From positions 44,556-108,555 of the forward strand of contig JASEFX010000005.1 in the NCBI GenBank assembly GCA_030018265.1: DNA of 64,000 bases, read 5' to 3'. This stretch comes from Candidatus Saccharicenans sp. Lineage in GTDB: Bacteria; Acidobacteriota; Aminicenantia; Aminicenantales; Saccharicenantaceae. The position numbers and the translations under genes are program-made. The notes beneath the pieces were generated by a model. It saw only the letters and a program-made list of their open reading frames with translations, was not told where the DNA came from and ran no database searches. Position 1 is the first letter of the stretch. The number at the start of each line of letters is the position of its first letter. Shown here one piece after another: positions 1 to 64,000 of the stretch.

Positions 1-366
1 CTGGCCGAAATCTGCCGCGAGATCCAGGAAGGGAACGCCCGGGAAAAAGTCAGCTGGATCATAATCGTGGCTGAAGGTCGGGCCACTGCGGCTGAAGTGG
101 CCACGGCCATCACCATGCTCACCGGGCTGGAAACCAGAATTGCGGTCCTCGGGCACATCCAGCGAGGCGGACGTCCGACAGCTTTTGACCGGATTCTTGG
201 AGCTAAACTCGGCCATGCGGCAATCGAATATCTTCTTCAGGGAAAAACCGACTGCTGCCTCTCCCTCAAAGAAGATAGAATCGAAACTGTTTCTCTGGAA
301 ATTGCTATCCAGCCAAAAAAATTGAAGTTTGAGGCCGACTACCGGCTGCTCAAAATTCTTTCCTGA
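1..366 (+). CDS. pfkA: 6-phosphofructokinase, C-terminal part (truncated by window start)
   Basis: Frame open from base 1; VLGHIQRGGRPTAFDRILGAKLG is the PfkA substrate-binding/C-terminal motif. Confidence 0.9.
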   Translation: MAEICREIQEGNAREKVSWIIIVAEGRATAAEVATAITMLTGLETRIAVLGHIQRGGRPTAFDRILGAKLGHAAIEYLLQGKTDCCLSLKEDRIETVSLEIAIQPKKLKFEADYRLLKILS

Positions 367-404
367 AATATTTAATTTTAGCTTTATGGCGGGAAGGTGC
401 GAAG

Positions 405-3400
405 ATGAACGGACTGGCTGCCGGAATTGACCTGGGTATTCAATCGCTAAAGCTCGTGGTTATCGACAGCGAGCGAAAAATCATCCACCAGGATGCAGAA
501 AAAGCGAGCGGCAATTTCTCCTCGGCTCTGGCCAGCCTTCTCCAGCGTAATGCCCGGAGATTTTCCGGGCAGCTGCTTTTTCTGGCCTTCACCGGAGCTG
601 GCCAGGACAGCTTCATTTTTCCTGAAAAAATCCTCAGAGTAAACGAAATTTCAGCACTGGCTGCGGGTGCCGGACTAATTTTTCCTGAAGCCAGGTCTGT
701 TTTCGACGTGGGCGCAGAAACCGCCCGCTGGCTCGCACTTCAACCTTCTTCATCCGGAGAACCGTTTCCGGAGGTGGCCGACTTCGCCCTGAATGAAAGG
801 TGCGCTGCCGGGACCGGTCTTTTTCTCGAACAACAGGCTCACCGGTTGAAGTTATCGATCGAGGAATTTTCAGCTATGGCTGCCGGCGCCAGAAAGGGCG
901 CGACCATCGCCGGACGCTGCAGCGTTTTCGCCAAATCCGACATGATCCATCTGCAACAAAAAGGCACACCCGTCCAGGAGATCGCCTATGGGGTCTGCCT
1001 GGCGCTGGTCAGGTCCGTCACCTCTTCCCTGCTGAAAGGGAGAGCTTGTCCGCGTCCGGTGGCTCTGGCCGGCAGCACGATAAAAAACGCCGGCCTGCTG
1101 CGGGCTTTCCAGGAAATTCTTTCCGCCGCTCAGGGAGAGCTTTTATATTCTGAATTATCTCCTTTTCTGCCCGCGGTCGGAGCCGCCAGTATCGCTCTGA
1201 GTCGCAGTCGCGAGCTCTCCGCTTTCACTCTGGAAGATTTTTTGAGAGCCCTTAAATCGGCAGAAGTTACTTCCGCCACCAGTTTGAAACCTCTCGGTCA
1301 GCTGCAGCCTGTTCTGCCTTCAGAGCCGGTTTCAGAAATCAACCGCCCGGCTCGGGGATATCTCGGGATTGACATAGGTTCGGTCAGCACCAACCTGGTA
1401 ATAATAGACGACCACGCTCAGGTGTTGAGCGGGGTTTACCTGCCGACCAGAGGCCGTCCTCTGGAGGTTTTAAGGGAAAGTCTTCTGGAACTTTTCAGAA
1501 GATTCCCCGCGGGCCTGGAAATCTCCGGAATCGGCACCACCGGTAGCGGGCGTTATTTAGCCGGGAGACTTCTCCGGGCAGATGTCATCAAGAACGAAAT
1601 CACCTGTCAGATGCGCAGCGCCTGTTTTTATTTCCCGGAAGTCGACACCATTTTTGAAATCGGCGGACAGGATTCGAAATACATCCAGGTAGAAAACGGT
1701 CGGGTGGTTGATTTCAACATGAACAAAATCTGCGCCGCCGGAACCGGCTCCTTTCTGGAAGAACAGGCAGCCCAGATGGGCTTTACGGTGGAAAAAGATT
1801 TTGCTCTGCTGGCCTCGGCTTCAAGCCGTCCAGCCGATCTCGGCAGCCGCTGCACGGTCTTTATGGAATCGGAAATCATGCACAAAATGGCCCGGGGCGA
1901 ACCTCTTCCTGACCTGGTGGCTGGCCTTGCCTATTCTATTGCCCGTAATTATCTGGAAAAGGTGGTGGAAAGGCGCCCTGTTGGCAGGGAGATAGTTTTT
2001 CAGGGCGGCGTCGCTTCAAACCCGGCGGTGGTCAGAGCCTTTTCCCTCCTTCTCAACCGGGAAATAAAAATCCATCCTTACAACCGGATATCCGGAGCGA
2101 TAGGGGCAGCCCTTGAAGCTCGAGAAGCGGTAAGAAAATATGGAAAGAAATCGCTGAGTCTTTCTGAAATCAGAGAAAAGCTATTCGAGTCGTTTCGCCT
2201 GAAGGAGTTTGAATGCCGTCAGTGTCCCAACCGCTGCCAGGTGATAGCGGTGGAATCCGGAAAAGAAAGGGTTTACTTCGGTGACATCTGCGAACGCTAC
2301 ACCGCCACTTCCAGCCTGACGGCCACAGAGGTCGATTATCATCATCCGCTGAAGTACAGAAAGCAGCTTCTGGAAGAATTGACCGCGAGGATTCCCTCCA
2401 GCGGACTCACCATCGGCTTGCCGCAAGCTTCCACTTTCCATGAATTTTTGCCCTTCTGGATAACTTTTTTCAGCCAGCTCGGTTACCGGGTAAAAATTTC
2501 TGCGGAAACCAGCCTGGAAACAATGGAAGCCGGGATCAAGCTCCAGCCGGCCGAGACCTGTCTGCCGATAAAGATTGCCATAGGCCACGTCCGGGCGCTT
2601 CAGGAGGACCCCGAGGTTGACCTCATCTTCCTCCCGAGCCTGGTCGACCGGCACCTGCAGCGGGAGGACCCTTTCTATTTCTGTCCATACACCGAAAATC
2701 TGCCTCACATGCTCCCTGAAGCCGTCCGCGAGAAATTACTGACAACCACAGTTTATCTTGAGCCGGCAGAGGAAAGTGAAAAAATCAGCTGGAAAAACCT
2801 GTCGGAACTTCTGAAGGAGCCGGAAGAGAAAATAAAGAAGGCGTGGCAGGAAGCCCGCAGGAGGCAGGAGGAGTTCGAAACCCGTCTGAAGGAAAAAGGA
2901 CAGGAACTTCTGAAAAAAGCGTTCCAGAAGAAGCTTCCTGTCTGGGTCATCGCCGGAAGGCCCTATCTTCTGTATGACAGTTACATCAACCTTAATCTCT
3001 GGTCACATCTGGAAAAACTCGGGGTGATCGCTCTGCCGCACGATTATCTGCCGCTGGAAAAGATAAACCTGGAGGAACTTTCTCTGGAAGAATCAGCCAT
3101 ACCTCCCTGGCGGTATCCTCTAAAAGTTTTGAAATCTGCCCGCTGGAGCGCGCTTCATCCGGAAATCTATGCCGTCTATCTCACCAATTACGGCTGCGGG
3201 CCTGACGCTTTCTGTCTGAAACACTTGAGGCAACTTCAGGCCGGAATCCCTCACCTCGTCCTGGAGTTTGATGAACACCGTGGCGAAGCCGGTCTGATCA
3301 CCAGGCTTGAAGCTTTCGCCGATGAAATCAAGCAGTATCGAAAGGAAGACCTTCAGACGAAGAAGCTCAGAAAAGCGGTCAACCCTGAAGCCTGGCCGGT

Positions 3401-4601
3401 CACCGAGGTCCGAAAACTTCCTTTCATCATACCATATTTTGCCGACCATGCCCGGGCTTTTGCCGGCGCCCTGAAAAAATGCGGACTTCAGGCGGAAGTG
3501 CTGCCTCCTCCGGATGAACACAGCCTGGAACTGGGAGAAAAATATTCATCGGGGAAAGAATGCCATGCCTACAGCTTTCTGCTCGGAGACCTGCTGAAAC
3601 TGGTCCTGGAGAAAAAGATTTCCGAACCGGCAATTTTCTTCTTCCCGGGAGCTCGCTACTCCTGTCTCCTGCAGCAGTACGGTCCGGCCATGCGAGAGCT
3701 GCTTCAGGAGCTTAACCATAACCAGACTCTGGTCCTGACTCCAACCTTAGATTACTTCTGGAAATTGATCGGGTTTGAAGGGCTAAAAACCCTCTACCAG
3801 GGGCTTCAGTCGATAGACAGACTCAGCCGGATTGCCTTTCAACTGAGACCTTATGAGGTGCGTCCCGGCGAAGTAAATCTGGCTTTTGAAGAAGGGCTGA
3901 GGCTGGTGGAACAGGGTCTGGCTTCGGGAGAACTCGAAACTGCTCTGGAAAAAATCAGGAACCGCCTCAGCCAGGTCGAGATCGACTTCCAGGAAAGACC
4001 GGTGGTCGGAATTGCCGGCGATATCTATACCCGTCAGAATTCTTTTGCCAACAATCAGCTTTTTGAGCAGCTGGAAAAACTCGGCTGCGAAGTCTGGCCC
4101 TCGCCCTTCCTGGTGGATGAAATTGATTTCAGCTTCACCCGGGAATTCTACCAGAAGCTCTCCGAGGGCAGCCTGCTCGAATCGCTGAAACTGGCCGGGC
4201 TTAACCTTGTCAGGGAAATTAAAAAAGCTCAGGTGAGAAAAAAGCTGGAATTCTCTGACCTCAGGCTAACCGAACCGTCTTTTGAAGATTTGCTCCGTTC
4301 GACCGCTGCCTATCTCAACTATAACAACAACCAAACCCTGTTCCTGAATGTGGCCAGGATGGTCGACCTGGCAAGAAAGGGAGCCGACGGCATCATCAAC
4401 GTCATCTGCTTCAACTGCATGCTGGGAACGGCATCAGCCGCCATATCCAGAAGAATAAAGAGTGATTTCGGCAACATCCCGCTGCCGACCCTCGTCTACG
4501 GAGATACTGAAACCGTGGCCACGCGCAGCCGGCTTGAGGCTTTTGTCGAACAGGTGTTCTCCAGGTTCAAAAAAAGAAAAAATCTCCCGGCCGAAGTTTA
4601 A
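405..4601 (+). CDS. BadF/BadG/HgdC-type acyl-CoA dehydratase activase fused to DUF2229/dehydratase-like reductase region (1398 aa)
   Basis: Two ASKHA activase domains, each with CAAGTG...FLEEQA and (S/G)RC(S/T)VF motifs, then Cys-rich C-terminal half (ECRQCPNRC, NYGCGPDAFC, FNCMLG). Confidence 0.9.
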   Translation: MNGLAAGIDLGIQSLKLVVIDSERKIIHQDAEKASGNFSSALASLLQRNARRFSGQLLFLAFTGAGQDSFIFPEKILRVNEISALAAGAGLIFPEARSVFDVGAETARWLALQPSSSGEPFPEVADFALNERCAAGTGLFLEQQAHRLKLSIEEFSAMAAGARKGATIAGRCSVFAKSDMIHLQQKGTPVQEIAYGVCLALVRSVTSSLLKGRACPRPVALAGSTIKNAGLLRAFQEILSAAQGELLYSELSPFLPAVGAASIALSRSRELSAFTLEDFLRALKSAEVTSATSLKPLGQLQPVLPSEPVSEINRPARGYLGIDIGSVSTNLVIIDDHAQVLSGVYLPTRGRPLEVLRESLLELFRRFPAGLEISGIGTTGSGRYLAGRLLRADVIKNEITCQMRSACFYFPEVDTIFEIGGQDSKYIQVENGRVVDFNMNKICAAGTGSFLEEQAAQMGFTVEKDFALLASASSRPADLGSRCTVFMESEIMHKMARGEPLPDLVAGLAYSIARNYLEKVVERRPVGREIVFQGGVASNPAVVRAFSLLLNREIKIHPYNRISGAIGAALEAREAVRKYGKKSLSLSEIREKLFESFRLKEFECRQCPNRCQVIAVESGKERVYFGDICERYTATSSLTATEVDYHHPLKYRKQLLEELTARIPSSGLTIGLPQASTFHEFLPFWITFFSQLGYRVKISAETSLETMEAGIKLQPAETCLPIKIAIGHVRALQEDPEVDLIFLPSLVDRHLQREDPFYFCPYTENLPHMLPEAVREKLLTTTVYLEPAEESEKISWKNLSELLKEPEEKIKKAWQEARRRQEEFETRLKEKGQELLKKAFQKKLPVWVIAGRPYLLYDSYINLNLWSHLEKLGVIALPHDYLPLEKINLEELSLEESAIPPWRYPLKVLKSARWSALHPEIYAVYLTNYGCGPDAFCLKHLRQLQAGIPHLVLEFDEHRGEAGLITRLEAFADEIKQYRKEDLQTKKLRKAVNPEAWPVTEVRKLPFIIPYFADHARAFAGALKKCGLQAEVLPPPDEHSLELGEKYSSGKECHAYSFLLGDLLKLVLEKKISEPAIFFFPGARYSCLLQQYGPAMRELLQELNHNQTLVLTPTLDYFWKLIGFEGLKTLYQGLQSIDRLSRIAFQLRPYEVRPGEVNLAFEEGLRLVEQGLASGELETALEKIRNRLSQVEIDFQERPVVGIAGDIYTRQNSFANNQLFEQLEKLGCEVWPSPFLVDEIDFSFTREFYQKLSEGSLLESLKLAGLNLVREIKKAQVRKKLEFSDLRLTEPSFEDLLRSTAAYLNYNNNQTLFLNVARMVDLARKGADGIINVICFNCMLGTASAAISRRIKSDFGNIPLPTLVYGDTETVATRSRLEAFVEQVFSRFKKRKNLPAEV

Positions 4602-4611
4602 GGCGCACCGA

Positions 4612-5307
4612 TCATAAAGAAGTCAACACGACGGCGATTATCCCGGTGAGAAAAACGCCGTCAAAGGTTCCAGCCCCACCGATCGAAGCTACCGGCGCCC
4701 CCAGGTGAGCAATTTTATTCAGATTCATAAGGTCGGCTCCGATGAGAGTGCCCAGAGTGCCAGAAACGTAGGCTATGATCGGAGCGATGCCCAAACCTCC
4801 CGGAGCGACCAGGCTGAGAAGCAGAGCGGTCAGCGCCGCCACCAGCGGAGGAAAAAGAGCTGGAGTGGCAATCCCCAGTCCTCTGATCGGTCTGGCTACC
4901 CGGTGGACCATCAGCGCCAAAAAAACGGTGGCCACCAGAAAGTATAAAAAAAGAGGAAGCCAGCGGAGTATTAAATAAACACTGACCAGCGACGGGATGA
5001 CCGCGCCTCCGAGATTGACTGCCAGAACCGTGGTATTCCGGTATTTTATGGCTGGAATCCTGAACCTCCAGCCGAAAAAATCAACCAGCTCTTCAGAAAA
5101 AAGCTGTTCGGAATGTATCCGTCTAACAGGAATGTTTACGGCGCTTCCAACGAGGCACAAAAATAAAAGAAGAAAGACCGCCTCGGCAGAAAACCCCAGC
5201 CGGGAAAAGGCGAAAGATATCAAACCGATCTTCAGGAAAAGAAAAAGTCCGCCCAGGACAAAGAAGTAAAAAATCAGAAAAAGCAGTATTACCGGCAGAT
5301 AAAACAC
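4612..5307 (-). CDS. DUF1614-like multi-pass membrane protein
   Basis: 231 aa, several TM segments, GSAVNIPVRR and GGAGTFDGVFLTG motifs. Confidence 0.7.
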   Translation of the reverse strand: MFYLPVILLFLIFYFFVLGGLFLFLKIGLISFAFSRLGFSAEAVFLLLFLCLVGSAVNIPVRRIHSEQLFSEELVDFFGWRFRIPAIKYRNTTVLAVNLGGAVIPSLVSVYLILRWLPLFLYFLVATVFLALMVHRVARPIRGLGIATPALFPPLVAALTALLLSLVAPGGLGIAPIIAYVSGTLGTLIGADLMNLNKIAHLGAPVASIGGAGTFDGVFLTGIIAVVLTSL

Positions 5308-5400
5308 ATTAACACTCCTTCAGGGTCAGGCTGAAACAAAAATAAGACCTGTCTTTGCTTCACCCAATATTTTCCCTTTCATTATTTTGTGTGCGCGGGA

Positions 5401-7077
5401 TTACTTTTTCGGCAGCATCGGTATTTTTATCCCGTGTTTCCTGGCGCAGGCAATAGCTTCTTCATAACCGGCATCAGCATGACGGACAACACCGAGACCG
5501 GGGTCGACGGTCAGCACTCTCTGGAGGCGTCTGGCCATGGCCGCCGTTCCATCAGCTACGATAACCATACCCGCGTGGATGGAAAGACCGATGCCCACTC
5601 CTCCGCCATGATGGACTGATACCCAGGAAGCTCCACAAACAGCGTTCAGCAGCGCGTTGAGAATCGGCCAGTCGGCGATCGCATCGGAACCGTCTTTCAT
5701 CTTTTCTGTTTCCCGGTTGGGAGAGGCCACCGAACCGGTATCGAGGTGGTCACGTCCGATGACAATCGGCGCGCTTATTTTGCCCTTTTTGACCAGGGTG
5801 TTTATCACCTCGCCGAACAGGGCTCTTTCTCCATAGCCCAGCCAGCAGATGCGGGCCGGCAGTCCCTGGAATTTAACCTGTTTCTGTGCCTTTCTTATCC
5901 ACCTGGCGAGCGCTTCATCTTCTGGAAAAGTTTTCAGCACGGCTTCATCGGTAACATAGATGTCCTGAGGTTTTCCGGAGAGCGCCACCCAGCGGAAGGG
6001 TCCCTTGCCAACGCAGAAGAGCGGCCTGATATATTCCTGAACGAATCCCGGAATCTCAAACGCCCTTTCCACTCCGGCTTTCTGAGCCTGACCGCGAATG
6101 TTATTTCCGTAATCAAAAGTCTTAGCCCCTCTTCTCTGAAGTTCCAGCATCGCTTCTACCTGGGCGGCCATCGACTCATAAGCCATCTCTATGTATTTCT
6201 GCGGATCTTTTTTCCTGAGTTCGAGCGCTTCTTCATAAGGAATTCCCCGCGGAACATACCCGTTGAGTTCGTCATGGGCTGAAGTCTGGTCAGTCAGGAC
6301 ATCCGGAGTGATTCCTCTCCGGACGAGCTCCGGCAGAATATCAGCCGCATTAGCCAGAAGTGCGATCGACAGAGGCTGCCCCTTCCTGCAAGCTTCTTCA
6401 GCCATCTTCAAAGCTTCATCGAAGCTGGTGGTCATGGTGTCCACATACCCGGTCTCTAATCGACGACGAATTCTCTCCGGGTCAACCTCAGCCACAATGG
6501 CCACTCCTTCATTCATGGTAACAGCCAGGGGCTGGGCACCACCCATTCCGCCAAGTCCGGCTGTTACCACCAGTTTACCCTTCAGGCTACCGCCAAAATG
6601 TTTTCTGGCCACCGCTGCCAGCGTCTCATAAGTGCCCTGGAGAATTCCCTGGGTGCCGATGTAAATCCAGCTTCCCGCCGTCATCTGTCCGTACATGGTG
6701 AGGCCGAGCGTTTCAAGACGGCGGAATTCATCCCAGGTAGCCCATTTCGGAACGATCATCGCGTTCGATATCAGCACGCGAGGCGCGTCAGGGTGCGTTT
6801 TGAAAATGCCCACCGGTTTTCCCGACTGCACGACCAGAGTTTCGTCGTTCTCCAGCTTTTTGAGGCTGCTGACTATCGCCCGGAAGCATTCCCAGTTGCG
6901 AGCAGCTTTTCCTGTTCCGCCGTAGACGATCAACTCCTGGGGTTTTTCGGCCACCTCGGGGTCAAGATTATTCATCAGCATTCTCAGGGCGGCTTCCTGG
7001 GACCAGCCTTTTGTCTGCAGGCGGTTACCCCGCGGAGCCCTGACCGGTCTGTATTCACTGGTTGTTTTTGATTTCAT
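5401..7077 (-). CDS. hutU: urocanate hydratase
   Basis: [51 protein letters not shown]; full length 558 aa. Confidence 0.96.
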
Positions 7078-8528
7078 CCCTGATCCTCCTTCTCTTTTAT
7101 TATATTTCTAACCTCGACCAGTTTTTCAATTCTTCGCAGAGTTTTTTCCCGGCCGATGAGTTCGAGAACTTCAAAAATTCCAGGGCTTACCGAACGCCCG
7201 AGAACCAGAACCCTTAAAGCATGTATCAGGAGGGCCGCCTTCATTCCCTCTTTTTCCGCTCTTTCTCTGAGAACTTTTTCTATTTCAGGGGCCGTAAAAT
7301 GCTCCAGACTCAGAAAATCTTCTTTCAAAACTGGCAGCAGGCGGTCAAGCTGGTCATCCAGCAGATATTTTTTAATCGCTTCCGGGTCGTAAGAAAAATT
7401 ATCCGATAGAAACGGAGCCAGAGCCGCGCTCAGGTCGAGTAAAGTCCGGCTGCGAGTTCGGGTCAAATCAACCACTTTTTCAAACCATTCTTTTCGCCCG
7501 GAGAGCAGCTCCTCCGACCACAGCCCATCTTTCTCCAGCCAGGGACGGAGATGAAAAATCAGCTCGGTCACCGGCATTTCGTTAATCAAACGACTGTTCA
7601 ACCATTCAAGTTTCTTGAGGTCGAATATCGGGCTGCCCTTGCTCACTTTCTCCAGGGAAAATTCTCTGACCATCTCTTCCACCGTGTATATTCTTTCTTC
7701 GCGGCCGGGCGACCAGCTGAGCTGAGCCATGAAATTGAAGAAGGCCAGGGGAAGATAGCCTCTATCCCTGAAGCTGAGGACCGAAGTGTCTCCATGCCTT
7801 TTGCTCAATTTCTTCCGGTCTGGACCGAGGATAAGAGGAAGATGGGCAAACTGAGGCACCGGTTTTCCAAAAGCCTGATAAAGGAGTATCTGTTTCGGAG
7901 TGTTGGAGATATGGTCGTCTCCCCTGATGACATGGGTTATGCCGGTGTCGATGTCGTCAACCACCACCGAAAGATGGTAGGTGGGGAAACCATCGCTCCT
8001 CAAAAGCACAAAATCTTCTATGTTTTTGTGTTCCACGCTGATCGATCCGTGCACCAGGTCGGTAAATTCCGTGCGTCCTTCTGGCACCAGAAACCGGATG
8101 GCTGCCGGGACCCTGCGCTCGAGGAGTCTCTGCCTCTCGTTCTCATCGAGGTTTAAACACCGCCGATCGTACTTCCAGTGTTCACCGCTGGCCTGAGCCC
8201 GCGTCCGGCGCTCTTCAATTTCTCCAGGCGAGCAGAAACAATAATAAGCTTTACCCCGTTCCACCAGCTCCCGGGCTGCCCGGCGGTAGATTTCGAAGCG
8301 GTGCGACTGGTAGATCGGTCCTTCATCCCAGTCGAGCCCGACCCAGCGCAGGGCTTCAAGGATAGAGCGGCTCATCTCTTCCGAGGATCTGGCCACATCT
8401 GTATCTTCGATCCTCAGGATAAATTTTCCCTTGTGATGACGCGCAAACAACCAGTTGAAAAGTGCTGTTCTCAGCGCGCCCACATGAAGGTGTCCGGTAG
8501 GGCTCGGAGCAAACCTGACTCTCACCAT
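7074..8528 (-). CDS. gltX: glutamyl-tRNA synthetase
   Basis: [26 protein letters not shown] (HIGH region), KLSKRHGD (KMSKS region). Confidence 0.96.
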
Positions 8529-8654
8529 ATCTTTTTTACTTTCACAAAACGAATTTCTCGAACGCTAAAAATATATCACAGCCTTTACACCGATTCAAAA
8601 ATCCTTCTTTTTTTTGTGCTGAACATTATTTAACAATAATTTTCAAATTTGTTG

Positions 8655-8683
8655 TTGACTGCCTTCCTGGAATTAAGTAAATT
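8655..8683 (+). promoter_or_regulatory. predicted sigma70-type promoter (TTGACT-17-TAAATT) for the GGDEF gene
   Basis: -35/-10-like hexamers with 17-nt spacing, about 70 nt upstream of the ATG. Confidence 0.5.
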
Positions 8684-8750
8684 AATTGCTGAGGAGTGAG
8701 CAAGAGCCAAGGTTTTTAAAGGAGGGCACAGGGAACAGTTCCCGAAGGCT

Positions 8751-10772
8751 ATGGCGCCGGTAAACATTCTGGTTTATGTTTCCAACATCGAGCTGGCCAG
8801 CAGAGTGGTTGGCATCTGCGAAAAAGAATATTTACCGGTACTGGCAACTTTCTTCGAAGAAATCCCGGCGATTCTGAAAAATTACGATTGCTGGGCAGCC
8901 ATCATTGAATGTCGATCAGCTATTTACGAACGCTGGAAAGAATTTCTTCCACCTGAATGTTCGGTGGTCATCGTCGGCCGTGAAGAAACAGACCTTTATT
9001 GCAATCTTCTCACCTGGCCGCCTCAGTATCACCTTGAATATGTCATAGAAAACGAAGGACAACCGCTGGAACCGGTTCTGAGTCAGATTCTGAAAATTGC
9101 CGTTCATCACAGTAGCATAAAAAGAGAATGGAAACAGCTTAAAGAAACCCTTTCACTCACCACCACCAGTGCCCGAGAAATCCTCCTGGAAATCGCCGAA
9201 ATTAAAAGGCTGATCAACGAAAACTATCTCAGGGAGCTGGAAAAAAGAATTTCTGTCGAAGCCCGTTATGTCTGGTCGCAGCGGGAAAGATCCAAGATCG
9301 AAAACATCGTCAGGAAGATTTATTCGGCCAACGATGTCAGCAGCCTCCTAGGAATAGTCCCTGATATCAAAGACCTGATGCAAGCTCAGGGGCTGACCAT
9401 TTATCTGATCGAGGAAAGCGAAACCCTCGGAAAGCATCTTAAGCCAATCATCTGGGACGACACCTTCATCACTCATCCAGAAACCTTCAAATACATTGCC
9501 CGGCTGGAGGCTCCGGATTTTGCCGCCTCTGTCGCCCGGACCGGGCAGGAAATCAACATCCATGACCTGACCTATGACAAGCGATTTTCCCTGCGGTACC
9601 AGCATAACCTGAAAAGCCCGCTGAAGAGCCTGCTGGCGGTGCCCATTGTCAACGAAAACCAGATTATCGGAGTTATCGAGGTTTACGACAAGCATTTCCT
9701 GGGCAATCCAGTGGCTGAAGGCTTCAGCCGCGAGGACCAGCAGATTCTCAGGGGCCTTTCGGAACACATCGGCATCGCCATGACCAAACTGAATCTGATT
9801 CAGTACGACCCGCTGACCGGACTGCTCCGGGCCGAACCCTTCTTCGATAAAATACTGCAGAAGATAAACTCCATGAGCAAAAGGCGGGTGGAAGAAGGGT
9901 CCTTCGCGATGGTCATGGGTGATGTCGACTGGTTCAAACATTACAACGACCGAAACGGGCACGAAGCCGGTAACCGGCTGCTGCAGGAACTGGCCTCGAT
10001 CATGAAACAGTCAATCCGGGAAAACGATCTAATCTGCCGCTACGGGGGCGAGGAATTTCTTTTCTTCCTGAGCGGCGTAACCTCTCTGGATGAAGCCTGC
10101 CAGTTAACAGAAAGAATAAGAAAGAACGTCGAAGAGCATTATTTTCCCTACGAAGAATTCCAGCCCCGCAATAATCTGACCATGTCCTTCGGGGTAACCT
10201 TCTTTTCGCGCAAAAAGACCGGGACCGATAGTTCTCTGACCAAAGAAGACCTGAAACATCTGGTACACGAATGCGACCTGGCTCTGGCTGAAGCCAAAGG
10301 GAAAAAGACCTGGCGTCTCCCCACATCAGAAGAACCGTCCCAGACTCCCAGAAAAAATATGGTGGTGGCTTTTTCAAGGGACTGGGAAACCGAAAAACAT
10401 CTGCGCCCGACAGTCAGTTACCAGGAAAAACTTTTTCGCGAAAAAAGGCATTTCCGACGGCACTATGCCTCGACCATCATGATGTATCAGGAGAACGGCC
10501 AGCTTAAGGTCTGCAAAACCATCAACCTCAGCCTGGGCGGGGCGAAAGTATTTTTAGAATCTCCTCTGCCCATATCCAGGCCGATGAATCTTATCCTGAT
10601 TCTGGGCAAACAGGCGCGCCCGTTAAAAGGAGAAGTTGTCTACACGGAAAAAACCGGCCCGGAATCAACCAACTATTATGCCGGCCTTAAATTCACTGAA
10701 CTGACTCCGGAAGATTTCCAGATACTGGAAAATTATTTTCAGGAAATACAGAAAGAGGAAAGCTTCAACTAA
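8751..10772 (+). CDS. diguanylate cyclase: degenerate REC-like N-term, GAF, GGDEF (GGEEF) and C-terminal PilZ domain
   Basis: RENDLICRYGGEEF (I-site RxxD plus A-site); RRHYAS...NLSLGG PilZ motifs; GAF-like middle. Confidence 0.92.
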   Translation: MAPVNILVYVSNIELASRVVGICEKEYLPVLATFFEEIPAILKNYDCWAAIIECRSAIYERWKEFLPPECSVVIVGREETDLYCNLLTWPPQYHLEYVIENEGQPLEPVLSQILKIAVHHSSIKREWKQLKETLSLTTTSAREILLEIAEIKRLINENYLRELEKRISVEARYVWSQRERSKIENIVRKIYSANDVSSLLGIVPDIKDLMQAQGLTIYLIEESETLGKHLKPIIWDDTFITHPETFKYIARLEAPDFAASVARTGQEINIHDLTYDKRFSLRYQHNLKSPLKSLLAVPIVNENQIIGVIEVYDKHFLGNPVAEGFSREDQQILRGLSEHIGIAMTKLNLIQYDPLTGLLRAEPFFDKILQKINSMSKRRVEEGSFAMVMGDVDWFKHYNDRNGHEAGNRLLQELASIMKQSIRENDLICRYGGEEFLFFLSGVTSLDEACQLTERIRKNVEEHYFPYEEFQPRNNLTMSFGVTFFSRKKTGTDSSLTKEDLKHLVHECDLALAEAKGKKTWRLPTSEEPSQTPRKNMVVAFSRDWETEKHLRPTVSYQEKLFREKRHFRRHYASTIMMYQENGQLKVCKTINLSLGGAKVFLESPLPISRPMNLILILGKQARPLKGEVVYTEKTGPESTNYYAGLKFTELTPEDFQILENYFQEIQKEESFN

Positions 10773-10792
10773 CCCGGCCGGCTGGAATTCCC

Positions 10793-12136
10793 TCAGGCTT
10801 CCAGCTCTTTGAGAAGGGCGCCATAATATATCGTTTCGGGGGTTGTCCTGGCCTTGAACGAAGCCATAAGAATTATTATCCTCTGCTCAAACTGCGACAG
10901 ATCATCGGCTGAACCCCAGTTCTGAATAGCCAGCAGGTCGGCCAGATCCAGGAGAGATTGCTGGTTGAGTATATCCTGGGTCAGAGCCGGGAAGCGAAAT
11001 TGCTTTCTGGAAATCAGGTAAATTATCTGCAAAAGGAATTTTCTCAGGCTCTCCTGCAGACTGACCAATTCCTGTTTCAGATAAAACTGTTCTTTGGCGT
11101 CAGTTATAAAAGCCAGCTTGTAATGAAGTTTTCTGGCTTCGTCCACAGATTCTTTCAGCCGCAGGAGAATCTCGTTAGCTTCCAGGATGTTCTTTCCTTT
11201 TCCTTCATAATAACCTATCGGATTTGACCCGTTCACATGCTCTTCCCGGTAATATCTTTCCAGTTCCTGACGGGCAATCTCTGGCTCTTCCGCGCTTTTC
11301 ACCTCGCCCCTGGAGACAATTCTTTTTTCCCAGCTCTCCAGCTCCTGCTGCTTCTGAGCGAAGATTTTTCTGATCTGTTCAGCCAGTTTTTCTTCAAGAC
11401 TGGATTTCTCTTCTTTTTCCTCAACTTCTGTCATGGATACCTTATCCGCCTCCATGCGTTCCTCGAACCCTTCTGTTTCTTCCGTTTCCGGTGTCGGGTA
11501 TGATGCCGCCTGTGGCTCAGTTTCCATCTTCTCTTCGATGGCAGGCTCTTCCACTTCACCCGCCTCTGCCGTCACCCCGGGTTCGCCCACACCCTTTTCC
11601 AGAAGAAGAAGTTCTTTCACTTTTCTGAGTTTCTCCAGCTCCGGCGTCAGGTCAAAATTAATGCTTTCCTCCGGCGTTATCAATCGGGTTTCTTCCCTAA
11701 GCCCGAATTTTTCCTCCAGGCCTTTTTTCAGAGAGGCCGCTTTCTCAATCGATTGCCGCCGGAGCTCTTCCAGCTCTCCATGCCATACGCTCAGAAGGTT
11801 GATATCTTCAACAGTTTCCAGGGCCAGTCTTTCTATCTCATTCTGCCTGACCACTATTTTTTCCAGGGTTTCCTGTATTTTTTTCAGGATTCCCTGTCTC
11901 TTTTCTTCGAACTGCTCCCATACCTGACCGTATTCTTCGAGCGCCAGCCACTCTTTCCTGACTGCCTGTTCGATCTCCGCCAGCTGCTGTCTGGCCAGCT
12001 CGCGCTCCCTCTGGATCCTCTCTTCCAGGGCTTTTTCTATCTCCTCTCTCTGGCGGCGAAGATATTCCTCCAGCCGGTTCTCGATTTCCTGAATGATCGA
12101 TAAAGGTTTTTCTACCGGACGTTCATTTTCAGACAT
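10793..12136 (-). CDS. hypothetical coiled-coil protein (447 aa)
   Basis: Long Glu/Arg/Lys-rich heptad-like stretches; no recognised domain. Confidence 0.75.
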   Translation of the reverse strand: MSENERPVEKPLSIIQEIENRLEEYLRRQREEIEKALEERIQRERELARQQLAEIEQAVRKEWLALEEYGQVWEQFEEKRQGILKKIQETLEKIVVRQNEIERLALETVEDINLLSVWHGELEELRRQSIEKAASLKKGLEEKFGLREETRLITPEESINFDLTPELEKLRKVKELLLLEKGVGEPGVTAEAGEVEEPAIEEKMETEPQAASYPTPETEETEGFEERMEADKVSMTEVEEKEEKSSLEEKLAEQIRKIFAQKQQELESWEKRIVSRGEVKSAEEPEIARQELERYYREEHVNGSNPIGYYEGKGKNILEANEILLRLKESVDEARKLHYKLAFITDAKEQFYLKQELVSLQESLRKFLLQIIYLISRKQFRFPALTQDILNQQSLLDLADLLAIQNWGSADDLSQFEQRIIILMASFKARTTPETIYYGALLKELEA

Positions 12137-12600
12137 TGCCCATTCCTTTGCCTGAATTCTGACCTGGACATAGCTATTCTACGTTTGCCCCTTTCTGCCT
12201 GTCAAGGAGACAGGCGGGTGAGATAGCAGAGCAAATTGCAGGCAGCCCCGGGGAAACTCAGGTAACCGTTAGGGACGATAAAAGAGCTAAAGGATCACCC
12301 TGCCTGGATAATTCGTGTTCGAATGAAAACTAAACACCATCATACGGCTGATTAAGTTCCTGCTTAAGCCAGAGGCCGCTGTCTTCAGCCAGCGCAGAAG
12401 AATTTTTGCCCCCATCATCCCAGGTGATGACCGATGATTTCTCCCGAAGACCTCAGAACACTCCGGCCAGAAAACATCACCGCAGCTCCGGTCCTCCCGA
12501 AATTTTTTGCTACCGGCCCGAAAAACCCTGAAGTGAAACACAGGAATGAGAAAAACACTTGCCAGAAAAAAAGATTTATTGTATACAGGGTGGAGAAGCA

Positions 12601-13734
12601 ATGAGCACCGCAGGGCAAAACAAACATCATCTCAGGGTCATTCTGGCTATTCCTGAAAGTAAGCTGCGGCAGTGTCTGAAAGCAATTTGCCAGCAGCTCC
12701 AGGTGGCCGGAGAAGAAATTCCTGAACTTCCCCGTCTGTGGTCTTTTAACCATCTGAAAAACTCAATCATAGTGTTGAGTGAGGAACATCAGGACAGCAG
12801 GAAACTTCTGACTTTTCTGCGACAGTTAAAAAAAGACCAGCCCCGTTCGAGCATCATTCTGCTGACCGCTCCTGCCTCCGGAAAAGAATTCTTGCAGCCT
12901 CTGGAAGAGAACCTGATAGATTTCGTCTGCCCGAAAAACAACCTGCCGGCGATTTTCTCAGCGCTGCGTTCTGAGATCCACAGACGGCTGCTGAAGATGG
13001 AGAACGAAAATTATCTTAAGAACCTGACCAGGCTTAAGCTGGAACATTCGCGGCACATCCGCAAAATGCTGGAGCTGGAGGAAATCTACGACACGACGGT
13101 GGAAAACCTGATAACCGCTCTCGACCTGCGGGATGTGGAAACCTTCGGTCATTCCCGCACGGTCTCCAAATACAGCCAGGTGCTGGCGGAAATTATCGGC
13201 CTCAAAGAAAGGACGGTTCTCGACAACATCAGAAAGGGTGCGCTGCTGCATGACGTCGGTAAAATCGCCATTCCTGATTCTATCCTGAAAAAACCGGGAC
13301 CGCTGACTGCGGAAGAATGGGAGAAGATTAAACTCCATCCTTCTCTCGGCTTCGGACTGATCAAGGAAATGAAGCTGGTAAAAGAGGTCGGCAATATCAT
13401 CCTTTACCATCACGAAAGATACGATGGCCGCGGATATCCGCGCGGGCTGAAGAAAGAGGAGATCCCGCTCGAAGCCCGCATTTTTGCCCTGGCCGACGCC
13501 CTGGATGCGATTACCTCTCACCGTCCCTACCGACCGGAGAAGAATTTCCGCACAGCCCGGAATGAAATAATCAGAAATTCAGGAACTCAGTTCGACCCGA
13601 TGGTGGTGGAAGCTTTCTGCAGCGTGGACATAGAAAGCTGGGAGCACATCCGTTTTGAAACCACGCGTTTGCTCCCTTCCTTTGAGGATTATCAGAAACT
13701 GCTGGCCAGGAAGAATAGAGTTTCCTGCCCTTGA
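12601..13734 (+). CDS. HD-GYP domain protein with receiver-like N-terminus (ORF extends to 12559; ATG at 12601 preferred)
   Basis: GALLHDVGKIAIPD, HHERYDGRGYPRGLKKEEIP; GTGGAG ribosome-binding site before ATG at 12601. Confidence 0.9.
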   Translation: MSTAGQNKHHLRVILAIPESKLRQCLKAICQQLQVAGEEIPELPRLWSFNHLKNSIIVLSEEHQDSRKLLTFLRQLKKDQPRSSIILLTAPASGKEFLQPLEENLIDFVCPKNNLPAIFSALRSEIHRRLLKMENENYLKNLTRLKLEHSRHIRKMLELEEIYDTTVENLITALDLRDVETFGHSRTVSKYSQVLAEIIGLKERTVLDNIRKGALLHDVGKIAIPDSILKKPGPLTAEEWEKIKLHPSLGFGLIKEMKLVKEVGNIILYHHERYDGRGYPRGLKKEEIPLEARIFALADALDAITSHRPYRPEKNFRTARNEIIRNSGTQFDPMVVEAFCSVDIESWEHIRFETTRLLPSFEDYQKLLARKNRVSCP

Positions 13735-13754
13735 GCTGAAACGCCTATCCGTTG

Positions 13755-14603
13755 TCAGCCCGCTTTCCGGGCGGTGATTACTCTGGGCCGGCCTGAATAA
13801 TCCAGATGAACTGCGGTTTCCTGCCAGCCCTCCCGGAAATGCTGCAGAATTTTTTCCTCCTGACCGGCGCCAAACTCAAACACCAGAAATCCCCCGGGTG
13901 TCAGGCATTCGAAGGCTTCTCCGATGAGTCTCTGAATAAACTCCACCCCGGTCGGCCCGGCTACCAGAGCTATTCTGGGTTCAAAATCCCGGACCGGAGG
14001 GTCAAGTTTATGCCACTCATTTTCTGAAACGTACGGCGGATTGCTGACTATCAGATGAAACCTTTTCTTCCTGGATATAAAATATTCAAGGCCGTCGGTG
14101 TGAACAAATTTAACATTTTTCACACCAAGATTTTTAGCGTTCCAGGAAGCGATCTGGAGCGCCCGGCGGGAGATGTCTGAAGCCGTCACCCGGGCCGCGG
14201 GAATTTCTTTCGCCAGAGAAATGGCCAGATTGCCGCAGCCGGTGCCCGCATCGAGAATCTGCGGGCTTTCCGGAAGCGGAAGGCCAAGCGCCTTTTCCAC
14301 CACCAGTTCTGTTTCCGGCCTGGGTATCAGCACCCAGCGATTTACCCTGAACTCCAGACTCCAGAATTCTTTTTTGCCAAGAATGTAAGCCACCGGCCAG
14401 CCAGCCTGTCTCATCCTTACCAGACGATCCAGCTTTGCCAGCACGCCTGGCGGCACCGGCCGATCAAGCTGATGAAAAAATTCAATTTCATCCCAGCCGG
14501 CAGCCTTCTGGATAAACAACCTGGCTTCTATGAAAGGGCAGGCAGAAAAGGACAATTTCCTGGCCGTCTGGCGGAAAAGCTGGTCAAGATTTTTATATTT
14601 CAA
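13755..14603 (-). CDS. prmC: release factor glutamine methyltransferase
   Basis: LDAGTGCGNLAISLA and VSNPPYVSENEW (NPPY); overlaps prfA. Confidence 0.95.
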   Translation of the reverse strand: MKYKNLDQLFRQTARKLSFSACPFIEARLFIQKAAGWDEIEFFHQLDRPVPPGVLAKLDRLVRMRQAGWPVAYILGKKEFWSLEFRVNRWVLIPRPETELVVEKALGLPLPESPQILDAGTGCGNLAISLAKEIPAARVTASDISRRALQIASWNAKNLGVKNVKFVHTDGLEYFISRKKRFHLIVSNPPYVSENEWHKLDPPVRDFEPRIALVAGPTGVEFIQRLIGEAFECLTPGGFLVFEFGAGQEEKILQHFREGWQETAVHLDYSGRPRVITARKAG

Positions 14604-15702
14604 TTTGCTGACCGAGACTCTGTACTGATCTGTTTTCTTTTTCTTCCAGAGCCCTGGTTTGAAAATGAACTATCAGGCGCTCTATCAGCTCGTCAAGCTC
14701 CCCGTCCATGATGCTTTCCACATTGTAAAAATTCTCGTTTAGCCGATGATCAGTGATTCTCGATTGAGGGAAATTGTAGGTCCGGATTTTTTCGCTTCTT
14801 TCGCCCGTCCCCACCTGTTTCCTTCTATCTTCAGAAATTTTGCTTTGCTGTTCCCTGCGGGCAATCTCCAGCAGTCTGGCCCTCAGAATTTTCATGGCCT
14901 TTTCTTTATTCCGGTGCTGCGATTTCTCGTCCTGACAGGAAACGACGATTCCTGAAGGTTTGTGGGTTATTCTGATCGCAGTGTAATTGCGGTTGACGTT
15001 CTGGCCGCCCGGGCCGGAAGCCCCGAAGGCTTCAATCTTCAAATCTTTCGGGTCGATTTTAACGTCAACCTCCTCCGCTTCCGGCAGCACAGCCACGGTG
15101 GCGGTTGAAGTATGAATCCGGCCGGAAGCCTCGGTTTTCGGCACTCTCTGCACCCGGTGGACCCCGCTCTCATATTTCAGAAAGGAATAAACTCTTTTGC
15201 CCTGGATGTTGACAATGGCTTCTTTGATCCCCCCGATGGGAGAATAGCTCACATCCATCAATTCCCATTTCCAGCCCTTATGCTCGGCGTACCTGGTATA
15301 CATTCTCAATAGATCCTGGGCAAAAAGCGATGCTTCATCCCCCCCGGCTCCGGCCCTGATTTCCAGAATGACGTTCTTTTCGTCGTTGGGATCTCGCGGC
15401 AGGAGCATCCTTTTCAATTCTTTCTCAAGATTTTCCTTTTTCTCCTTCAGCTGCTCGAGTTCGGATTCGGCCAGTTTCTTAAGTTCGGGGTCTGCCCGGC
15501 CCTCATCCAGAATAGCTTCCGCTTCGTTCAGGTCCTGAACCACTTTCCTGTATTGTTCGTACTTCCTGATGAGAGGTTCCAGTTCAGACCTTTCCCTGGC
15601 CAGTTCTTTAACTCTGGCGGGATTTGAGGCTATGGCGGGGTCGGACAGAAGGGCAGTAATCTGGTTATATCTTTCTTCTATTACCTTTAATTCCTGGAGC
15701 AT
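14593..15702 (-). CDS. prfA: peptide chain release factor 1
   Basis: GASGPGGQNVNRNYTAIRITHKPSG; 369 aa. Confidence 0.97.
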   Translation of the reverse strand: MLQELKVIEERYNQITALLSDPAIASNPARVKELARERSELEPLIRKYEQYRKVVQDLNEAEAILDEGRADPELKKLAESELEQLKEKKENLEKELKRMLLPRDPNDEKNVILEIRAGAGGDEASLFAQDLLRMYTRYAEHKGWKWELMDVSYSPIGGIKEAIVNIQGKRVYSFLKYESGVHRVQRVPKTEASGRIHTSTATVAVLPEAEEVDVKIDPKDLKIEAFGASGPGGQNVNRNYTAIRITHKPSGIVVSCQDEKSQHRNKEKAMKILRARLLEIARREQQSKISEDRRKQVGTGERSEKIRTYNFPQSRITDHRLNENFYNVESIMDGELDELIERLIVHFQTRALEEKENRSVQSLGQQIEI

Positions 15703-15707
15703 ACGAT

Positions 15708-15917
15708 TTATTTTTTAGTCTTGGCGGCATATTTCTTCCTGAATTTTTCCACCCGTCCGGCGGTGTCGACAATTCTCTGTTTCCCGGTGAAAAAGGGATG
15801 GCACTGAGAACAGATTTCCACCCTTATTTCCTTTTTGGTGGACCTGGTCTTAAAAGTGTTGCCGCAGGCGCAGATGACCGTGCATTCCTGATATTCTGGA
15901 TGAATTCCTTTTTTCAT
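15708..15917 (-). CDS. rpmE: 50S ribosomal protein L31 (start corrected from the longer ORF)
   Basis: [22 protein letters not shown]...[28 protein letters not shown]. Confidence 0.96.
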
Positions 15918-15969
15918 GAACCTGTCTCCTCTTAGCTTAGGAAGAAAGATTATAGCAGTTTTTCTGCCC

Positions 15970-16836
15970 TCAGTAAAGGATGCCCTGCTCCCGGCTCTTT
16001 TTCTGGAACAATTCCCAGTCAAGACTGAAAACAGCCGTTTTTTCCACATGGCGGACAATCTCCCGGTAGAGCCGGGAGTCAAGATAATCCTTCAGCGTCT
16101 GGCTCAGAGCCACCACCTGTTCTTCGGCCTGCCATTCATAAACCTGACCATCCTCATCCTTGAGACAGCCGAGATAAACTGCCCAGGCCAGCTGCCGGAA
16201 GGGAACATGGCTGAACTGTCTTCTGATAGCTTTAATCTCCCCTTCTCTAATGGGGTTAACGAACTGAAAATACCTTGAGAACAGAAGGGCGTTATGAAAA
16301 TAAGCCGGAAAAGCCACCAGCGCATCCAGACTGATCAGCTTTCCCAGATACAGAAAAAGTTCCAGAATTTTTCGGGAAAGACTGAGCCCGGGCCTGACCT
16401 GCCCGGGCAATGGTGGATGCTTCTCATCAAAGCTCAAGCGGGGATTCTGCAGGGTTAACCATTCAAACAGCAGGCAGTGCTGCCCTGGAAGCCGGTAACC
16501 ATGCTGGCGGGGAGCGGAAAATTTCACCTCGGCCTCCCGGATCTTCAGGTCAACCACGATCCTCCCGGGCTCTTCTTTTTCCCAGTAAATGAGGAATCTC
16601 TGCACTGGATAATCCGATGAATCAAGCCTGAATTTGAGTGGCCAGAGTTCTCTTTTTTTAGCTTCCTTGAAAAAGCTCCTCTTAGCCAGAAGAGCTATTA
16701 CTTCCTTCAGCGTGTAGCGGCCGAGAAACAGGATAGACCCCCTGGCCGGTCCCAGGCCAGAAAACATTTCTTCCTCGGGGGAGGATGACTCCTGACTCCA
16801 GAAGGGTTCTAATTTTTTATTTTCGCTTTCGGCCAT
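15970..16836 (-). CDS. hypothetical protein (288 aa)
   Basis: Full-length ORF in gene order with good coding character; no recognised domain (DUF3786-like proteins not excluded). Confidence 0.65.
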
Positions 16837-16890
16837 TTAATTTTCCCTGAATTTTATTTATTTTACAGAACAATAAATTCCATTTCAATT

Positions 16891-17502
16891 TTAATCAGAT
16901 TCTTGCTCTCCCCGGTCTTTTTCTTTAATGGCCGGAGCCACCCCTTCCCCGCTGTAAAAAGAAAAAATGTCGTCTCCAAAGTCCACCTGCCGGATCAACC
17001 TGAAATCCTGACGAGAGGGCTGGAAACGCCGGTGATGCCTGATGATCAGCAACCCTTCAGGCCTCAGTATCCCGCGTTTCCTGATAACTTTAAGAGGGTT
17101 GCGCTCTCCGAGCATTTCGTACGGCGGGTCGAGAAAAATCAGGTCAAACTGCACCCCCTTTTTGCCCAGCTCAATAACCGCCCGGTTGAATTCTTGATTG
17201 ATCACCAGACCGAGCTCTTCCGCCTGGCACTTCGCCAGATTGGCCTGAATGATTCTGGCCGCCATCGGCAGCTGCTCGATGAAAACAGCTCGCCTGGCTC
17301 CCCGGCTGAGAGCCTCTATTCCGACTGAACCGGTTCCGGCAAAACCGTCAAGAAATAAAGCGTCAACCACCCTGTCCTGAAGTATGTTAAAAAGCGACTC
17401 TCTCAGCCTGGCCGGCAGCGGCCTGACCTCCTCGCTCGGAACCATTTTTAATTTTCTTCCTTTAAAGCGACCGCCAATTATCCTGATCATTTGTTTCCTC
17501 AA
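16891..17502 (-). CDS. rsmD: 16S rRNA (guanine966-N2)-methyltransferase
   Basis: MIRIIGGRFKGRKLK...LRESLFNIL...FAGTGSVGIEALSRGA...DLIFLDPPY. Confidence 0.93.
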   Translation of the reverse strand: MRKQMIRIIGGRFKGRKLKMVPSEEVRPLPARLRESLFNILQDRVVDALFLDGFAGTGSVGIEALSRGARRAVFIEQLPMAARIIQANLAKCQAEELGLVINQEFNRAVIELGKKGVQFDLIFLDPPYEMLGERNPLKVIRKRGILRPEGLLIIRHHRRFQPSRQDFRLIRQVDFGDDIFSFYSGEGVAPAIKEKDRGEQESD

Positions 17503-18113
17503 TAATGAACCAGCAATTTCCCTTTTTCCGTCTCCACCCGGGCAATGCCCTCAGGCAGGTCAAACCAGTCATCCGGATGCCAGGTCTCTAACCCCCGGGC
17601 AGCGGCTATTATGTCTATCATTGCGTTCAGAACCGCCGGTTGAATTCTCTGAGTTTCAAGAAAAAGGCTCTGGAAATTCAACCTTACCTTCCGACTGTTC
17701 TGCTCAATTCTGGCTGAAAAAAAAAGATTCGGCTGACCGGAAATCCCCTGACTTTTGAGATCCAGCACGACCCAGCCTTCCACCCTGTTTTCAGATAATA
17801 TTTTGAGCTTCAACGATTTAAGGCTGTCGGTGCCTTCAGAAATAAGATATTCAAAAAAGGCTGAGACCTCATCTTCGCTGAACACGGCCACTCTTCCCTG
17901 AAATCTGCCGCTCTCCCGGCTGAAATTAGCCGCTTCCTCGAGGAAATTGACGATCCGGAGAACTCCTTCAAGGTTATCTTCCTTTTCCTGACAGAAATTT
18001 CCTACGCAGGCCCGCTCCAGGGCATAAACCTTGAACACGGAGATGGCCAGAATCGAAATACAGAGGAACAGCAGAAAAAATAATTTTTTCATACAGTAGA
18101 ATGCTACCAGCAT
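17499..18113 (-). CDS. hypothetical secreted/membrane-anchored protein
   Basis: N-terminal hydrophobic signal-like segment; ATGA overlap with rsmD. Confidence 0.7.
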   Translation of the reverse strand: MLVAFYCMKKLFFLLFLCISILAISVFKVYALERACVGNFCQEKEDNLEGVLRIVNFLEEAANFSRESGRFQGRVAVFSEDEVSAFFEYLISEGTDSLKSLKLKILSENRVEGWVVLDLKSQGISGQPNLFFSARIEQNSRKVRLNFQSLFLETQRIQPAVLNAMIDIIAAARGLETWHPDDWFDLPEGIARVETEKGKLLVHY

Positions 18114-18175
18114 TCTGACCTTTTGTAAATTTCCCTGATATTCGGCAATTTCTGGCCTGCCTGAAACCGGCTTTC

Positions 18176-18204
18176 TTGACAGGTCAGAGAGCGTAAACTA
18201 TACT
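18176..18204 (+). promoter_or_regulatory. near-consensus sigma70 promoter (TTGACA-17-TATACT) for thiC
   Basis: Exact -35, 5/6 -10, 17-nt spacer; -10 ends 34 nt before the ATG. Confidence 0.75.
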
Positions 18205-18238
18205 GACTTCTGAAAAGCTTCAAAGAAGAGTTAAACCC

Positions 18239-19543
18239 ATGACCCTTATGGAACAGGCACAGCGGGGAGTTTCTTCTCCTGTTATCAAGAAACTGGCGAA
18301 GGAAGAAAGAATAAACCCAGATGAACTATTGTCTCTAATCTCCACCGGCAGGGTGGTAATTCCATATAACCCCAATCATGCCCCCTCCCGCCCGGTGGCC
18401 ATCGGCTGGAGAATGCGAACGAAGGTGAACGTGAACCTCGGAACCTCCCGCGATTTTCCAGACCTCCAGAGTGAGCTTAAGAAGCTGAAAATCAGCATAA
18501 AGTATGGTTCCGACACAGTGATGGACCTGAGCACCGGCGGAGACATCAGAAAAATCAGAAGGAAGCTTCTGTCGCTTTCTCCCTTGCCTCTGGGAACGGT
18601 TCCAGTCTATCAGGCAGCGATCGAAGCCATCAGCAAACGGGGCTCAATCGTCCGGATGACTGAAGACGACCTGTTCTCGGTCATAGAATCCCAGGCGATG
18701 GAGGGAGTTGACTTCATGACCGTTCACTGCGGTCTGACCTTGAAAGCGGTGGAGAGGCTGAAAAAACAGGGAAGAATAGCAGACGTTGTTTCCCGCGGGG
18801 GAGCCTTTCACCTGGCCTGGATGCTTCACAACGAAAAAGAAAATCCGCTGTACGAGAAGTTTGACCGGTTGTTAGAGCTCGCTCGCAGGTATGATTTTAC
18901 CCTGAGCCTGGGTGATGGCCTGAGGCCGGGTTCAGTTCTCGATGCCACCGACCGCCCCCAGATCGAAGAACTCCTCACGCTGGGCGAGCTGGTGCAGAGA
19001 GCCCGGGAAGCCGGAGTTCAGGCGATGGTGGAAGGTCCCGGACATGTGCCCCTCGACCAGGTTGAGATGAATATCAAATTGCAAAAGCGGGTCTGCCAGG
19101 AAGCCCCTTTTTATGTGCTCGGTCCTCTGGTCACCGATATCGCTCCTGGCTATGATCACATTGTCTCAGCCATCGGGGGCGCTCTGGCCGCAGCCGCCGG
19201 AGCCGATTTTCTCTGCTACGTAACTCCGGCTGAACACCTGGGACTGCCCACGATTGACGACGTCAAAGAGGGTCTGATTGCCTCACGCATTGCTGCCCAT
19301 GCCGCGGATATTGTAAAGGGATATCCCGGGGCGGTTGAGCTCGATGCCGAAATTTCCCGCGCGAGGAAAAAACTCGACTGGGACAGGCAGCAAAAACTTT
19401 CTCTCGACCCCGAACGCTTTGCCGAAATCCGACAGCGAAGGAAATCCAGAACAAAAGCCTGCTCCATGTGCGGCGAATTCTGCGCGATGAAAATTGTCAG
19501 TGAATTCCTGAACGGTGGAGAGGCTGATGAGACCTGCGGCTGA
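18239..19543 (+). CDS. thiC: phosphomethylpyrimidine synthase ThiC (or 5-hydroxybenzimidazole synthase-type paralog)
   Basis: NLGTS, STGGDI, DGLRPGS, EGPGHVP, and C-terminal [11 protein letters not shown] cluster motif. Confidence 0.9.
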
Positions 19544-20405
19544 AAAGCTTCTTTTCGGAACCGCCGGCGTTCCCCTATCCTGCCCTGAAGACTCCTCAGC
19601 TCGTGCTGTGGAGGAAGTGCGACGGCTGGGACTCGAGGCCCTTGAACTAGAGTTTGTCCAGGGACTCAACATGGGCACTGAAACTGCCGGACTTATCAGG
19701 ACTTTATCCCGGCAGCACCGGGTAAAGCTGAGTGCTCACGCCCCTTATTTCATCAACCTCAATTCTCCTGAGGCCGGGAAAAAAATGCAGAGTCAGAAAC
19801 TGCTTCTGAGCAGTTTGAGGCTGGCCGCCGCCGCCGGAGCTTCAGACCTGGTATTTCACGGCGGATATTACGGTGCGTGCACCCCTGAGGAAACTCTTCG
19901 GAACATCAAAAATTCGCTCAGAGAAATCCTTTCGATCGTCCGGTCGGAAAACATCCCGGTCCGATTGAGAATCGAAACGACCGGCAAAAAAAAGCAATTC
20001 GGCAGTCTGGATGAAGTTCTTTCGCTCTGCCGGGAACTTGAAGGTCTCTGGCCCTGTCTTGACTTCGCTCACATATACGCCCGTGAAGGAAAAGTAAATT
20101 CCTACGACGAGTTCTGCCGGGTTCTTAACAAAGTGGAAAAAAAGCTCGGGCGAAGCGCGATAAAAAACGCTCACATCCACATTTCAGGAGTCAGGTTCAA
20201 CCAGAGCGGAGAACTCAAACACCTCAACCTGGAAGAATCCGACTTTCGCTTCGACGAATGGCTGCAGGCGCTGGTGGACCTGGGAGTGGCCGGAACGGTG
20301 ATCTGCGAAAGCCCGGCCCTGGAATCAGAAGCTCTTATGCTAAAAAATCTGTATAAAAACCTCAGAAGCAAGAAATCCGCTTCCGAACAGCCGGCGGAAA
20401 CTTAA
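19527..20405 (+). CDS. endonuclease IV-like xylose-isomerase-fold TIM-barrel protein
   Basis: [38 protein letters not shown] motifs; ORF extends upstream to 19515. Confidence 0.8.
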
Positions 20406-20630
20406 AGAAACAAGTCCGAAGAAGAAAAATACCGCCCGGCCATAGACTTCTGCCGGCTGCGGTCAAAAACGGTCAGTCACCCAGTTCACTTCGGTTCTTC
20501 CTTCAGAACACATGCCCGGCCAGAAGAATGCTATTTCCCGTGGATACCCTGTTCTGTGGAAACACTCCCCTCCTCGATCGCTTTCTGTCATTCGTTAAAA
20601 TTCAGCCCACCAATCTTCTTCAGCCAATTC

Positions 20631-20659
20631 TTGACATATGAAAGGGTTAAGCATAAACT
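20631..20659 (+). promoter_or_regulatory. predicted sigma70 promoter (TTGACA-17-TAAACT) upstream of the por operon
   Basis: Exact -35, 17-nt spacer; implies a leader of about 230 nt. Confidence 0.6.
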
Positions 20660-20762
20660 GAATTCTAACTTTATCATTAAATTAAGCTGATGGACTCAAA
20701 CATAAGCTCTTTGTTAAAAACTATTTCTGACAGTTCAACCTCATCTACCAAAAGATCGAAAA

Positions 20763-20844
20763 CCCGGAGACACACGGAAAGCCAGCAAAAATCGGTTTAC
20801 CCGAAAGATGGGCAGATTTTTTTGACTTTCCGGGCAGCCGATTT
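20763..20844 (+). promoter_or_regulatory. candidate structured 5' leader of the por operon
   Basis: CCCGGAGA(20763-20770) pairs TTTCCGGG(20827-20834); AAATCGGTT(20789-20797) pairs AGCCGATTT(20836-20844); internal CCC/GGG hairpin near T7 (20817-20823). Confidence 0.35.
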
Positions 20845-20894
20845 AACCTCTATTTCCCGACATATTTCCTCAAAATCAAGAAAAGGAGAGGTCG

Positions 20895-21437
20895 ATGATT
20901 GAAATTCGTTTTCATGGACGAGGCGGTCAGGGAACGGTGGTCGCTTCGAAGATTCTGGCCGATGCCCTGGCCAAAGAGGGTAATTACGTCCAGGCTTATC
21001 CGGAATTTGGAGTTGAGCGGCGGGGAGCCCCGGTTTACGCCTTCATCCGCATCGACAGCAAACCCATCTATGACAAAAGCAAAATCTACCACCCTGACCA
21101 TGTGGTGGTAGTCGACCCGACGCTGGTTGAAGCCATCGACGTAACCGAGGGGCTCAAGGATGGCGGATACATAATCATCAACAGCGAAAACTCGCCCGAG
21201 CATTTCAAATTTCCGGACAGGTACAAAGTTTTCACCATCAACGCCACAGAAATTGCGGTTAAACACAGGCTGGGAACTCTGGCCGCTCCCATCGTCAACA
21301 CGGCCATTGCCGGAGCGGTGGTGAAAATTCTCAATCTCACCAGGCTGGAATCGCTGGTTGAAGCTATAAGAGAAGGAGTTCCGATCAAGCCTGAGGATAA
21401 TGTTAAGGCCGCGATTGAAGCGTACGAACGAGCCTGA
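20895..21437 (+). CDS. porC: 2-oxoacid (pyruvate):ferredoxin oxidoreductase gamma subunit
   Basis: IEIRFHGRGGQGTVVASKILADAL...PEFGVERRGAPVYAFIRI. Confidence 0.93.
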   Translation: MIEIRFHGRGGQGTVVASKILADALAKEGNYVQAYPEFGVERRGAPVYAFIRIDSKPIYDKSKIYHPDHVVVVDPTLVEAIDVTEGLKDGGYIIINSENSPEHFKFPDRYKVFTINATEIAVKHRLGTLAAPIVNTAIAGAVVKILNLTRLESLVEAIREGVPIKPEDNVKAAIEAYERA

Positions 21438-21447
21438 AGGAGGAATC

Positions 21448-21747
21448 ATGAGCCGTAAAAAAGAAGCCAGAAAAATAATTTTCGAATCAGAAAAGGAGAT
21501 GCCGCCGGTTCCGATGTCGCTGGGTTCGATGCTTCATAACAGGACAGGGGCCTGGCGAAACATCAAGCCGGTTATCGACCTTTCAAAGTGTATTAAATGC
21601 GGAATCTGCTGGAAATTCTGCCCGGATGCCTCAATCGATATAGTCGATGAGTGGCCGCAGATCAACTATGACTACTGCAAGGGTTGCGGGCTGTGCGCCG
21701 AAGAATGCCCGCAGAAATGCATTACGATGGTTGAGGAGGAGAAATAA
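21448..21747 (+). CDS. porD: 2-oxoacid:ferredoxin oxidoreductase delta subunit (2x4Fe-4S)
   Basis: CIKCGICWKFCPDASI...CKGCGLCAEECPQKCI; start corrected from 21400. Confidence 0.93.
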   Translation: MSRKKEARKIIFESEKEMPPVPMSLGSMLHNRTGAWRNIKPVIDLSKCIKCGICWKFCPDASIDIVDEWPQINYDYCKGCGLCAEECPQKCITMVEEEK

Positions 21748-22901
21748 TGAAAAAAGTAATAATGGGAAATCACGCCCTCTCTTACGGAGCCATGCTTTCG
21801 AGAGCCCAGGTGATTGCTGCCTACCCCATCACTCCGCAAACCCAGGTGGTCGAGCTTCTGTCAGAAATGTGCGCTGACGGAACGCTCAACGCCAAGTTTA
21901 TAAAAGTGGAATCAGAACATTCAGCCATGGCTGCCTGCCTGGGTGCTTCGCTGGCCGGTGCCAGAACTTTTACCGCCACTTCAGCTCAGGGCCTGGCGCT
22001 GATGCATGAAATGCTGCACTGGGCAGCTGGAGGGCGGATGCCGGTGGTCATGGGCAACATCAACCGGGCTATGGCTCCTGGCTGGAGTATCTGGGCCGAC
22101 CAGAACGACAGCCTCTCCGAAAGGGACACCGGCTGGATCCAGTTTTACTGCGCTTCCAACCAGGAAGTGCTGGATACGGTTATTCAGGCATATAAGGTTT
22201 CAGAAAAGCTGATGATTCCCAGCATGATCGTTCTGGACGCCTTCACCCTTTCTCATACTTACGAAGTGGTTGAGATCCCGGATCAATCGCTGGTTGACCA
22301 GTATCTTCCGCCTTTTAATCCTCCCTGGCGGCTTACACCTGACGACCCGCATGCCTTTGGCGGTCTGACCTCTCCGGACCATTACATGGAATTGCGTTAT
22401 AAACTCCAGAAAGATATGGAAAAGGTCCCGGCGCTGGTCGAAGAAACCGGTAAAGAATACGAAAAGATGTTCGGCCGGTACCTCGGCCAGGTGGAAGAAT
22501 ATCTCTGCGACGACGCGGAATTTATTTTCGTCACCTCGGGAACCGCCGGCAGCACAGCACGGGTGGCGGTTGATGAGCTGCGCCAGCGCGGCATAAAAGC
22601 CGGAAATCTCCGTATTCGCCTGTTCCGACCATTCCCGTTTGAAAAAGTAAGAAGCATCCTTTCCCGGGTGCCCAGAGTGGCAGTTCTCGACCGGAATATT
22701 TCTTACGGACACCACGGAATCTTTTACCAGGAAGTTAAATCTGCCATGTACGGACAGCCATCTCAGCCTTTGATTTTCGGCTTCATAGCTGGACTGGGCG
22801 GACGGGATATTACCAGGGACTCTTTCAGGGAGATAGCCGATTATGCGCTCTCCCGCGACCGGGTTGAAGAAGAAATCGTCTGGATAGGAGTAAAAAAATG
22901 A
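21747..22901 (+). CDS. porA: 2-oxoacid:ferredoxin oxidoreductase alpha subunit
   Basis: GNHALSYGAMLSRAQVIAAYPITPQTQVVE; VESEHSAMAACLGASLAGARTFTATSAQGL. Confidence 0.95.
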   Translation: MKKVIMGNHALSYGAMLSRAQVIAAYPITPQTQVVELLSEMCADGTLNAKFIKVESEHSAMAACLGASLAGARTFTATSAQGLALMHEMLHWAAGGRMPVVMGNINRAMAPGWSIWADQNDSLSERDTGWIQFYCASNQEVLDTVIQAYKVSEKLMIPSMIVLDAFTLSHTYEVVEIPDQSLVDQYLPPFNPPWRLTPDDPHAFGGLTSPDHYMELRYKLQKDMEKVPALVEETGKEYEKMFGRYLGQVEEYLCDDAEFIFVTSGTAGSTARVAVDELRQRGIKAGNLRIRLFRPFPFEKVRSILSRVPRVAVLDRNISYGHHGIFYQEVKSAMYGQPSQPLIFGFIAGLGGRDITRDSFREIADYALSRDRVEEEIVWIGVKK

Positions 22902-23794
22902 GCAAAGAGAAAAAAATGACCACCACCATAACCCGGGAAGAATTTATGAGCCCGGGACATCTGGCCTGCCAGGGCTGTGGAGCTTCACTGGCCATGCGGC
23001 TCGCTCTTAAAGGTCTCGGACAGAGAACCATCGTCTGCATACCGGCCTGCTGCTGGGCTGTTATCGACGGTCCTTTCCCTTACTCATCGCTGGATGTGCC
23101 GATTTACCACTGCGCTTTTGAGACGGCCGCCTCCTCTGCCTCCGGCGTAAAAGCCGGTCTGGAGATACTCGGAGACAATGAGACCGCGGTGCTGGCCTGG
23201 GCTGGCGACGGCGGAACTTACGACATCGGTCTTCAGGCTCTTTCCGGAGCGGCTGAAAGAAACGACGACATCATCTATGCCTGTTACGACAACGAAGCTT
23301 ACATGAACACCGGCATTCAACGCAGTTCAGCCACCCCCTTCGGCGCCTGGACCACAACCACCCCTGTAAAACATTACAAAAAGGAAAGGAAAAAGGACAT
23401 CATCGGCATCATGGCCGCCCATGGCATCCCTTACATCGCCACCGCCAGCGTCGCCTATCCTGAAGATATGGTAAAAAAATTCAAAAAAGCCAGAGAAATC
23501 AGAGGAACCAGATTCATCCTGATATTCGCTCCATGCCCGGCTGGATGGAAAAGCCGTCCAGAGGACACGATCAAGCTGGCCAGGCTGGCCGTTCAGACTG
23601 GATACTTTCCGCTGATAGAAATAGAAAAAGGCGAAAAATGGACGCTGAACCTGAAGCTGAAAGAAAGAAAGCCGATCGCTGAATATCTTAAACTCCAGGG
23701 ACGTTTTCGCCATCTCAGCGAGGAGGAAATAGCCGCCATTCAGCAGGAAGTAGACGAACGCTGGGCAAAAACACTTCAGAAGTGCAGTCTATAA
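22898..23794 (+). CDS. porB: 2-oxoacid:ferredoxin oxidoreductase beta subunit (TPP-binding)
   Basis: GHLACQGCGASLAMR; WAGDGGTYDIGLQALSGAAERN; YDNEAYMNTGIQRSSATP. Confidence 0.95.
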   Translation: MSKEKKMTTTITREEFMSPGHLACQGCGASLAMRLALKGLGQRTIVCIPACCWAVIDGPFPYSSLDVPIYHCAFETAASSASGVKAGLEILGDNETAVLAWAGDGGTYDIGLQALSGAAERNDDIIYACYDNEAYMNTGIQRSSATPFGAWTTTTPVKHYKKERKKDIIGIMAAHGIPYIATASVAYPEDMVKKFKKAREIRGTRFILIFAPCPAGWKSRPEDTIKLARLAVQTGYFPLIEIEKGEKWTLNLKLKERKPIAEYLKLQGRFRHLSEEEIAAIQQEVDERWAKTLQKCSL

Positions 23795-23835
23795 ATTGCT
23801 TGAGGTCATCGCATAAAAGGAGAATTTTTAAACTG

Positions 23836-24357
23836 ATGCGAAACACAATAATATTTTCTTTAATTTTGCTTTTTCTCATATTCAATTTTGCCTGTCAGAG
23901 ACCGGGATCAGAAAAATCGGCGGTCGACCCGGCTTCAAAAGCAGAACCTGCTCCCGACTTCAGGGTTTCTTCCCTCGACGGTCAGGAGCTCAGCCTGTCT
24001 GCCCTCAAGGGTAAGATAATTCTGGTGAACTTCTGGGCTACCTGGTGTCCACCCTGCCGGGCTGAAATCCCTGATTTCATAGAAGCCTACGAGGAGCTCA
24101 AAGGTCGGGGTCTGGAAATACTCGGCTTCTCGGTTGACACTTTGCCCGAAAATGAACTCAAGAATTTTGTGGCCAGAGCCAGAATCAATTACCCGGTGGC
24201 GCTTGTGGGAGAAGATACAGTTTCAGCATTCAGGCCGGGTCAATACATCCCGGTTTCGATATTCATCGATAAAAAAGGATATATAAGATACAGACACGTT
24301 GGACGCCTGACGAAAAAAGACCTTGTGTCTATTTTTGAAACCCTGGAAAAAGAGTAA
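23836..24357 (+). CDS. TlpA/ResA-like thioredoxin-fold lipoprotein
   Basis: Signal peptide ending FAC; NFWATWCPPCRAEIPDF active site. Confidence 0.9.
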   Translation: MRNTIIFSLILLFLIFNFACQRPGSEKSAVDPASKAEPAPDFRVSSLDGQELSLSALKGKIILVNFWATWCPPCRAEIPDFIEAYEELKGRGLEILGFSVDTLPENELKNFVARARINYPVALVGEDTVSAFRPGQYIPVSIFIDKKGYIRYRHVGRLTKKDLVSIFETLEKE

Positions 24358-24436
24358 ATTACCGACACCACCGGGTGCTATCGCGTGATTCGGGACAGCA
24401 GCTGAAGCTGTAGAGTGTATTTCCGCGGATTCTTGT

Positions 24437-25426
24437 TTAACAGCGGTAGACGGAAGCCGCCCAGGTGAAACCTGCACCGAAAGCCACCATAACCACTATT
24501 TTCCCGGGCTGCAGCTTTCCTTCCTGCTGAAGTTCATACAGGGCAACCGGAATCGTGGCCACTGACATATTGCCGTATTTATCGATGTTCACCACCACCC
24601 TGTTGCGGTCGAGGTTAAACCTTTCGGCTATGGCCTCAATGATTCTCAGGTTTGCCTGATGAGGAATCAGGAAGTCAACCTGATCTTTTTCCAGGCCTGC
24701 TTTTTTCACGGCCTCAAGAGCAGCCTCTCCCATCCTCTTTACCGCATTCTTGAAAACCTCATTTCCTTTCATCTGGATATAGTGGAGTTTATCTTTGACC
24801 GTTTGTTCGCTGGCCGGATGCAGTGTGCCGCCAGCCGGCAGCATCAAAAGCTCGCCGAGCGAGCCATCGGCTCCCCAGCAATGAGAGAGGAATCCTGATT
24901 CATCCTGGCTCTCTTCCAGAACAAAAGCTCCGGCCCCATCTCCAAACAGCACGCAGGTAGTCCGGTCCTCCCAGTTGGTGATTTTTGAGAGGACATCAAC
25001 CCCGATTAAAAGAACTCTTCTGCAGATTCCGCTCAGAATAAGCCCTTCGGAAACGATCAATCCGTAAAGCATTCCGGTACAACCGGCCTGCAGGTCAAAG
25101 GCCGCCATTTCTCTGGTTCCAAGCTTCCTCTGAATCCAGCAGGCAGTTGAGGGGAAAATGGTGTCCGGACTGTTGGTGGCGACGAGAATCAGGTCGATAT
25201 CTTCTGGTTTAAGTCCGGCCTTCTCGAGTGCCATTTTTGCCGCCTCAACTCCCAGGTCTGAAGTGACCTGCTCCCCAGCGGCTATTCTTCTTTCCTTGAT
25301 GCCCGTCCTGGTGGTAATCCATTCGTCGGAAGTATCCACCATTTTTTCCAGGTCATAGTTAGTAAGGATTTTTTCTGGCAGATAAATTCCGATACTTTTG
25401 ATCTTAATCCTTTTTTCCCTGACCAT
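24437..25426 (-). CDS. fabH: beta-ketoacyl-ACP synthase III
   Basis: DLQAGCTGMLYGL active Cys; LIPHQANLRIIEAIAERF; NIDKYGNMSVATIPVAL. Confidence 0.95.
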   Translation of the reverse strand: MVREKRIKIKSIGIYLPEKILTNYDLEKMVDTSDEWITTRTGIKERRIAAGEQVTSDLGVEAAKMALEKAGLKPEDIDLILVATNSPDTIFPSTACWIQRKLGTREMAAFDLQAGCTGMLYGLIVSEGLILSGICRRVLLIGVDVLSKITNWEDRTTCVLFGDGAGAFVLEESQDESGFLSHCWGADGSLGELLMLPAGGTLHPASEQTVKDKLHYIQMKGNEVFKNAVKRMGEAALEAVKKAGLEKDQVDFLIPHQANLRIIEAIAERFNLDRNRVVVNIDKYGNMSVATIPVALYELQQEGKLQPGKIVVMVAFGAGFTWAASVYRC

Positions 25427-25512
25427 AGCACACCCTCAAATCTGGTTAATGATACTGATTTTCGGTTTAAAAATAAAGTGCCGGATGTTAGAATAGGGAC
25501 GCTTCCGCCAAA

Positions 25513-26781
25513 ATGAAAAAGACTGGCTTTTTACTGTTACTTGTTTCACTTCTTAATCTTGCCCTGGCTAATTCCGTCCTGGCCCAGGCCGGCCCGGGCC
25601 AGTATACGGAAGAAGCTCCGCTCGGAAGCTGGAACACACCAGGTCCTCAGACAGCGCCCGCCCTCGGTTCTGGGTTTTCTGAATTAACAAGAGGACATGC
25701 CAGCTCGGTTGTTTACACTAACCCGGCCCTGCTCGGTCTTTTGCCGTCCGTGAGCCTAAGCCTCACCGGAAGTTATAATCAGATTCAACTTTTCCGATAC
25801 TGGCTGGTGAACACCGGAGTTATTTACACAAGCGGTAACCTCACCTGGCGGGGCTTCCAGTTTGAGCATTTTGGAGCATCCTGCCGGTCAGGAAACTGGA
25901 CGCTGGCCGTCGGGATGGCTCTGATTGAAAACTACGGACGGCCGGGCGTCGATTACCGACAGCTCTCCAGTGGAATCATTTACCACCGTCTGACCATCAG
26001 TCAGTCCGGCATCCAGACAGGTTATTCAATAGGCCTTGCCAGAAGCTTCCGGGAGAAACTGTACTTAGGAATAAGTTTCATCTATTACCGGGGGTCAACG
26101 GCAAGGCATCTCGAGGAAATCTGGCCTCAGAGTGAAATTCAGCTGAGCGACTGGAGAGATCAAAAAATCTCCGGTTTTTACCCGGTTTTCGGGGCATTTT
26201 ATAAAATTGGCTCTCTTTACTTTCTCGGCTTCAGCCTGACTCCGCCTCACCGCAAAAAGGTTACGGGTGAGAGCCTTCTAACCTACACCACTCCGGCCAC
26301 TGAAATCAGAATCAACGGTGAAGCCAGGGACGTCATCAAACAGCCTTTTCGCGTTGGCTTCGGTGGAAAAGTCCTGGTCAACCGGGAGATTCAGCTATCG
26401 CTGGAAGCGATGTATTCTGACTGGAAACATTATTCTTTTTATTATTTTGGAGAAGAACAGAATAGAAACTTCAGGAGCACCGTCAGGTTGAGCGCCGGGT
26501 TTGAATACAACGGAAAATTCAGGCTGTTCGGTCGGAGCTGGCTGGCTCCATATTTCGCCGGTCTGGCCGTCGACCCCCAGCCGGATGCTGAAGTCAGGTC
26601 CACCTATTATTACCTGACTTTTGGCTCAGGCGCTGGAAACGAGTCCTTCCGGCTCACTTTTTCGACCGCGCTGGCTTTTGAAAGCGGTTCCGGAAACCAC
26701 CTGAAAAGAAATAAAATTTCCTTAACCCTGGATTTATACCCGGATAGATTTAAGAAGAGCAGCAGAGAAAACAACAGATGA
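25513..26781 (+). CDS. predicted outer-membrane beta-barrel protein (OMPP1/FadL- or PorV-like)
   Basis: Signal peptide; SSVVYTNPALLGLLP; alternating aromatic strands. Confidence 0.65.
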   Translation: MKKTGFLLLLVSLLNLALANSVLAQAGPGQYTEEAPLGSWNTPGPQTAPALGSGFSELTRGHASSVVYTNPALLGLLPSVSLSLTGSYNQIQLFRYWLVNTGVIYTSGNLTWRGFQFEHFGASCRSGNWTLAVGMALIENYGRPGVDYRQLSSGIIYHRLTISQSGIQTGYSIGLARSFREKLYLGISFIYYRGSTARHLEEIWPQSEIQLSDWRDQKISGFYPVFGAFYKIGSLYFLGFSLTPPHRKKVTGESLLTYTTPATEIRINGEARDVIKQPFRVGFGGKVLVNREIQLSLEAMYSDWKHYSFYYFGEEQNRNFRSTVRLSAGFEYNGKFRLFGRSWLAPYFAGLAVDPQPDAEVRSTYYYLTFGSGAGNESFRLTFSTALAFESGSGNHLKRNKISLTLDLYPDRFKKSSRENNR

Positions 26782-28136
26782 TGAGCAGAAAAGAGACAGG
26801 GCTCATCTTGAAATTAATCATAGTCCTATCAATTTTTTTCTGCTTGCCGGGAATGTTGTTTTATGCCCCTGCGACGCCTGAAGATCTTGAGGTTATCGGG
26901 CTCGATAACAGGGAAAATCTAAGGATTCTTCTGCAGCTGTATCCACTTGACCCCATCATGAATGACGGCCAGAAGACTTACTTTCTTATTGAGAAAAAAT
27001 ACATAAAAGAGCTCAGCGACTCCGGCTTAAATTTCACCGTCGAAACCGCCCGGTTTGCTTCCTTTCTAATAAGACAGACTCTATCAGGCATGAAAACTCA
27101 GGGCGGACTGAACGGCGCCTATCATTCCTATCAGGAAACAGCTCAGGAACTCAAGAAACTGGCTTCGACTTATCCTTCTTTATCCAGACTCCTTATCATC
27201 GGAAAAAGCCTCGAACAGAAAAACATATATGCCCTGAAAATCAGCAGGAATCCTGGATCGGAGGAGGATAAACCCGGCGTGGCTTTTCTCGGATGCCATC
27301 ATGCCCGGGAATGGATTTCGGTTGAAGTACCCCTGCTGCTGGGAAAATATCTTCTGGAAAATTACTCCAGCAACGGCCGGGTGAAAAGCCTGGTGGACTC
27401 GGCCGTGATCTGGATCATCCCGCTGGTTAATCCTGACGGCCTTGAATATTCCATTCTCAATTATCGACTCTGGCGAAAAAATCGGCGGTACAACCCGGAC
27501 GGCTCTTACGGTGTCGACCTCAACCGGAACTACTCTTATGCCTGGGGTTATGATGATTACGGTTCGAGTCCGACACCCTCCTCAGCCATCTTCCGTGGTA
27601 TCGCCGCTTTCTCCGAACCGGAGACTGAAGCCATCAGAAATTTTTTCTCTTCCCGGCGCCTCTCAGCCGCCATATCCTATCACAGCTATTCTCAGATGAT
27701 ACTTTATCCCTGGGGATATACTGATCAGCCGGCAGAAGACGAACCTCTCTTAGCCGCACTGGCGTCTGAAATGGCCGGCCTTATATATCAGATAAACGGG
27801 CGCCTCTACCAGACCGGACGTGCTTCATCCCTGCTTTATGTGACCAACGGAGACTTTACGGACTGGGCTTATGGTACGTTCCGGATACCTGCTTTTACCG
27901 TCGAGCTTCCGCCTGTGGATTTGCTCGAGGGCGGCTTTCTAAACTCCGAAGATGATATTAATTCAATATTCCTGGAAAACCTGCCGGCCGCGCTTTATTT
28001 GATAGAATGGGCGATAAATTATCATCAAAACTCATCCATTTCAAAAGAAGGCAAGGGAAAAATTAGACTTGAAAAAAAGATTAAGAATGTAGTAAAAGAC
28101 AGAATGGGTGCGATTGCTCCGGGCAGGGAGTTTTAA
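26778..28136 (+). CDS. M14-family zinc carboxypeptidase, secreted
   Basis: HHAREWISVEVPL (HxxE), NPDGLEYS, GVDLNRNYSYAWG, FTVELPP. Confidence 0.95.
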   Translation: MMSRKETGLILKLIIVLSIFFCLPGMLFYAPATPEDLEVIGLDNRENLRILLQLYPLDPIMNDGQKTYFLIEKKYIKELSDSGLNFTVETARFASFLIRQTLSGMKTQGGLNGAYHSYQETAQELKKLASTYPSLSRLLIIGKSLEQKNIYALKISRNPGSEEDKPGVAFLGCHHAREWISVEVPLLLGKYLLENYSSNGRVKSLVDSAVIWIIPLVNPDGLEYSILNYRLWRKNRRYNPDGSYGVDLNRNYSYAWGYDDYGSSPTPSSAIFRGIAAFSEPETEAIRNFFSSRRLSAAISYHSYSQMILYPWGYTDQPAEDEPLLAALASEMAGLIYQINGRLYQTGRASSLLYVTNGDFTDWAYGTFRIPAFTVELPPVDLLEGGFLNSEDDINSIFLENLPAALYLIEWAINYHQNSSISKEGKGKIRLEKKIKNVVKDRMGAIAPGREF

Positions 28137-28138
28137 CC

Positions 28139-28816
28139 ATGCCAGGTATTTCTGGCCAGCAGCCGGAATTTTTCACCTCCGCCGACCTTCTTAATTACGA
28201 GTTGCCAATCTGGGTCTTTTATCTTCTTGTAAGCATTATCCTCCTTTTATTGTCGCTTAATTTTCTAATGAAAAAAGAACTTCGTCATAGAGTAAACCAT
28301 ATTCTCTCAATCCCACAGCGCCGGTTTGCCCGGCTCCGCCTCAAGCTGATGATCGGTCTGGAAGAAAACAGAAAAAAGGCTCTGTTCAGGCGACTCGGGG
28401 CAATCGGTTCTGTTTACCGGTGGGAATTCCCTGGAATTGATAAGATTTCCGAAGAGCTGAAGGCTCTGCAGGAAAAGAGCAGCCAGCTTGAGGCAGAATG
28501 GCATCGCCACTATAAGGAACTCCAGCGTCTGAAAGAAGAAAAACAAAAACTTCTGGCCAGCCCGTCTGCTGATGAAGCTCTGGATTCACAGCTTTCCCTG
28601 CTGGATAAAAAAATTTCTCAACTGGAAAAAACTCTTGCCAGCATCCAGAACGACCTGCTATCAGTAGACAGGACTCTTGAACCGCACTATCTGACGATCG
28701 GCCAGCAGATTCACCAGATCAGACCGGAGAATGAGGAAATGGCTTTTATCTGCTTTCAGATCGATAGCCTGGAAAAACGAATAACTCAACTCAAGGAAAA
28801 GCTGGAAAAACTTTAG
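28139..28816 (+). CDS. hypothetical membrane-anchored coiled-coil protein
   Basis: One N-terminal TM then long coiled coil. Confidence 0.7.
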   Translation: MPGISGQQPEFFTSADLLNYELPIWVFYLLVSIILLLLSLNFLMKKELRHRVNHILSIPQRRFARLRLKLMIGLEENRKKALFRRLGAIGSVYRWEFPGIDKISEELKALQEKSSQLEAEWHRHYKELQRLKEEKQKLLASPSADEALDSQLSLLDKKISQLEKTLASIQNDLLSVDRTLEPHYLTIGQQIHQIRPENEEMAFICFQIDSLEKRITQLKEKLEKL

Positions 28817-28858
28817 GCCGACCTTTACCGTCTCAGTCCACAGGGCTAAAATAAATCC

Positions 28859-29410
28859 ATGGAAAAAAAGCCAGGCATTCTGGTTCACCTCTGCTGCGCA
28901 CCTGATGCACTCTATGTGGTTTCTCTCCTCCAGGAAAGCTACGAGGTAACCGGATTCTTTTACAACCCGAATATACACCCGGAAGAAGAATACCTTTTGC
29001 GGCTGGCTGAAACCAGAAAAGTGGCCGATCATCTTAAGTTCCGGCTGATCGAAGGCGACTACGACCCGGAATCATGGCTCCGCCTGACAGAGAAATTTAA
29101 GAACGAACCGGAAAAGGGCCGACGTTGCCTCATCTGTTTCGCCTGGCGTCTTGACCGGACAGCCCGGAAAGCCCTCGAAGAGAACATTCCTCTCTTTACC
29201 ACGATAATGAGCATCAGCCCCTGGAAAGACGCGGCCGTTCTTAACCGCATCGGTCGTATGACAGCTAGAAAATATCGTCTGGAATTCCTCGAAGCCAACT
29301 TTAAGAAAAAGGACGGATTTAACCGCAGCGTGATAATGAGCCGGGAATTCGGACTCTACCGGCAGAATTACTGCGGTTGCCTTTACAGCCGGAGGCCTGA
29401 AAAATCATGA
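28859..29410 (+). CDS. queH: epoxyqueuosine reductase QueH (DUF208)
   Basis: HLCCAPDALYVV; FFYNPNIHP; CLICFAWRLDRTA; YCGCLYS. Confidence 0.92.
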   Translation: MEKKPGILVHLCCAPDALYVVSLLQESYEVTGFFYNPNIHPEEEYLLRLAETRKVADHLKFRLIEGDYDPESWLRLTEKFKNEPEKGRRCLICFAWRLDRTARKALEENIPLFTTIMSISPWKDAAVLNRIGRMTARKYRLEFLEANFKKKDGFNRSVIMSREFGLYRQNYCGCLYSRRPEKS

Positions 29411-31692
29411 GTCCGAATGAGGCTTTCCGTTTGCTGGTCAGGGGAACCGTTCAGGGAGTTGGTTTCCGCCCTTTCGTCTACCGTCTGGCCACTCAGCTTG
29501 GTTTTTCCGGATATGTCAGAAACGTGGGAGATGGCGTGGAAATACATCTGGAAAACGGCAGGGCAAACCTGACTGAATTCCTCGAGAAGTTGAGGGAACA
29601 GGCTCCTCCGCTGGCCCGGATTGAAGCTGTCGACTGGCAGCCAGCCGAACCCACCGGATTGAAAGAATTCAGAATTGACCGTTCGGATGGAGAAGAACCC
29701 TTTGTTTTTATCTCGCCTGATATTGCCACCTGCCAGGAGTGCCTGGAAGAAATAAACAACCCGGAAGAGAGGCGCTACCGTTACCCTTTCACCAACTGCA
29801 CCAACTGCGGTCCTCGCTATACCATCGTTCTTTCTCTTCCCTATGACCGCTGCCGGACGACCATGTCAGAGTTCGACATGTGCACCGAATGCCGGCGTGA
29901 ATATGAGGATCCCCTTGACCGGAGGTATCACGCCCAGCCGATCGCCTGCCCCCGTTGCGGACCGCAGTTGAAATTGATAGACCTCAGAACCCGACAGGAA
30001 CTTCAGGACCCGCTGGAAACCGCCGTCCGGCTGATAAAGAAAGGAAAAATACTGGCGGTTAAAGGGCTGGGCGGATTCCACCTGATCTGTGACGCCACTA
30101 ACAGAAAGGCCGTCAATCGGCTGAGAAAAATAAAAAGCCGTCAGAGAAAGCCGCTGGCGCTGATGGCCAGAGATCTGGAAATAATAAAAAGATATGCCCG
30201 CGTCCAGGCTGACGAAGAAAAATGGCTGACTTCTCCTTTCCGTCCGATAGTGCTCCTCGAAAAGAAAAAAGACCTTCCGGGCATAGCGCCCTGTGTGGAA
30301 ACTCTCGGCTTCATGCTTCCCTACACTCCCCTGCATTACCTTCTGCTGGAGAAAATCCCGCTGGTCGTGGCCACGAGTTCCAACCGGAAAGACGCTCCGA
30401 TCATCAAAGATGACGAATTTATAAACTCCGAAATCTGCGACTATCTGCTGACCCATAACAGAAGAATCGCCATGCGGGCTGACGACTCGGTAATGAAGGT
30501 TATAAAAGGTAAACCGTTGTTTCTGCGGCGAGCCCGGGGTTTTGTGCCCTTCCCCCAGCCGGTCCCTGAATCTCTCAGGGTTTCGGGGGAGATTCTGGCT
30601 GTCGGCGGCGAGCTCAAAAACACCATTTCCATCTATAAGAACGGCTACGTCATCACCTCTCAATTCCTAGGGGATCTGGACGATTATGAAAATTTCCGCT
30701 ATTTTGAAGAAACTCTTGAACACCTGAAGAAGCTTTTCAGCTTTTCGCCGGAGCTGGTGGTCAGCGACCTTCACCCGGACTTCTGGAGCACCCGCTTCGC
30801 CCGGAATCTGAAAATCCCCCACTATCAGGTTCAGCATCACTTCGCTCACAGCCTGGCTCCGCTCCTCGAGCACCGGGTGCCTCCCGGAGAAAAATTCCTC
30901 GGTGTCAGCTGGGACGGGTATGGCTACGGCCAGGATGGGGCAGCCTGGGGAGGAGAATTCCTTCTGGCAGATCACGGTGGATACGAAAGATTTGCTCACC
31001 TTGATTATGTGCCTCTTCCCGGCGGAGACCTGGCTTCGCGCGAACCCTGGAGAATGGCCATCTCTTACCTTTATCTGGCTTTTGGAAATGACCTTCCGGC
31101 AGTTAAAAGCTTGAGAAAAATCCCCGAAAGGAAGAGACAGGCGGTTATCTCTATGATCGAGAATAAAATAAACTCACCTCTGACTTCCAGCGCCGGACGG
31201 CTTTTTGACGCCGTATCCTTCCTCTGCGGTCTCACTCCGCCGGCGATTGAATACGAAGCTGAGGCTCCTTCCCGGCTGGAAGCCGCCGCCTGGAAGCTTT
31301 CCCTCAGACCCGAGGGCTTTTACCCGTTTGAGATAAAAAAGGACAGAATTCCTTACCGCCTCGATTTAAGTCCGACCATCAGAGAAATATGCCGGGAACT
31401 CAGCAAAAAATCTCCACCGGAAATTATCGCCCGTAAATTTCATCTGACACTCGCCAGGTTGATACTGAAAACCGCCCGGCTGGCCAGGGAGGAAAGAAAG
31501 GTAAACCTGGTGGTTCTCACCGGCGGGGTCTTCCTCAACCGACATCTTCTTCTTGAAACTCAACGGCTGCTGGAAAGGGACGGGTTTAGAGTTATCCGTC
31601 CGGTTTATTATTCCCCTGGAGATGAATCACTGTCGCTCGGGCAGATGGCTTTCGCTCTCTACCGGATGAAAAACAATCGGGCTGATGCCTGA
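29407..31692 (+). CDS. hypF: carbamoyltransferase HypF (hydrogenase maturation)
   Basis: Acylphosphatase N-term GTVQGVGFRPFVYRLA; zinc fingers CQEC/CTNCGPRY/CTEC/CPRCG; YrdC- and Kae1-like domains. Confidence 0.96.
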   Translation: MSPNEAFRLLVRGTVQGVGFRPFVYRLATQLGFSGYVRNVGDGVEIHLENGRANLTEFLEKLREQAPPLARIEAVDWQPAEPTGLKEFRIDRSDGEEPFVFISPDIATCQECLEEINNPEERRYRYPFTNCTNCGPRYTIVLSLPYDRCRTTMSEFDMCTECRREYEDPLDRRYHAQPIACPRCGPQLKLIDLRTRQELQDPLETAVRLIKKGKILAVKGLGGFHLICDATNRKAVNRLRKIKSRQRKPLALMARDLEIIKRYARVQADEEKWLTSPFRPIVLLEKKKDLPGIAPCVETLGFMLPYTPLHYLLLEKIPLVVATSSNRKDAPIIKDDEFINSEICDYLLTHNRRIAMRADDSVMKVIKGKPLFLRRARGFVPFPQPVPESLRVSGEILAVGGELKNTISIYKNGYVITSQFLGDLDDYENFRYFEETLEHLKKLFSFSPELVVSDLHPDFWSTRFARNLKIPHYQVQHHFAHSLAPLLEHRVPPGEKFLGVSWDGYGYGQDGAAWGGEFLLADHGGYERFAHLDYVPLPGGDLASREPWRMAISYLYLAFGNDLPAVKSLRKIPERKRQAVISMIENKINSPLTSSAGRLFDAVSFLCGLTPPAIEYEAEAPSRLEAAAWKLSLRPEGFYPFEIKKDRIPYRLDLSPTIREICRELSKKSPPEIIARKFHLTLARLILKTARLAREERKVNLVVLTGGVFLNRHLLLETQRLLERDGFRVIRPVYYSPGDESLSLGQMAFALYRMKNNRADA

Positions 31693-31704
31693 AATGAGAG
31701 CTGT

Positions 31705-32505
31705 TTATCTTTCGGTGGTTATTCTCCGGCTTTTTTCCATCCTGAAGGCTGGCGGACCGAAGAAATAAATCGCGGCGTTTACCAGAACTGCCAGGAAGAA
31801 TCCGGAAATGGCCGCCAGGAGAAAACCAACTGCTCCTCCCAGAAGACTGAAAACCAGACCACCTATGAGCTTTCCCTGCATTTCCTTGAGAAATGCCGGC
31901 AGATGAGCCACCAATTCCGGGAAAAACTCAGTGGCTCCCAGAATCAGTCCGGAAATTAGACCGAGAAAAATTCCGAGTCCGCCCGAAAACAGCAGAAAAC
32001 TCATCCGGTCGACGGATCGGAGATAAAAAACAGGTTTTTCCGGAGCGCTATTCTTCTCCTGCTTTTCACCGGTAGACCCCGTGTCATCTATCTTTTTTGC
32101 TTCATGTCCGATCAACAGCCCGACCCCGCAGAACGGGCAGACTTTTTCTGCCGGGTCTACCAGCTGACCACAGCTAACACAGAAAATTCTGGTGGGAGTT
32201 TTCTTAAGAAGTTCGCCGCAGGATTCGCAGTGAGAAGCTCCCGGGTCATTTTCATGACAGCAGTTGAGGCAGAGAATTCCCGGGCGACCGTCTCCCGGTG
32301 GCTCCGCCTGTATCCATCTCTGCCCGTCATAATAATACCAGCGTCGCGTCTGAACGCCGATCATCCAGCAACGCCCTTCCTCATCGACCAGACGAAGTTT
32401 TTTCAATTCCTTAACATACTCATCTCTGGAAATTTCACCACGCCTGAACTTTTTGTCAAGCTGATAGAAATTGATCTCGAGTTCCCGGAATTTTCTGTCA
32501 AGCAT
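31705..32505 (-). CDS. hypothetical zinc-ribbon membrane protein
   Basis: CLNCCHENDPGASHCESCG...CVSCGQLVDPAEKVCPFCG plus C-terminal TM segments. Confidence 0.75.
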   Translation of the reverse strand: MLDRKFRELEINFYQLDKKFRRGEISRDEYVKELKKLRLVDEEGRCWMIGVQTRRWYYYDGQRWIQAEPPGDGRPGILCLNCCHENDPGASHCESCGELLKKTPTRIFCVSCGQLVDPAEKVCPFCGVGLLIGHEAKKIDDTGSTGEKQEKNSAPEKPVFYLRSVDRMSFLLFSGGLGIFLGLISGLILGATEFFPELVAHLPAFLKEMQGKLIGGLVFSLLGGAVGFLLAAISGFFLAVLVNAAIYFFGPPAFRMEKSRRITTER

Positions 32506-32646
32506 ATTTTCCAGCTCTGAGTATTAAATTTATATTGAAGAGACAAATTTAGCAAGCTCCGGCGACCTAAATTTTAATGACCGATTTTTGTGCAATCAGT
32601 TGTATCTTTCGAAATTTCAACATATTTGAGTCTGAATCCGGCTGAT

Positions 32647-32679
32647 TTTTTCACAGGTTTTTCCACAAAAATTGTGGAT
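32647..32679. promoter_or_regulatory. DnaA-box-like cluster with short inverted repeat
   Basis: TTTTTCACA (32647-32655) and TTTTCCACA (32659-32667) match TTWTNCACA; inverted repeat TCCACAA-AAA-TTGTGGA (32662-32678). Confidence 0.3.
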
Positions 32680-32708
32680 TTCTCCGGAAATGACGGATGC
32701 TCTGGAGG

Positions 32709-33617
32709 CTAAAGCAAAAAATCAAGAAGACTGTTACCGGAAATCGGCGCCGGTATGAAAGACAGGATAAAAATCAGAGCAATAACCAGGCTGAGAACGA
32801 TTCTCCGCCTGGAAAATTTTCCGAAAGCTGGATAAACGGGAGGATGTCTTACTCCGAGCACTGAAATCAACACGGCCCAGATGAGCCAGCCGGCCCAGTA
32901 AAAAATCCCCAGAACGATAAGGATCAAAATTATACCGGGAGCGAATTTCTGTGTTTTTTCTCCAAACAGAGCGTAAACAATATGCCCGCCATCCAGCTGA
33001 CCGACCGGAAACAGGTTGAAAGAGGTCACCAGCAACCCCACCCATCCGGCCACGGCCAGCGGATGAAGAATGAGATCCTGATTGGGGGGCAGTTTTCCGA
33101 AAATCAAATTGACAAAAATCTTCAACAGCAGGGGTTCGCCGAACAATATCGAGCTTTCTCTCGGCAGCGCCGGAACCAACCGCGAAAGCTGAAGACCGAA
33201 AAATACAGCAGGAACAGAGAGGACAAAGCCGGTCAGCGGGCCATTGGCTCCGACATCGAAAAGCTCCTCTCTCCCGGTCAGCGGTGACCTTATGCGGATA
33301 AAGGCACCGAGAGTGCCGATAAGCGTCGGAGCCGGAATAAAATAAGGCAGCGTCGCCTGAACCCGGTAGCGGCGGCAGGTCAGATAATGTCCGAGTTCAT
33401 GGCCAAGAAGAATCGTCAGAAGTGACAGAGAATAAATTAGGCTCAGCCTGATCAATTCCGGCTTCTTGAAGAGGGAGAGGTTGAGAAAAGCAGAAATTTC
33501 TTCCGGGTTCCGTCCGGCATAAACATAATTTATTCCCCAGAGATAGCCAACGAAAAAAGTTGACAGGATCGTCAGGATAAAGAGGACAATATTAATCCAC
33601 CCCTTTTTGCCGGACAT
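32709..33617 (-). CDS. site-2 protease (M50 family) membrane metalloprotease
   Basis: LLGHELGHYLTCRRY (HExxH) and NLFPVGQLDGGHIVYAL. Confidence 0.92.
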   Translation of the reverse strand: MSGKKGWINIVLFILTILSTFFVGYLWGINYVYAGRNPEEISAFLNLSLFKKPELIRLSLIYSLSLLTILLGHELGHYLTCRRYRVQATLPYFIPAPTLIGTLGAFIRIRSPLTGREELFDVGANGPLTGFVLSVPAVFFGLQLSRLVPALPRESSILFGEPLLLKIFVNLIFGKLPPNQDLILHPLAVAGWVGLLVTSFNLFPVGQLDGGHIVYALFGEKTQKFAPGIILILIVLGIFYWAGWLIWAVLISVLGVRHPPVYPAFGKFSRRRIVLSLVIALIFILSFIPAPISGNSLLDFLL

Positions 33618-33636
33618 CTCAGCCCTTAAAATAAAA

Positions 33637-33660
33637 GCAGGAGTGCGGCCGCACTCCTGC
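33637..33660 (-). terminator. Rho-independent terminator of the ferredoxin gene
   Basis: Perfect 24-bp palindrome GCAGGAGTGCGGCCGCACTCCTGC followed on the minus strand by TTTTATTTT. Confidence 0.8.
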
Positions 33661-33679
33661 CTTCTAATTCAAACAGAGG

Positions 33680-33928
33680 TCAGTTTCCTTTCTGGCGGCG
33701 AGCTTTGGCTTCGAGCTCTTCCCTGGATTCTCTGTGTTCAGGATCAGGCACGCAGGCTCCGCTCGGACAGACAGCGGCGCACTGAGGTTCATCAAAAAAG
33801 CCCACGCACTCAGTGCATTTTTCAGGGTCGATTTCATACCTTTCGTCGCCCGGAGAAATAGCCTGATTCGGGCATTCGGGTTCGCAGGCGCCGCAATTAA
33901 TGCAATCCTCAGTAATCTTGTAAGCCAT
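33680..33928 (-). CDS. 2[4Fe-4S] ferredoxin (YfhL-like)
   Basis: [17 protein letters not shown]...[22 protein letters not shown]. Confidence 0.93.
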
Positions 33929-33990
33929 TTTCTCCTCCTTTCATTTATTGCCAGATTCTATTATATCCTTCCACCCGATTTAGACAACAT

Positions 33991-34647
33991 CTATTTGCCG
34001 GCCGCCAGTTTCATCGCTTTGAAGGTTGCCTGGTAACCATAATAAGTATTCGGATATTCCATCTGCAGCTGGCGATAGACATTCAGGGCCTGATCATTCT
34101 GCCCCATTTTCTCATAGGATTCTGCCAGTCGGAAAAGAACCACATCCAGAGGGTAACTTCCCGGTTTTTCTTTTTCTATCTGATGATAAATCTCGACCGC
34201 CCGGTTGAGTTCTCCCCGTCTGGACAGGACCTGAGCATAGAGATCAAGAATCTGGTAATGGATTAAATCCCGCCCTCGATCCTTAACACCCGCAAGAACC
34301 TTTTCTGCTTTTTCCAGGTCATTCTTTTCCACATAATAGGTGGCCAGCACCAGGCTGGCTATCCGGCCGTATCTGCCCTTTCCAGCCAGTTTTTCCAGTT
34401 GAGCCAGGTTTTCCGGCTTCTGGTCGAGTTCAGCTTTAAGGCTCAGAATCTGACTTATGTAACTGGCTTCTACACTCCTCTGATAATTCACGAACCATCT
34501 GATTCCCACCGCCACCAGCAGCAGAGTCACCAGGGCGATAGCTATAGCCATAAACTGTTTCTCATGTTTTCTGACCCAGCTCAGGAAACGGCTCAACCCG
34601 GTGGCCAGTTCATTCTCTTTAAGCTGTCTTCTTTCAGTTCTTTTCAT
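33991..34647 (-). CDS. membrane-anchored TPR protein (YfgM-like)
   Basis: Single N-terminal TM then TPR-like repeats (AEIYHQIEKEKPGSYPLDVVLFRLAESYEKMGQNDQALNVYRQL). Confidence 0.75.
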   Translation of the reverse strand: MKRTERRQLKENELATGLSRFLSWVRKHEKQFMAIAIALVTLLLVAVGIRWFVNYQRSVEASYISQILSLKAELDQKPENLAQLEKLAGKGRYGRIASLVLATYYVEKNDLEKAEKVLAGVKDRGRDLIHYQILDLYAQVLSRRGELNRAVEIYHQIEKEKPGSYPLDVVLFRLAESYEKMGQNDQALNVYRQLQMEYPNTYYGYQATFKAMKLAAGK

Positions 34648-34765
34648 TGCTTGCTCCTTAAAAAAATCTATTTAGCACATTTCGGATAAAAATCCAAGTA
34701 CGGAATCACCCGGCTCTTTTTGCTGACCGCAAAAAAGATAGATGGAGGTTAAGGTTCAGGAGTGA

Positions 34766-36073
34766 TCAATAAGTGAACTTGATGAGCCCTGATTTCTCCC
34801 TGATCTGTTTTCTGATTTCTTCCCGGCTGACCTGACCTTCCTTCTCAGCCTTTATAGCCATAAACAGGTCATAGGTGGTCAGCAGCCCGTTTCCGTCTTT
34901 TTCAGCTTCTTCTATCTGAAACTGGGAGAAAGGATTGCTTCTCAATTTAGCCTCAACCAGGTTGAAATAATTTCCAATGAGAATGGCCTTCATCCTGGTG
35001 TTGTCAAATTCCTGCATCCTCCGTCCTTTATACCTCTGAAGCAGAATGCAATCATCGTCGGTAGCCCAGTTGCGACTGCTTCTGATTACCACCAGTATCA
35101 AAAATTCCTTTCTCAGACAGGCTTCCAGCGGCAGCTCGCTGTTTTCAATCAACCACAGGTCTTCTTCCTTATCTCTGATTACGTTCCTCCAGTATTCGTC
35201 GACATCCACCACCCGGGCCCAGCCCAGATACCTTAAGGCATGAATAACAGCTTCCTTTAATTCCCGGCCTTCTGCCTTTAGCAGGCGGTTAAACATTTCC
35301 TGCTGGGTCTGACGGAGGCTTTTTATCTTTTCGTCCAGCTCCTTTATTCTTTCCTCGAATTTCCTCTTTTCTTCCTCTTTCTTCAAATACAGTTCCTTTA
35401 TATCCGGGAAAAGATATTCTTCTTTATCAATCCAGTCCACCTGCTCAGTCTCTTTGCCTTTTAACTCCATAAGCGGAAAGACATCCTTCAGAATAAAATC
35501 TACCACCTTGATGTTTTCCTGACCAAACCAGGGCAGCAGCCAGATAAACCCTTTCCCCTTGCCAATCAGCAGCGACACCGGATAGCCATCATAACTTTTG
35601 GCGATGATCTTCCAGGTTTCTCCCAGACCGGCGGGGATTTCCCAGTCATCGGCGCCGAAGGAACGCGGCAGCAATTTGTACATATGAGCCACTCTGTCAG
35701 CGAATTTATCGAAAACCAGGTTATAGGGCATTTCCGGCAGCGGCAGGATCGTCTCGCCCGGAGCCGAATCCTGAAAATGGATTTCCGGATACGGACCTAT
35801 GACGCCCGTCAGCTGATAGAGATGTCCCTTGCCGACAAAACAGACCACACGGGCACCGTCGTTCACCATCTCCTGAATCTTTTCCGCCAGACCGGAAGGC
35901 ATGGCCTCTTCCTCGACCGGCCAGCTAAGCTGATAAAAGATAGCCCGGGCTTCCGGCAGTATCGTCGGGAGATTATTGAAATCAGAAGTCCGGATGGTAA
36001 AGGCGTCTACATTTTCTTCAAGAAGATAATCTCTGTCCCTGTCCTCAAAATCCAGAAGGATGATTCTGTTCAT
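34766..36073 (-). CDS. hypothetical protein with coiled coil and restriction-endonuclease-fold-like C-terminus
   Basis: N-terminal Rossmann/GATase-like, central coiled coil, then LLKAEGRELKEAVIHALRYLGWARVVDVDEYW...EDLWLIE...LLTTYDLFMAI. Confidence 0.6.
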   Translation of the reverse strand: MNRIILLDFEDRDRDYLLEENVDAFTIRTSDFNNLPTILPEARAIFYQLSWPVEEEAMPSGLAEKIQEMVNDGARVVCFVGKGHLYQLTGVIGPYPEIHFQDSAPGETILPLPEMPYNLVFDKFADRVAHMYKLLPRSFGADDWEIPAGLGETWKIIAKSYDGYPVSLLIGKGKGFIWLLPWFGQENIKVVDFILKDVFPLMELKGKETEQVDWIDKEEYLFPDIKELYLKKEEEKRKFEERIKELDEKIKSLRQTQQEMFNRLLKAEGRELKEAVIHALRYLGWARVVDVDEYWRNVIRDKEEDLWLIENSELPLEACLRKEFLILVVIRSSRNWATDDDCILLQRYKGRRMQEFDNTRMKAILIGNYFNLVEAKLRSNPFSQFQIEEAEKDGNGLLTTYDLFMAIKAEKEGQVSREEIRKQIREKSGLIKFTY

Positions 36074-36311
36074 TCTATAATCCTTTCCATATATGATTCG
36101 CTTTTTAATTAATCGATTTCTGGCATAAATTTATCACCTTTAAGGATGAATTCCAAGATGATTTCTTCGCTTCGCCGGGTGAGGTTCCTGACTGCTGAAC
36201 TGAGGAAAACAATCCCTGGCTGTTCATCTGAATAACATTCGAGGCTTTTTCCCCCTTCCGCTTCTGAGGCATTGAGTTTCTCCCGCCTCATGATAAAAGT
36301 CTGACCGAAGG

Positions 36312-36388
36312 TGGTGCCCCTGGGGAGACTCGAACTCCCGGCACAGGGATTAGGAATCCCTTGCTCTATCCTTCTGAGCTACAGGGGC
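36312..36388 (-). tRNA. tRNA-Arg (anticodon CCU), CCA encoded
   Basis: Reverse complement GCCCCTG TA GCTC AGAAGGATA GAGC A AGGGA TTCCTAA TCCCT ... GGGAG TTCGAGT CTCCC CAGGGGC ACCA folds as a full cloverleaf. Confidence 0.95.
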
Positions 36389-36466
36389 AGCTGCCATCAG
36401 AAGCTAAATATAACCTAAGTATTCTCCTTTTTCAATCAGCCCGCACGACGTTCAATCTGCGGTAAA

Positions 36467-37294
36467 TCATTTCTGGCAGGCAGGGCAGAAATAAGAACTT
36501 CTCCCGCCGATCTTTTTTCTTTCGATCACCGATTGGCGGCAGCGCCGGCAGACTTCTCCTTCCTTGCCGTAAACCCGGTGCTCGAGCTGAAATCTACCGG
36601 TTTCTCCGGTGGCATCCACATAATCGCTTACAGAAGATCCTCTGAGCGAGATAGCTTTTTTAAGAATGAACCTCATCGAGTTCCAGAGCCGCCGGGCCTC
36701 AGTTTTATCCAGACTGCCAGCCATTCTTTCCGGCCTCAGACCGGCCCTGAAAAGAATTTCATCGGAATAAATGTTACCTATCCCGGCGATGATTTTCTGC
36801 TCCAGCAACCAGCTTTTAATCTTCTTTTTCCCGTAGACCAGCAACCTTTTCCGGAAATCTGAAAAATTCATCGCCAGCGGCTCAGGTCCGAGCGAGGAAT
36901 CCACCTTCTGACTGATATCACAGAGATTAAGGCAGGTGAGAAAACCGAATTTCCTGACATCACGAAAACGAAGTTCCTTCCTGATCCCGTAAAACGACAT
37001 CCTGGCATGGGTGTGTTTGTCGGAGGGCCGGGCAGGAGAACAGAGAATTAGCTGGCCGGTCATTTTCAGATGGACCAGAAGTCCGAGCCCACCCTCAATC
37101 TCGAATATGATCATTTTCCCCCGGCGCCGTATTTCCTCTATCTTTTTTCCCCGGTAACGATCAGGCGCTGGCGCTGAAGCCGGCTGTCTTCTCTCAAGGT
37201 GCGGAGAGAAGAAAACCATTTCTTTAATCTTTTTTCCCCGAAGCGCCGCTCTGAGATCTCTGACTACCGTTTCGACTTCAGGAAGTTCCGGCAT
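36467..37294 (-). CDS. mutM: formamidopyrimidine-DNA glycosylase
   Basis: MPELPEVETVVRDL; GIGNIYSDEILFRAGLRPER; C-terminal CRRCRQSV...SSYFCPACQK zinc finger. Confidence 0.96.
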   Translation of the reverse strand: MPELPEVETVVRDLRAALRGKKIKEMVFFSPHLERRQPASAPAPDRYRGKKIEEIRRRGKMIIFEIEGGLGLLVHLKMTGQLILCSPARPSDKHTHARMSFYGIRKELRFRDVRKFGFLTCLNLCDISQKVDSSLGPEPLAMNFSDFRKRLLVYGKKKIKSWLLEQKIIAGIGNIYSDEILFRAGLRPERMAGSLDKTEARRLWNSMRFILKKAISLRGSSVSDYVDATGETGRFQLEHRVYGKEGEVCRRCRQSVIERKKIGGRSSYFCPACQK

Positions 37295-37400
37295 GGACAA
37301 ATTTTACGCCATCCGGGGCAAACTGCCAACGGGAGAACTTTGTTTTTTAGATAAAAGAAGGCTTGATTTACCGCAGCATTTTAATTAATATTAAAACCTT

Positions 37401-37769
37401 ATGAAAGGCAAAGCAATATTCGCAGCCGCGCTCGGGTGGTTGATCCCCGGTCTCGGGCACATTTATCTCCGCAAATACTGGAGGGGACTTATTTTCCTGG
37501 CCGCCATAGGCGCGATGTCGCTGATGGGGCTGACCATGGGCGGGAAAATTTATCCGCTGCAGGCAGAAAACCCGCTAACCCTGCTGGCTTTCTTCTCTGA
37601 CCTGGGAAACGGATTGCTTTACCTGCTGTCGAGATTATTTCCGATAGGAACTGGAGAACTGGAGAGGGTTTCCTTTGAATTCGGCACGGCTTATCTGGCC
37701 GGAGCCGGACTTTTGAATTACCTGGTGGCTCTTGACGCCTGGGACATAGCCAGAGGAAAGAAAAAATGA
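37401..37769 (+). CDS. small multi-pass membrane protein (DUF6677-like)
   Basis: AALGWLIPGLGHIYLRKYWRGLIFLA. Confidence 0.7.
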   Translation: MKGKAIFAAALGWLIPGLGHIYLRKYWRGLIFLAAIGAMSLMGLTMGGKIYPLQAENPLTLLAFFSDLGNGLLYLLSRLFPIGTGELERVSFEFGTAYLAGAGLLNYLVALDAWDIARGKKK

Positions 37770-37945
37770 TTCTGGAAAGCCATCTTTTTACCATGATCCT
37801 CTATGCCTTCCTGGTTTCTCTTGTGCTGGCGCTTATCCGTCGGTCGGATATAAAAAGTCAATTTAAATACGGACTGACTCTTTTCCTCATAATGACCCTT
37901 GGAGCCCTGGCTTTCGGCTGGTTTATGTATCTTTTCGCCCGGTAA
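37766..37945 (+). CDS. 59-aa two-TM membrane protein (absent from the ORF track)
   Basis: ATGA overlap with upstream gene; MILESHLFTMILYAFLVSLVLALIRRSDIKSQFKYGLTLFLIMTLGALAFGWFMYLFAR. Confidence 0.7.
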   Translation: MILESHLFTMILYAFLVSLVLALIRRSDIKSQFKYGLTLFLIMTLGALAFGWFMYLFAR

Positions 37946-38031
37946 CAACCTCTTTCAGAAATTTTCTTCCTGCTTCCATCTTTCAGTTTTAGCGCAAGTA
38001 CGAGTTGTGTTATAATCAATTCCTCTTAGCC

Positions 38032-39540
38032 ATGAAATACGAAACGGTCATAGGCCTGGAAATTCACGCCCAGCTCTTAACGAAAACCAAGCTATTCTGT
38101 CGCTGCAGCACCGAATTCGGTCAGACTCCCAACAGCCTGACCTGTCCGGTCTGTCTGGGACTTCCGGGAAGCCTCCCGGTTATAAACCGGGAAGCCGTCC
38201 GTATGGCCATTAAACTGGCTCTGGCGCTTGAAGCCAGAATAAACCTGAAATCCATCTTCAGCCGGAAAAATTATTTTTATCCCGACCTGCCAAAAGGATA
38301 TCAGATCACTCAGTACCATCTGCCGATAGCCGAAAACGGAAGGTTGTTGATAGAAGTCAACGGAATAAAAAAAGCAGTCGGAATAGAAAGAATCAACCTG
38401 GAGGAGGATGCCGGCAAATCGCTGCATGAAGGCTTCCCGGATTCAAACGAAAAGACTTATCTGGATTTCAATCGCTGTGGCGTGCCCCTGCTGGAAATAG
38501 TAGGTCGTCCGGATCTGCGTTCGCCAGAAGAAGCTGTGGAATTCGTTCAGAACCTGAGAACCCTGCTGCAGTACCTGGAAATCTGCGACGGCAACATGGA
38601 GGAAGGAAGCCTCCGCTGCGACGCCAATCTGTCGGTGCGCCCCGCGGGCTCGACGGAATTCGGAACGAAGACTGAAATAAAAAACTTGAATTCCTTCCGT
38701 TTTCTGGCCAGAGCCCTGGAATACGAAGCCAGCCGGCAGATCGAGGCGCTGGAAAAAGGCGAAAAAATAATCCAGGAAACCCGGGGCTGGGACGCCTCCA
38801 GCGGACGCACGCTTCCGCAGCGGAGCAAGGAAGAAGCTCACGATTACCGTTATTTTCCGGAACCTGACCTTCCGCCACTCCTTATCCCGGAAAATTGGAT
38901 TAGAGAAATTGCCTCCAGCCTTCCCGAGCTTCCCGCAGCGAAAATGGAGAGGTTTATAAGAGATTATCAGCTTCCGGCCTACGACGCGAGAATTCTTACC
39001 GGCAGTCGCTGGCTGGCAGATTATTTTGAGTCGGTGGCCAGAGTTTCCGGACAGCCAAAACAGGCCAGCAACTGGATCATGCGCGAGGTTCTACAATACC
39101 TGAACGAACGCAATCTCCCGCCTGAGCGTTTTCCCCTGCCGGCGGACTCCTTAGCCGAGCTGATCAAGCTCGTGGAAAATCAGACGATAACCATCACCAT
39201 AGCCAAAGAAAAAGTTTATCCGGAAATGGTAAGAAGATGCGCGGAGGCGGGCGATCTGCCGGCGGATGAAAAAAAGAAAATATCCAGCCCGAATTTAATA
39301 ATAGAAGAACTCGGGCTGAAAAAAATCGGCGATGAACAGGAATTGCAGAAAATAATAGATGAAGTCCTCCGCAGCCATCCCGGACCGGTCCAGCAATATC
39401 TGAAAGGAAAGGTCCAGGTTATTGGTTTCCTGCTCGGACAGGTAATGAAAGCTACCCGTGGCCAGGCCGACCCGGGAAAAGCCCAGGCGCTGCTGAAGAA
39501 ATCGCTCGATAAACTATCCGGCAACGGGGGTCAGCCATAG
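38032..39540 (+). CDS. gatB: aspartyl/glutamyl-tRNA(Asn/Gln) amidotransferase subunit B
   Basis: YETVIGLEIHAQLLTKTKLFC; SRKNYFYPDLPKGYQITQY; GSLRCDANLSVRP. Confidence 0.97.
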   Translation: MKYETVIGLEIHAQLLTKTKLFCRCSTEFGQTPNSLTCPVCLGLPGSLPVINREAVRMAIKLALALEARINLKSIFSRKNYFYPDLPKGYQITQYHLPIAENGRLLIEVNGIKKAVGIERINLEEDAGKSLHEGFPDSNEKTYLDFNRCGVPLLEIVGRPDLRSPEEAVEFVQNLRTLLQYLEICDGNMEEGSLRCDANLSVRPAGSTEFGTKTEIKNLNSFRFLARALEYEASRQIEALEKGEKIIQETRGWDASSGRTLPQRSKEEAHDYRYFPEPDLPPLLIPENWIREIASSLPELPAAKMERFIRDYQLPAYDARILTGSRWLADYFESVARVSGQPKQASNWIMREVLQYLNERNLPPERFPLPADSLAELIKLVENQTITITIAKEKVYPEMVRRCAEAGDLPADEKKKISSPNLIIEELGLKKIGDEQELQKIIDEVLRSHPGPVQQYLKGKVQVIGFLLGQVMKATRGQADPGKAQALLKKSLDKLSGNGGQP

Positions 39541-39543
39541 CTG

Positions 39544-40212
39544 ATGATTGAGTTCCATCACGTCTGGAAGCAATATCAGAAGCCACACTGGGCACTTTCA
39601 GACGTTTCGCTGGAAATTCGCCGCGGCGAATTCTGCTTCATCACCGGTCCCAGCGGCTCAGGCAAAACCACGCTGCTTAAACTCATTTTCCGGGAACTCT
39701 TTCCGACAGAAGGACAGATCCTGATTGACGGGGTTAACACCCTGAAAATCCCGGAACACAGAATCTACAAACTCAGAAGGAAGATGGGTATAGTTTTTCA
39801 GGATTTCAGGCTGCTATTCCACAGAACGGTTATTGAGAATGTGGCTCTGCCGTTGCGGATACTCGGTCTGGCCGATAAAGAAATCAGGCGTCGTGTCTTC
39901 AACGCTCTTCGCCAGGTGAACCTCCATCACAAAATGTGGGATTTCCCCCAGCGGCTTTCTTACGGAGAACAGCAGAGGGTGGCTATAGCCAGAGCCATCG
40001 TGCACCAGCCGACGATCATTCTGGCTGACGAACCCACCGGCAATCTCGACCCTGAACTGGCTTTTGAGATCATGAGCATTTTCAAAGAAATCAATCAGCA
40101 GGGAGCCACGGTGGTCATAGGGAGCCATGACCGGGAACTCATCCGGCATTTCGGGGATAAAATATATTTTCTTCAGAAAGGCAAGCTCATCGGCAAGGAA
40201 GAAAGAAGGTGA
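39544..40212 (+). CDS. ftsE: cell division ATP-binding protein FtsE
   Basis: GPSGSGKTTLLKLI; GIVFQDFRLL; LSYGEQQRVAIARAI; LADEPTGNLD; followed by ftsX. Confidence 0.93.
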   Translation: MIEFHHVWKQYQKPHWALSDVSLEIRRGEFCFITGPSGSGKTTLLKLIFRELFPTEGQILIDGVNTLKIPEHRIYKLRRKMGIVFQDFRLLFHRTVIENVALPLRILGLADKEIRRRVFNALRQVNLHHKMWDFPQRLSYGEQQRVAIARAIVHQPTIILADEPTGNLDPELAFEIMSIFKEINQQGATVVIGSHDRELIRHFGDKIYFLQKGKLIGKEERR

Positions 40213-41108
40213 TATTCAGACAGATCTGGTTTCTTCTAAAGACAGCCGTCGACAATCTATGGAGTTTTCGCAGCCGGAATTTTATCTCGGTGCTGATCAT
40301 CAGCTTCTCCTTCCTGGTTATAGGCATCTTTCTTTCGCTCTCGAACAACCTCCTTTACATGGGGCAACAACTTTCCAACAACCTGGCCATTTCATTCTTT
40401 CTCGAGCCCGGTATCAAGACCGCTGACCTCGAAAACATAAAATCAGAGATTTTAGCTTCGGGGCTGGTGGAGCAGATTACTTTTGTCTCATCCGAAGACG
40501 CCCTCTCCCGTTTCAGGTCAAATTTCCCGGAGCTCAAAGAAATCCTGGATAATCTTCAATCAAACCCATTCCCTCCCTCGTTTGAAGTCCGGCTGAAGAA
40601 CAATCTTCAAAATCTTCCGGCCACCCTGTATTTTATGGAAAGGATCAGAAGGCTCAAAGGAGTGATCGACGTGCAGTTCAACCAGGAATGGGTGGAAAAG
40701 ATGGAGTCACTAAGCCGGATCGTCCGGGCGGTTGGATTTTTCCTTGGCAGCATCCTGATTTTAGCCTCCTTCTTCATCATTTCCAATGTGGTCAGACTGA
40801 ATGTTTTTGCCCGTAAAAATGAAATAGAGATCCTGCGGCTGGTCGGCGCCACCAACACTTTCATAAGAATACCGTTTCTGGTGGAGGGCTTTGTGCTCGG
40901 GTTACTGGGCAGCCTGGTCTCACTGTTAATACTGGCATTGCTGATAAAAATTTTCCCGATATACATAGGCAGCACCCTGGGAGCCGCCCGGGAGCTGTTC
41001 ACTCTGAAACCTCTGACCATGAAACAATCGCTCTGGCTGGTGGTCGGAGGGATCTTCACCGGAATCCTCGGCAGCGGCAGCTCGGTCTCAAGATTCCTGA
41101 GGATATGA
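40209..41108 (+). CDS. ftsX: cell division protein FtsX (GTG start)
   Basis: 4 TM topology, EIEILRLVGATNTFIRIPFLVEG; overlaps ftsE by 4 bp. Confidence 0.92.
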   Translation: MIFRQIWFLLKTAVDNLWSFRSRNFISVLIISFSFLVIGIFLSLSNNLLYMGQQLSNNLAISFFLEPGIKTADLENIKSEILASGLVEQITFVSSEDALSRFRSNFPELKEILDNLQSNPFPPSFEVRLKNNLQNLPATLYFMERIRRLKGVIDVQFNQEWVEKMESLSRIVRAVGFFLGSILILASFFIISNVVRLNVFARKNEIEILRLVGATNTFIRIPFLVEGFVLGLLGSLVSLLILALLIKIFPIYIGSTLGAARELFTLKPLTMKQSLWLVVGGIFTGILGSGSSVSRFLRI

Positions 41109-41186
41109 GCCTGCCGGCATTTCTTAATCAGATTGAAGAAATTGTTTGACCGGGATTTCCAGTTTAATTAAAATCAAAACAGAAAG

Positions 41187-42059
41187 ATGGAAAGCATTGG
41201 CCAGCAGCTTAAAAAAGAACGAGAAGCCCGGGGACTTACTCTAAAAGATATCTCCCTCGAAACAAAAATCAGCCTTCGCTATCTTGAAGCCATTGAAGAT
41301 GATCGTCTGGAATTACTGCCTGGCGGTTTCTTCACCCGGCAGATTATAAAAACTTACCTGACCCGTATCGGACTGAAGCCTGAAGAATGGCTGGCTAAGT
41401 TCAACCTGCCCGGGCAGAAATCAGAAGAAAAGCCACCGGAAAAGGAAAAAGAAGGTGGCGAGAAAGATGAGCCCGGGACCGGAGAAATAAAGTATTACCT
41501 GGCTTCAAAAGAAAAAATTCCGGCCGCGCCGGAAAGCCCCCGGGAGAAAGAATTCCCTCTGAACAGAGTAATCTGGATCAGCCTGTCGGTCATCATCTTC
41601 GGTCTTTTTGTTTTTCTTATTTACCTCTCCATAAAAATGACTGAGAAAGAGGTGTCCGGAAGAGATGCTCGAGAAAAATATTCTGTCCAGGTGGTAATTC
41701 CTTCAGAAGAAAAAGAAGAGCTGGCCGCCGCGACCGGAACCCAGGTCGAGAAAGAAACCCCACCGCCACCGCAGATTTCCGGCCTGACCCTTGAACTTGA
41801 GTTCAACGAAGATTGCTGGATTCAGGTTTACGCTGACGGAAACCTGGTGGTGGATGGCTTGAAGCAGGAAGGATTCCGGATTCAGGTGCGGGCAGAATCG
41901 GAACTGGTGATAAATCTGGGAAACGCCGGAGGGGTGAGCTATAGGTTAAACGGAAGAGCGGGAATACCTTTCGGCCGGCGGGGAGCCGTGGTGAAAAATA
42001 TCAGGATAACGGGTGAAAATTATTCCCAATTCCTGCAGCCGGAAAAGAGTCCGGAATAA
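41187..42059 (+). CDS. RodZ-like HTH/TM/DUF4115 protein
   Basis: IGQQLKKEREARGLTLKDISLETKISLRYLEAIE; TM; LELEFNEDCWIQVYADG. Confidence 0.85.
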   Translation: MESIGQQLKKEREARGLTLKDISLETKISLRYLEAIEDDRLELLPGGFFTRQIIKTYLTRIGLKPEEWLAKFNLPGQKSEEKPPEKEKEGGEKDEPGTGEIKYYLASKEKIPAAPESPREKEFPLNRVIWISLSVIIFGLFVFLIYLSIKMTEKEVSGRDAREKYSVQVVIPSEEKEELAAATGTQVEKETPPPPQISGLTLELEFNEDCWIQVYADGNLVVDGLKQEGFRIQVRAESELVINLGNAGGVSYRLNGRAGIPFGRRGAVVKNIRITGENYSQFLQPEKSPE

Positions 42060-42108
42060 ATCTATTTTTGCTTTAATCAAATCTGTCTGACAGGGGCCAT
42101 CGTCCGGA

Positions 42109-42843
42109 ATGCCGATCGATCAGTCGGAAGCGATTATTCTCAGAACAGAAAATTTTGCCGAACAGGACAAGCTCGTGGTGTTTTTTTCGAAGGAAAAAGG
42201 GCTCGTGCGGGGGATAGCCAAAGGAGCCAGAAAATTCAACAACCGGTTCGGAAGCAGTCTCGAGCCTTTTTCCGTGGTGAAAATATTTTATTATGAAAAA
42301 GAGCAGAGCGACCTGGTAACCATCAGCAACTGTGACCTGCTGGAATCCGCTTTTGACCTCTTCAGAAACCCGAAAATGGCCTGTCTTTTTTCCTACATCG
42401 CCGAGCTGACGGAAAAGTTCTCTCCTTACAAAACAGGGGAAGAAAAGTTATTCCGGCTTCTGCACAGCCTGATAAAAGCGGCCCGCGGCGGTCAGGCGCT
42501 CGATGTCCTGGCCAGGTACTTTGAGTTCTGGTTTCTGAAAATCAACGGGCTGCTGCCGGATTTTCAGTTCTGTCAGAAATGCCGGAAGCCGATCGGAGGC
42601 GCGGCCTGGATGGAACCGCAGAAGGACGGAATCCTCTGTCAGAAATGCGCCAGGGAGAAAAAACACGAGGTTACTCTTCTGATGCGCCAGGTCATCAAGT
42701 GGATGAGAAAGAATCCGCCTGAAGCCAGTCCCCCTCCGGAATGGTCACCCGGAGAATGGAAGCAGCTCGGTCGTCTTTTTCAGTCGATAATAACTTTTCA
42801 CCTGGAAGAGACACCCCGGAGTCTAAATTTGCTGGATTTCTGA
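42109..42843 (+). CDS. recO: DNA repair protein RecO
   Basis: SEAIILRTENFAEQDKLVVFFSKEKGLVRGIAKGARK; CQKC...CQKC zinc motif. Confidence 0.92.
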   Translation: MPIDQSEAIILRTENFAEQDKLVVFFSKEKGLVRGIAKGARKFNNRFGSSLEPFSVVKIFYYEKEQSDLVTISNCDLLESAFDLFRNPKMACLFSYIAELTEKFSPYKTGEEKLFRLLHSLIKAARGGQALDVLARYFEFWFLKINGLLPDFQFCQKCRKPIGGAAWMEPQKDGILCQKCAREKKHEVTLLMRQVIKWMRKNPPEASPPPEWSPGEWKQLGRLFQSIITFHLEETPRSLNLLDF

Positions 42844-42892
42844 AAAGGCTCAATGATATCTTTATTATAGCGGGCAACAGGAGCAAAAAGTC

Positions 42893-45022
42893 TTGGCTTC
42901 GGGTTATTTCAGAAAACTGACTCTCAGAAACACCTGGCTGACGCTGATCATCTTTGCCATTCCTTTTCTTGCTCTTCTCCTCCTGGTAGACCTTAAAATC
43001 AGCCGGATGATCAAAAACCAGATAAATTCCCAGCTGGCCGCCGCTGTTCAGGATAACCTCAAGACCATCAAGCTTTTTATTGACGACCGTCTGGCCGACC
43101 TGGGTTCAGCTTCCCAGATGCCCTGCCTGGATTTCGGCTGCCTGCCCGACCAGGAAAAAATATTCTTAAACCTGATCCGGGAGAAAAAATGGTACGATTT
43201 CATTTTCATAGCCGATCCCGCCGGCCAGATCATCAAATCATACAATCGAGAACTCAAGGGTGATATCTCCAGCCGTGATTATTTCCAGGCTTCCATCAAA
43301 GGTTATCCCCACATCTCGGATATCTTTCAATCCGACATAACGGGAACCAGCGTGATGGTAATCTCCCAGCCCTTGTTTAATCGAAATAACGAAATCATCG
43401 GCGTAGCCGGGGCCTCGATCAACCTGGAATATCTGTATGGACTGATTTCCGACCTCAGGCTCGGGCGAACGAGCGAACTGTTTCTGCTGAATGACAGAGG
43501 TGAAATCCTCTCGCCGACCAAGCTGGGTGCTTTTCCCTTTGCCGAAAAAGCTTTCTCCGGCGAGCAAAACCCCCACCGGGGAGAAAAGGGAGTTATAGTT
43601 CACCGGGATTATCGAGGAGAAGAGGTTCTCTGCGCCTTTCAGCGACTTCCCGGAACCAGCATCTATCTGGCATCTGAAATGGACCTTAAGGAAGCTCTCC
43701 TCCCCGTTAGCAATTTTAACCGGCTGATCGTTTATTTCTTTCTGCCTTCACTTGTCTTCCTGATAATCATTTCCAATCTTTATTCCAGAAGGGTCACAGG
43801 CCTGATACAGAAATTAACCACCAACTTATCGCGGGCGCTGGAAGAATGCCGTGAGCGAAGACAGCAGCTCGACCGGATCAATCGGGAACTCGAAGGGAAA
43901 ATACTCGAAAGCCAGCGACTGGCGGCAGAACTTCAGCTCTCCGAACAATACATCCTTCATCTTATAGACAGCATTTCTCTGGGGCTGGCCGGTATCGACC
44001 TCGAAGGCAGAATTACCCGGTTTAACAAACACTTTGCCTCTATCTTTTCTCTTGAAGAGGAAAGAAAAGGAGATTATCTGCTGACGGCGGTGCCGGCTCT
44101 TAACGAAAAGGACATAGAAGAAGCCATAAGGCTTACAGCTGAAGAAGCTGTCCCCCATCACCTGACCGCAAGAAAAATTGACCGCGGTCACGGCGAGGAA
44201 TATCTTAACCTTTCCTTCTTCCCGATCGTTAACGGAAATAATCGCCTGCTGGGAATCACCCTGCTGGTGGAAAACGTTACAGAAAAGGAAAAACTCAGAA
44301 CCAAACTGGCTGAATACGAGAAATTATCAGCCCTGAGCCAGCTGGCGCTCGGAGCGGCTCATGAAATAAACAATCCGCTGCTGGGAATTTCTTCTTTTCT
44401 GGAAATTCTCCAGGAAGAAACGACCGACCCCCGGAAAAAGCAGCAGATTGAAGTTGTCCTGGAAAACGTTTACCGCATTTCCCAGACGATCAGGGGACTT
44501 CTCGATTTCGCCCGACCGACTCCACCCCGTTTTACCAGAGTCAATCTGAATCAGGTAATAGAAGAAACTCTGGCTTTTCTCGCACACCAGCCGATCTTCA
44601 AGAAAGTGCGCATAGAGCAGAGATTGTATCCCCGGCTACCGCCGATCACCGCTGACCTCAATCAAATAAGACAGATTCTTACTAACATTTTCATAAACGC
44701 GGCCCAGGCGATGCCCGAGGGAGGAGTGCTATCCGTAAGTACGGCCAAAGTAAAATTCGAGGATTTTGTTCAAGTGGAAATCGCTGACACCGGCATCGGC
44801 ATGAGCCCCGAAGACCTCAAGAGAATATTTGACCCGTTCTTCACCACGAAAAAAACCCAGGGAACGGGACTGGGGTTGAGCATCAGCCTGTCTTACATAA
44901 AAAATCATAACGGAGATATTCAGGTTAGAAGTCAGCCGGGAAAAGGCACCACCGTTATCATCACCCTCCCCATCCACCAGAAAGGGAGAAGGCCGGAAGG
45001 TACCGAGGAGGTCATAAATTGA
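42893..45022 (+). CDS. membrane sensor histidine kinase (Cache-like sensor, PAS, HisKA, HATPase; NtrB-like), TTG start
   Basis: ALGAAHEINNPLLGISSFLEIL H-box; N/G boxes ADTGIGMSPEDLKRIFDPFFTTKKTQGTGLGLSIS. Confidence 0.93.
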   Translation: MASGYFRKLTLRNTWLTLIIFAIPFLALLLLVDLKISRMIKNQINSQLAAAVQDNLKTIKLFIDDRLADLGSASQMPCLDFGCLPDQEKIFLNLIREKKWYDFIFIADPAGQIIKSYNRELKGDISSRDYFQASIKGYPHISDIFQSDITGTSVMVISQPLFNRNNEIIGVAGASINLEYLYGLISDLRLGRTSELFLLNDRGEILSPTKLGAFPFAEKAFSGEQNPHRGEKGVIVHRDYRGEEVLCAFQRLPGTSIYLASEMDLKEALLPVSNFNRLIVYFFLPSLVFLIIISNLYSRRVTGLIQKLTTNLSRALEECRERRQQLDRINRELEGKILESQRLAAELQLSEQYILHLIDSISLGLAGIDLEGRITRFNKHFASIFSLEEERKGDYLLTAVPALNEKDIEEAIRLTAEEAVPHHLTARKIDRGHGEEYLNLSFFPIVNGNNRLLGITLLVENVTEKEKLRTKLAEYEKLSALSQLALGAAHEINNPLLGISSFLEILQEETTDPRKKQQIEVVLENVYRISQTIRGLLDFARPTPPRFTRVNLNQVIEETLAFLAHQPIFKKVRIEQRLYPRLPPITADLNQIRQILTNIFINAAQAMPEGGVLSVSTAKVKFEDFVQVEIADTGIGMSPEDLKRIFDPFFTTKKTQGTGLGLSISLSYIKNHNGDIQVRSQPGKGTTVIITLPIHQKGRRPEGTEEVIN

Positions 45023-46383
45023 AAAGATTTTCCATAATGGTGGTCGACGATGAAATCCTCACCCTTAACAATCTGAAGAAAGCTCTGGAAAAAGAAAATT
45101 ATGAAGTCATTCTGTCTGAATCGGGGGAAAAGGCTCTGGAATTGCTTGAATCCTACCGACCGCATCTTATCCTTCTCGACCTGGTGCTTCCGGGCATCTC
45201 CGGACTGGAAGTTCTGAAAAAAGTCAGGGAAACAGACAGGGAAATAATCGTCATCATGATGTCCGCCTACGAGATCCTGGAAAAAGCCGTCGAAGCCATG
45301 AAACTCGGCGCCTACGACTATCTGCTGAAACCCTTTAAGTTGAGCGACCTGAAAGCCACCATCCAGAGAGCGCTGGACACTCTTTCTTTGAGATTAAGGT
45401 TTCTGGAAGAACTGGAAAAAGAAAAAAGCCGTTATTATTTCGGAAAGATAATCGCTCACAGCAAAAAAATGAAAGACGTTCTGGATCTGGCAGCCCGGGT
45501 GGCCCAGTCAGACAGAACAACCGTTCTGCTCCAGGGAGAAAGCGGAACCGGAAAGGAGCTTCTGGCCAGGGCGATCCACTACCACAGTCCGCGCGCGGAA
45601 AAATCGATTGTGGCCATTAACTGTGCGGCCATTCCGGAGAATCTTCTGGAAAGCGAGCTTTTCGGTTATGAACCCGGCGCCTTTACCGACGCCAGAAGAA
45701 GAAAAACAGGACTGCTGGAGAAAGCGGACGAAGGAACTGTTTTTTTTGATGAGATCGGGGATATGTCGCTTGCGCTTCAGGCAAAGATTCTCAGGGTGAT
45801 TGAAGACGGAACCTTCACCAGGCTCGGCGGGATCCAGCCTGTTCGGATCAACGTCAGAATCATCGCGGCCACCAATAAAGACCTGGCCAGGGAGGTAGAA
45901 AAAGGCAACTTCCGTTCAGACCTTTTTTACCGCCTGAACGTCGTGCCCATCCACCTCCCGCCGCTGAGAGAAAGGAGAGAAGACATCATCCCTTTAGCCT
46001 TATTTTTTATGGAAGAATTCAACCGGGAAATCAAAAGAAATTTCAAGGGCCTGGAATCCGAGGCCGCCAAAGTACTCATCAATTATTCCTGGCCGGGCAA
46101 CGTGCGGGAGCTGAGAAACACCATCGAAAGGATTATGTCCCTCTATCAGGCGGAAACTATACGGTTTGAATTTTTACCAGGAGAAATAAGACAGGAAATT
46201 AACCCGGATGAAGAAAAAATACTGACTGAATTGAGCCAGAACTGGCCAACCCTGGAACAGCTGGAAATAAACTACATTAAAAAAGTGCTCGAGCGAACCG
46301 ACTATAACAGATCCCGGACAGCGAAGATCCTCGGAATCAATCCTGCCACCCTCTACCGCAAGCTCAAAAACTGGAATCTCTGA
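45019..46383 (+). CDS. sigma-54-dependent response regulator (NtrC family)
   Basis: LLDLVLPG receiver; GESGTGKELLARAIHYHS; GAFTDARRRKTGLLEKADEGTVFFDEIGD; Fis-type HTH at C-terminus. Confidence 0.96.
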   Translation: MKRFSIMVVDDEILTLNNLKKALEKENYEVILSESGEKALELLESYRPHLILLDLVLPGISGLEVLKKVRETDREIIVIMMSAYEILEKAVEAMKLGAYDYLLKPFKLSDLKATIQRALDTLSLRLRFLEELEKEKSRYYFGKIIAHSKKMKDVLDLAARVAQSDRTTVLLQGESGTGKELLARAIHYHSPRAEKSIVAINCAAIPENLLESELFGYEPGAFTDARRRKTGLLEKADEGTVFFDEIGDMSLALQAKILRVIEDGTFTRLGGIQPVRINVRIIAATNKDLAREVEKGNFRSDLFYRLNVVPIHLPPLRERREDIIPLALFFMEEFNREIKRNFKGLESEAAKVLINYSWPGNVRELRNTIERIMSLYQAETIRFEFLPGEIRQEINPDEEKILTELSQNWPTLEQLEINYIKKVLERTDYNRSRTAKILGINPATLYRKLKNWNL

Positions 46384-46384
46384 G

Positions 46385-46416
46385 TTTTGCAATTTGCAAT
46401 ATTGCAAATTGCAAAA
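46385..46416. promoter_or_regulatory. perfect 32-bp palindrome, candidate UAS for the upstream NtrC-family regulator
   Basis: TTTTGCAATTTGCAATATTGCAAATTGCAAAA is its own reverse complement; four TTGCAA units at 46387, 46394, 46402, 46409. Confidence 0.8.
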
Positions 46417-46465
46417 ACAGGCGTTTTTAGTTTTTTCTTTTCATTTATTTTCAACTATTTAAATC

Positions 46466-46481
46466 TGGCACGAGAAATGCA
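46466..46481 (+). promoter_or_regulatory. sigma-54 promoter (TGGCACGAGAAATGCA)
   Basis: GG-N10-GC spacing and TGGCAC -24 element; 24 bp before the 83-aa ORF. Confidence 0.85.
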
Positions 46482-46505
46482 TTCAATTAAAGGTGGAGGG
46501 AAGAT

Positions 46506-46757
46506 ATGAAAAACATAATCTCTCTTCCGGTAGAAAAACAGGAAGAAAAGAAAAAACCCGAGCAGAAAGCCCGCATCATCAAATTTCCCGACATCACCCG
46601 GCTGAAGAAAGAAAAATCTGCTTCAAAAAAATCTAACACGGTGAAGCTTACCACCCATTATTTATATTACAAGGGTAGGAAAATACCCATCACTCAGTTT
46701 GAAAAGGCTGGTTACGGAAAACTTCTCAGACTGCTGGTAAAAGAAATTACAGAATAA
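46506..46757 (+). CDS. hypothetical basic small protein (83 aa), first gene of predicted sigma-54 operon
   Basis: AGGTGGAGGG ribosome-binding site; directly downstream of sigma-54 promoter; Lys-rich linkers. Confidence 0.75.
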   Translation: MKNIISLPVEKQEEKKKPEQKARIIKFPDITRLKKEKSASKKSNTVKLTTHYLYYKGRKIPITQFEKAGYGKLLRLLVKEITE

Positions 46758-46768
46758 GAGAGAAAGAT

Positions 46769-48070
46769 ATGCCAGAAAAAGCAAAAATCCATTATATACA
46801 CCCGGTGCCGGAGCCAAAACCCGCGGAAGAATACGATCCATTCTTTGAAGCCACGATGCAGTTTGAGAAAGCAGCCAACTTCCTCGACCTCGATCCCTGG
46901 ATTTACCAGCGGCTAAAATACCCGGAGAGAGAACTGACCGTTCATTTCCCGATCACCATGGACGACGGTCGGGTTGAAGTGTTTTCAGGTTTCCGGGTAC
47001 AGCATTCAACAGTCAGAGGCCCGGCTAAAGGCGGAATCAGATTCTCTCCAAATGCTTCCCTCAGCGAATGCAAAGCGTTAGCCACCTGGATGACCTGGAA
47101 ATGCGCCGTACTCGACCTGCCGTTTGGCGGAGGAAAAGGAGCGGTAATCTGCGACCCGTTGAGAATGTCAGAAAATGAACTCAGAAAGCTGACTAAAGAA
47201 TACACCCTGGCCATAAGAGATATAATCGGTCCCTACAAAGACGTCCCCGCTCCGGACATGTTTACCAACGCTCAGACCATGGCCTGGATAGCGGACGCTT
47301 ACAGCCAGGCCTGCGGTTATCTTGAACCAGCCGTGGTCACTGGAAAACCTGTCCACCTCGGAGGCTCCCAGGGCCGGGCGATGGCCACCGGACTCGGGCT
47401 GTATTTCGTCCTGGAAGAAGCTCTCAAATATCTCGGGATGAATTTGCAGGGCAGAACCGTGGCCATCCTGGGTTTTGGAAACGTTGGATCCTCAATCGCC
47501 AAACTCGTGCATAAAGCTGGTTGCAGGATCATCGCGGTAACCGACATCTTTGGTGGAATATACAGCGAAAAGGGAATTGATCCTTTTGAACTGGAAAAGC
47601 AGGTAAAACAGACAGGCTCGGTGGTAAATTTCCCGGGCACTGAGCCCGTTGATAACGAAAGCCTGATCGCTCTTGACTGCGACATTCTCATCCCTGCCGC
47701 CACCGAGGGGCAGATTCACAAAGGAAAAGCCTCTCAGGTGAAAGCCCGGATAGTACTGGAAGGAGCCAACGGACCGACCACCAACGAAGCTGACCGTATT
47801 CTGGTGGAAAAGGGGGTCCTGGTATGTCCGGACATTCTGGCCAACGCCGGCGGAGTTACCGTCTCTTATCTTGAATGGGTGCAGGACCTGCAGCGTTATT
47901 TCTTCACCGAAGAAGAAGTCGTGGACAAACTGGAAAAAAAGATGAAAAGAGCCTTTCACGAAGTGATTGACATAATGGAAAAGAATAAATTACCGATGAG
48001 AGAAGCGGCTTATGTCCTGGCCGTCGGCCGGGTAGCCGAATCCCTCAAGGCTCTGGGCCGTGCAGCCTGA
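46769..48070 (+). CDS. gdhA: Glu/Leu/Phe/Val dehydrogenase (glutamate dehydrogenase type)
   Basis: GPAKGGIRF, MTWKCAVLDLPFGGGKG, PAPDMFTNAQTMAW, GFGNVGSSIAKL, EGANGPTTNEAD. Confidence 0.93.
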   Translation: MPEKAKIHYIHPVPEPKPAEEYDPFFEATMQFEKAANFLDLDPWIYQRLKYPERELTVHFPITMDDGRVEVFSGFRVQHSTVRGPAKGGIRFSPNASLSECKALATWMTWKCAVLDLPFGGGKGAVICDPLRMSENELRKLTKEYTLAIRDIIGPYKDVPAPDMFTNAQTMAWIADAYSQACGYLEPAVVTGKPVHLGGSQGRAMATGLGLYFVLEEALKYLGMNLQGRTVAILGFGNVGSSIAKLVHKAGCRIIAVTDIFGGIYSEKGIDPFELEKQVKQTGSVVNFPGTEPVDNESLIALDCDILIPAATEGQIHKGKASQVKARIVLEGANGPTTNEADRILVEKGVLVCPDILANAGGVTVSYLEWVQDLQRYFFTEEEVVDKLEKKMKRAFHEVIDIMEKNKLPMREAAYVLAVGRVAESLKALGRAA

Positions 48071-48110
48071 GCCCGCCTGACCGTTTTCCTTCTTAACCTA
48101 ATTCCCTCCG

Positions 48111-48140
48111 GGGAGGGCACCAGCCCTCCCTTTTCTTTTT
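48111..48140 (+). terminator. Rho-independent terminator after gdhA
   Basis: GGGAGGGC-ACCA-GCCCTCCC followed by TTTTCTTTTT. Confidence 0.92.
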
Positions 48141-48143
48141 ACT

Positions 48144-48398
48144 CTAAACCAGATAACTTATGACTTTGCCCTCGGCATCGCAATTTCTGAACCAGGCCAG
48201 CACAGGTTTGCCGCCGGCATCATAAAACTTGCCCAGAATGATTATGATCAAATCATAGAGCCAGCCTATTCCCAGACAGCCGAAGGTAAACAACCAGATG
48301 AGACCGGTTCCGGTCTTCCCCACATAAAAACGATGTCCGCCGAAAATGCCAAAAAGCCAGCAGAAAAGAAAAGCCACCACACGGGATTTTTCCGACAC
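48144..48398 (-). CDS. TM2-domain membrane protein
   Basis: VVAFLFCWLFGIFGGHRFYVGKTGTGLIWLFTFGCLGIGWLYDLI. Confidence 0.85.
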   Translation of the reverse strand: MSEKSRVVAFLFCWLFGIFGGHRFYVGKTGTGLIWLFTFGCLGIGWLYDLIIIILGKFYDAGGKPVLAWFRNCDAEGKVISYLV

Positions 48399-48489
48399 AT
48401 TGACCTCCGTTTTGCCTTAAATTTAGATAATTTAATCAACCCCAGATTAGCAAATTGTCTCAGGCGATGTCAAAGCCAGCGGAAGAAAA

Positions 48490-49359
48490 TCATTTCTGAT
48501 GGTTTCCAGGCTTAAAATAATAAGGTTCGAAGGCCTCTTTAAGAAGGTCAGCTTCTTCTTCAGAAATGATCCGATCTTCCAGAACCACATTTACCCTGAA
48601 TCCATTTTCCGTCACTTCCACCAGCATAAAGAAGTTGCGGCCGCCGGCTCTGACATAATCTTTATGCAGCGGAGTGTTGCCGCCACCGGCCACGTAATAA
48701 ATCAGTCCATCATAGATTCTGGTCGGGCCGAAGCGGTGAGTGTGCCCGGCGAACACAGCTCGAACCCTGCTTCTCAGGAGCAGCGGGTGAATTTTTTCAA
48801 ACCAGAATTCCCTCCATTCCAGCCTGACATTCCTGGCTTTTAGATCCCAGACGGGGATATGGACAAAAACGAAAGCCCCTTCCCATCGCGGATTCTTTAA
48901 GTCTTCTTCCAGCCATTGCAGCTGTTCCACTCCGATTTTCCCCCACTGCCCATCCTCCAGATTATTCAGCAGGACGAAATGATAATTTTTGTGATCAAAA
49001 GAGTAATAGGTCTTTTTGAAAATATCGAGATAAATTTGCCTCGACCGCTGATTGAAGATATCATGGTTGCCCGGAATCTGGTGGTAGGGAGGTTCAAAGC
49101 ATTTTATCACCTGCAGATATCTCTCCCACTGCGGTCTGGTGCTTTTCAACCCGTAGCCATAAATCATGTCTCCCGTATGGATTACCAGGTCGGGTTTCAG
49201 AATGTTTACCCGCTGGCACATCCATTCCAGCTGAGAGAAATCTTTCTGATTCAGAAAAGGCGGATTTGTGTCCGAGAGAACCGCAAACCTCAGCGTTTCT
49301 GCCTGGAGAAATAAGCTGAGAATTAGAGTTAACGTAAAAATCGACAAAGACTTTTTCAT
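48490..49359 (-). CDS. secreted calcineurin-like metallophosphoesterase
   Basis: Signal peptide; AVLSDTNPP, IHTGDMIYG, PGNHDIF, AGHTHRFGP. Confidence 0.9.
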   Translation of the reverse strand: MKKSLSIFTLTLILSLFLQAETLRFAVLSDTNPPFLNQKDFSQLEWMCQRVNILKPDLVIHTGDMIYGYGLKSTRPQWERYLQVIKCFEPPYHQIPGNHDIFNQRSRQIYLDIFKKTYYSFDHKNYHFVLLNNLEDGQWGKIGVEQLQWLEEDLKNPRWEGAFVFVHIPVWDLKARNVRLEWREFWFEKIHPLLLRSRVRAVFAGHTHRFGPTRIYDGLIYYVAGGGNTPLHKDYVRAGGRNFFMLVEVTENGFRVNVVLEDRIISEEEADLLKEAFEPYYFKPGNHQK

Positions 49360-49618
49360 CTGATTCCTTTACCTGCTGCCATTATATAACTTTTTCTGCG
49401 TTAAATTAGTTACTATAATTTTCAATACTCGCTTAAAAGATTTCTCCAGCAAATTTTGTATAAGCAGACTTCGAAAACCGATTCAAGCAACCGGGTCTCG
49501 GATAAAACTAATTTCAGATAATAAAAATATATCAAATTAAGATTGCGTACAAAACCATGTGCTCAGGTGGTTTACACTCCCAGCAGCAAGAGTAAAAACC
49601 AGAGCTTCTTTCCGAGCT

Positions 49619-49666
49619 TTCTTTAATTATGGATAATTAAAGAAGGGCGGCCTTTCGGCCGCCCTT
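49619..49666. terminator. two abutting inverted repeats (AT-rich then GC-rich), likely bidirectional terminator region
   Basis: TTCTTTAATTAT-GG-ATAATTAAAGAA (49619-49644) and AAGGGCGGCC-TTTC-GGCCGCCCTT (49643-49666). Confidence 0.7.
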
Positions 49667-49726
49667 CCCTGGAAACTTTTTCCAGAAATCGTGCAGACTT
49701 TAAGATCGCTTAATCCTGCACCGCTT

Positions 49727-52700
49727 CTATTCAAACCTAAAAGGCGGATAAACCTGGAGCAGGGTGAAGCCTGCCTCCTGAAGCAATTTGTTCAACCCGG
49801 CCACATCCTCCTCGTAGAAAGAATTTACCCTGTCCACAAATTCACTGAATTTTTTCCTCGCATTTTCATATTTTTCCAGAGCCGTGGGGGTGAGCGGTTC
49901 ATACCCGCCCTGGATAATTCCGCTGACTGCCGAGCTTACCTGTGATTGCAGGCCGGCTGAGCGGTCAGCCAGTCCCTGTCTCGGCGGGGTTGGATTCAGA
50001 GTTTCCATGAGCTCTTTGAGCTTTGCTTCAGCCGCTTCCAGCTTTTTCAGCGCTTCGGTCATTTTCTGATTTCGCTGGCTCCGGGCAAATTCCCTGGTCG
50101 TCTGAAATGCCCGCTGGGTCTGCTGCAGTCTCTGGCTGACGGTCTGAAGGTTCCTGGAGAGACTCTGGGCTTCTCTGGCTTTATCATAATTGGCTTTCAA
50201 AACGGCCAGGTCAACCTGAACTCTCGGATCAGGCTTCACCTCGAAGGTCTGGCTTACTTCCTGGTCTTCATACTTTATTTTCACCGTGTATTTTCCTGGA
50301 AGAACAGTCAACCCTCCCCTTCCATAAAAAGCAGCTGCCCGTCCTGAAGCTGCTGCTGCCATCATCTCGGCAGCCGCTGCCGGCTCCATTTCCCGGAAAT
50401 CCCAGTAAACCCTGTTTATGCCTTTCTCTTCCGGTCCATTAAGCTGCCTCACCACCCTGCCCCGGGCATCGCTTATGGTGATCTGAACCCGGGTTCTTCC
50501 GGCCATCTGTCTGAGCGCGGCTAAGTCCATACCGGCCTGTCGGGCAAATTGAGCCATTCTCTCGCGCATCCGGGCGATTTCTTCCGACTCTGGTTCCGTC
50601 TGCTCTGCCTTTTTCTCGGAGGGAATGAGGTAATAGGTGATGGCCAGGCCCATCGGTTTGTTTGGAGCCAGAAATTCTCCGTCGCCCGGGCTCATGTAGG
50701 AAGTCATCCGACCGGTAATGAACTGGAAGGCATCGTTCACCTGGAATAGATGCAGCTTCTTCTTCATCACTTCAGTGGTAATTTCCCTGAGCGGGGAAAT
50801 ATCGTCAAAAATGAAGATTCCCCGACCGTGGGTGGCAACTATCAGGTCGTGTTCCCGGGGGTGAACCGCAATATCATAAACAGGACAGGTCGGGAAGCTC
50901 CCGCTCCACTTTACCCAGTTCTGCCCGCCGTTGAAGCTGACGAAAAGCCCGAATTCCGTGCCCAGGAAGAGCAAATCTCTGTTAACCGGATCTTCCTCGA
51001 TGGCCATGCAGTAGCCATCTATTTCAGGTGTGGCCAGACTTTTCCAGGTCCTGCCAAAATCTCTGGTGACAAATACATAAGGAGTAAAATTCGAGCGGCG
51101 GTGGTCATCAAAAACCACGTAAGCCGTGCCTTCATCAAACCTGCTCGGCTTGATGTGAGGCACCGCGGCTCCGGCCGGGACGAGTGGTTTTTTCCCGCCG
51201 GTCAGGCTTTTCGAAACCAGTTCCCAGGTCCGCCCGCCGTCTCTCGTCAGTTGAACATTGCCGTCATCGGTGCCGACCCAGATGAGGCCTTCTCTGAGCG
51301 GGCTCGGGGCGATGCTGAGAATCGTGCAGTAATTCTCCGCATTGGTGACATCAAGGGTCAAGCCTCCGCTGTCATGCTGTTTCTGTTTTTCCGGATCGTT
51401 CGTGGTCAGGTCCGGTGAAATTATCTCCCAGCTCCGACCTTTATCCCGGCTGCGGTGAACAAACTGGCTTCCAAGATAAATGGTTGAGGGATTGAAGGGA
51501 TCAACCGCAAAACCGGCATTCCAGTTAAAACGGAGCTTAACATCTGGAGCAAAGGGAACCGCATTACGGCTTGTGCCCAGGTTTACGTCGAAATAATAAA
51601 GATTCCCGCCCTGGGACATCCCGTAGCCGCAGCCGGGTTTTTCCGGGTCGGGCGCGGCATCGAAACCGTCTCCGCCGCCGACATTCTTCCAGTGATAAAA
51701 GGCTATGGTTCTCTCATTCAGAACATAGGCCGGACCCATCCAGGTTCCGTTGTCCTGAAGTCCCCCGTAGAGATTGTAGGGAATCTGCATATCGTAGTTG
51801 ATATGATAGAACTGACCGAGCGGAAGGTTCTCGACAAAACGCCAGGTCTGCCCCCGGTTATGGCTGATCACCACCCCTCCGTCGTTCCCTACATAAAGAG
51901 TTTCTCCATCCGGACTCAACCACATCGCGTGAAAATCCGAATGAGCCTGATTGAAAGCCGTAAGAGCTCTAAAAGTTTTTCCTCCGTCTTCGCTTACCCG
52001 GAGCTGTGTTTGTAACAGGTAGACTATGTTTTCGTTCACCGGATTTACAAAAACCCGGCTGTAATAGAAAGGACGGTTATGTATGTCCGCCTCGCCATTT
52101 ACCAGTGTCCAGTTTTCCCCGCCATCAACGGATCGATAAAAACCATTTTTAGCGGCTTCAATAATCGCATAAACAACATTCGGGCGCGAGGGGGCAAAAG
52201 CTATTCCACACCGTCCGAGATCTCCGGCAGGAAGACCGTTCTTCTCAGTCAATTTTTTCCAGGTTTCCCCGCCGTCACGGCTGACGTACAGACCGCTACC
52301 CGGACCGCCTGATACAAAAAACCAGGGATAGCGGCGATGTTCCCACATGGCGACGATGATGTGATTCGGGTCTGCCGGGTCCATGGCCATATCGGCCACA
52401 CCTGTTTTTTCGTTGACATAAAGGACCTTTCTCCAGCTCCTGCCGCCATCGGTCGTCTTGAAAACGCCTCTCTCCGGACTGTCTCCCCAGGTAGCGCCGA
52501 GAGCCCCGACCAGAACGATATCCGGATTATCAGGGTGGATCAGGATGTCGGAAATTTTCTCGGTCTTTTCCAGCCCGAGACACTGCCAGGACTGACCACC
52601 GTCGAGAGAACGGTAAACTCCGCGACCGACGCTGACCGAATTTCTCGGGGCTGCCTCACCTGTTCCCACCCAGACAATGTTCGGATTCTTCTGATAAACA

Positions 52701-52984
52701 GCAATCGCTCCTACCGAAGCCACCGGCTGGCCGTCAAACACGGGTTTCCAGGTTAAGCCTCCATCGACAGTTTTCCAGACTCCGCCCGCGGCCGCCCCTA
52801 CATAAATTATCCTGGGATCAGAAGCCACCGCTTCGATCGCTCCAATGCGTCCGCTCATGTTAGCCGGTCCGATATTCCTGGGCTTAAAACCGGCAAGAAC
52901 TTCCTGTAAGGTTTGGGCCTGAAGCGGAATCAAGCTTAAAGCCAGTAAAAGGACGAGCACCCGGATTAAAGTCTTTCTTCTCAT
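49727..52984 (-). CDS. large secreted BNR/sialidase-like (VPS10/sortilin-type) beta-propeller protein
   Basis: Repeated Asp-box motifs (SxDGGxTW); signal peptide; GGAGG ribosome-binding site places the start at 52984 rather than 53017. Confidence 0.88.
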   Translation of the reverse strand: MRRKTLIRVLVLLLALSLIPLQAQTLQEVLAGFKPRNIGPANMSGRIGAIEAVASDPRIIYVGAAAGGVWKTVDGGLTWKPVFDGQPVASVGAIAVYQKNPNIVWVGTGEAAPRNSVSVGRGVYRSLDGGQSWQCLGLEKTEKISDILIHPDNPDIVLVGALGATWGDSPERGVFKTTDGGRSWRKVLYVNEKTGVADMAMDPADPNHIIVAMWEHRRYPWFFVSGGPGSGLYVSRDGGETWKKLTEKNGLPAGDLGRCGIAFAPSRPNVVYAIIEAAKNGFYRSVDGGENWTLVNGEADIHNRPFYYSRVFVNPVNENIVYLLQTQLRVSEDGGKTFRALTAFNQAHSDFHAMWLSPDGETLYVGNDGGVVISHNRGQTWRFVENLPLGQFYHINYDMQIPYNLYGGLQDNGTWMGPAYVLNERTIAFYHWKNVGGGDGFDAAPDPEKPGCGYGMSQGGNLYYFDVNLGTSRNAVPFAPDVKLRFNWNAGFAVDPFNPSTIYLGSQFVHRSRDKGRSWEIISPDLTTNDPEKQKQHDSGGLTLDVTNAENYCTILSIAPSPLREGLIWVGTDDGNVQLTRDGGRTWELVSKSLTGGKKPLVPAGAAVPHIKPSRFDEGTAYVVFDDHRRSNFTPYVFVTRDFGRTWKSLATPEIDGYCMAIEEDPVNRDLLFLGTEFGLFVSFNGGQNWVKWSGSFPTCPVYDIAVHPREHDLIVATHGRGIFIFDDISPLREITTEVMKKKLHLFQVNDAFQFITGRMTSYMSPGDGEFLAPNKPMGLAITYYLIPSEKKAEQTEPESEEIARMRERMAQFARQAGMDLAALRQMAGRTRVQITISDARGRVVRQLNGPEEKGINRVYWDFREMEPAAAAEMMAAAASGRAAAFYGRGGLTVLPGKYTVKIKYEDQEVSQTFEVKPDPRVQVDLAVLKANYDKAREAQSLSRNLQTVSQRLQQTQRAFQTTREFARSQRNQKMTEALKKLEAAEAKLKELMETLNPTPPRQGLADRSAGLQSQVSSAVSGIIQGGYEPLTPTALEKYENARKKFSEFVDRVNSFYEEDVAGLNKLLQEAGFTLLQVYPPFRFE

Positions 52985-53417
52985 CTTGCCTCCTTCTTTT
53001 TTCATTTTGACGAACAAATCAGATTTTATCTTCCTTTTCGAAAATTTTTAATCCTAATTTATTGTATTTTTCCCGGTATTAAAATAAATTTCCGGCGGCT
53101 GAAAGATAAATCCATCAACCGGCCATAACCACCATAATCATCTTCTTCCGGTCTTCTTTCAAAAGCCTGGAGATGGAGAAATACAGGCATGATGAATATT
53201 CATCGCTTAGAGAAACAGGTTAAGGCAGAAGCCGCAGGTTGCAGGCGGGACCGAAAATAAGCCGGTCAGAAAAAGAAAATTTTCCTATCAGGCACATAAA
53301 AACCGTAATTCGCTCTGGCTGAAACCGCCGGATTATAAACCTTAAAAATTTGACACTGAATAAACAATCGGGAAAAAATATTTACTTAAATTATAATTAA
53401 GATAAAGAGATTTCCGG

Positions 53418-54614
53418 ATGTCTGCCGTCAGGGTGCTGAGCCTTCTCCTCGCGGGATACCTCCTCGGATCTGTTTCTCCCGCTTATTTTCTCGGACGCCT
53501 GCTCAAGGGCATTGACATCAGGGAACACGGAGATGGCAACGCCGGCACGGTAAACACCTACAGAGTTCTCGGTCTGCTCCCGGCGGTGCTTACTGCCACC
53601 TTCGACCTGGGCAAAGGACTTCTGGCCATGCAGCTCTGCCGTCTGGCCGGTGGTTCAGAGATGATGGCTCATTTTACCGGTCTGGCCGCGATTGCCGGTC
53701 ACGTCTTCCCTTTTTACCTCAGGTTTCGTGGAGGTCAGGGGGTGGCCACAGCCACAGCCATGATGATGTATTACCTTGCAAGCTTCTACCACCGCGGCTG
53801 GTTTCCTCCGGATTCGCTTCTTCTCCTGACATTTTGCGTGATCTCATTTTCTTTCATCACGAGAAAAGGAGAATTCGTCGGCCTGGTCATACTTCCCCTG
53901 CTGGGTATTTTCTCACTGATGTTCGTGCCTGAGATAAAATCACATTTCTATATTCTCAGCCTTATTATTTACATACTGAGCGTCAATTTACTCAATCTCA
54001 AACGGCAGAAACCTCTCAGCTGGAAGGCTTTCCAGGAAAAAAACATCATCGGCTGGCGTCTTTTCCTCCGGCCGCTGGCTTTCATTCTTCCTGTCTTTTA
54101 TCTCCTTACCGACAAACCCCGCGCGCTGACCGCTGTCGGAGCCATCACCCTTTTTTTCCTGGCGCTGGACCTTGCCCGTTTGCTTTCTTCAAGGGTGAAC
54201 TCGATTTTCTTCCAGAAGGTCAAAAATGTTTACCGATGGCGGGAGCAGAAGAAATTTTCCTCGATAACCATTTTCCTGATGGCCATGTTTCTGACGATTC
54301 TTCTCTTCGACAGAAATCTGGCCATCCTCGCCTGTTCTTTCCTTACCTTCGGAGACTTTGCCGGAAAAATTTTCGGGGTGGCTTTCGGGCGGCACCGGCT
54401 TTTCCAGAAAACCATCGAGGGCAGCCTGGCCCACTTCAGCGCCTGTCTGATATCTGCCTACATTGTGAGCCATTTTCTCGGAACGCCACTGCCGGTCTGG
54501 ATGGCCGGTTCGGCAGCCGCCAGCATCTTTGAACTCCTGCCGCTCGGAGTCGACGACAACTTCACCGTGGCTTTACTGAGCGCTTCGGTGATGTCTCTCT
54601 TCCAGGTGTTTTAA
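53418..54614 (+). CDS. PlsY-like acyltransferase domain fused to SEC59/DGK1/VTE5-like CTP-dependent lipid kinase domain
   Basis: N-term GSVSPAYFLGR, HGDGNAGTVNTYRVLG, GHVFPFYLRFRGGQGVAT; C-term GDFAGKIFGVAFGRHRLFQKTIEGSLAHF, VDDNFTVAL. Confidence 0.75.
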   Translation: MSAVRVLSLLLAGYLLGSVSPAYFLGRLLKGIDIREHGDGNAGTVNTYRVLGLLPAVLTATFDLGKGLLAMQLCRLAGGSEMMAHFTGLAAIAGHVFPFYLRFRGGQGVATATAMMMYYLASFYHRGWFPPDSLLLLTFCVISFSFITRKGEFVGLVILPLLGIFSLMFVPEIKSHFYILSLIIYILSVNLLNLKRQKPLSWKAFQEKNIIGWRLFLRPLAFILPVFYLLTDKPRALTAVGAITLFFLALDLARLLSSRVNSIFFQKVKNVYRWREQKKFSSITIFLMAMFLTILLFDRNLAILACSFLTFGDFAGKIFGVAFGRHRLFQKTIEGSLAHFSACLISAYIVSHFLGTPLPVWMAGSAAASIFELLPLGVDDNFTVALLSASVMSLFQVF

Positions 54615-54716
54615 CAGAAATCTTCTTATCTGATCAGCATCTGAAAGAATTTTTTGCTAAGACTCTGGCTGATCGTCTACAATAGAATTATCTGATGCTG
54701 AAGGGAGGGATAAAGA

Positions 54717-55193
54717 ATGCCTGCTATCATTGTGTTTGCCACAAAATACGGAACAACTGAAAAAGCAGCCAGCCTGATTAAGGATAACCTGCCGGGAGCC
54801 GTGGTCTGCGACCTGAGGAAGAATCCTGATCCACGGCTGGAAGAATTCGACCTGGTGGTCATCGGAGGCCCCATCTATGCCGGGAAGATTCACCGGGCAA
54901 TAAAAAAATTCTGCCGTAAAAACCTTGAAGCCCTTCACATGAAAAAAATGGCGCTTTTCATCTGCTGCATGTATGAAGGCGAGAAAGCAGAACAACAATT
55001 CAGAGACGCCTATCCGGAAAAATTGCGCCAGAGCGCCAGTTTGAGCGCGATCTTTGGCGGAGAGCTTTCTCTGGAAAAACTCAACTTTCTGGAGAGGTTT
55101 GTCATCAAAAAATTCATCGGGGTAAAAGAATCCGCCTCGCGCTTTCAGCCGGAAAAAATACGCGAGTTCGCCGACCGGCTGCGCAGCATTTAA
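54717..55193 (+). CDS. flavodoxin-domain protein (HemG-like)
   Basis: IIVFATKYGTTEKAA; DLVVIGGPIYAGKIHRAIKKF. Confidence 0.85.
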   Translation: MPAIIVFATKYGTTEKAASLIKDNLPGAVVCDLRKNPDPRLEEFDLVVIGGPIYAGKIHRAIKKFCRKNLEALHMKKMALFICCMYEGEKAEQQFRDAYPEKLRQSASLSAIFGGELSLEKLNFLERFVIKKFIGVKESASRFQPEKIREFADRLRSI

Positions 55194-55526
55194 ATGCGGC
55201 CCGAAGAAATTCAGGTTGTTCATAATCAAAACTTCGGAAAAACCCTGATTACTCCCGGCCCTTTTTCCAGAAGAATCGATTGTCCTCAAGGAGAAAAGCA
55301 GCAGGACTTTTTACTGCTCCGGCACCCGAACTGGAAGACGGAACATACCTGTAAGCGCGGAAAAGGTTGAATATTTCGTTCTTCCCTTTCTGAAAACGCA
55401 AAAAATAAATTGAGTCTCAAGCACCATTTTGAAATAATAAAATTACCCGGAAAGTAAAAAAAAAGGCGAACGAGCAATGTATGAAACAGTATCGGTAAAT
55501 AAAATAACCGCGAAAAAAATTTTAAT

Positions 55527-58500
55527 TTGAGAATCTCTGTAAAAATGAGAAAGCTAAAAATGATATTTTCAGGAGATTTAAAAAACCAACTCCGAAAATA
55601 CACGGTCTCTGCCAGATATGCTTCACTTGCCTTTTCCATAAAAGCGCTGCTGGCGACAGTCGTCGCTCTGTCATTTTTTTTAGCGGCGCCTCCGGCCAGC
55701 GGATTGCTCCCGGACGGTTCTGTGCCCGCAGAGGAAACCCCTCAGATCAGCGGACTCCCATACCGCACTGCTTCCTGGAACCCCGACTCCGGAGCTGGAA
55801 ATCATCGCGCGCTGGTCAGGGTGAAGCAAAAGGCTGACGCTGTTTTTGTGCGCTTGCCCTGGCGCCGTCCTGATCAGGATCCGGAGAAAAAAAGAGTTCT
55901 GGTCTTTACCGCGGCCAGCGGTCGGGAGGTTAAAAATGTCTTTCCGGTGGCCGTAAACAACGAATACGGAGATTTCGTCTTTCAGGCACCGGAAGCTCCC
56001 GCTGACTATTATTTTTACTATATGCCCTACAAAATCGAAGGCCGCAATTATCCGAAGGTTATCTATCTTCCGCCCGAGTACGAAGCTGATACCGGCTGGT
56101 GCCTGCGCAACGGGTTGAGAAAAGACCGGCTGGCGGAATTCAACCCGGCTGATTTTCCTCGGGCGGAAGTCCTGGCCTTTGAATGCGTCGACGAATTCAG
56201 CAGCTTTTATCCGATGGAAATTATCGCCACCGCTCAGGAAGTCAAAGCGATCATTGAGAAACATGGTGATAAACCTTACCTGATCTTCCCTGAAGACCGG
56301 CGCTATCCGGTGCGCCTGAGCGATTTTATCCCCTGCCGCTGGGCAAAAAACGGACCGTCCGAAATCTTCGTAGGCCAGGCTGACCGTGGAGAATATTATG
56401 TTTTCCAGCTGGCTCTGTTCGCCCACCGCGAAAAGCTCGAAAAAATCAGGGTACAATTTACCGACCTGAAGAAAATCGATTCCGGTGAAAAAATTCCGAA
56501 AACCTTAGCTACCTGTTTCAACACCGGCGGAATCGGCTGGGACGGTCGGGAATTTCAGAAGGAATTAAACCTGGAGAAGGGCCGGGTCCAGACCCTCTGG
56601 TGTGGCTGGCAGATTCCCGAAGCAGCCAGTCCCGGCGTATATGAGGGCTCAGCAGAAATACTGACCTCCGGTCATCCTCCGCAGACGGTAAAGCTCAGAA
56701 TTACTGTTTCCGACAGAGTCATTCCCGAAGCCGGCGACGCGGAACTCTGGCGCCTGTCGCGGCTGCGCTGGTTAAATTCGCTCCTGGCCGTCGACGACGA
56801 AGTGGTCGCGCCGTTTATTCCGCTGACAGTCAGCGGGCGGACGATAAGCTGCCTCGGCCGCCGGTTGAAACTCAGCCGGCTCGGACTGCCGGAGGAAATC
56901 GAGAGTTTCTTCAACCCTGAGGTAACCGGCCTGAGCTCCAGAGGTTTCCAGCTGCTGGAATCTCCTTTCCTGCTTCTCGTCCGAAATTACGGCGGGCTCT
57001 ATCAGGAAGTGAAAAACAGGTCGTTTGCTTTTACTAAAGTAACTCCAGGAACGGTCTGCTGGAGAGCTGAGAATGAAATTCCCGGACTCAAACTGTCCAT
57101 GGAAGTTAACGGCCGCATCGAATTTGACGGTTACGTCGAATTCAGGATAAAAATCTCCGCCAGTGAACCGGCTGAGGTTGACGACATCCAGCTGACCTTT
57201 GCCCTCAGGGAAGAAGCCGCCCTTTACATGATGGGCCTCGGTTTCAAAGGAGGGCGCCGTCCGGGAAAATTTTCCTGGAGCTGGGACCGGGAAAAAAACC
57301 AGGATGCTCTCTGGCTGGGCAACGTCAACGGAGGCCTTCAAATTCAGCTGAGGGCGGAAAATTACTCCCGTCCGCTCAATACCAATTTTTACACTCTGAA
57401 GCCGCTTAACCTCCCTCCCTCATGGTGGAACGAAGGCCGGGGCTGGGTGGCGGTGAAAGAGGAATTAAAGAAAGACCGTAAGAGCAAGAAGGTGGTATTC
57501 ACCGCTGCCAGTGGAGTACGAAAGATTCAGAAGGGAGAGGAGCTGCATTTCGATTTTAACCTTCTGCTAACTCCCTTCAAACCGATCAACCCGGGACGCC
57601 ACTTCAGCGATCGCTATTACCATGCCTTCAAACCGGTCGAGGAAATCGCCACTTCCGGCGCTAATGTCATCAACGTCCATCACGCCACCGAGATCAATCC
57701 CTACATAAACTATCCTTTCCTGCGTCCGGAGAAAATGAAAGCCTACATCGATGAAGCCCACGGCCGCGGGATGAAAGTTAAAATTTATTACACCATAAGA
57801 GAACTCAGCAATCGCGCGGCCGAGCTTTTCGTGCTGAAAAGTCTTGGAGACGAAATTTTTACAGACGGCCCTGGCGGCGGCTATTCCTGGCTACAGGAAC
57901 ATCTGCGAGGGAATTACATCCCGGGCTGGTTTGTTCCGGAACTTAAAGATGCAGCCGTGATAAACAGCGGGATGTCCCGCTGGCACAACTATTATATAGA
58001 AGGGCTGGCCTGGCTCTGCCGTCACTGCCAGATTGACGGCCTGTACATTGACGATGTGGCCTTTGACCGGGTGACCATGAAAAGAGCCAGAAAAATCTTA
58101 GAAAAATTGCGTTCGGGCTCGCTCATCGACCTGCATTCAGCCAATCAATACAACCCGCGGGACGGCTTTGCTTCCAGCGCGAATCTTTATATGGAACATT
58201 TTCCCTACATCGACCGACTCTGGTTCGGCGAATATTTCGACTACAACAGTCCGCCCGATTACTGGCTGGTAGAGATCTCCGGAATCCCGTTTGGCCTGAT
58301 GGGTGAAATGCTGGAAAAAGGAGGAAATCCCTGGCGCGGGATGGTTTACGGGATGACGGCCAGACTCCCCTGGTCCGGAGATCCGCGTCCGCTGTGGAAA
58401 GTCTGGGATGAATATCGCATCGATAAAGCGGAAATGATCGGATACTGGTCTTCCGCCTGCCCGGTGAAAACCGACCGTGATGAGGTGCTGGCGACGGTTT

Positions 58501-58724
58501 ATCTTAAAAAAGGTCAGGCGCTGGTGGCTCTGGCCAGCTGGTCGGCAAAGACCGAGAACGTAAATCTTATTTTCGACTGGAAAAAACTAGGGATTGACCG
58601 CCGGCAGGCAATTCTTCTGGCCCCTGAGATTGAAAACTTTCAGCCGGGGCGCCAGTTCAACCCGTCAGACCCGATTCCGGTAGAACCCGGCCGGGGCTGG
58701 TTGTTGATATTAAAAAACAAATAA
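55527..58724 (+). CDS. secreted glycoside-hydrolase-like protein (DUF6067-like), 1065 aa; true start uncertain
   Basis: Signal-like segment; beta-rich N-term; TIM-barrel-like DGLYIDDVAFDR...MEHFPYIDRLWFGEYFDY. Confidence 0.75.
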   Translation: MRISVKMRKLKMIFSGDLKNQLRKYTVSARYASLAFSIKALLATVVALSFFLAAPPASGLLPDGSVPAEETPQISGLPYRTASWNPDSGAGNHRALVRVKQKADAVFVRLPWRRPDQDPEKKRVLVFTAASGREVKNVFPVAVNNEYGDFVFQAPEAPADYYFYYMPYKIEGRNYPKVIYLPPEYEADTGWCLRNGLRKDRLAEFNPADFPRAEVLAFECVDEFSSFYPMEIIATAQEVKAIIEKHGDKPYLIFPEDRRYPVRLSDFIPCRWAKNGPSEIFVGQADRGEYYVFQLALFAHREKLEKIRVQFTDLKKIDSGEKIPKTLATCFNTGGIGWDGREFQKELNLEKGRVQTLWCGWQIPEAASPGVYEGSAEILTSGHPPQTVKLRITVSDRVIPEAGDAELWRLSRLRWLNSLLAVDDEVVAPFIPLTVSGRTISCLGRRLKLSRLGLPEEIESFFNPEVTGLSSRGFQLLESPFLLLVRNYGGLYQEVKNRSFAFTKVTPGTVCWRAENEIPGLKLSMEVNGRIEFDGYVEFRIKISASEPAEVDDIQLTFALREEAALYMMGLGFKGGRRPGKFSWSWDREKNQDALWLGNVNGGLQIQLRAENYSRPLNTNFYTLKPLNLPPSWWNEGRGWVAVKEELKKDRKSKKVVFTAASGVRKIQKGEELHFDFNLLLTPFKPINPGRHFSDRYYHAFKPVEEIATSGANVINVHHATEINPYINYPFLRPEKMKAYIDEAHGRGMKVKIYYTIRELSNRAAELFVLKSLGDEIFTDGPGGGYSWLQEHLRGNYIPGWFVPELKDAAVINSGMSRWHNYYIEGLAWLCRHCQIDGLYIDDVAFDRVTMKRARKILEKLRSGSLIDLHSANQYNPRDGFASSANLYMEHFPYIDRLWFGEYFDYNSPPDYWLVEISGIPFGLMGEMLEKGGNPWRGMVYGMTARLPWSGDPRPLWKVWDEYRIDKAEMIGYWSSACPVKTDRDEVLATVYLKKGQALVALASWSAKTENVNLIFDWKKLGIDRRQAILLAPEIENFQPGRQFNPSDPIPVEPGRGWLLILKNK

Positions 58725-58847
58725 CCAGACCAGAATTTCACATTAATTTCAGCTGGCGGCGATAACCTGAATTTTTACTTGACAGAAAAGCAGCAAAAAC
58801 CTTAGCCTATTCAGGATGCCTGAAATATCAAATATCAGGAGGGCACC

Positions 58848-61229
58848 TTGAGAAAAAAATCTCTTAAGTTTTTCGCGTTTCTTATCCTGACTTTGTGTCT
58901 GATTGGCTGGTCTGGAGCTCAGAAAGCTGCTGTTCAGGCGAAAAGTCAGAAAAAAATTGAAAACACAGACCCGGCGCTCCGGATGAAATGGCACGAACAG
59001 CACATGTCGATGAAAGCTTCCACTCCGTTCAGGGAACTTCGCTGGCGCCACATCGGAGGTGGAATCGAAAGCCAGGGCGGACGCTGCACTGATGTCGATG
59101 TCCCCAGAAATAACAAAAAAATCATCTACGTGGCCACAGCCACCGGCGGACTGTGGAAATCAGAGAATGCCGGAGTTACCTGGCAGTGCATCACCGACGA
59201 CTTCCCCACCCTGTCTATAGGCGATATCGCCATTTCAGAATCCGACCCGAACATCATATATGTCGGAACCGGCGAAGCCAACATTTTCAGAGCTTCCATC
59301 GCCGGAACCGGTGTTTACAAATCAACTGACGGCGGAAAAACCTGGCGGCACTGCGGCCTGACCGATACCAACACCATCGGAAGGATAAGGATTCATCCGA
59401 AGAATCCGGACATAGTTTACGTCGCAGCCAGCGGCCATGAATGGACCTACAACTCAGAGCGCGGAGTTTTCAAGACAACCGACGGAGGAAAGACCTGGCA
59501 GAAAGTCCTGTACATCGACGAAAAGACCGGCTGCATCGACCTGGTGATGGACCCGAAAAATCCTGAGGTTCTGATCGCCTCGATGTGGAACAGAATCAGG
59601 CAGCGCTGGAGCGACCCGGTTCCTGAAGACGGCGATTATCTGTACAAAACTACCGACGGAGGAAAAACCTGGAAAAAGCTGACGAACGGTCTGCCCGACA
59701 CCCGATATACCGGAAGAATCGGCCTGGACCTCTGCGCCAGCAAGCCCAATGTAGTTTATGCTTACGTTGACAATCATACTCCCACCCGCCAGCCTTCGCC
59801 GGGCGAGCGAGACGCATACGGACGCCCGCGCACCTATCCCGACATCGTCGGGGCTGAAGTTTACCGCTCGGATGACCAGGGCGAAACCTGGGTTAAAGTG
59901 AATCCTTCGGACCGCCTGTTTGAAAGATTCGGCGGAACCTACGGCTGGGTCTTCGGTCAGATCAGGGTTGACCCGACCGACGAAAACACCGTCTATCTCA
60001 TGGGTCTCGGCCTTTACAAATCGACCGACGGCGGAAAAACCTGGACCCAGCTTTACTGGGAAAACCTCCACGGCGACCATCACGGACTCTGGATCGACCC
60101 CGACGACCCCGACCATCTGCTGAACGTGAATGACGGTGGTTGCAATGAATCGTTTGACGGCGGGAAAACCTGGCGAGATTTTTACCGCGGGATTCAGGCC
60201 ATCCAGTTCTATAACGTGGAATTTGACCTGCAGAAACCTTTTACCGTCTACGGCTCGGTGCAGGATTCCGGAACCCACCGCGGAGTGGGCGTGGCACCTC
60301 TCAAAGAAAGCGAGCAAAGCGGACAGAGAAGGTTCCGCCAGGCTCAGAGAGTGCGCTGGGAAAGAGCTCCCGGAGGTGAAGGAACGATAATCGCCGTCGA
60401 CCCGAGCGATCCTAACGTAATCTATTCCTCGTCTTTCTACGGAAGGCTGATGCGCTCGGAGTACCGGAACGGCGTCTGGGAAAGTAAAGAAATCTATCCG
60501 AAACCCGGCGAGGGAGAACCAGAATACCGTGGACAGTGGCTGGCTCCGACCATCATCTCCCCGCACAATCCGCACATCGTCTACCACGGTTTTCAGTTTG
60601 TCTTCCGCTCGCTTAACCGCGGTGAAACCTGGGAAAAAATAAGCCCGGACCTCACCGCCTACGACCCGAAAAAGCAGGGCCGACTGCCTTATGCCATCCC
60701 CTACGCCACGCTGACTGCCATCTCCGAGTCGCCGCTTAAATTCGGTTTGATCTACGCCGGGACTGACGACGGTCGGGTACACGTGACGAGAGACGGCGGC
60801 GCTACCTGGACAGAAATCACGGCCGGACTTCCTTACAATAAGCACGTCTGGTGCATCGAAGCATCGAGGTTTGACCAGGGCACGGTCTATATAGCGCTCA
60901 TCGGCCGTCATGACGACGATTTTGCCCCATACATTTTTAAATCCAGCGATTACGGAAAGACCTGGGTAAACATCAGCAGCAACCTGCCGGGAGGCCCGAC
61001 GAATGTCATAAGGGAAGACCCGAAGAAAAAAGGACTTCTTTATGTTGGAACCGATTATGGCGTTTACGTCAGCCAGGATGACGGCCAGAGCTGGAACTAT
61101 CTCGGCAGCGGGCTGCCGAACGCTCCGGTCTGGGACCTCAAAATACATCCGCGGGACAATATGCTGGTGATTGCCACAAACGGCCGTGGAATGTGGGTGA
61201 TAGATGATGTCACGCCGCTGAGGAAATAA
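58848..61229 (+). CDS. secreted BNR/VPS10-like beta-propeller protein (TTG start)
   Basis: AGGAGGG ribosome-binding site; signal peptide; many STDGGKTW Asp-box repeats. Confidence 0.9.
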   Translation: MRKKSLKFFAFLILTLCLIGWSGAQKAAVQAKSQKKIENTDPALRMKWHEQHMSMKASTPFRELRWRHIGGGIESQGGRCTDVDVPRNNKKIIYVATATGGLWKSENAGVTWQCITDDFPTLSIGDIAISESDPNIIYVGTGEANIFRASIAGTGVYKSTDGGKTWRHCGLTDTNTIGRIRIHPKNPDIVYVAASGHEWTYNSERGVFKTTDGGKTWQKVLYIDEKTGCIDLVMDPKNPEVLIASMWNRIRQRWSDPVPEDGDYLYKTTDGGKTWKKLTNGLPDTRYTGRIGLDLCASKPNVVYAYVDNHTPTRQPSPGERDAYGRPRTYPDIVGAEVYRSDDQGETWVKVNPSDRLFERFGGTYGWVFGQIRVDPTDENTVYLMGLGLYKSTDGGKTWTQLYWENLHGDHHGLWIDPDDPDHLLNVNDGGCNESFDGGKTWRDFYRGIQAIQFYNVEFDLQKPFTVYGSVQDSGTHRGVGVAPLKESEQSGQRRFRQAQRVRWERAPGGEGTIIAVDPSDPNVIYSSSFYGRLMRSEYRNGVWESKEIYPKPGEGEPEYRGQWLAPTIISPHNPHIVYHGFQFVFRSLNRGETWEKISPDLTAYDPKKQGRLPYAIPYATLTAISESPLKFGLIYAGTDDGRVHVTRDGGATWTEITAGLPYNKHVWCIEASRFDQGTVYIALIGRHDDDFAPYIFKSSDYGKTWVNISSNLPGGPTNVIREDPKKKGLLYVGTDYGVYVSQDDGQSWNYLGSGLPNAPVWDLKIHPRDNMLVIATNGRGMWVIDDVTPLRK

Positions 61230-61245
61230 AACCGCATGGAGCCAT

Positions 61246-61269
61246 CGGGGCAGGTTAAAACCTGCCCCG
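61246..61269 (+). terminator. predicted terminator hairpin after the BNR gene
   Basis: CGGGGCAGGTT-AA-AACCTGCCCCG, T-rich stretch shortly downstream. Confidence 0.6.
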
Positions 61270-61517
61270 ACATTCCGCTTTTTCTTAAGTCCCGAACTCA
61301 ACGCAGACGATGACCGAAAAGAAAACGAAGAAAATAATCAAGTCGCAGGCGTTATTTGAATACCATCGTGACTTAAACCGGAAGAAAAGAGCGAACAGCA
61401 CATGCTTTCCTGTCATACACATCAACCAGAAAATCCCCGGCCTGAAGAAGAACGGAAGCGGGTTGATTCCGGCTCTCCTGGCCGATAATCATAGTTGAAT
61501 CATACCGGGAGGAAAAA

Positions 61518-63041
61518 ATGTTCGAGGAAAGAAAAATAGCCATAACAAAACACGCGCTCGTTTTAATCCTTATATTTTTGCCCGTCCTGATCATTTTTGC
61601 TCTGTTGCCAGCGAAGCTTTACAGCCAGGAAAATGTTCGTTTTGAAGACCATTTCCTCAACCGGGCGATGCGGATCAACCTCTATATGATTGGCGATGCC
61701 AGAGAGGAACAGATAATAATTCACAGCATCTACCAGGAGCCAATCTGGCCGGAAAGCCACCATAATCTGACCAATCCGTTCAACTATGGGCGCTATTTTA
61801 TCAAAGTGTATGAAGTGGCCAGCAACAAATTGATTTACGCCAGAGGGTTCGACTGTCAGTTTGGAGAATACCGCACGACCACGCCGGCGCTTAACGGAGT
61901 GAAAAAAGTTTTTCAGCGGGCGGTGCGCATCCCCTGGCCCCGGCGCAAAATCAACCTGGTGATTGAGGCCAGAGACCGGAAAAATTTACTACACCCGCTT
62001 CTGGTGGAAACGATCGACCCGGAAGATTATCATCTCCTGAAAGAATCCAGTCCTGGCACAGACTGCGCCTTTGAAGTCCTGAAAAACGGCCCGCCCGAGG
62101 AGAAAGTTGACCTGGTTTTCATTTCTGAAGGTTACACCACTGAAGAAAAAGAAAAATTTGAAAAGGATGTCAGACGTTTTACCGGCTACCTATTTGAAGT
62201 TGAGCCGTTCAAAAGTCATCAGGACAGATTCAACATCTACGGCCTTTTCCGTCCATCGGCTGAAAGCGGTTCTGATGAACCGAGGCAGAAAGTTTACCGA
62301 AACACCGCGCTTAAAGCTTCTTTTAACGCTTTTGACCTTGACCGCTATCTGCTGACGGAAGAGGGATTTCTTCTGAGAGAAATCGCCGCTCAGGTGCCCT
62401 ACGATACGATCGTGGTGCTGGTCAACAGCAAAAGGTACGGCGGCGGTGGCATATATAACGACTACTGCATCACCACCGTTGACCACCAGGCAAGTAAGAG
62501 TGTCTTCCTGCACGAATTCGGCCACTCCTTTGCCGGACTGGCTGATGAATACTACACTGCGGAAGTGGCTTACAACGAATTCTATCCGGCCGGAATTGAA
62601 CCGCTCGAGCCGAACATCACTGCCCTCCTCGACCCGGTAAACATCAAATGGAAGGACCTGCTCTCACCCGGAATAGCTCTTCCCACTGAATACGGCAAGG
62701 AAGAAATGGAAAAACTCCAGGCAGAAAGAAGGGCAAATTTCCAGGAGATGAACCGCGCGGTGGAAGAAGCTAGAAAGAAAAAACTGAAGGAAGCGGATAT
62801 CAAAAAAATCCAGACCAGATTCTTAGAGAAGGACAGAGCCCTGCAGGAAAAAACCCAGCAGGTCCGCGAAAAGTACAGACACCTTGAGGATAAAGTGGGA
62901 GCATTTGAGGGAGCCGGCTATGCTTCGAAGGGCCTCTACCGTCCGATGATGTACTGTCTGATGATTTCCAGCCCGAAAATGGAATTCTGCCTGGTGTGTC
63001 AGAGAGCCATCAAGCAGATGATTGATTATTACAGCTTATAA
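61518..63041 (+). CDS. M64-family (IgA peptidase-like) secreted metallopeptidase
   Basis: VDLVFISEGYTTEEKEKF; YGGGGIYNDYCITTVDH; FLHEFGHSFAGLADEYY. Confidence 0.93.
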   Translation: MFEERKIAITKHALVLILIFLPVLIIFALLPAKLYSQENVRFEDHFLNRAMRINLYMIGDAREEQIIIHSIYQEPIWPESHHNLTNPFNYGRYFIKVYEVASNKLIYARGFDCQFGEYRTTTPALNGVKKVFQRAVRIPWPRRKINLVIEARDRKNLLHPLLVETIDPEDYHLLKESSPGTDCAFEVLKNGPPEEKVDLVFISEGYTTEEKEKFEKDVRRFTGYLFEVEPFKSHQDRFNIYGLFRPSAESGSDEPRQKVYRNTALKASFNAFDLDRYLLTEEGFLLREIAAQVPYDTIVVLVNSKRYGGGGIYNDYCITTVDHQASKSVFLHEFGHSFAGLADEYYTAEVAYNEFYPAGIEPLEPNITALLDPVNIKWKDLLSPGIALPTEYGKEEMEKLQAERRANFQEMNRAVEEARKKKLKEADIKKIQTRFLEKDRALQEKTQQVREKYRHLEDKVGAFEGAGYASKGLYRPMMYCLMISSPKMEFCLVCQRAIKQMIDYYSL

Positions 63042-63269
63042 GTATTCGTAGCCGGACTGATTCTGGCACAGAGAAAAAGCTAAGAGAACCTGTGGAGTGG
63101 CATTTCGACTTCTTCTGGAGTCTCTTTTTTTGTCTTATTTTCAGCATTTCTCCGAACAAATTACAGAGCTATTTCTTCTGTCCGGAACTGAAGATTTAGC
63201 TTGAGACGCACCGGTTGATAGGCTGGCTTAAACAGGTCCCCGGACGAGATTTGAAAATTAAACTGGCTC

Positions 63270-63298
63270 TTGACAAATATTAGAATAAATATTACATT
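63270..63298 (+). promoter_or_regulatory. predicted sigma70 promoter (TTGACA-17-TACATT) for the perR-like gene
   Basis: Exact -35 and 17-nt spacing. Confidence 0.6.
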
Positions 63299-63320
63299 AT
63301 AATTGGTCTAAATTTATAAT
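63296..63320. promoter_or_regulatory. candidate Fur/PerR-type operator
   Basis: Inverted arms ATTATAA (63296-63302) and TTATAAT (63314-63320) overlapping the promoter and the annotated start. Confidence 0.4.
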
Positions 63321-63795
63321 GAATATAATTTCGAAGAGAATGACGATGGAAAAAAGAAAACGCTGGAGCCTGGAAGACGTTCACCAGTATCTTAGTGAGC
63401 ACGATATCAGAATATCTCTTTATCGTCTTAAGATATTCGAATACCTGATCAACGAAAGAACACATCCGACAGCCGAAGAAATCTACAATAAGCTTAAAAA
63501 AGAAATCCCTTCGCTCTCGCCAGCCACCGTCTACAACACCCTGAGATTTTTTTTAGAGAAAAAAATCGTCCAGCTGGTCAACGTGGAAAAGAATGAAGCC
63601 CGTTACGACGCCACCCTTTCTTGGCACGGGCATCTCAAATGCCTCTCCTGCGGCCGCGTTTTCGACATCCACATAGAAAATCTGAAGCTGAGCGGTCTGG
63701 AAGGGTTTCAGGTTTACGAAAAACATCTTGACCTCAGGGGTTTATGCCCCGGGTGCGCAAAAATAAAAAATATTAAGGAGGTAGAATATGACTAA
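63319..63795 (+). CDS. Fur-family regulator (PerR-like); internal Met starts possible
   Basis: [58 protein letters not shown]...CPGC. Confidence 0.92.
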
Positions 63796-64000
63796 AAAAT
63801 ACGGTATCTACAAATGTCTCAAATGCGGCAATATCGTGGAAGTTCTCCACGAAGGAGCGGGCACCCTGGTCTGCTGCGGCCAGGACATGGTCTTCCTTGA
63901 AGCCCGAACCGCCGACACCAGCCAGGAAAAGCACGTGCCTTACATCGAAAAGGTCAGCAGCGGTTATCTGGTAAAGGTCGGGCAGAACGTGGCCCACCCG
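63788..64000 (+). CDS. dfx: desulfoferrodoxin / superoxide reductase (truncated by window end)
   Basis: [39 protein letters not shown]...EKHVPYIE. Confidence 0.94.

Follow-up and report, generated by a model that had tools for sequence, protein, structure and literature searches.

A conserved dyad behind an NtrC-type regulator gene is very probably the enhancer of a glutamate dehydrogenase operon in Aminicenantes

What function might be served by a perfect 32-bp palindrome that lies directly behind the gene of an NtrC-type response regulator in Candidatus Saccharicenans sp.? The initial annotation of the 64,000-nucleotide stretch of DNA analysed here (the window) had proposed an upstream activating sequence (UAS) rather than a terminator. 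On the evidence given below, we hold it to be highly probable that the palindrome is the UAS, i.e., the bacterial enhancer, of a sigma-54 promoter transcribing the genes of a small conserved protein and of a glutamate dehydrogenase. The features concerned are the following (positions of the window):

42893 to 45022, plus strand: sensor histidine kinase, putative signal input (dCache_1, PAS, HisKA and HATPase_c in this order, from Pfam matches)
45019 to 46383, plus strand: NtrC/AtoC-type response regulator, putative binder of the palindrome (Pfam: receiver, sigma-54 AAA+, HTH_8)
46385 to 46416, no strand: 32-bp palindrome, putative UAS, with a 28-bp dyad at 46387 to 46414 (TNGCAWWTTGCANTAKNGCAAWWTGCNA) as conserved core
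46449 to 46461, plus strand: IHF-like core (TTTCAACTATTTA, matching WATCAANNNNTTR at 8 of 9 positions), part of a conserved A/T-rich block
46466 to 46480, plus strand: sigma-54 promoter, -24/-12 (TGGCACGAGAAATGC), found in all 18 orthologous gaps with invariant GG and GC
46506 to 46757, plus strand: conserved 83-aa protein, encoded by the putative first gene of the controlled operon (C-terminal residues invariant in an alignment of 16 sequences)
46769 to 48070, plus strand: glutamate dehydrogenase, putative second gene of the controlled operon (PF00208/PF02812)

The sequence at 46385-46416, TTTTGCAATTTGCAATATTGCAAATTGCAAAA, reads identically on both strands, and one nucleotide separates it from the TGA stop codon of the regulator gene (46381-46383), just as the initial annotation had described it. 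The four TTGCAA units that it had counted were located at 46387, 46394, 46402 and 46409, with a spacing of 7/8/7. This is the longest perfect palindrome of the window, followed by palindromes of 24, 18 and 14 bp; base composition predicts about 1.5e-5 perfect palindromes of 32 bp for a window and 5.5e-4 for a genome of 2.37 Mb. No second copy of the half-element TTGCAANTTGCAA was detected in the 2.37-Mb assembly with one mismatch allowed. The 24-bp palindrome (33637-33660, GCAGGAGTGCGGCCGCACTCCTGC), which is followed by TTTTATTTTAAG on the minus strand and lies between minus-strand genes, looks like an ordinary intrinsic terminator.

Conservation of the palindrome was examined in 20 Aminicenantes genomes with a readable region, comprising 18 regulator orthologs from four families of the class and two further contigs (L131 and L133) that were reached via the small gene. 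The orthologs are the window's own regulator, 16 other full-length proteins (65-82% identity) and, from the genome G359, a truncated protein that was found through the dyad itself. Identity amounted to 81-82% in five congeners and to 65-70% in 11 proteins that a class-level search added from three other families. All 18 gaps behind these regulator genes, as well as both additional contigs, contain a common 28-bp dyad, TNGCA-WW-TTGC-ANTAKN-GCAA-WW-TGCNA, and the 28-column logo of this dyad gives TNGCAWWTTGCANTAKNGCAAWWTGCNA. Its invariant columns (counted from 0) are T in column 0, TGC in 8-10, TA in 13-14, GCA in 17-19 and GC in 24-25; the outer GC pairs vary little or not at all, and the linkers are W-rich and non-complementary. 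A distance of 10 bp, one helical turn, separates the inner half-sites, and another 7 bp on either side leads to the outer halves. A fully symmetric 28-mer is present in identical form in the window, G031 and G359; the terminal bases of the palindrome, outside this core, are not conserved. The reading of the site as four TTGCAA units thus holds in most of the genus, but across the families only four TTGC-type half-sites around one two-fold axis are retained. In the alignment, conservation falls on TTGC/GCAA half-sites arranged as a 28-bp dyad and not on four complete TTGCAA hexamers, and part of the perfect symmetry over 32 bp is fortuitous.

Over the 18 gaps, the distance between dyad and promoter is 79 bp in seven genomes and 80 bp in 11, and the dyads of L131 and L133 lie again 80 bp from the promoter; in the six gaps of the window's genus (its own and five congeners) site and promoter can be aligned without any indel. 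The distance between the regulator stop codon and the dyad varies from 3 to 592 nt across the same 18 gaps. The locus of G223 (L097:1668-2480) is a natural insertion experiment: only 30 codons of the small gene are left and the site lies 592 nt from the regulator gene, with a site-to-promoter distance that is still 79 bp. In the window, the implied transcription start is located at 46492, 14 nt upstream of the ATG of the 83-aa gene (46506), and the dyad is centered at about -92, in good agreement with the approximately 90 bp estimated at first and inside the 80-150 bp range for a symmetric UAS. The genome encodes sigma-54 (rpoN; PF04552, E 5e-61) and two proteins of the HU/IHF family. The best IHF-like match is centered at -37/-38 in 15 of the 18 gaps; since shuffled A/T-rich sequences reach nearly the same scores, a bend site between UAS and promoter is a weak lead.

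A palindrome situated so closely behind a stop codon might also be thought to form an intrinsic terminator, or an RNA hairpin of another sort, where the kinase-regulator transcript ends. The palindrome RNA folds well (-16.2 kcal/mol, z -4.1), and the initial annotation needs a qualification here, in that 7 nt downstream there is a T-rich stretch (46424-46436). A terminator could therefore be excluded only by comparison and not by inspection by eye. The comparison speaks clearly against it: the site keeps its distance of 79-80 bp to the promoter and not its distance to the regulator 3' end, and the paired positions of the dyad do not covary. The number of Watson-Crick cells observed was 198, compared with 195.3 +/- 3.9 after partner shuffling, and 549 of 2000 shuffles matched or exceeded the observed value; variable paired positions are mismatched in about half of the sequences. 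Moreover, a terminator scan found none at the palindrome, and no Rfam family matched there. On the basis of the distances and the absent covariation we rejected a terminator or RNA hairpin, which we regard as extremely improbable; the dyad is, as far as these comparisons tell, conserved as a DNA site and not as RNA pairing. The refuting condition named at the outset, absence of the palindrome from orthologous gaps, did not come true: the site was seen in 18 of 18 gaps and in the two contigs, which supports the preference for a UAS over a terminator with which the analysis began.

The adjacent regulator is the probable binder of such a site. It contains a receiver domain (PF00072), a sigma-54 AAA+ domain (PF00158, E 1.7e-69) and a Fis-type HTH (PF02954), and all 17 full-length regulators possess a GAFTDA loop, a variant of the GAFTGA type in which the Thr is kept. 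Together with the genomic sigma-54, these features identify it by prediction as a member of the sigma-54 enhancer-binding proteins (NtrC family). Two points count against a UAS that is served by this particular regulator. Its HTH is only 50-65% identical among the orthologs (rows of paralogs were left out of this comparison), which is below the conservation of the receiver and the AAA+ domain, with a similar pattern in the recognition helix; and many NtrC-type paralogs are encoded per genome, with 23 matches in the window's own genome, so that another of them could in principle bind the dyad. The palindrome might accordingly be an operator for a paralogous NtrC-type activator, or for a repressor, acting at the same promoter, and a TTGCAA-type dyad alone is not diagnostic of one family. 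We consider such an operator very unlikely, since full sites occur only in genomes that carry an ortholog of the adjacent regulator, in single copy and beside it, and a position around -92 with fixed spacing suits an enhancer better than the promoter-overlapping operator of a repressor.

A lead towards direct reading by the adjacent regulator comes from its recognition helix. All six regulators whose helix starts with N have A/T on both sides of the dyad's central TA, and 11 of the 12 that start with H have a G or C next to it on one side or both. The exception is G359, which combines H with A/T. In view of this exception and of the relatedness of the sequences, this partial correlation between helix and axis bases is kept as a lead only; it would fit direct reading of the dyad.

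The occurrence of the site was followed through the family of 34 genomes. The regulator ortholog and this type of glutamate dehydrogenase are both present in six of them and both absent from 28, and each of the six regulator-carrying genomes contains exactly one full site. The remaining matches in the family have three mismatches, and the reversed pattern is matched about equally rarely; the window's genome has a single site of this kind (C31:6190), which looks chance-like. Upstream of the other-type glutamate dehydrogenases of relatives in the same family that lack the regulator, no dyad was detected (12 of the 18 conserved positions at best), nor any convincing sigma-54 promoter. With a single full site in each genome, the regulator seems to serve one operon alone. 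A larger regulon was also considered and rejected; the genome search for half-sites and full sites returned this locus alone.

All orthologs lie, as far as the contigs extend, in a cluster of kinase, regulator, small gene and dehydrogenase in this order: an ortholog of the kinase occupies the same place on every contig reaching far enough upstream, and an ortholog of the dehydrogenase belongs to the cluster on every contig covering its position. The closest NCBIfam model of the glutamate dehydrogenase is archaeal GdhA, with a score below the cut-off. The 83-aa protein has no match in Pfam or NCBIfam, and its structure prediction is of low confidence (pLDDT 66, pTM 0.36). Its C-terminal motif, KYLYYKGKKIPIxQFQKAGYDKLLKLLVKEI, is nearly invariant. 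Among 84,980 species genomes scanned for the small protein, it turned up on 19 contigs only, 14 of which are titled Aminicenantes or Saccharicenans. The protein of about 80 aa is possibly a partner of the glutamate dehydrogenase.

The signal might be sought in the dCache domain of the kinase (43007-43660). Solved structures similar to the kinase name no ligand, because they cover only the PAS domain and the kinase core (residues ~356 onward). Amino-acid-binding dCache domains usually contain RxWY plus an Asp. The domain of this kinase contains SSRDYF, and GASINL stands where the usual Asp is missing; we presume that it looks more like a sensor of the organic-acid type.

Taken as a whole, the comparative data suggest that the sensor-regulator pair encoded just upstream very probably has the palindrome as its landing site on the DNA and would switch on the glutamate dehydrogenase operon from there. 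The membrane histidine kinase would sense a signal via its dCache domain and phosphorylate the NtrC-type response regulator, whose dimers would bind the 28-bp dyad at about -92 and assemble there. By looping of the A/T-rich spacer of about 50 bp, the regulator would contact the sigma-54 RNA polymerase at -24/-12, and ATP hydrolysis by the AAA+ domain would open the promoter. Three elements of this scheme are inferred: that the regulator binds the dyad, that its effect is activation and not repression, and what kind of signal is sensed. With a site at constant promoter distance in 20 of 20 readable Aminicenantes genomes, the locus represents a well-supported example of a familiar switch.

Several known systems resemble this circuit in part. 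The enhancers of NtrC (NR I), for instance that of glnA, have the consensus TGCACYANNNTGGTGCA, are two-fold symmetric and lie about 90-150 bp upstream of the -24/-12 promoter. The Aminicenantes locus shares with them a symmetric site upstream of such a promoter, an activator with receiver, AAA+ and HTH domains, and a nitrogen-related target; it differs in the sequence of the site and in its kinase, which is a dCache sensor whereas NtrB is cytosolic. The regulator scores 425.4 bits against the NtrC model (TIGR01818), below the cut-off of 558.6. Nearest in organization is AtoSC with atoDAEB of Escherichia coli, an adjacent pair of a kinase and an NtrC-type regulator that has a palindromic site of two inverted 20-bp halves and a sigma-54 operon (PMC3118216). 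The AtoC motif GCkATrCrrnnATTTrCwCA loosely resembles TNGCA..TTGC of the dyad (PMC3118216), and the best NCBIfam scores were obtained with AtoC for the regulator (452.7 bits; equivalog PRK11361, cut-off 714) and with AtoS for the kinase (309.4 bits, cut-off 646), both far below the cut-offs. Unlike in AtoSC, the target is a glutamate dehydrogenase and not the ato operon, and the site measures 28 bp and not 40 bp. The HTH of NtrX from Brucella and Sinorhizobium binds short palindromes of the type CAA-N2-5-TTG (PMC9223101), to which the CAA-TA-TTG center of the window's palindrome corresponds. In distant orthologs, however, the center is no longer CAA-N2-TTG (e.g., GCAGTATAGCAA), and the dyad core is larger and tied to a sigma-54 promoter; the score against NtrX (NF051870) was 372.8 bits, with a cut-off of 600. 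Because the scores lie below the cut-offs and an NtrX-type center is absent from distant orthologs, regulator and site are classified as an NtrC-family activator with its UAS, distinct from AtoC, NtrC and NtrX.

The literature search returned nothing on a circuit of kinase, regulator and glutamate dehydrogenase; within the literature searched, the circuit, well supported by the comparison, is previously undescribed, and the mechanism itself is textbook. A more far-reaching proposal, which we put forward as speculative and rather doubtful, is that Aminicenantes possess an operon-dedicated two-component switch of their own, in which a dCache kinase and an enhancer-binding regulator with a new four-half-site 28-bp dyad would control glutamate dehydrogenase and a partner of about 80 aa that may modify or anchor the enzyme, and in which the first residue of the recognition helix (N or H) may co-vary with the bases flanking the axis.

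A complete and testable circuit, consisting of sensor, activator, operator, promoter and target, thus becomes available for a group that was seen here only as metagenome-assembled genomes. Through it, glutamate dehydrogenase, which stands at a key junction of amino-acid metabolism with central carbon metabolism, would be tied to a dCache sensor, and the exact spacing and the four half-sites of the dyad constitute a clean natural data set for the reading of DNA by the HTH domains of NtrC-type regulators.
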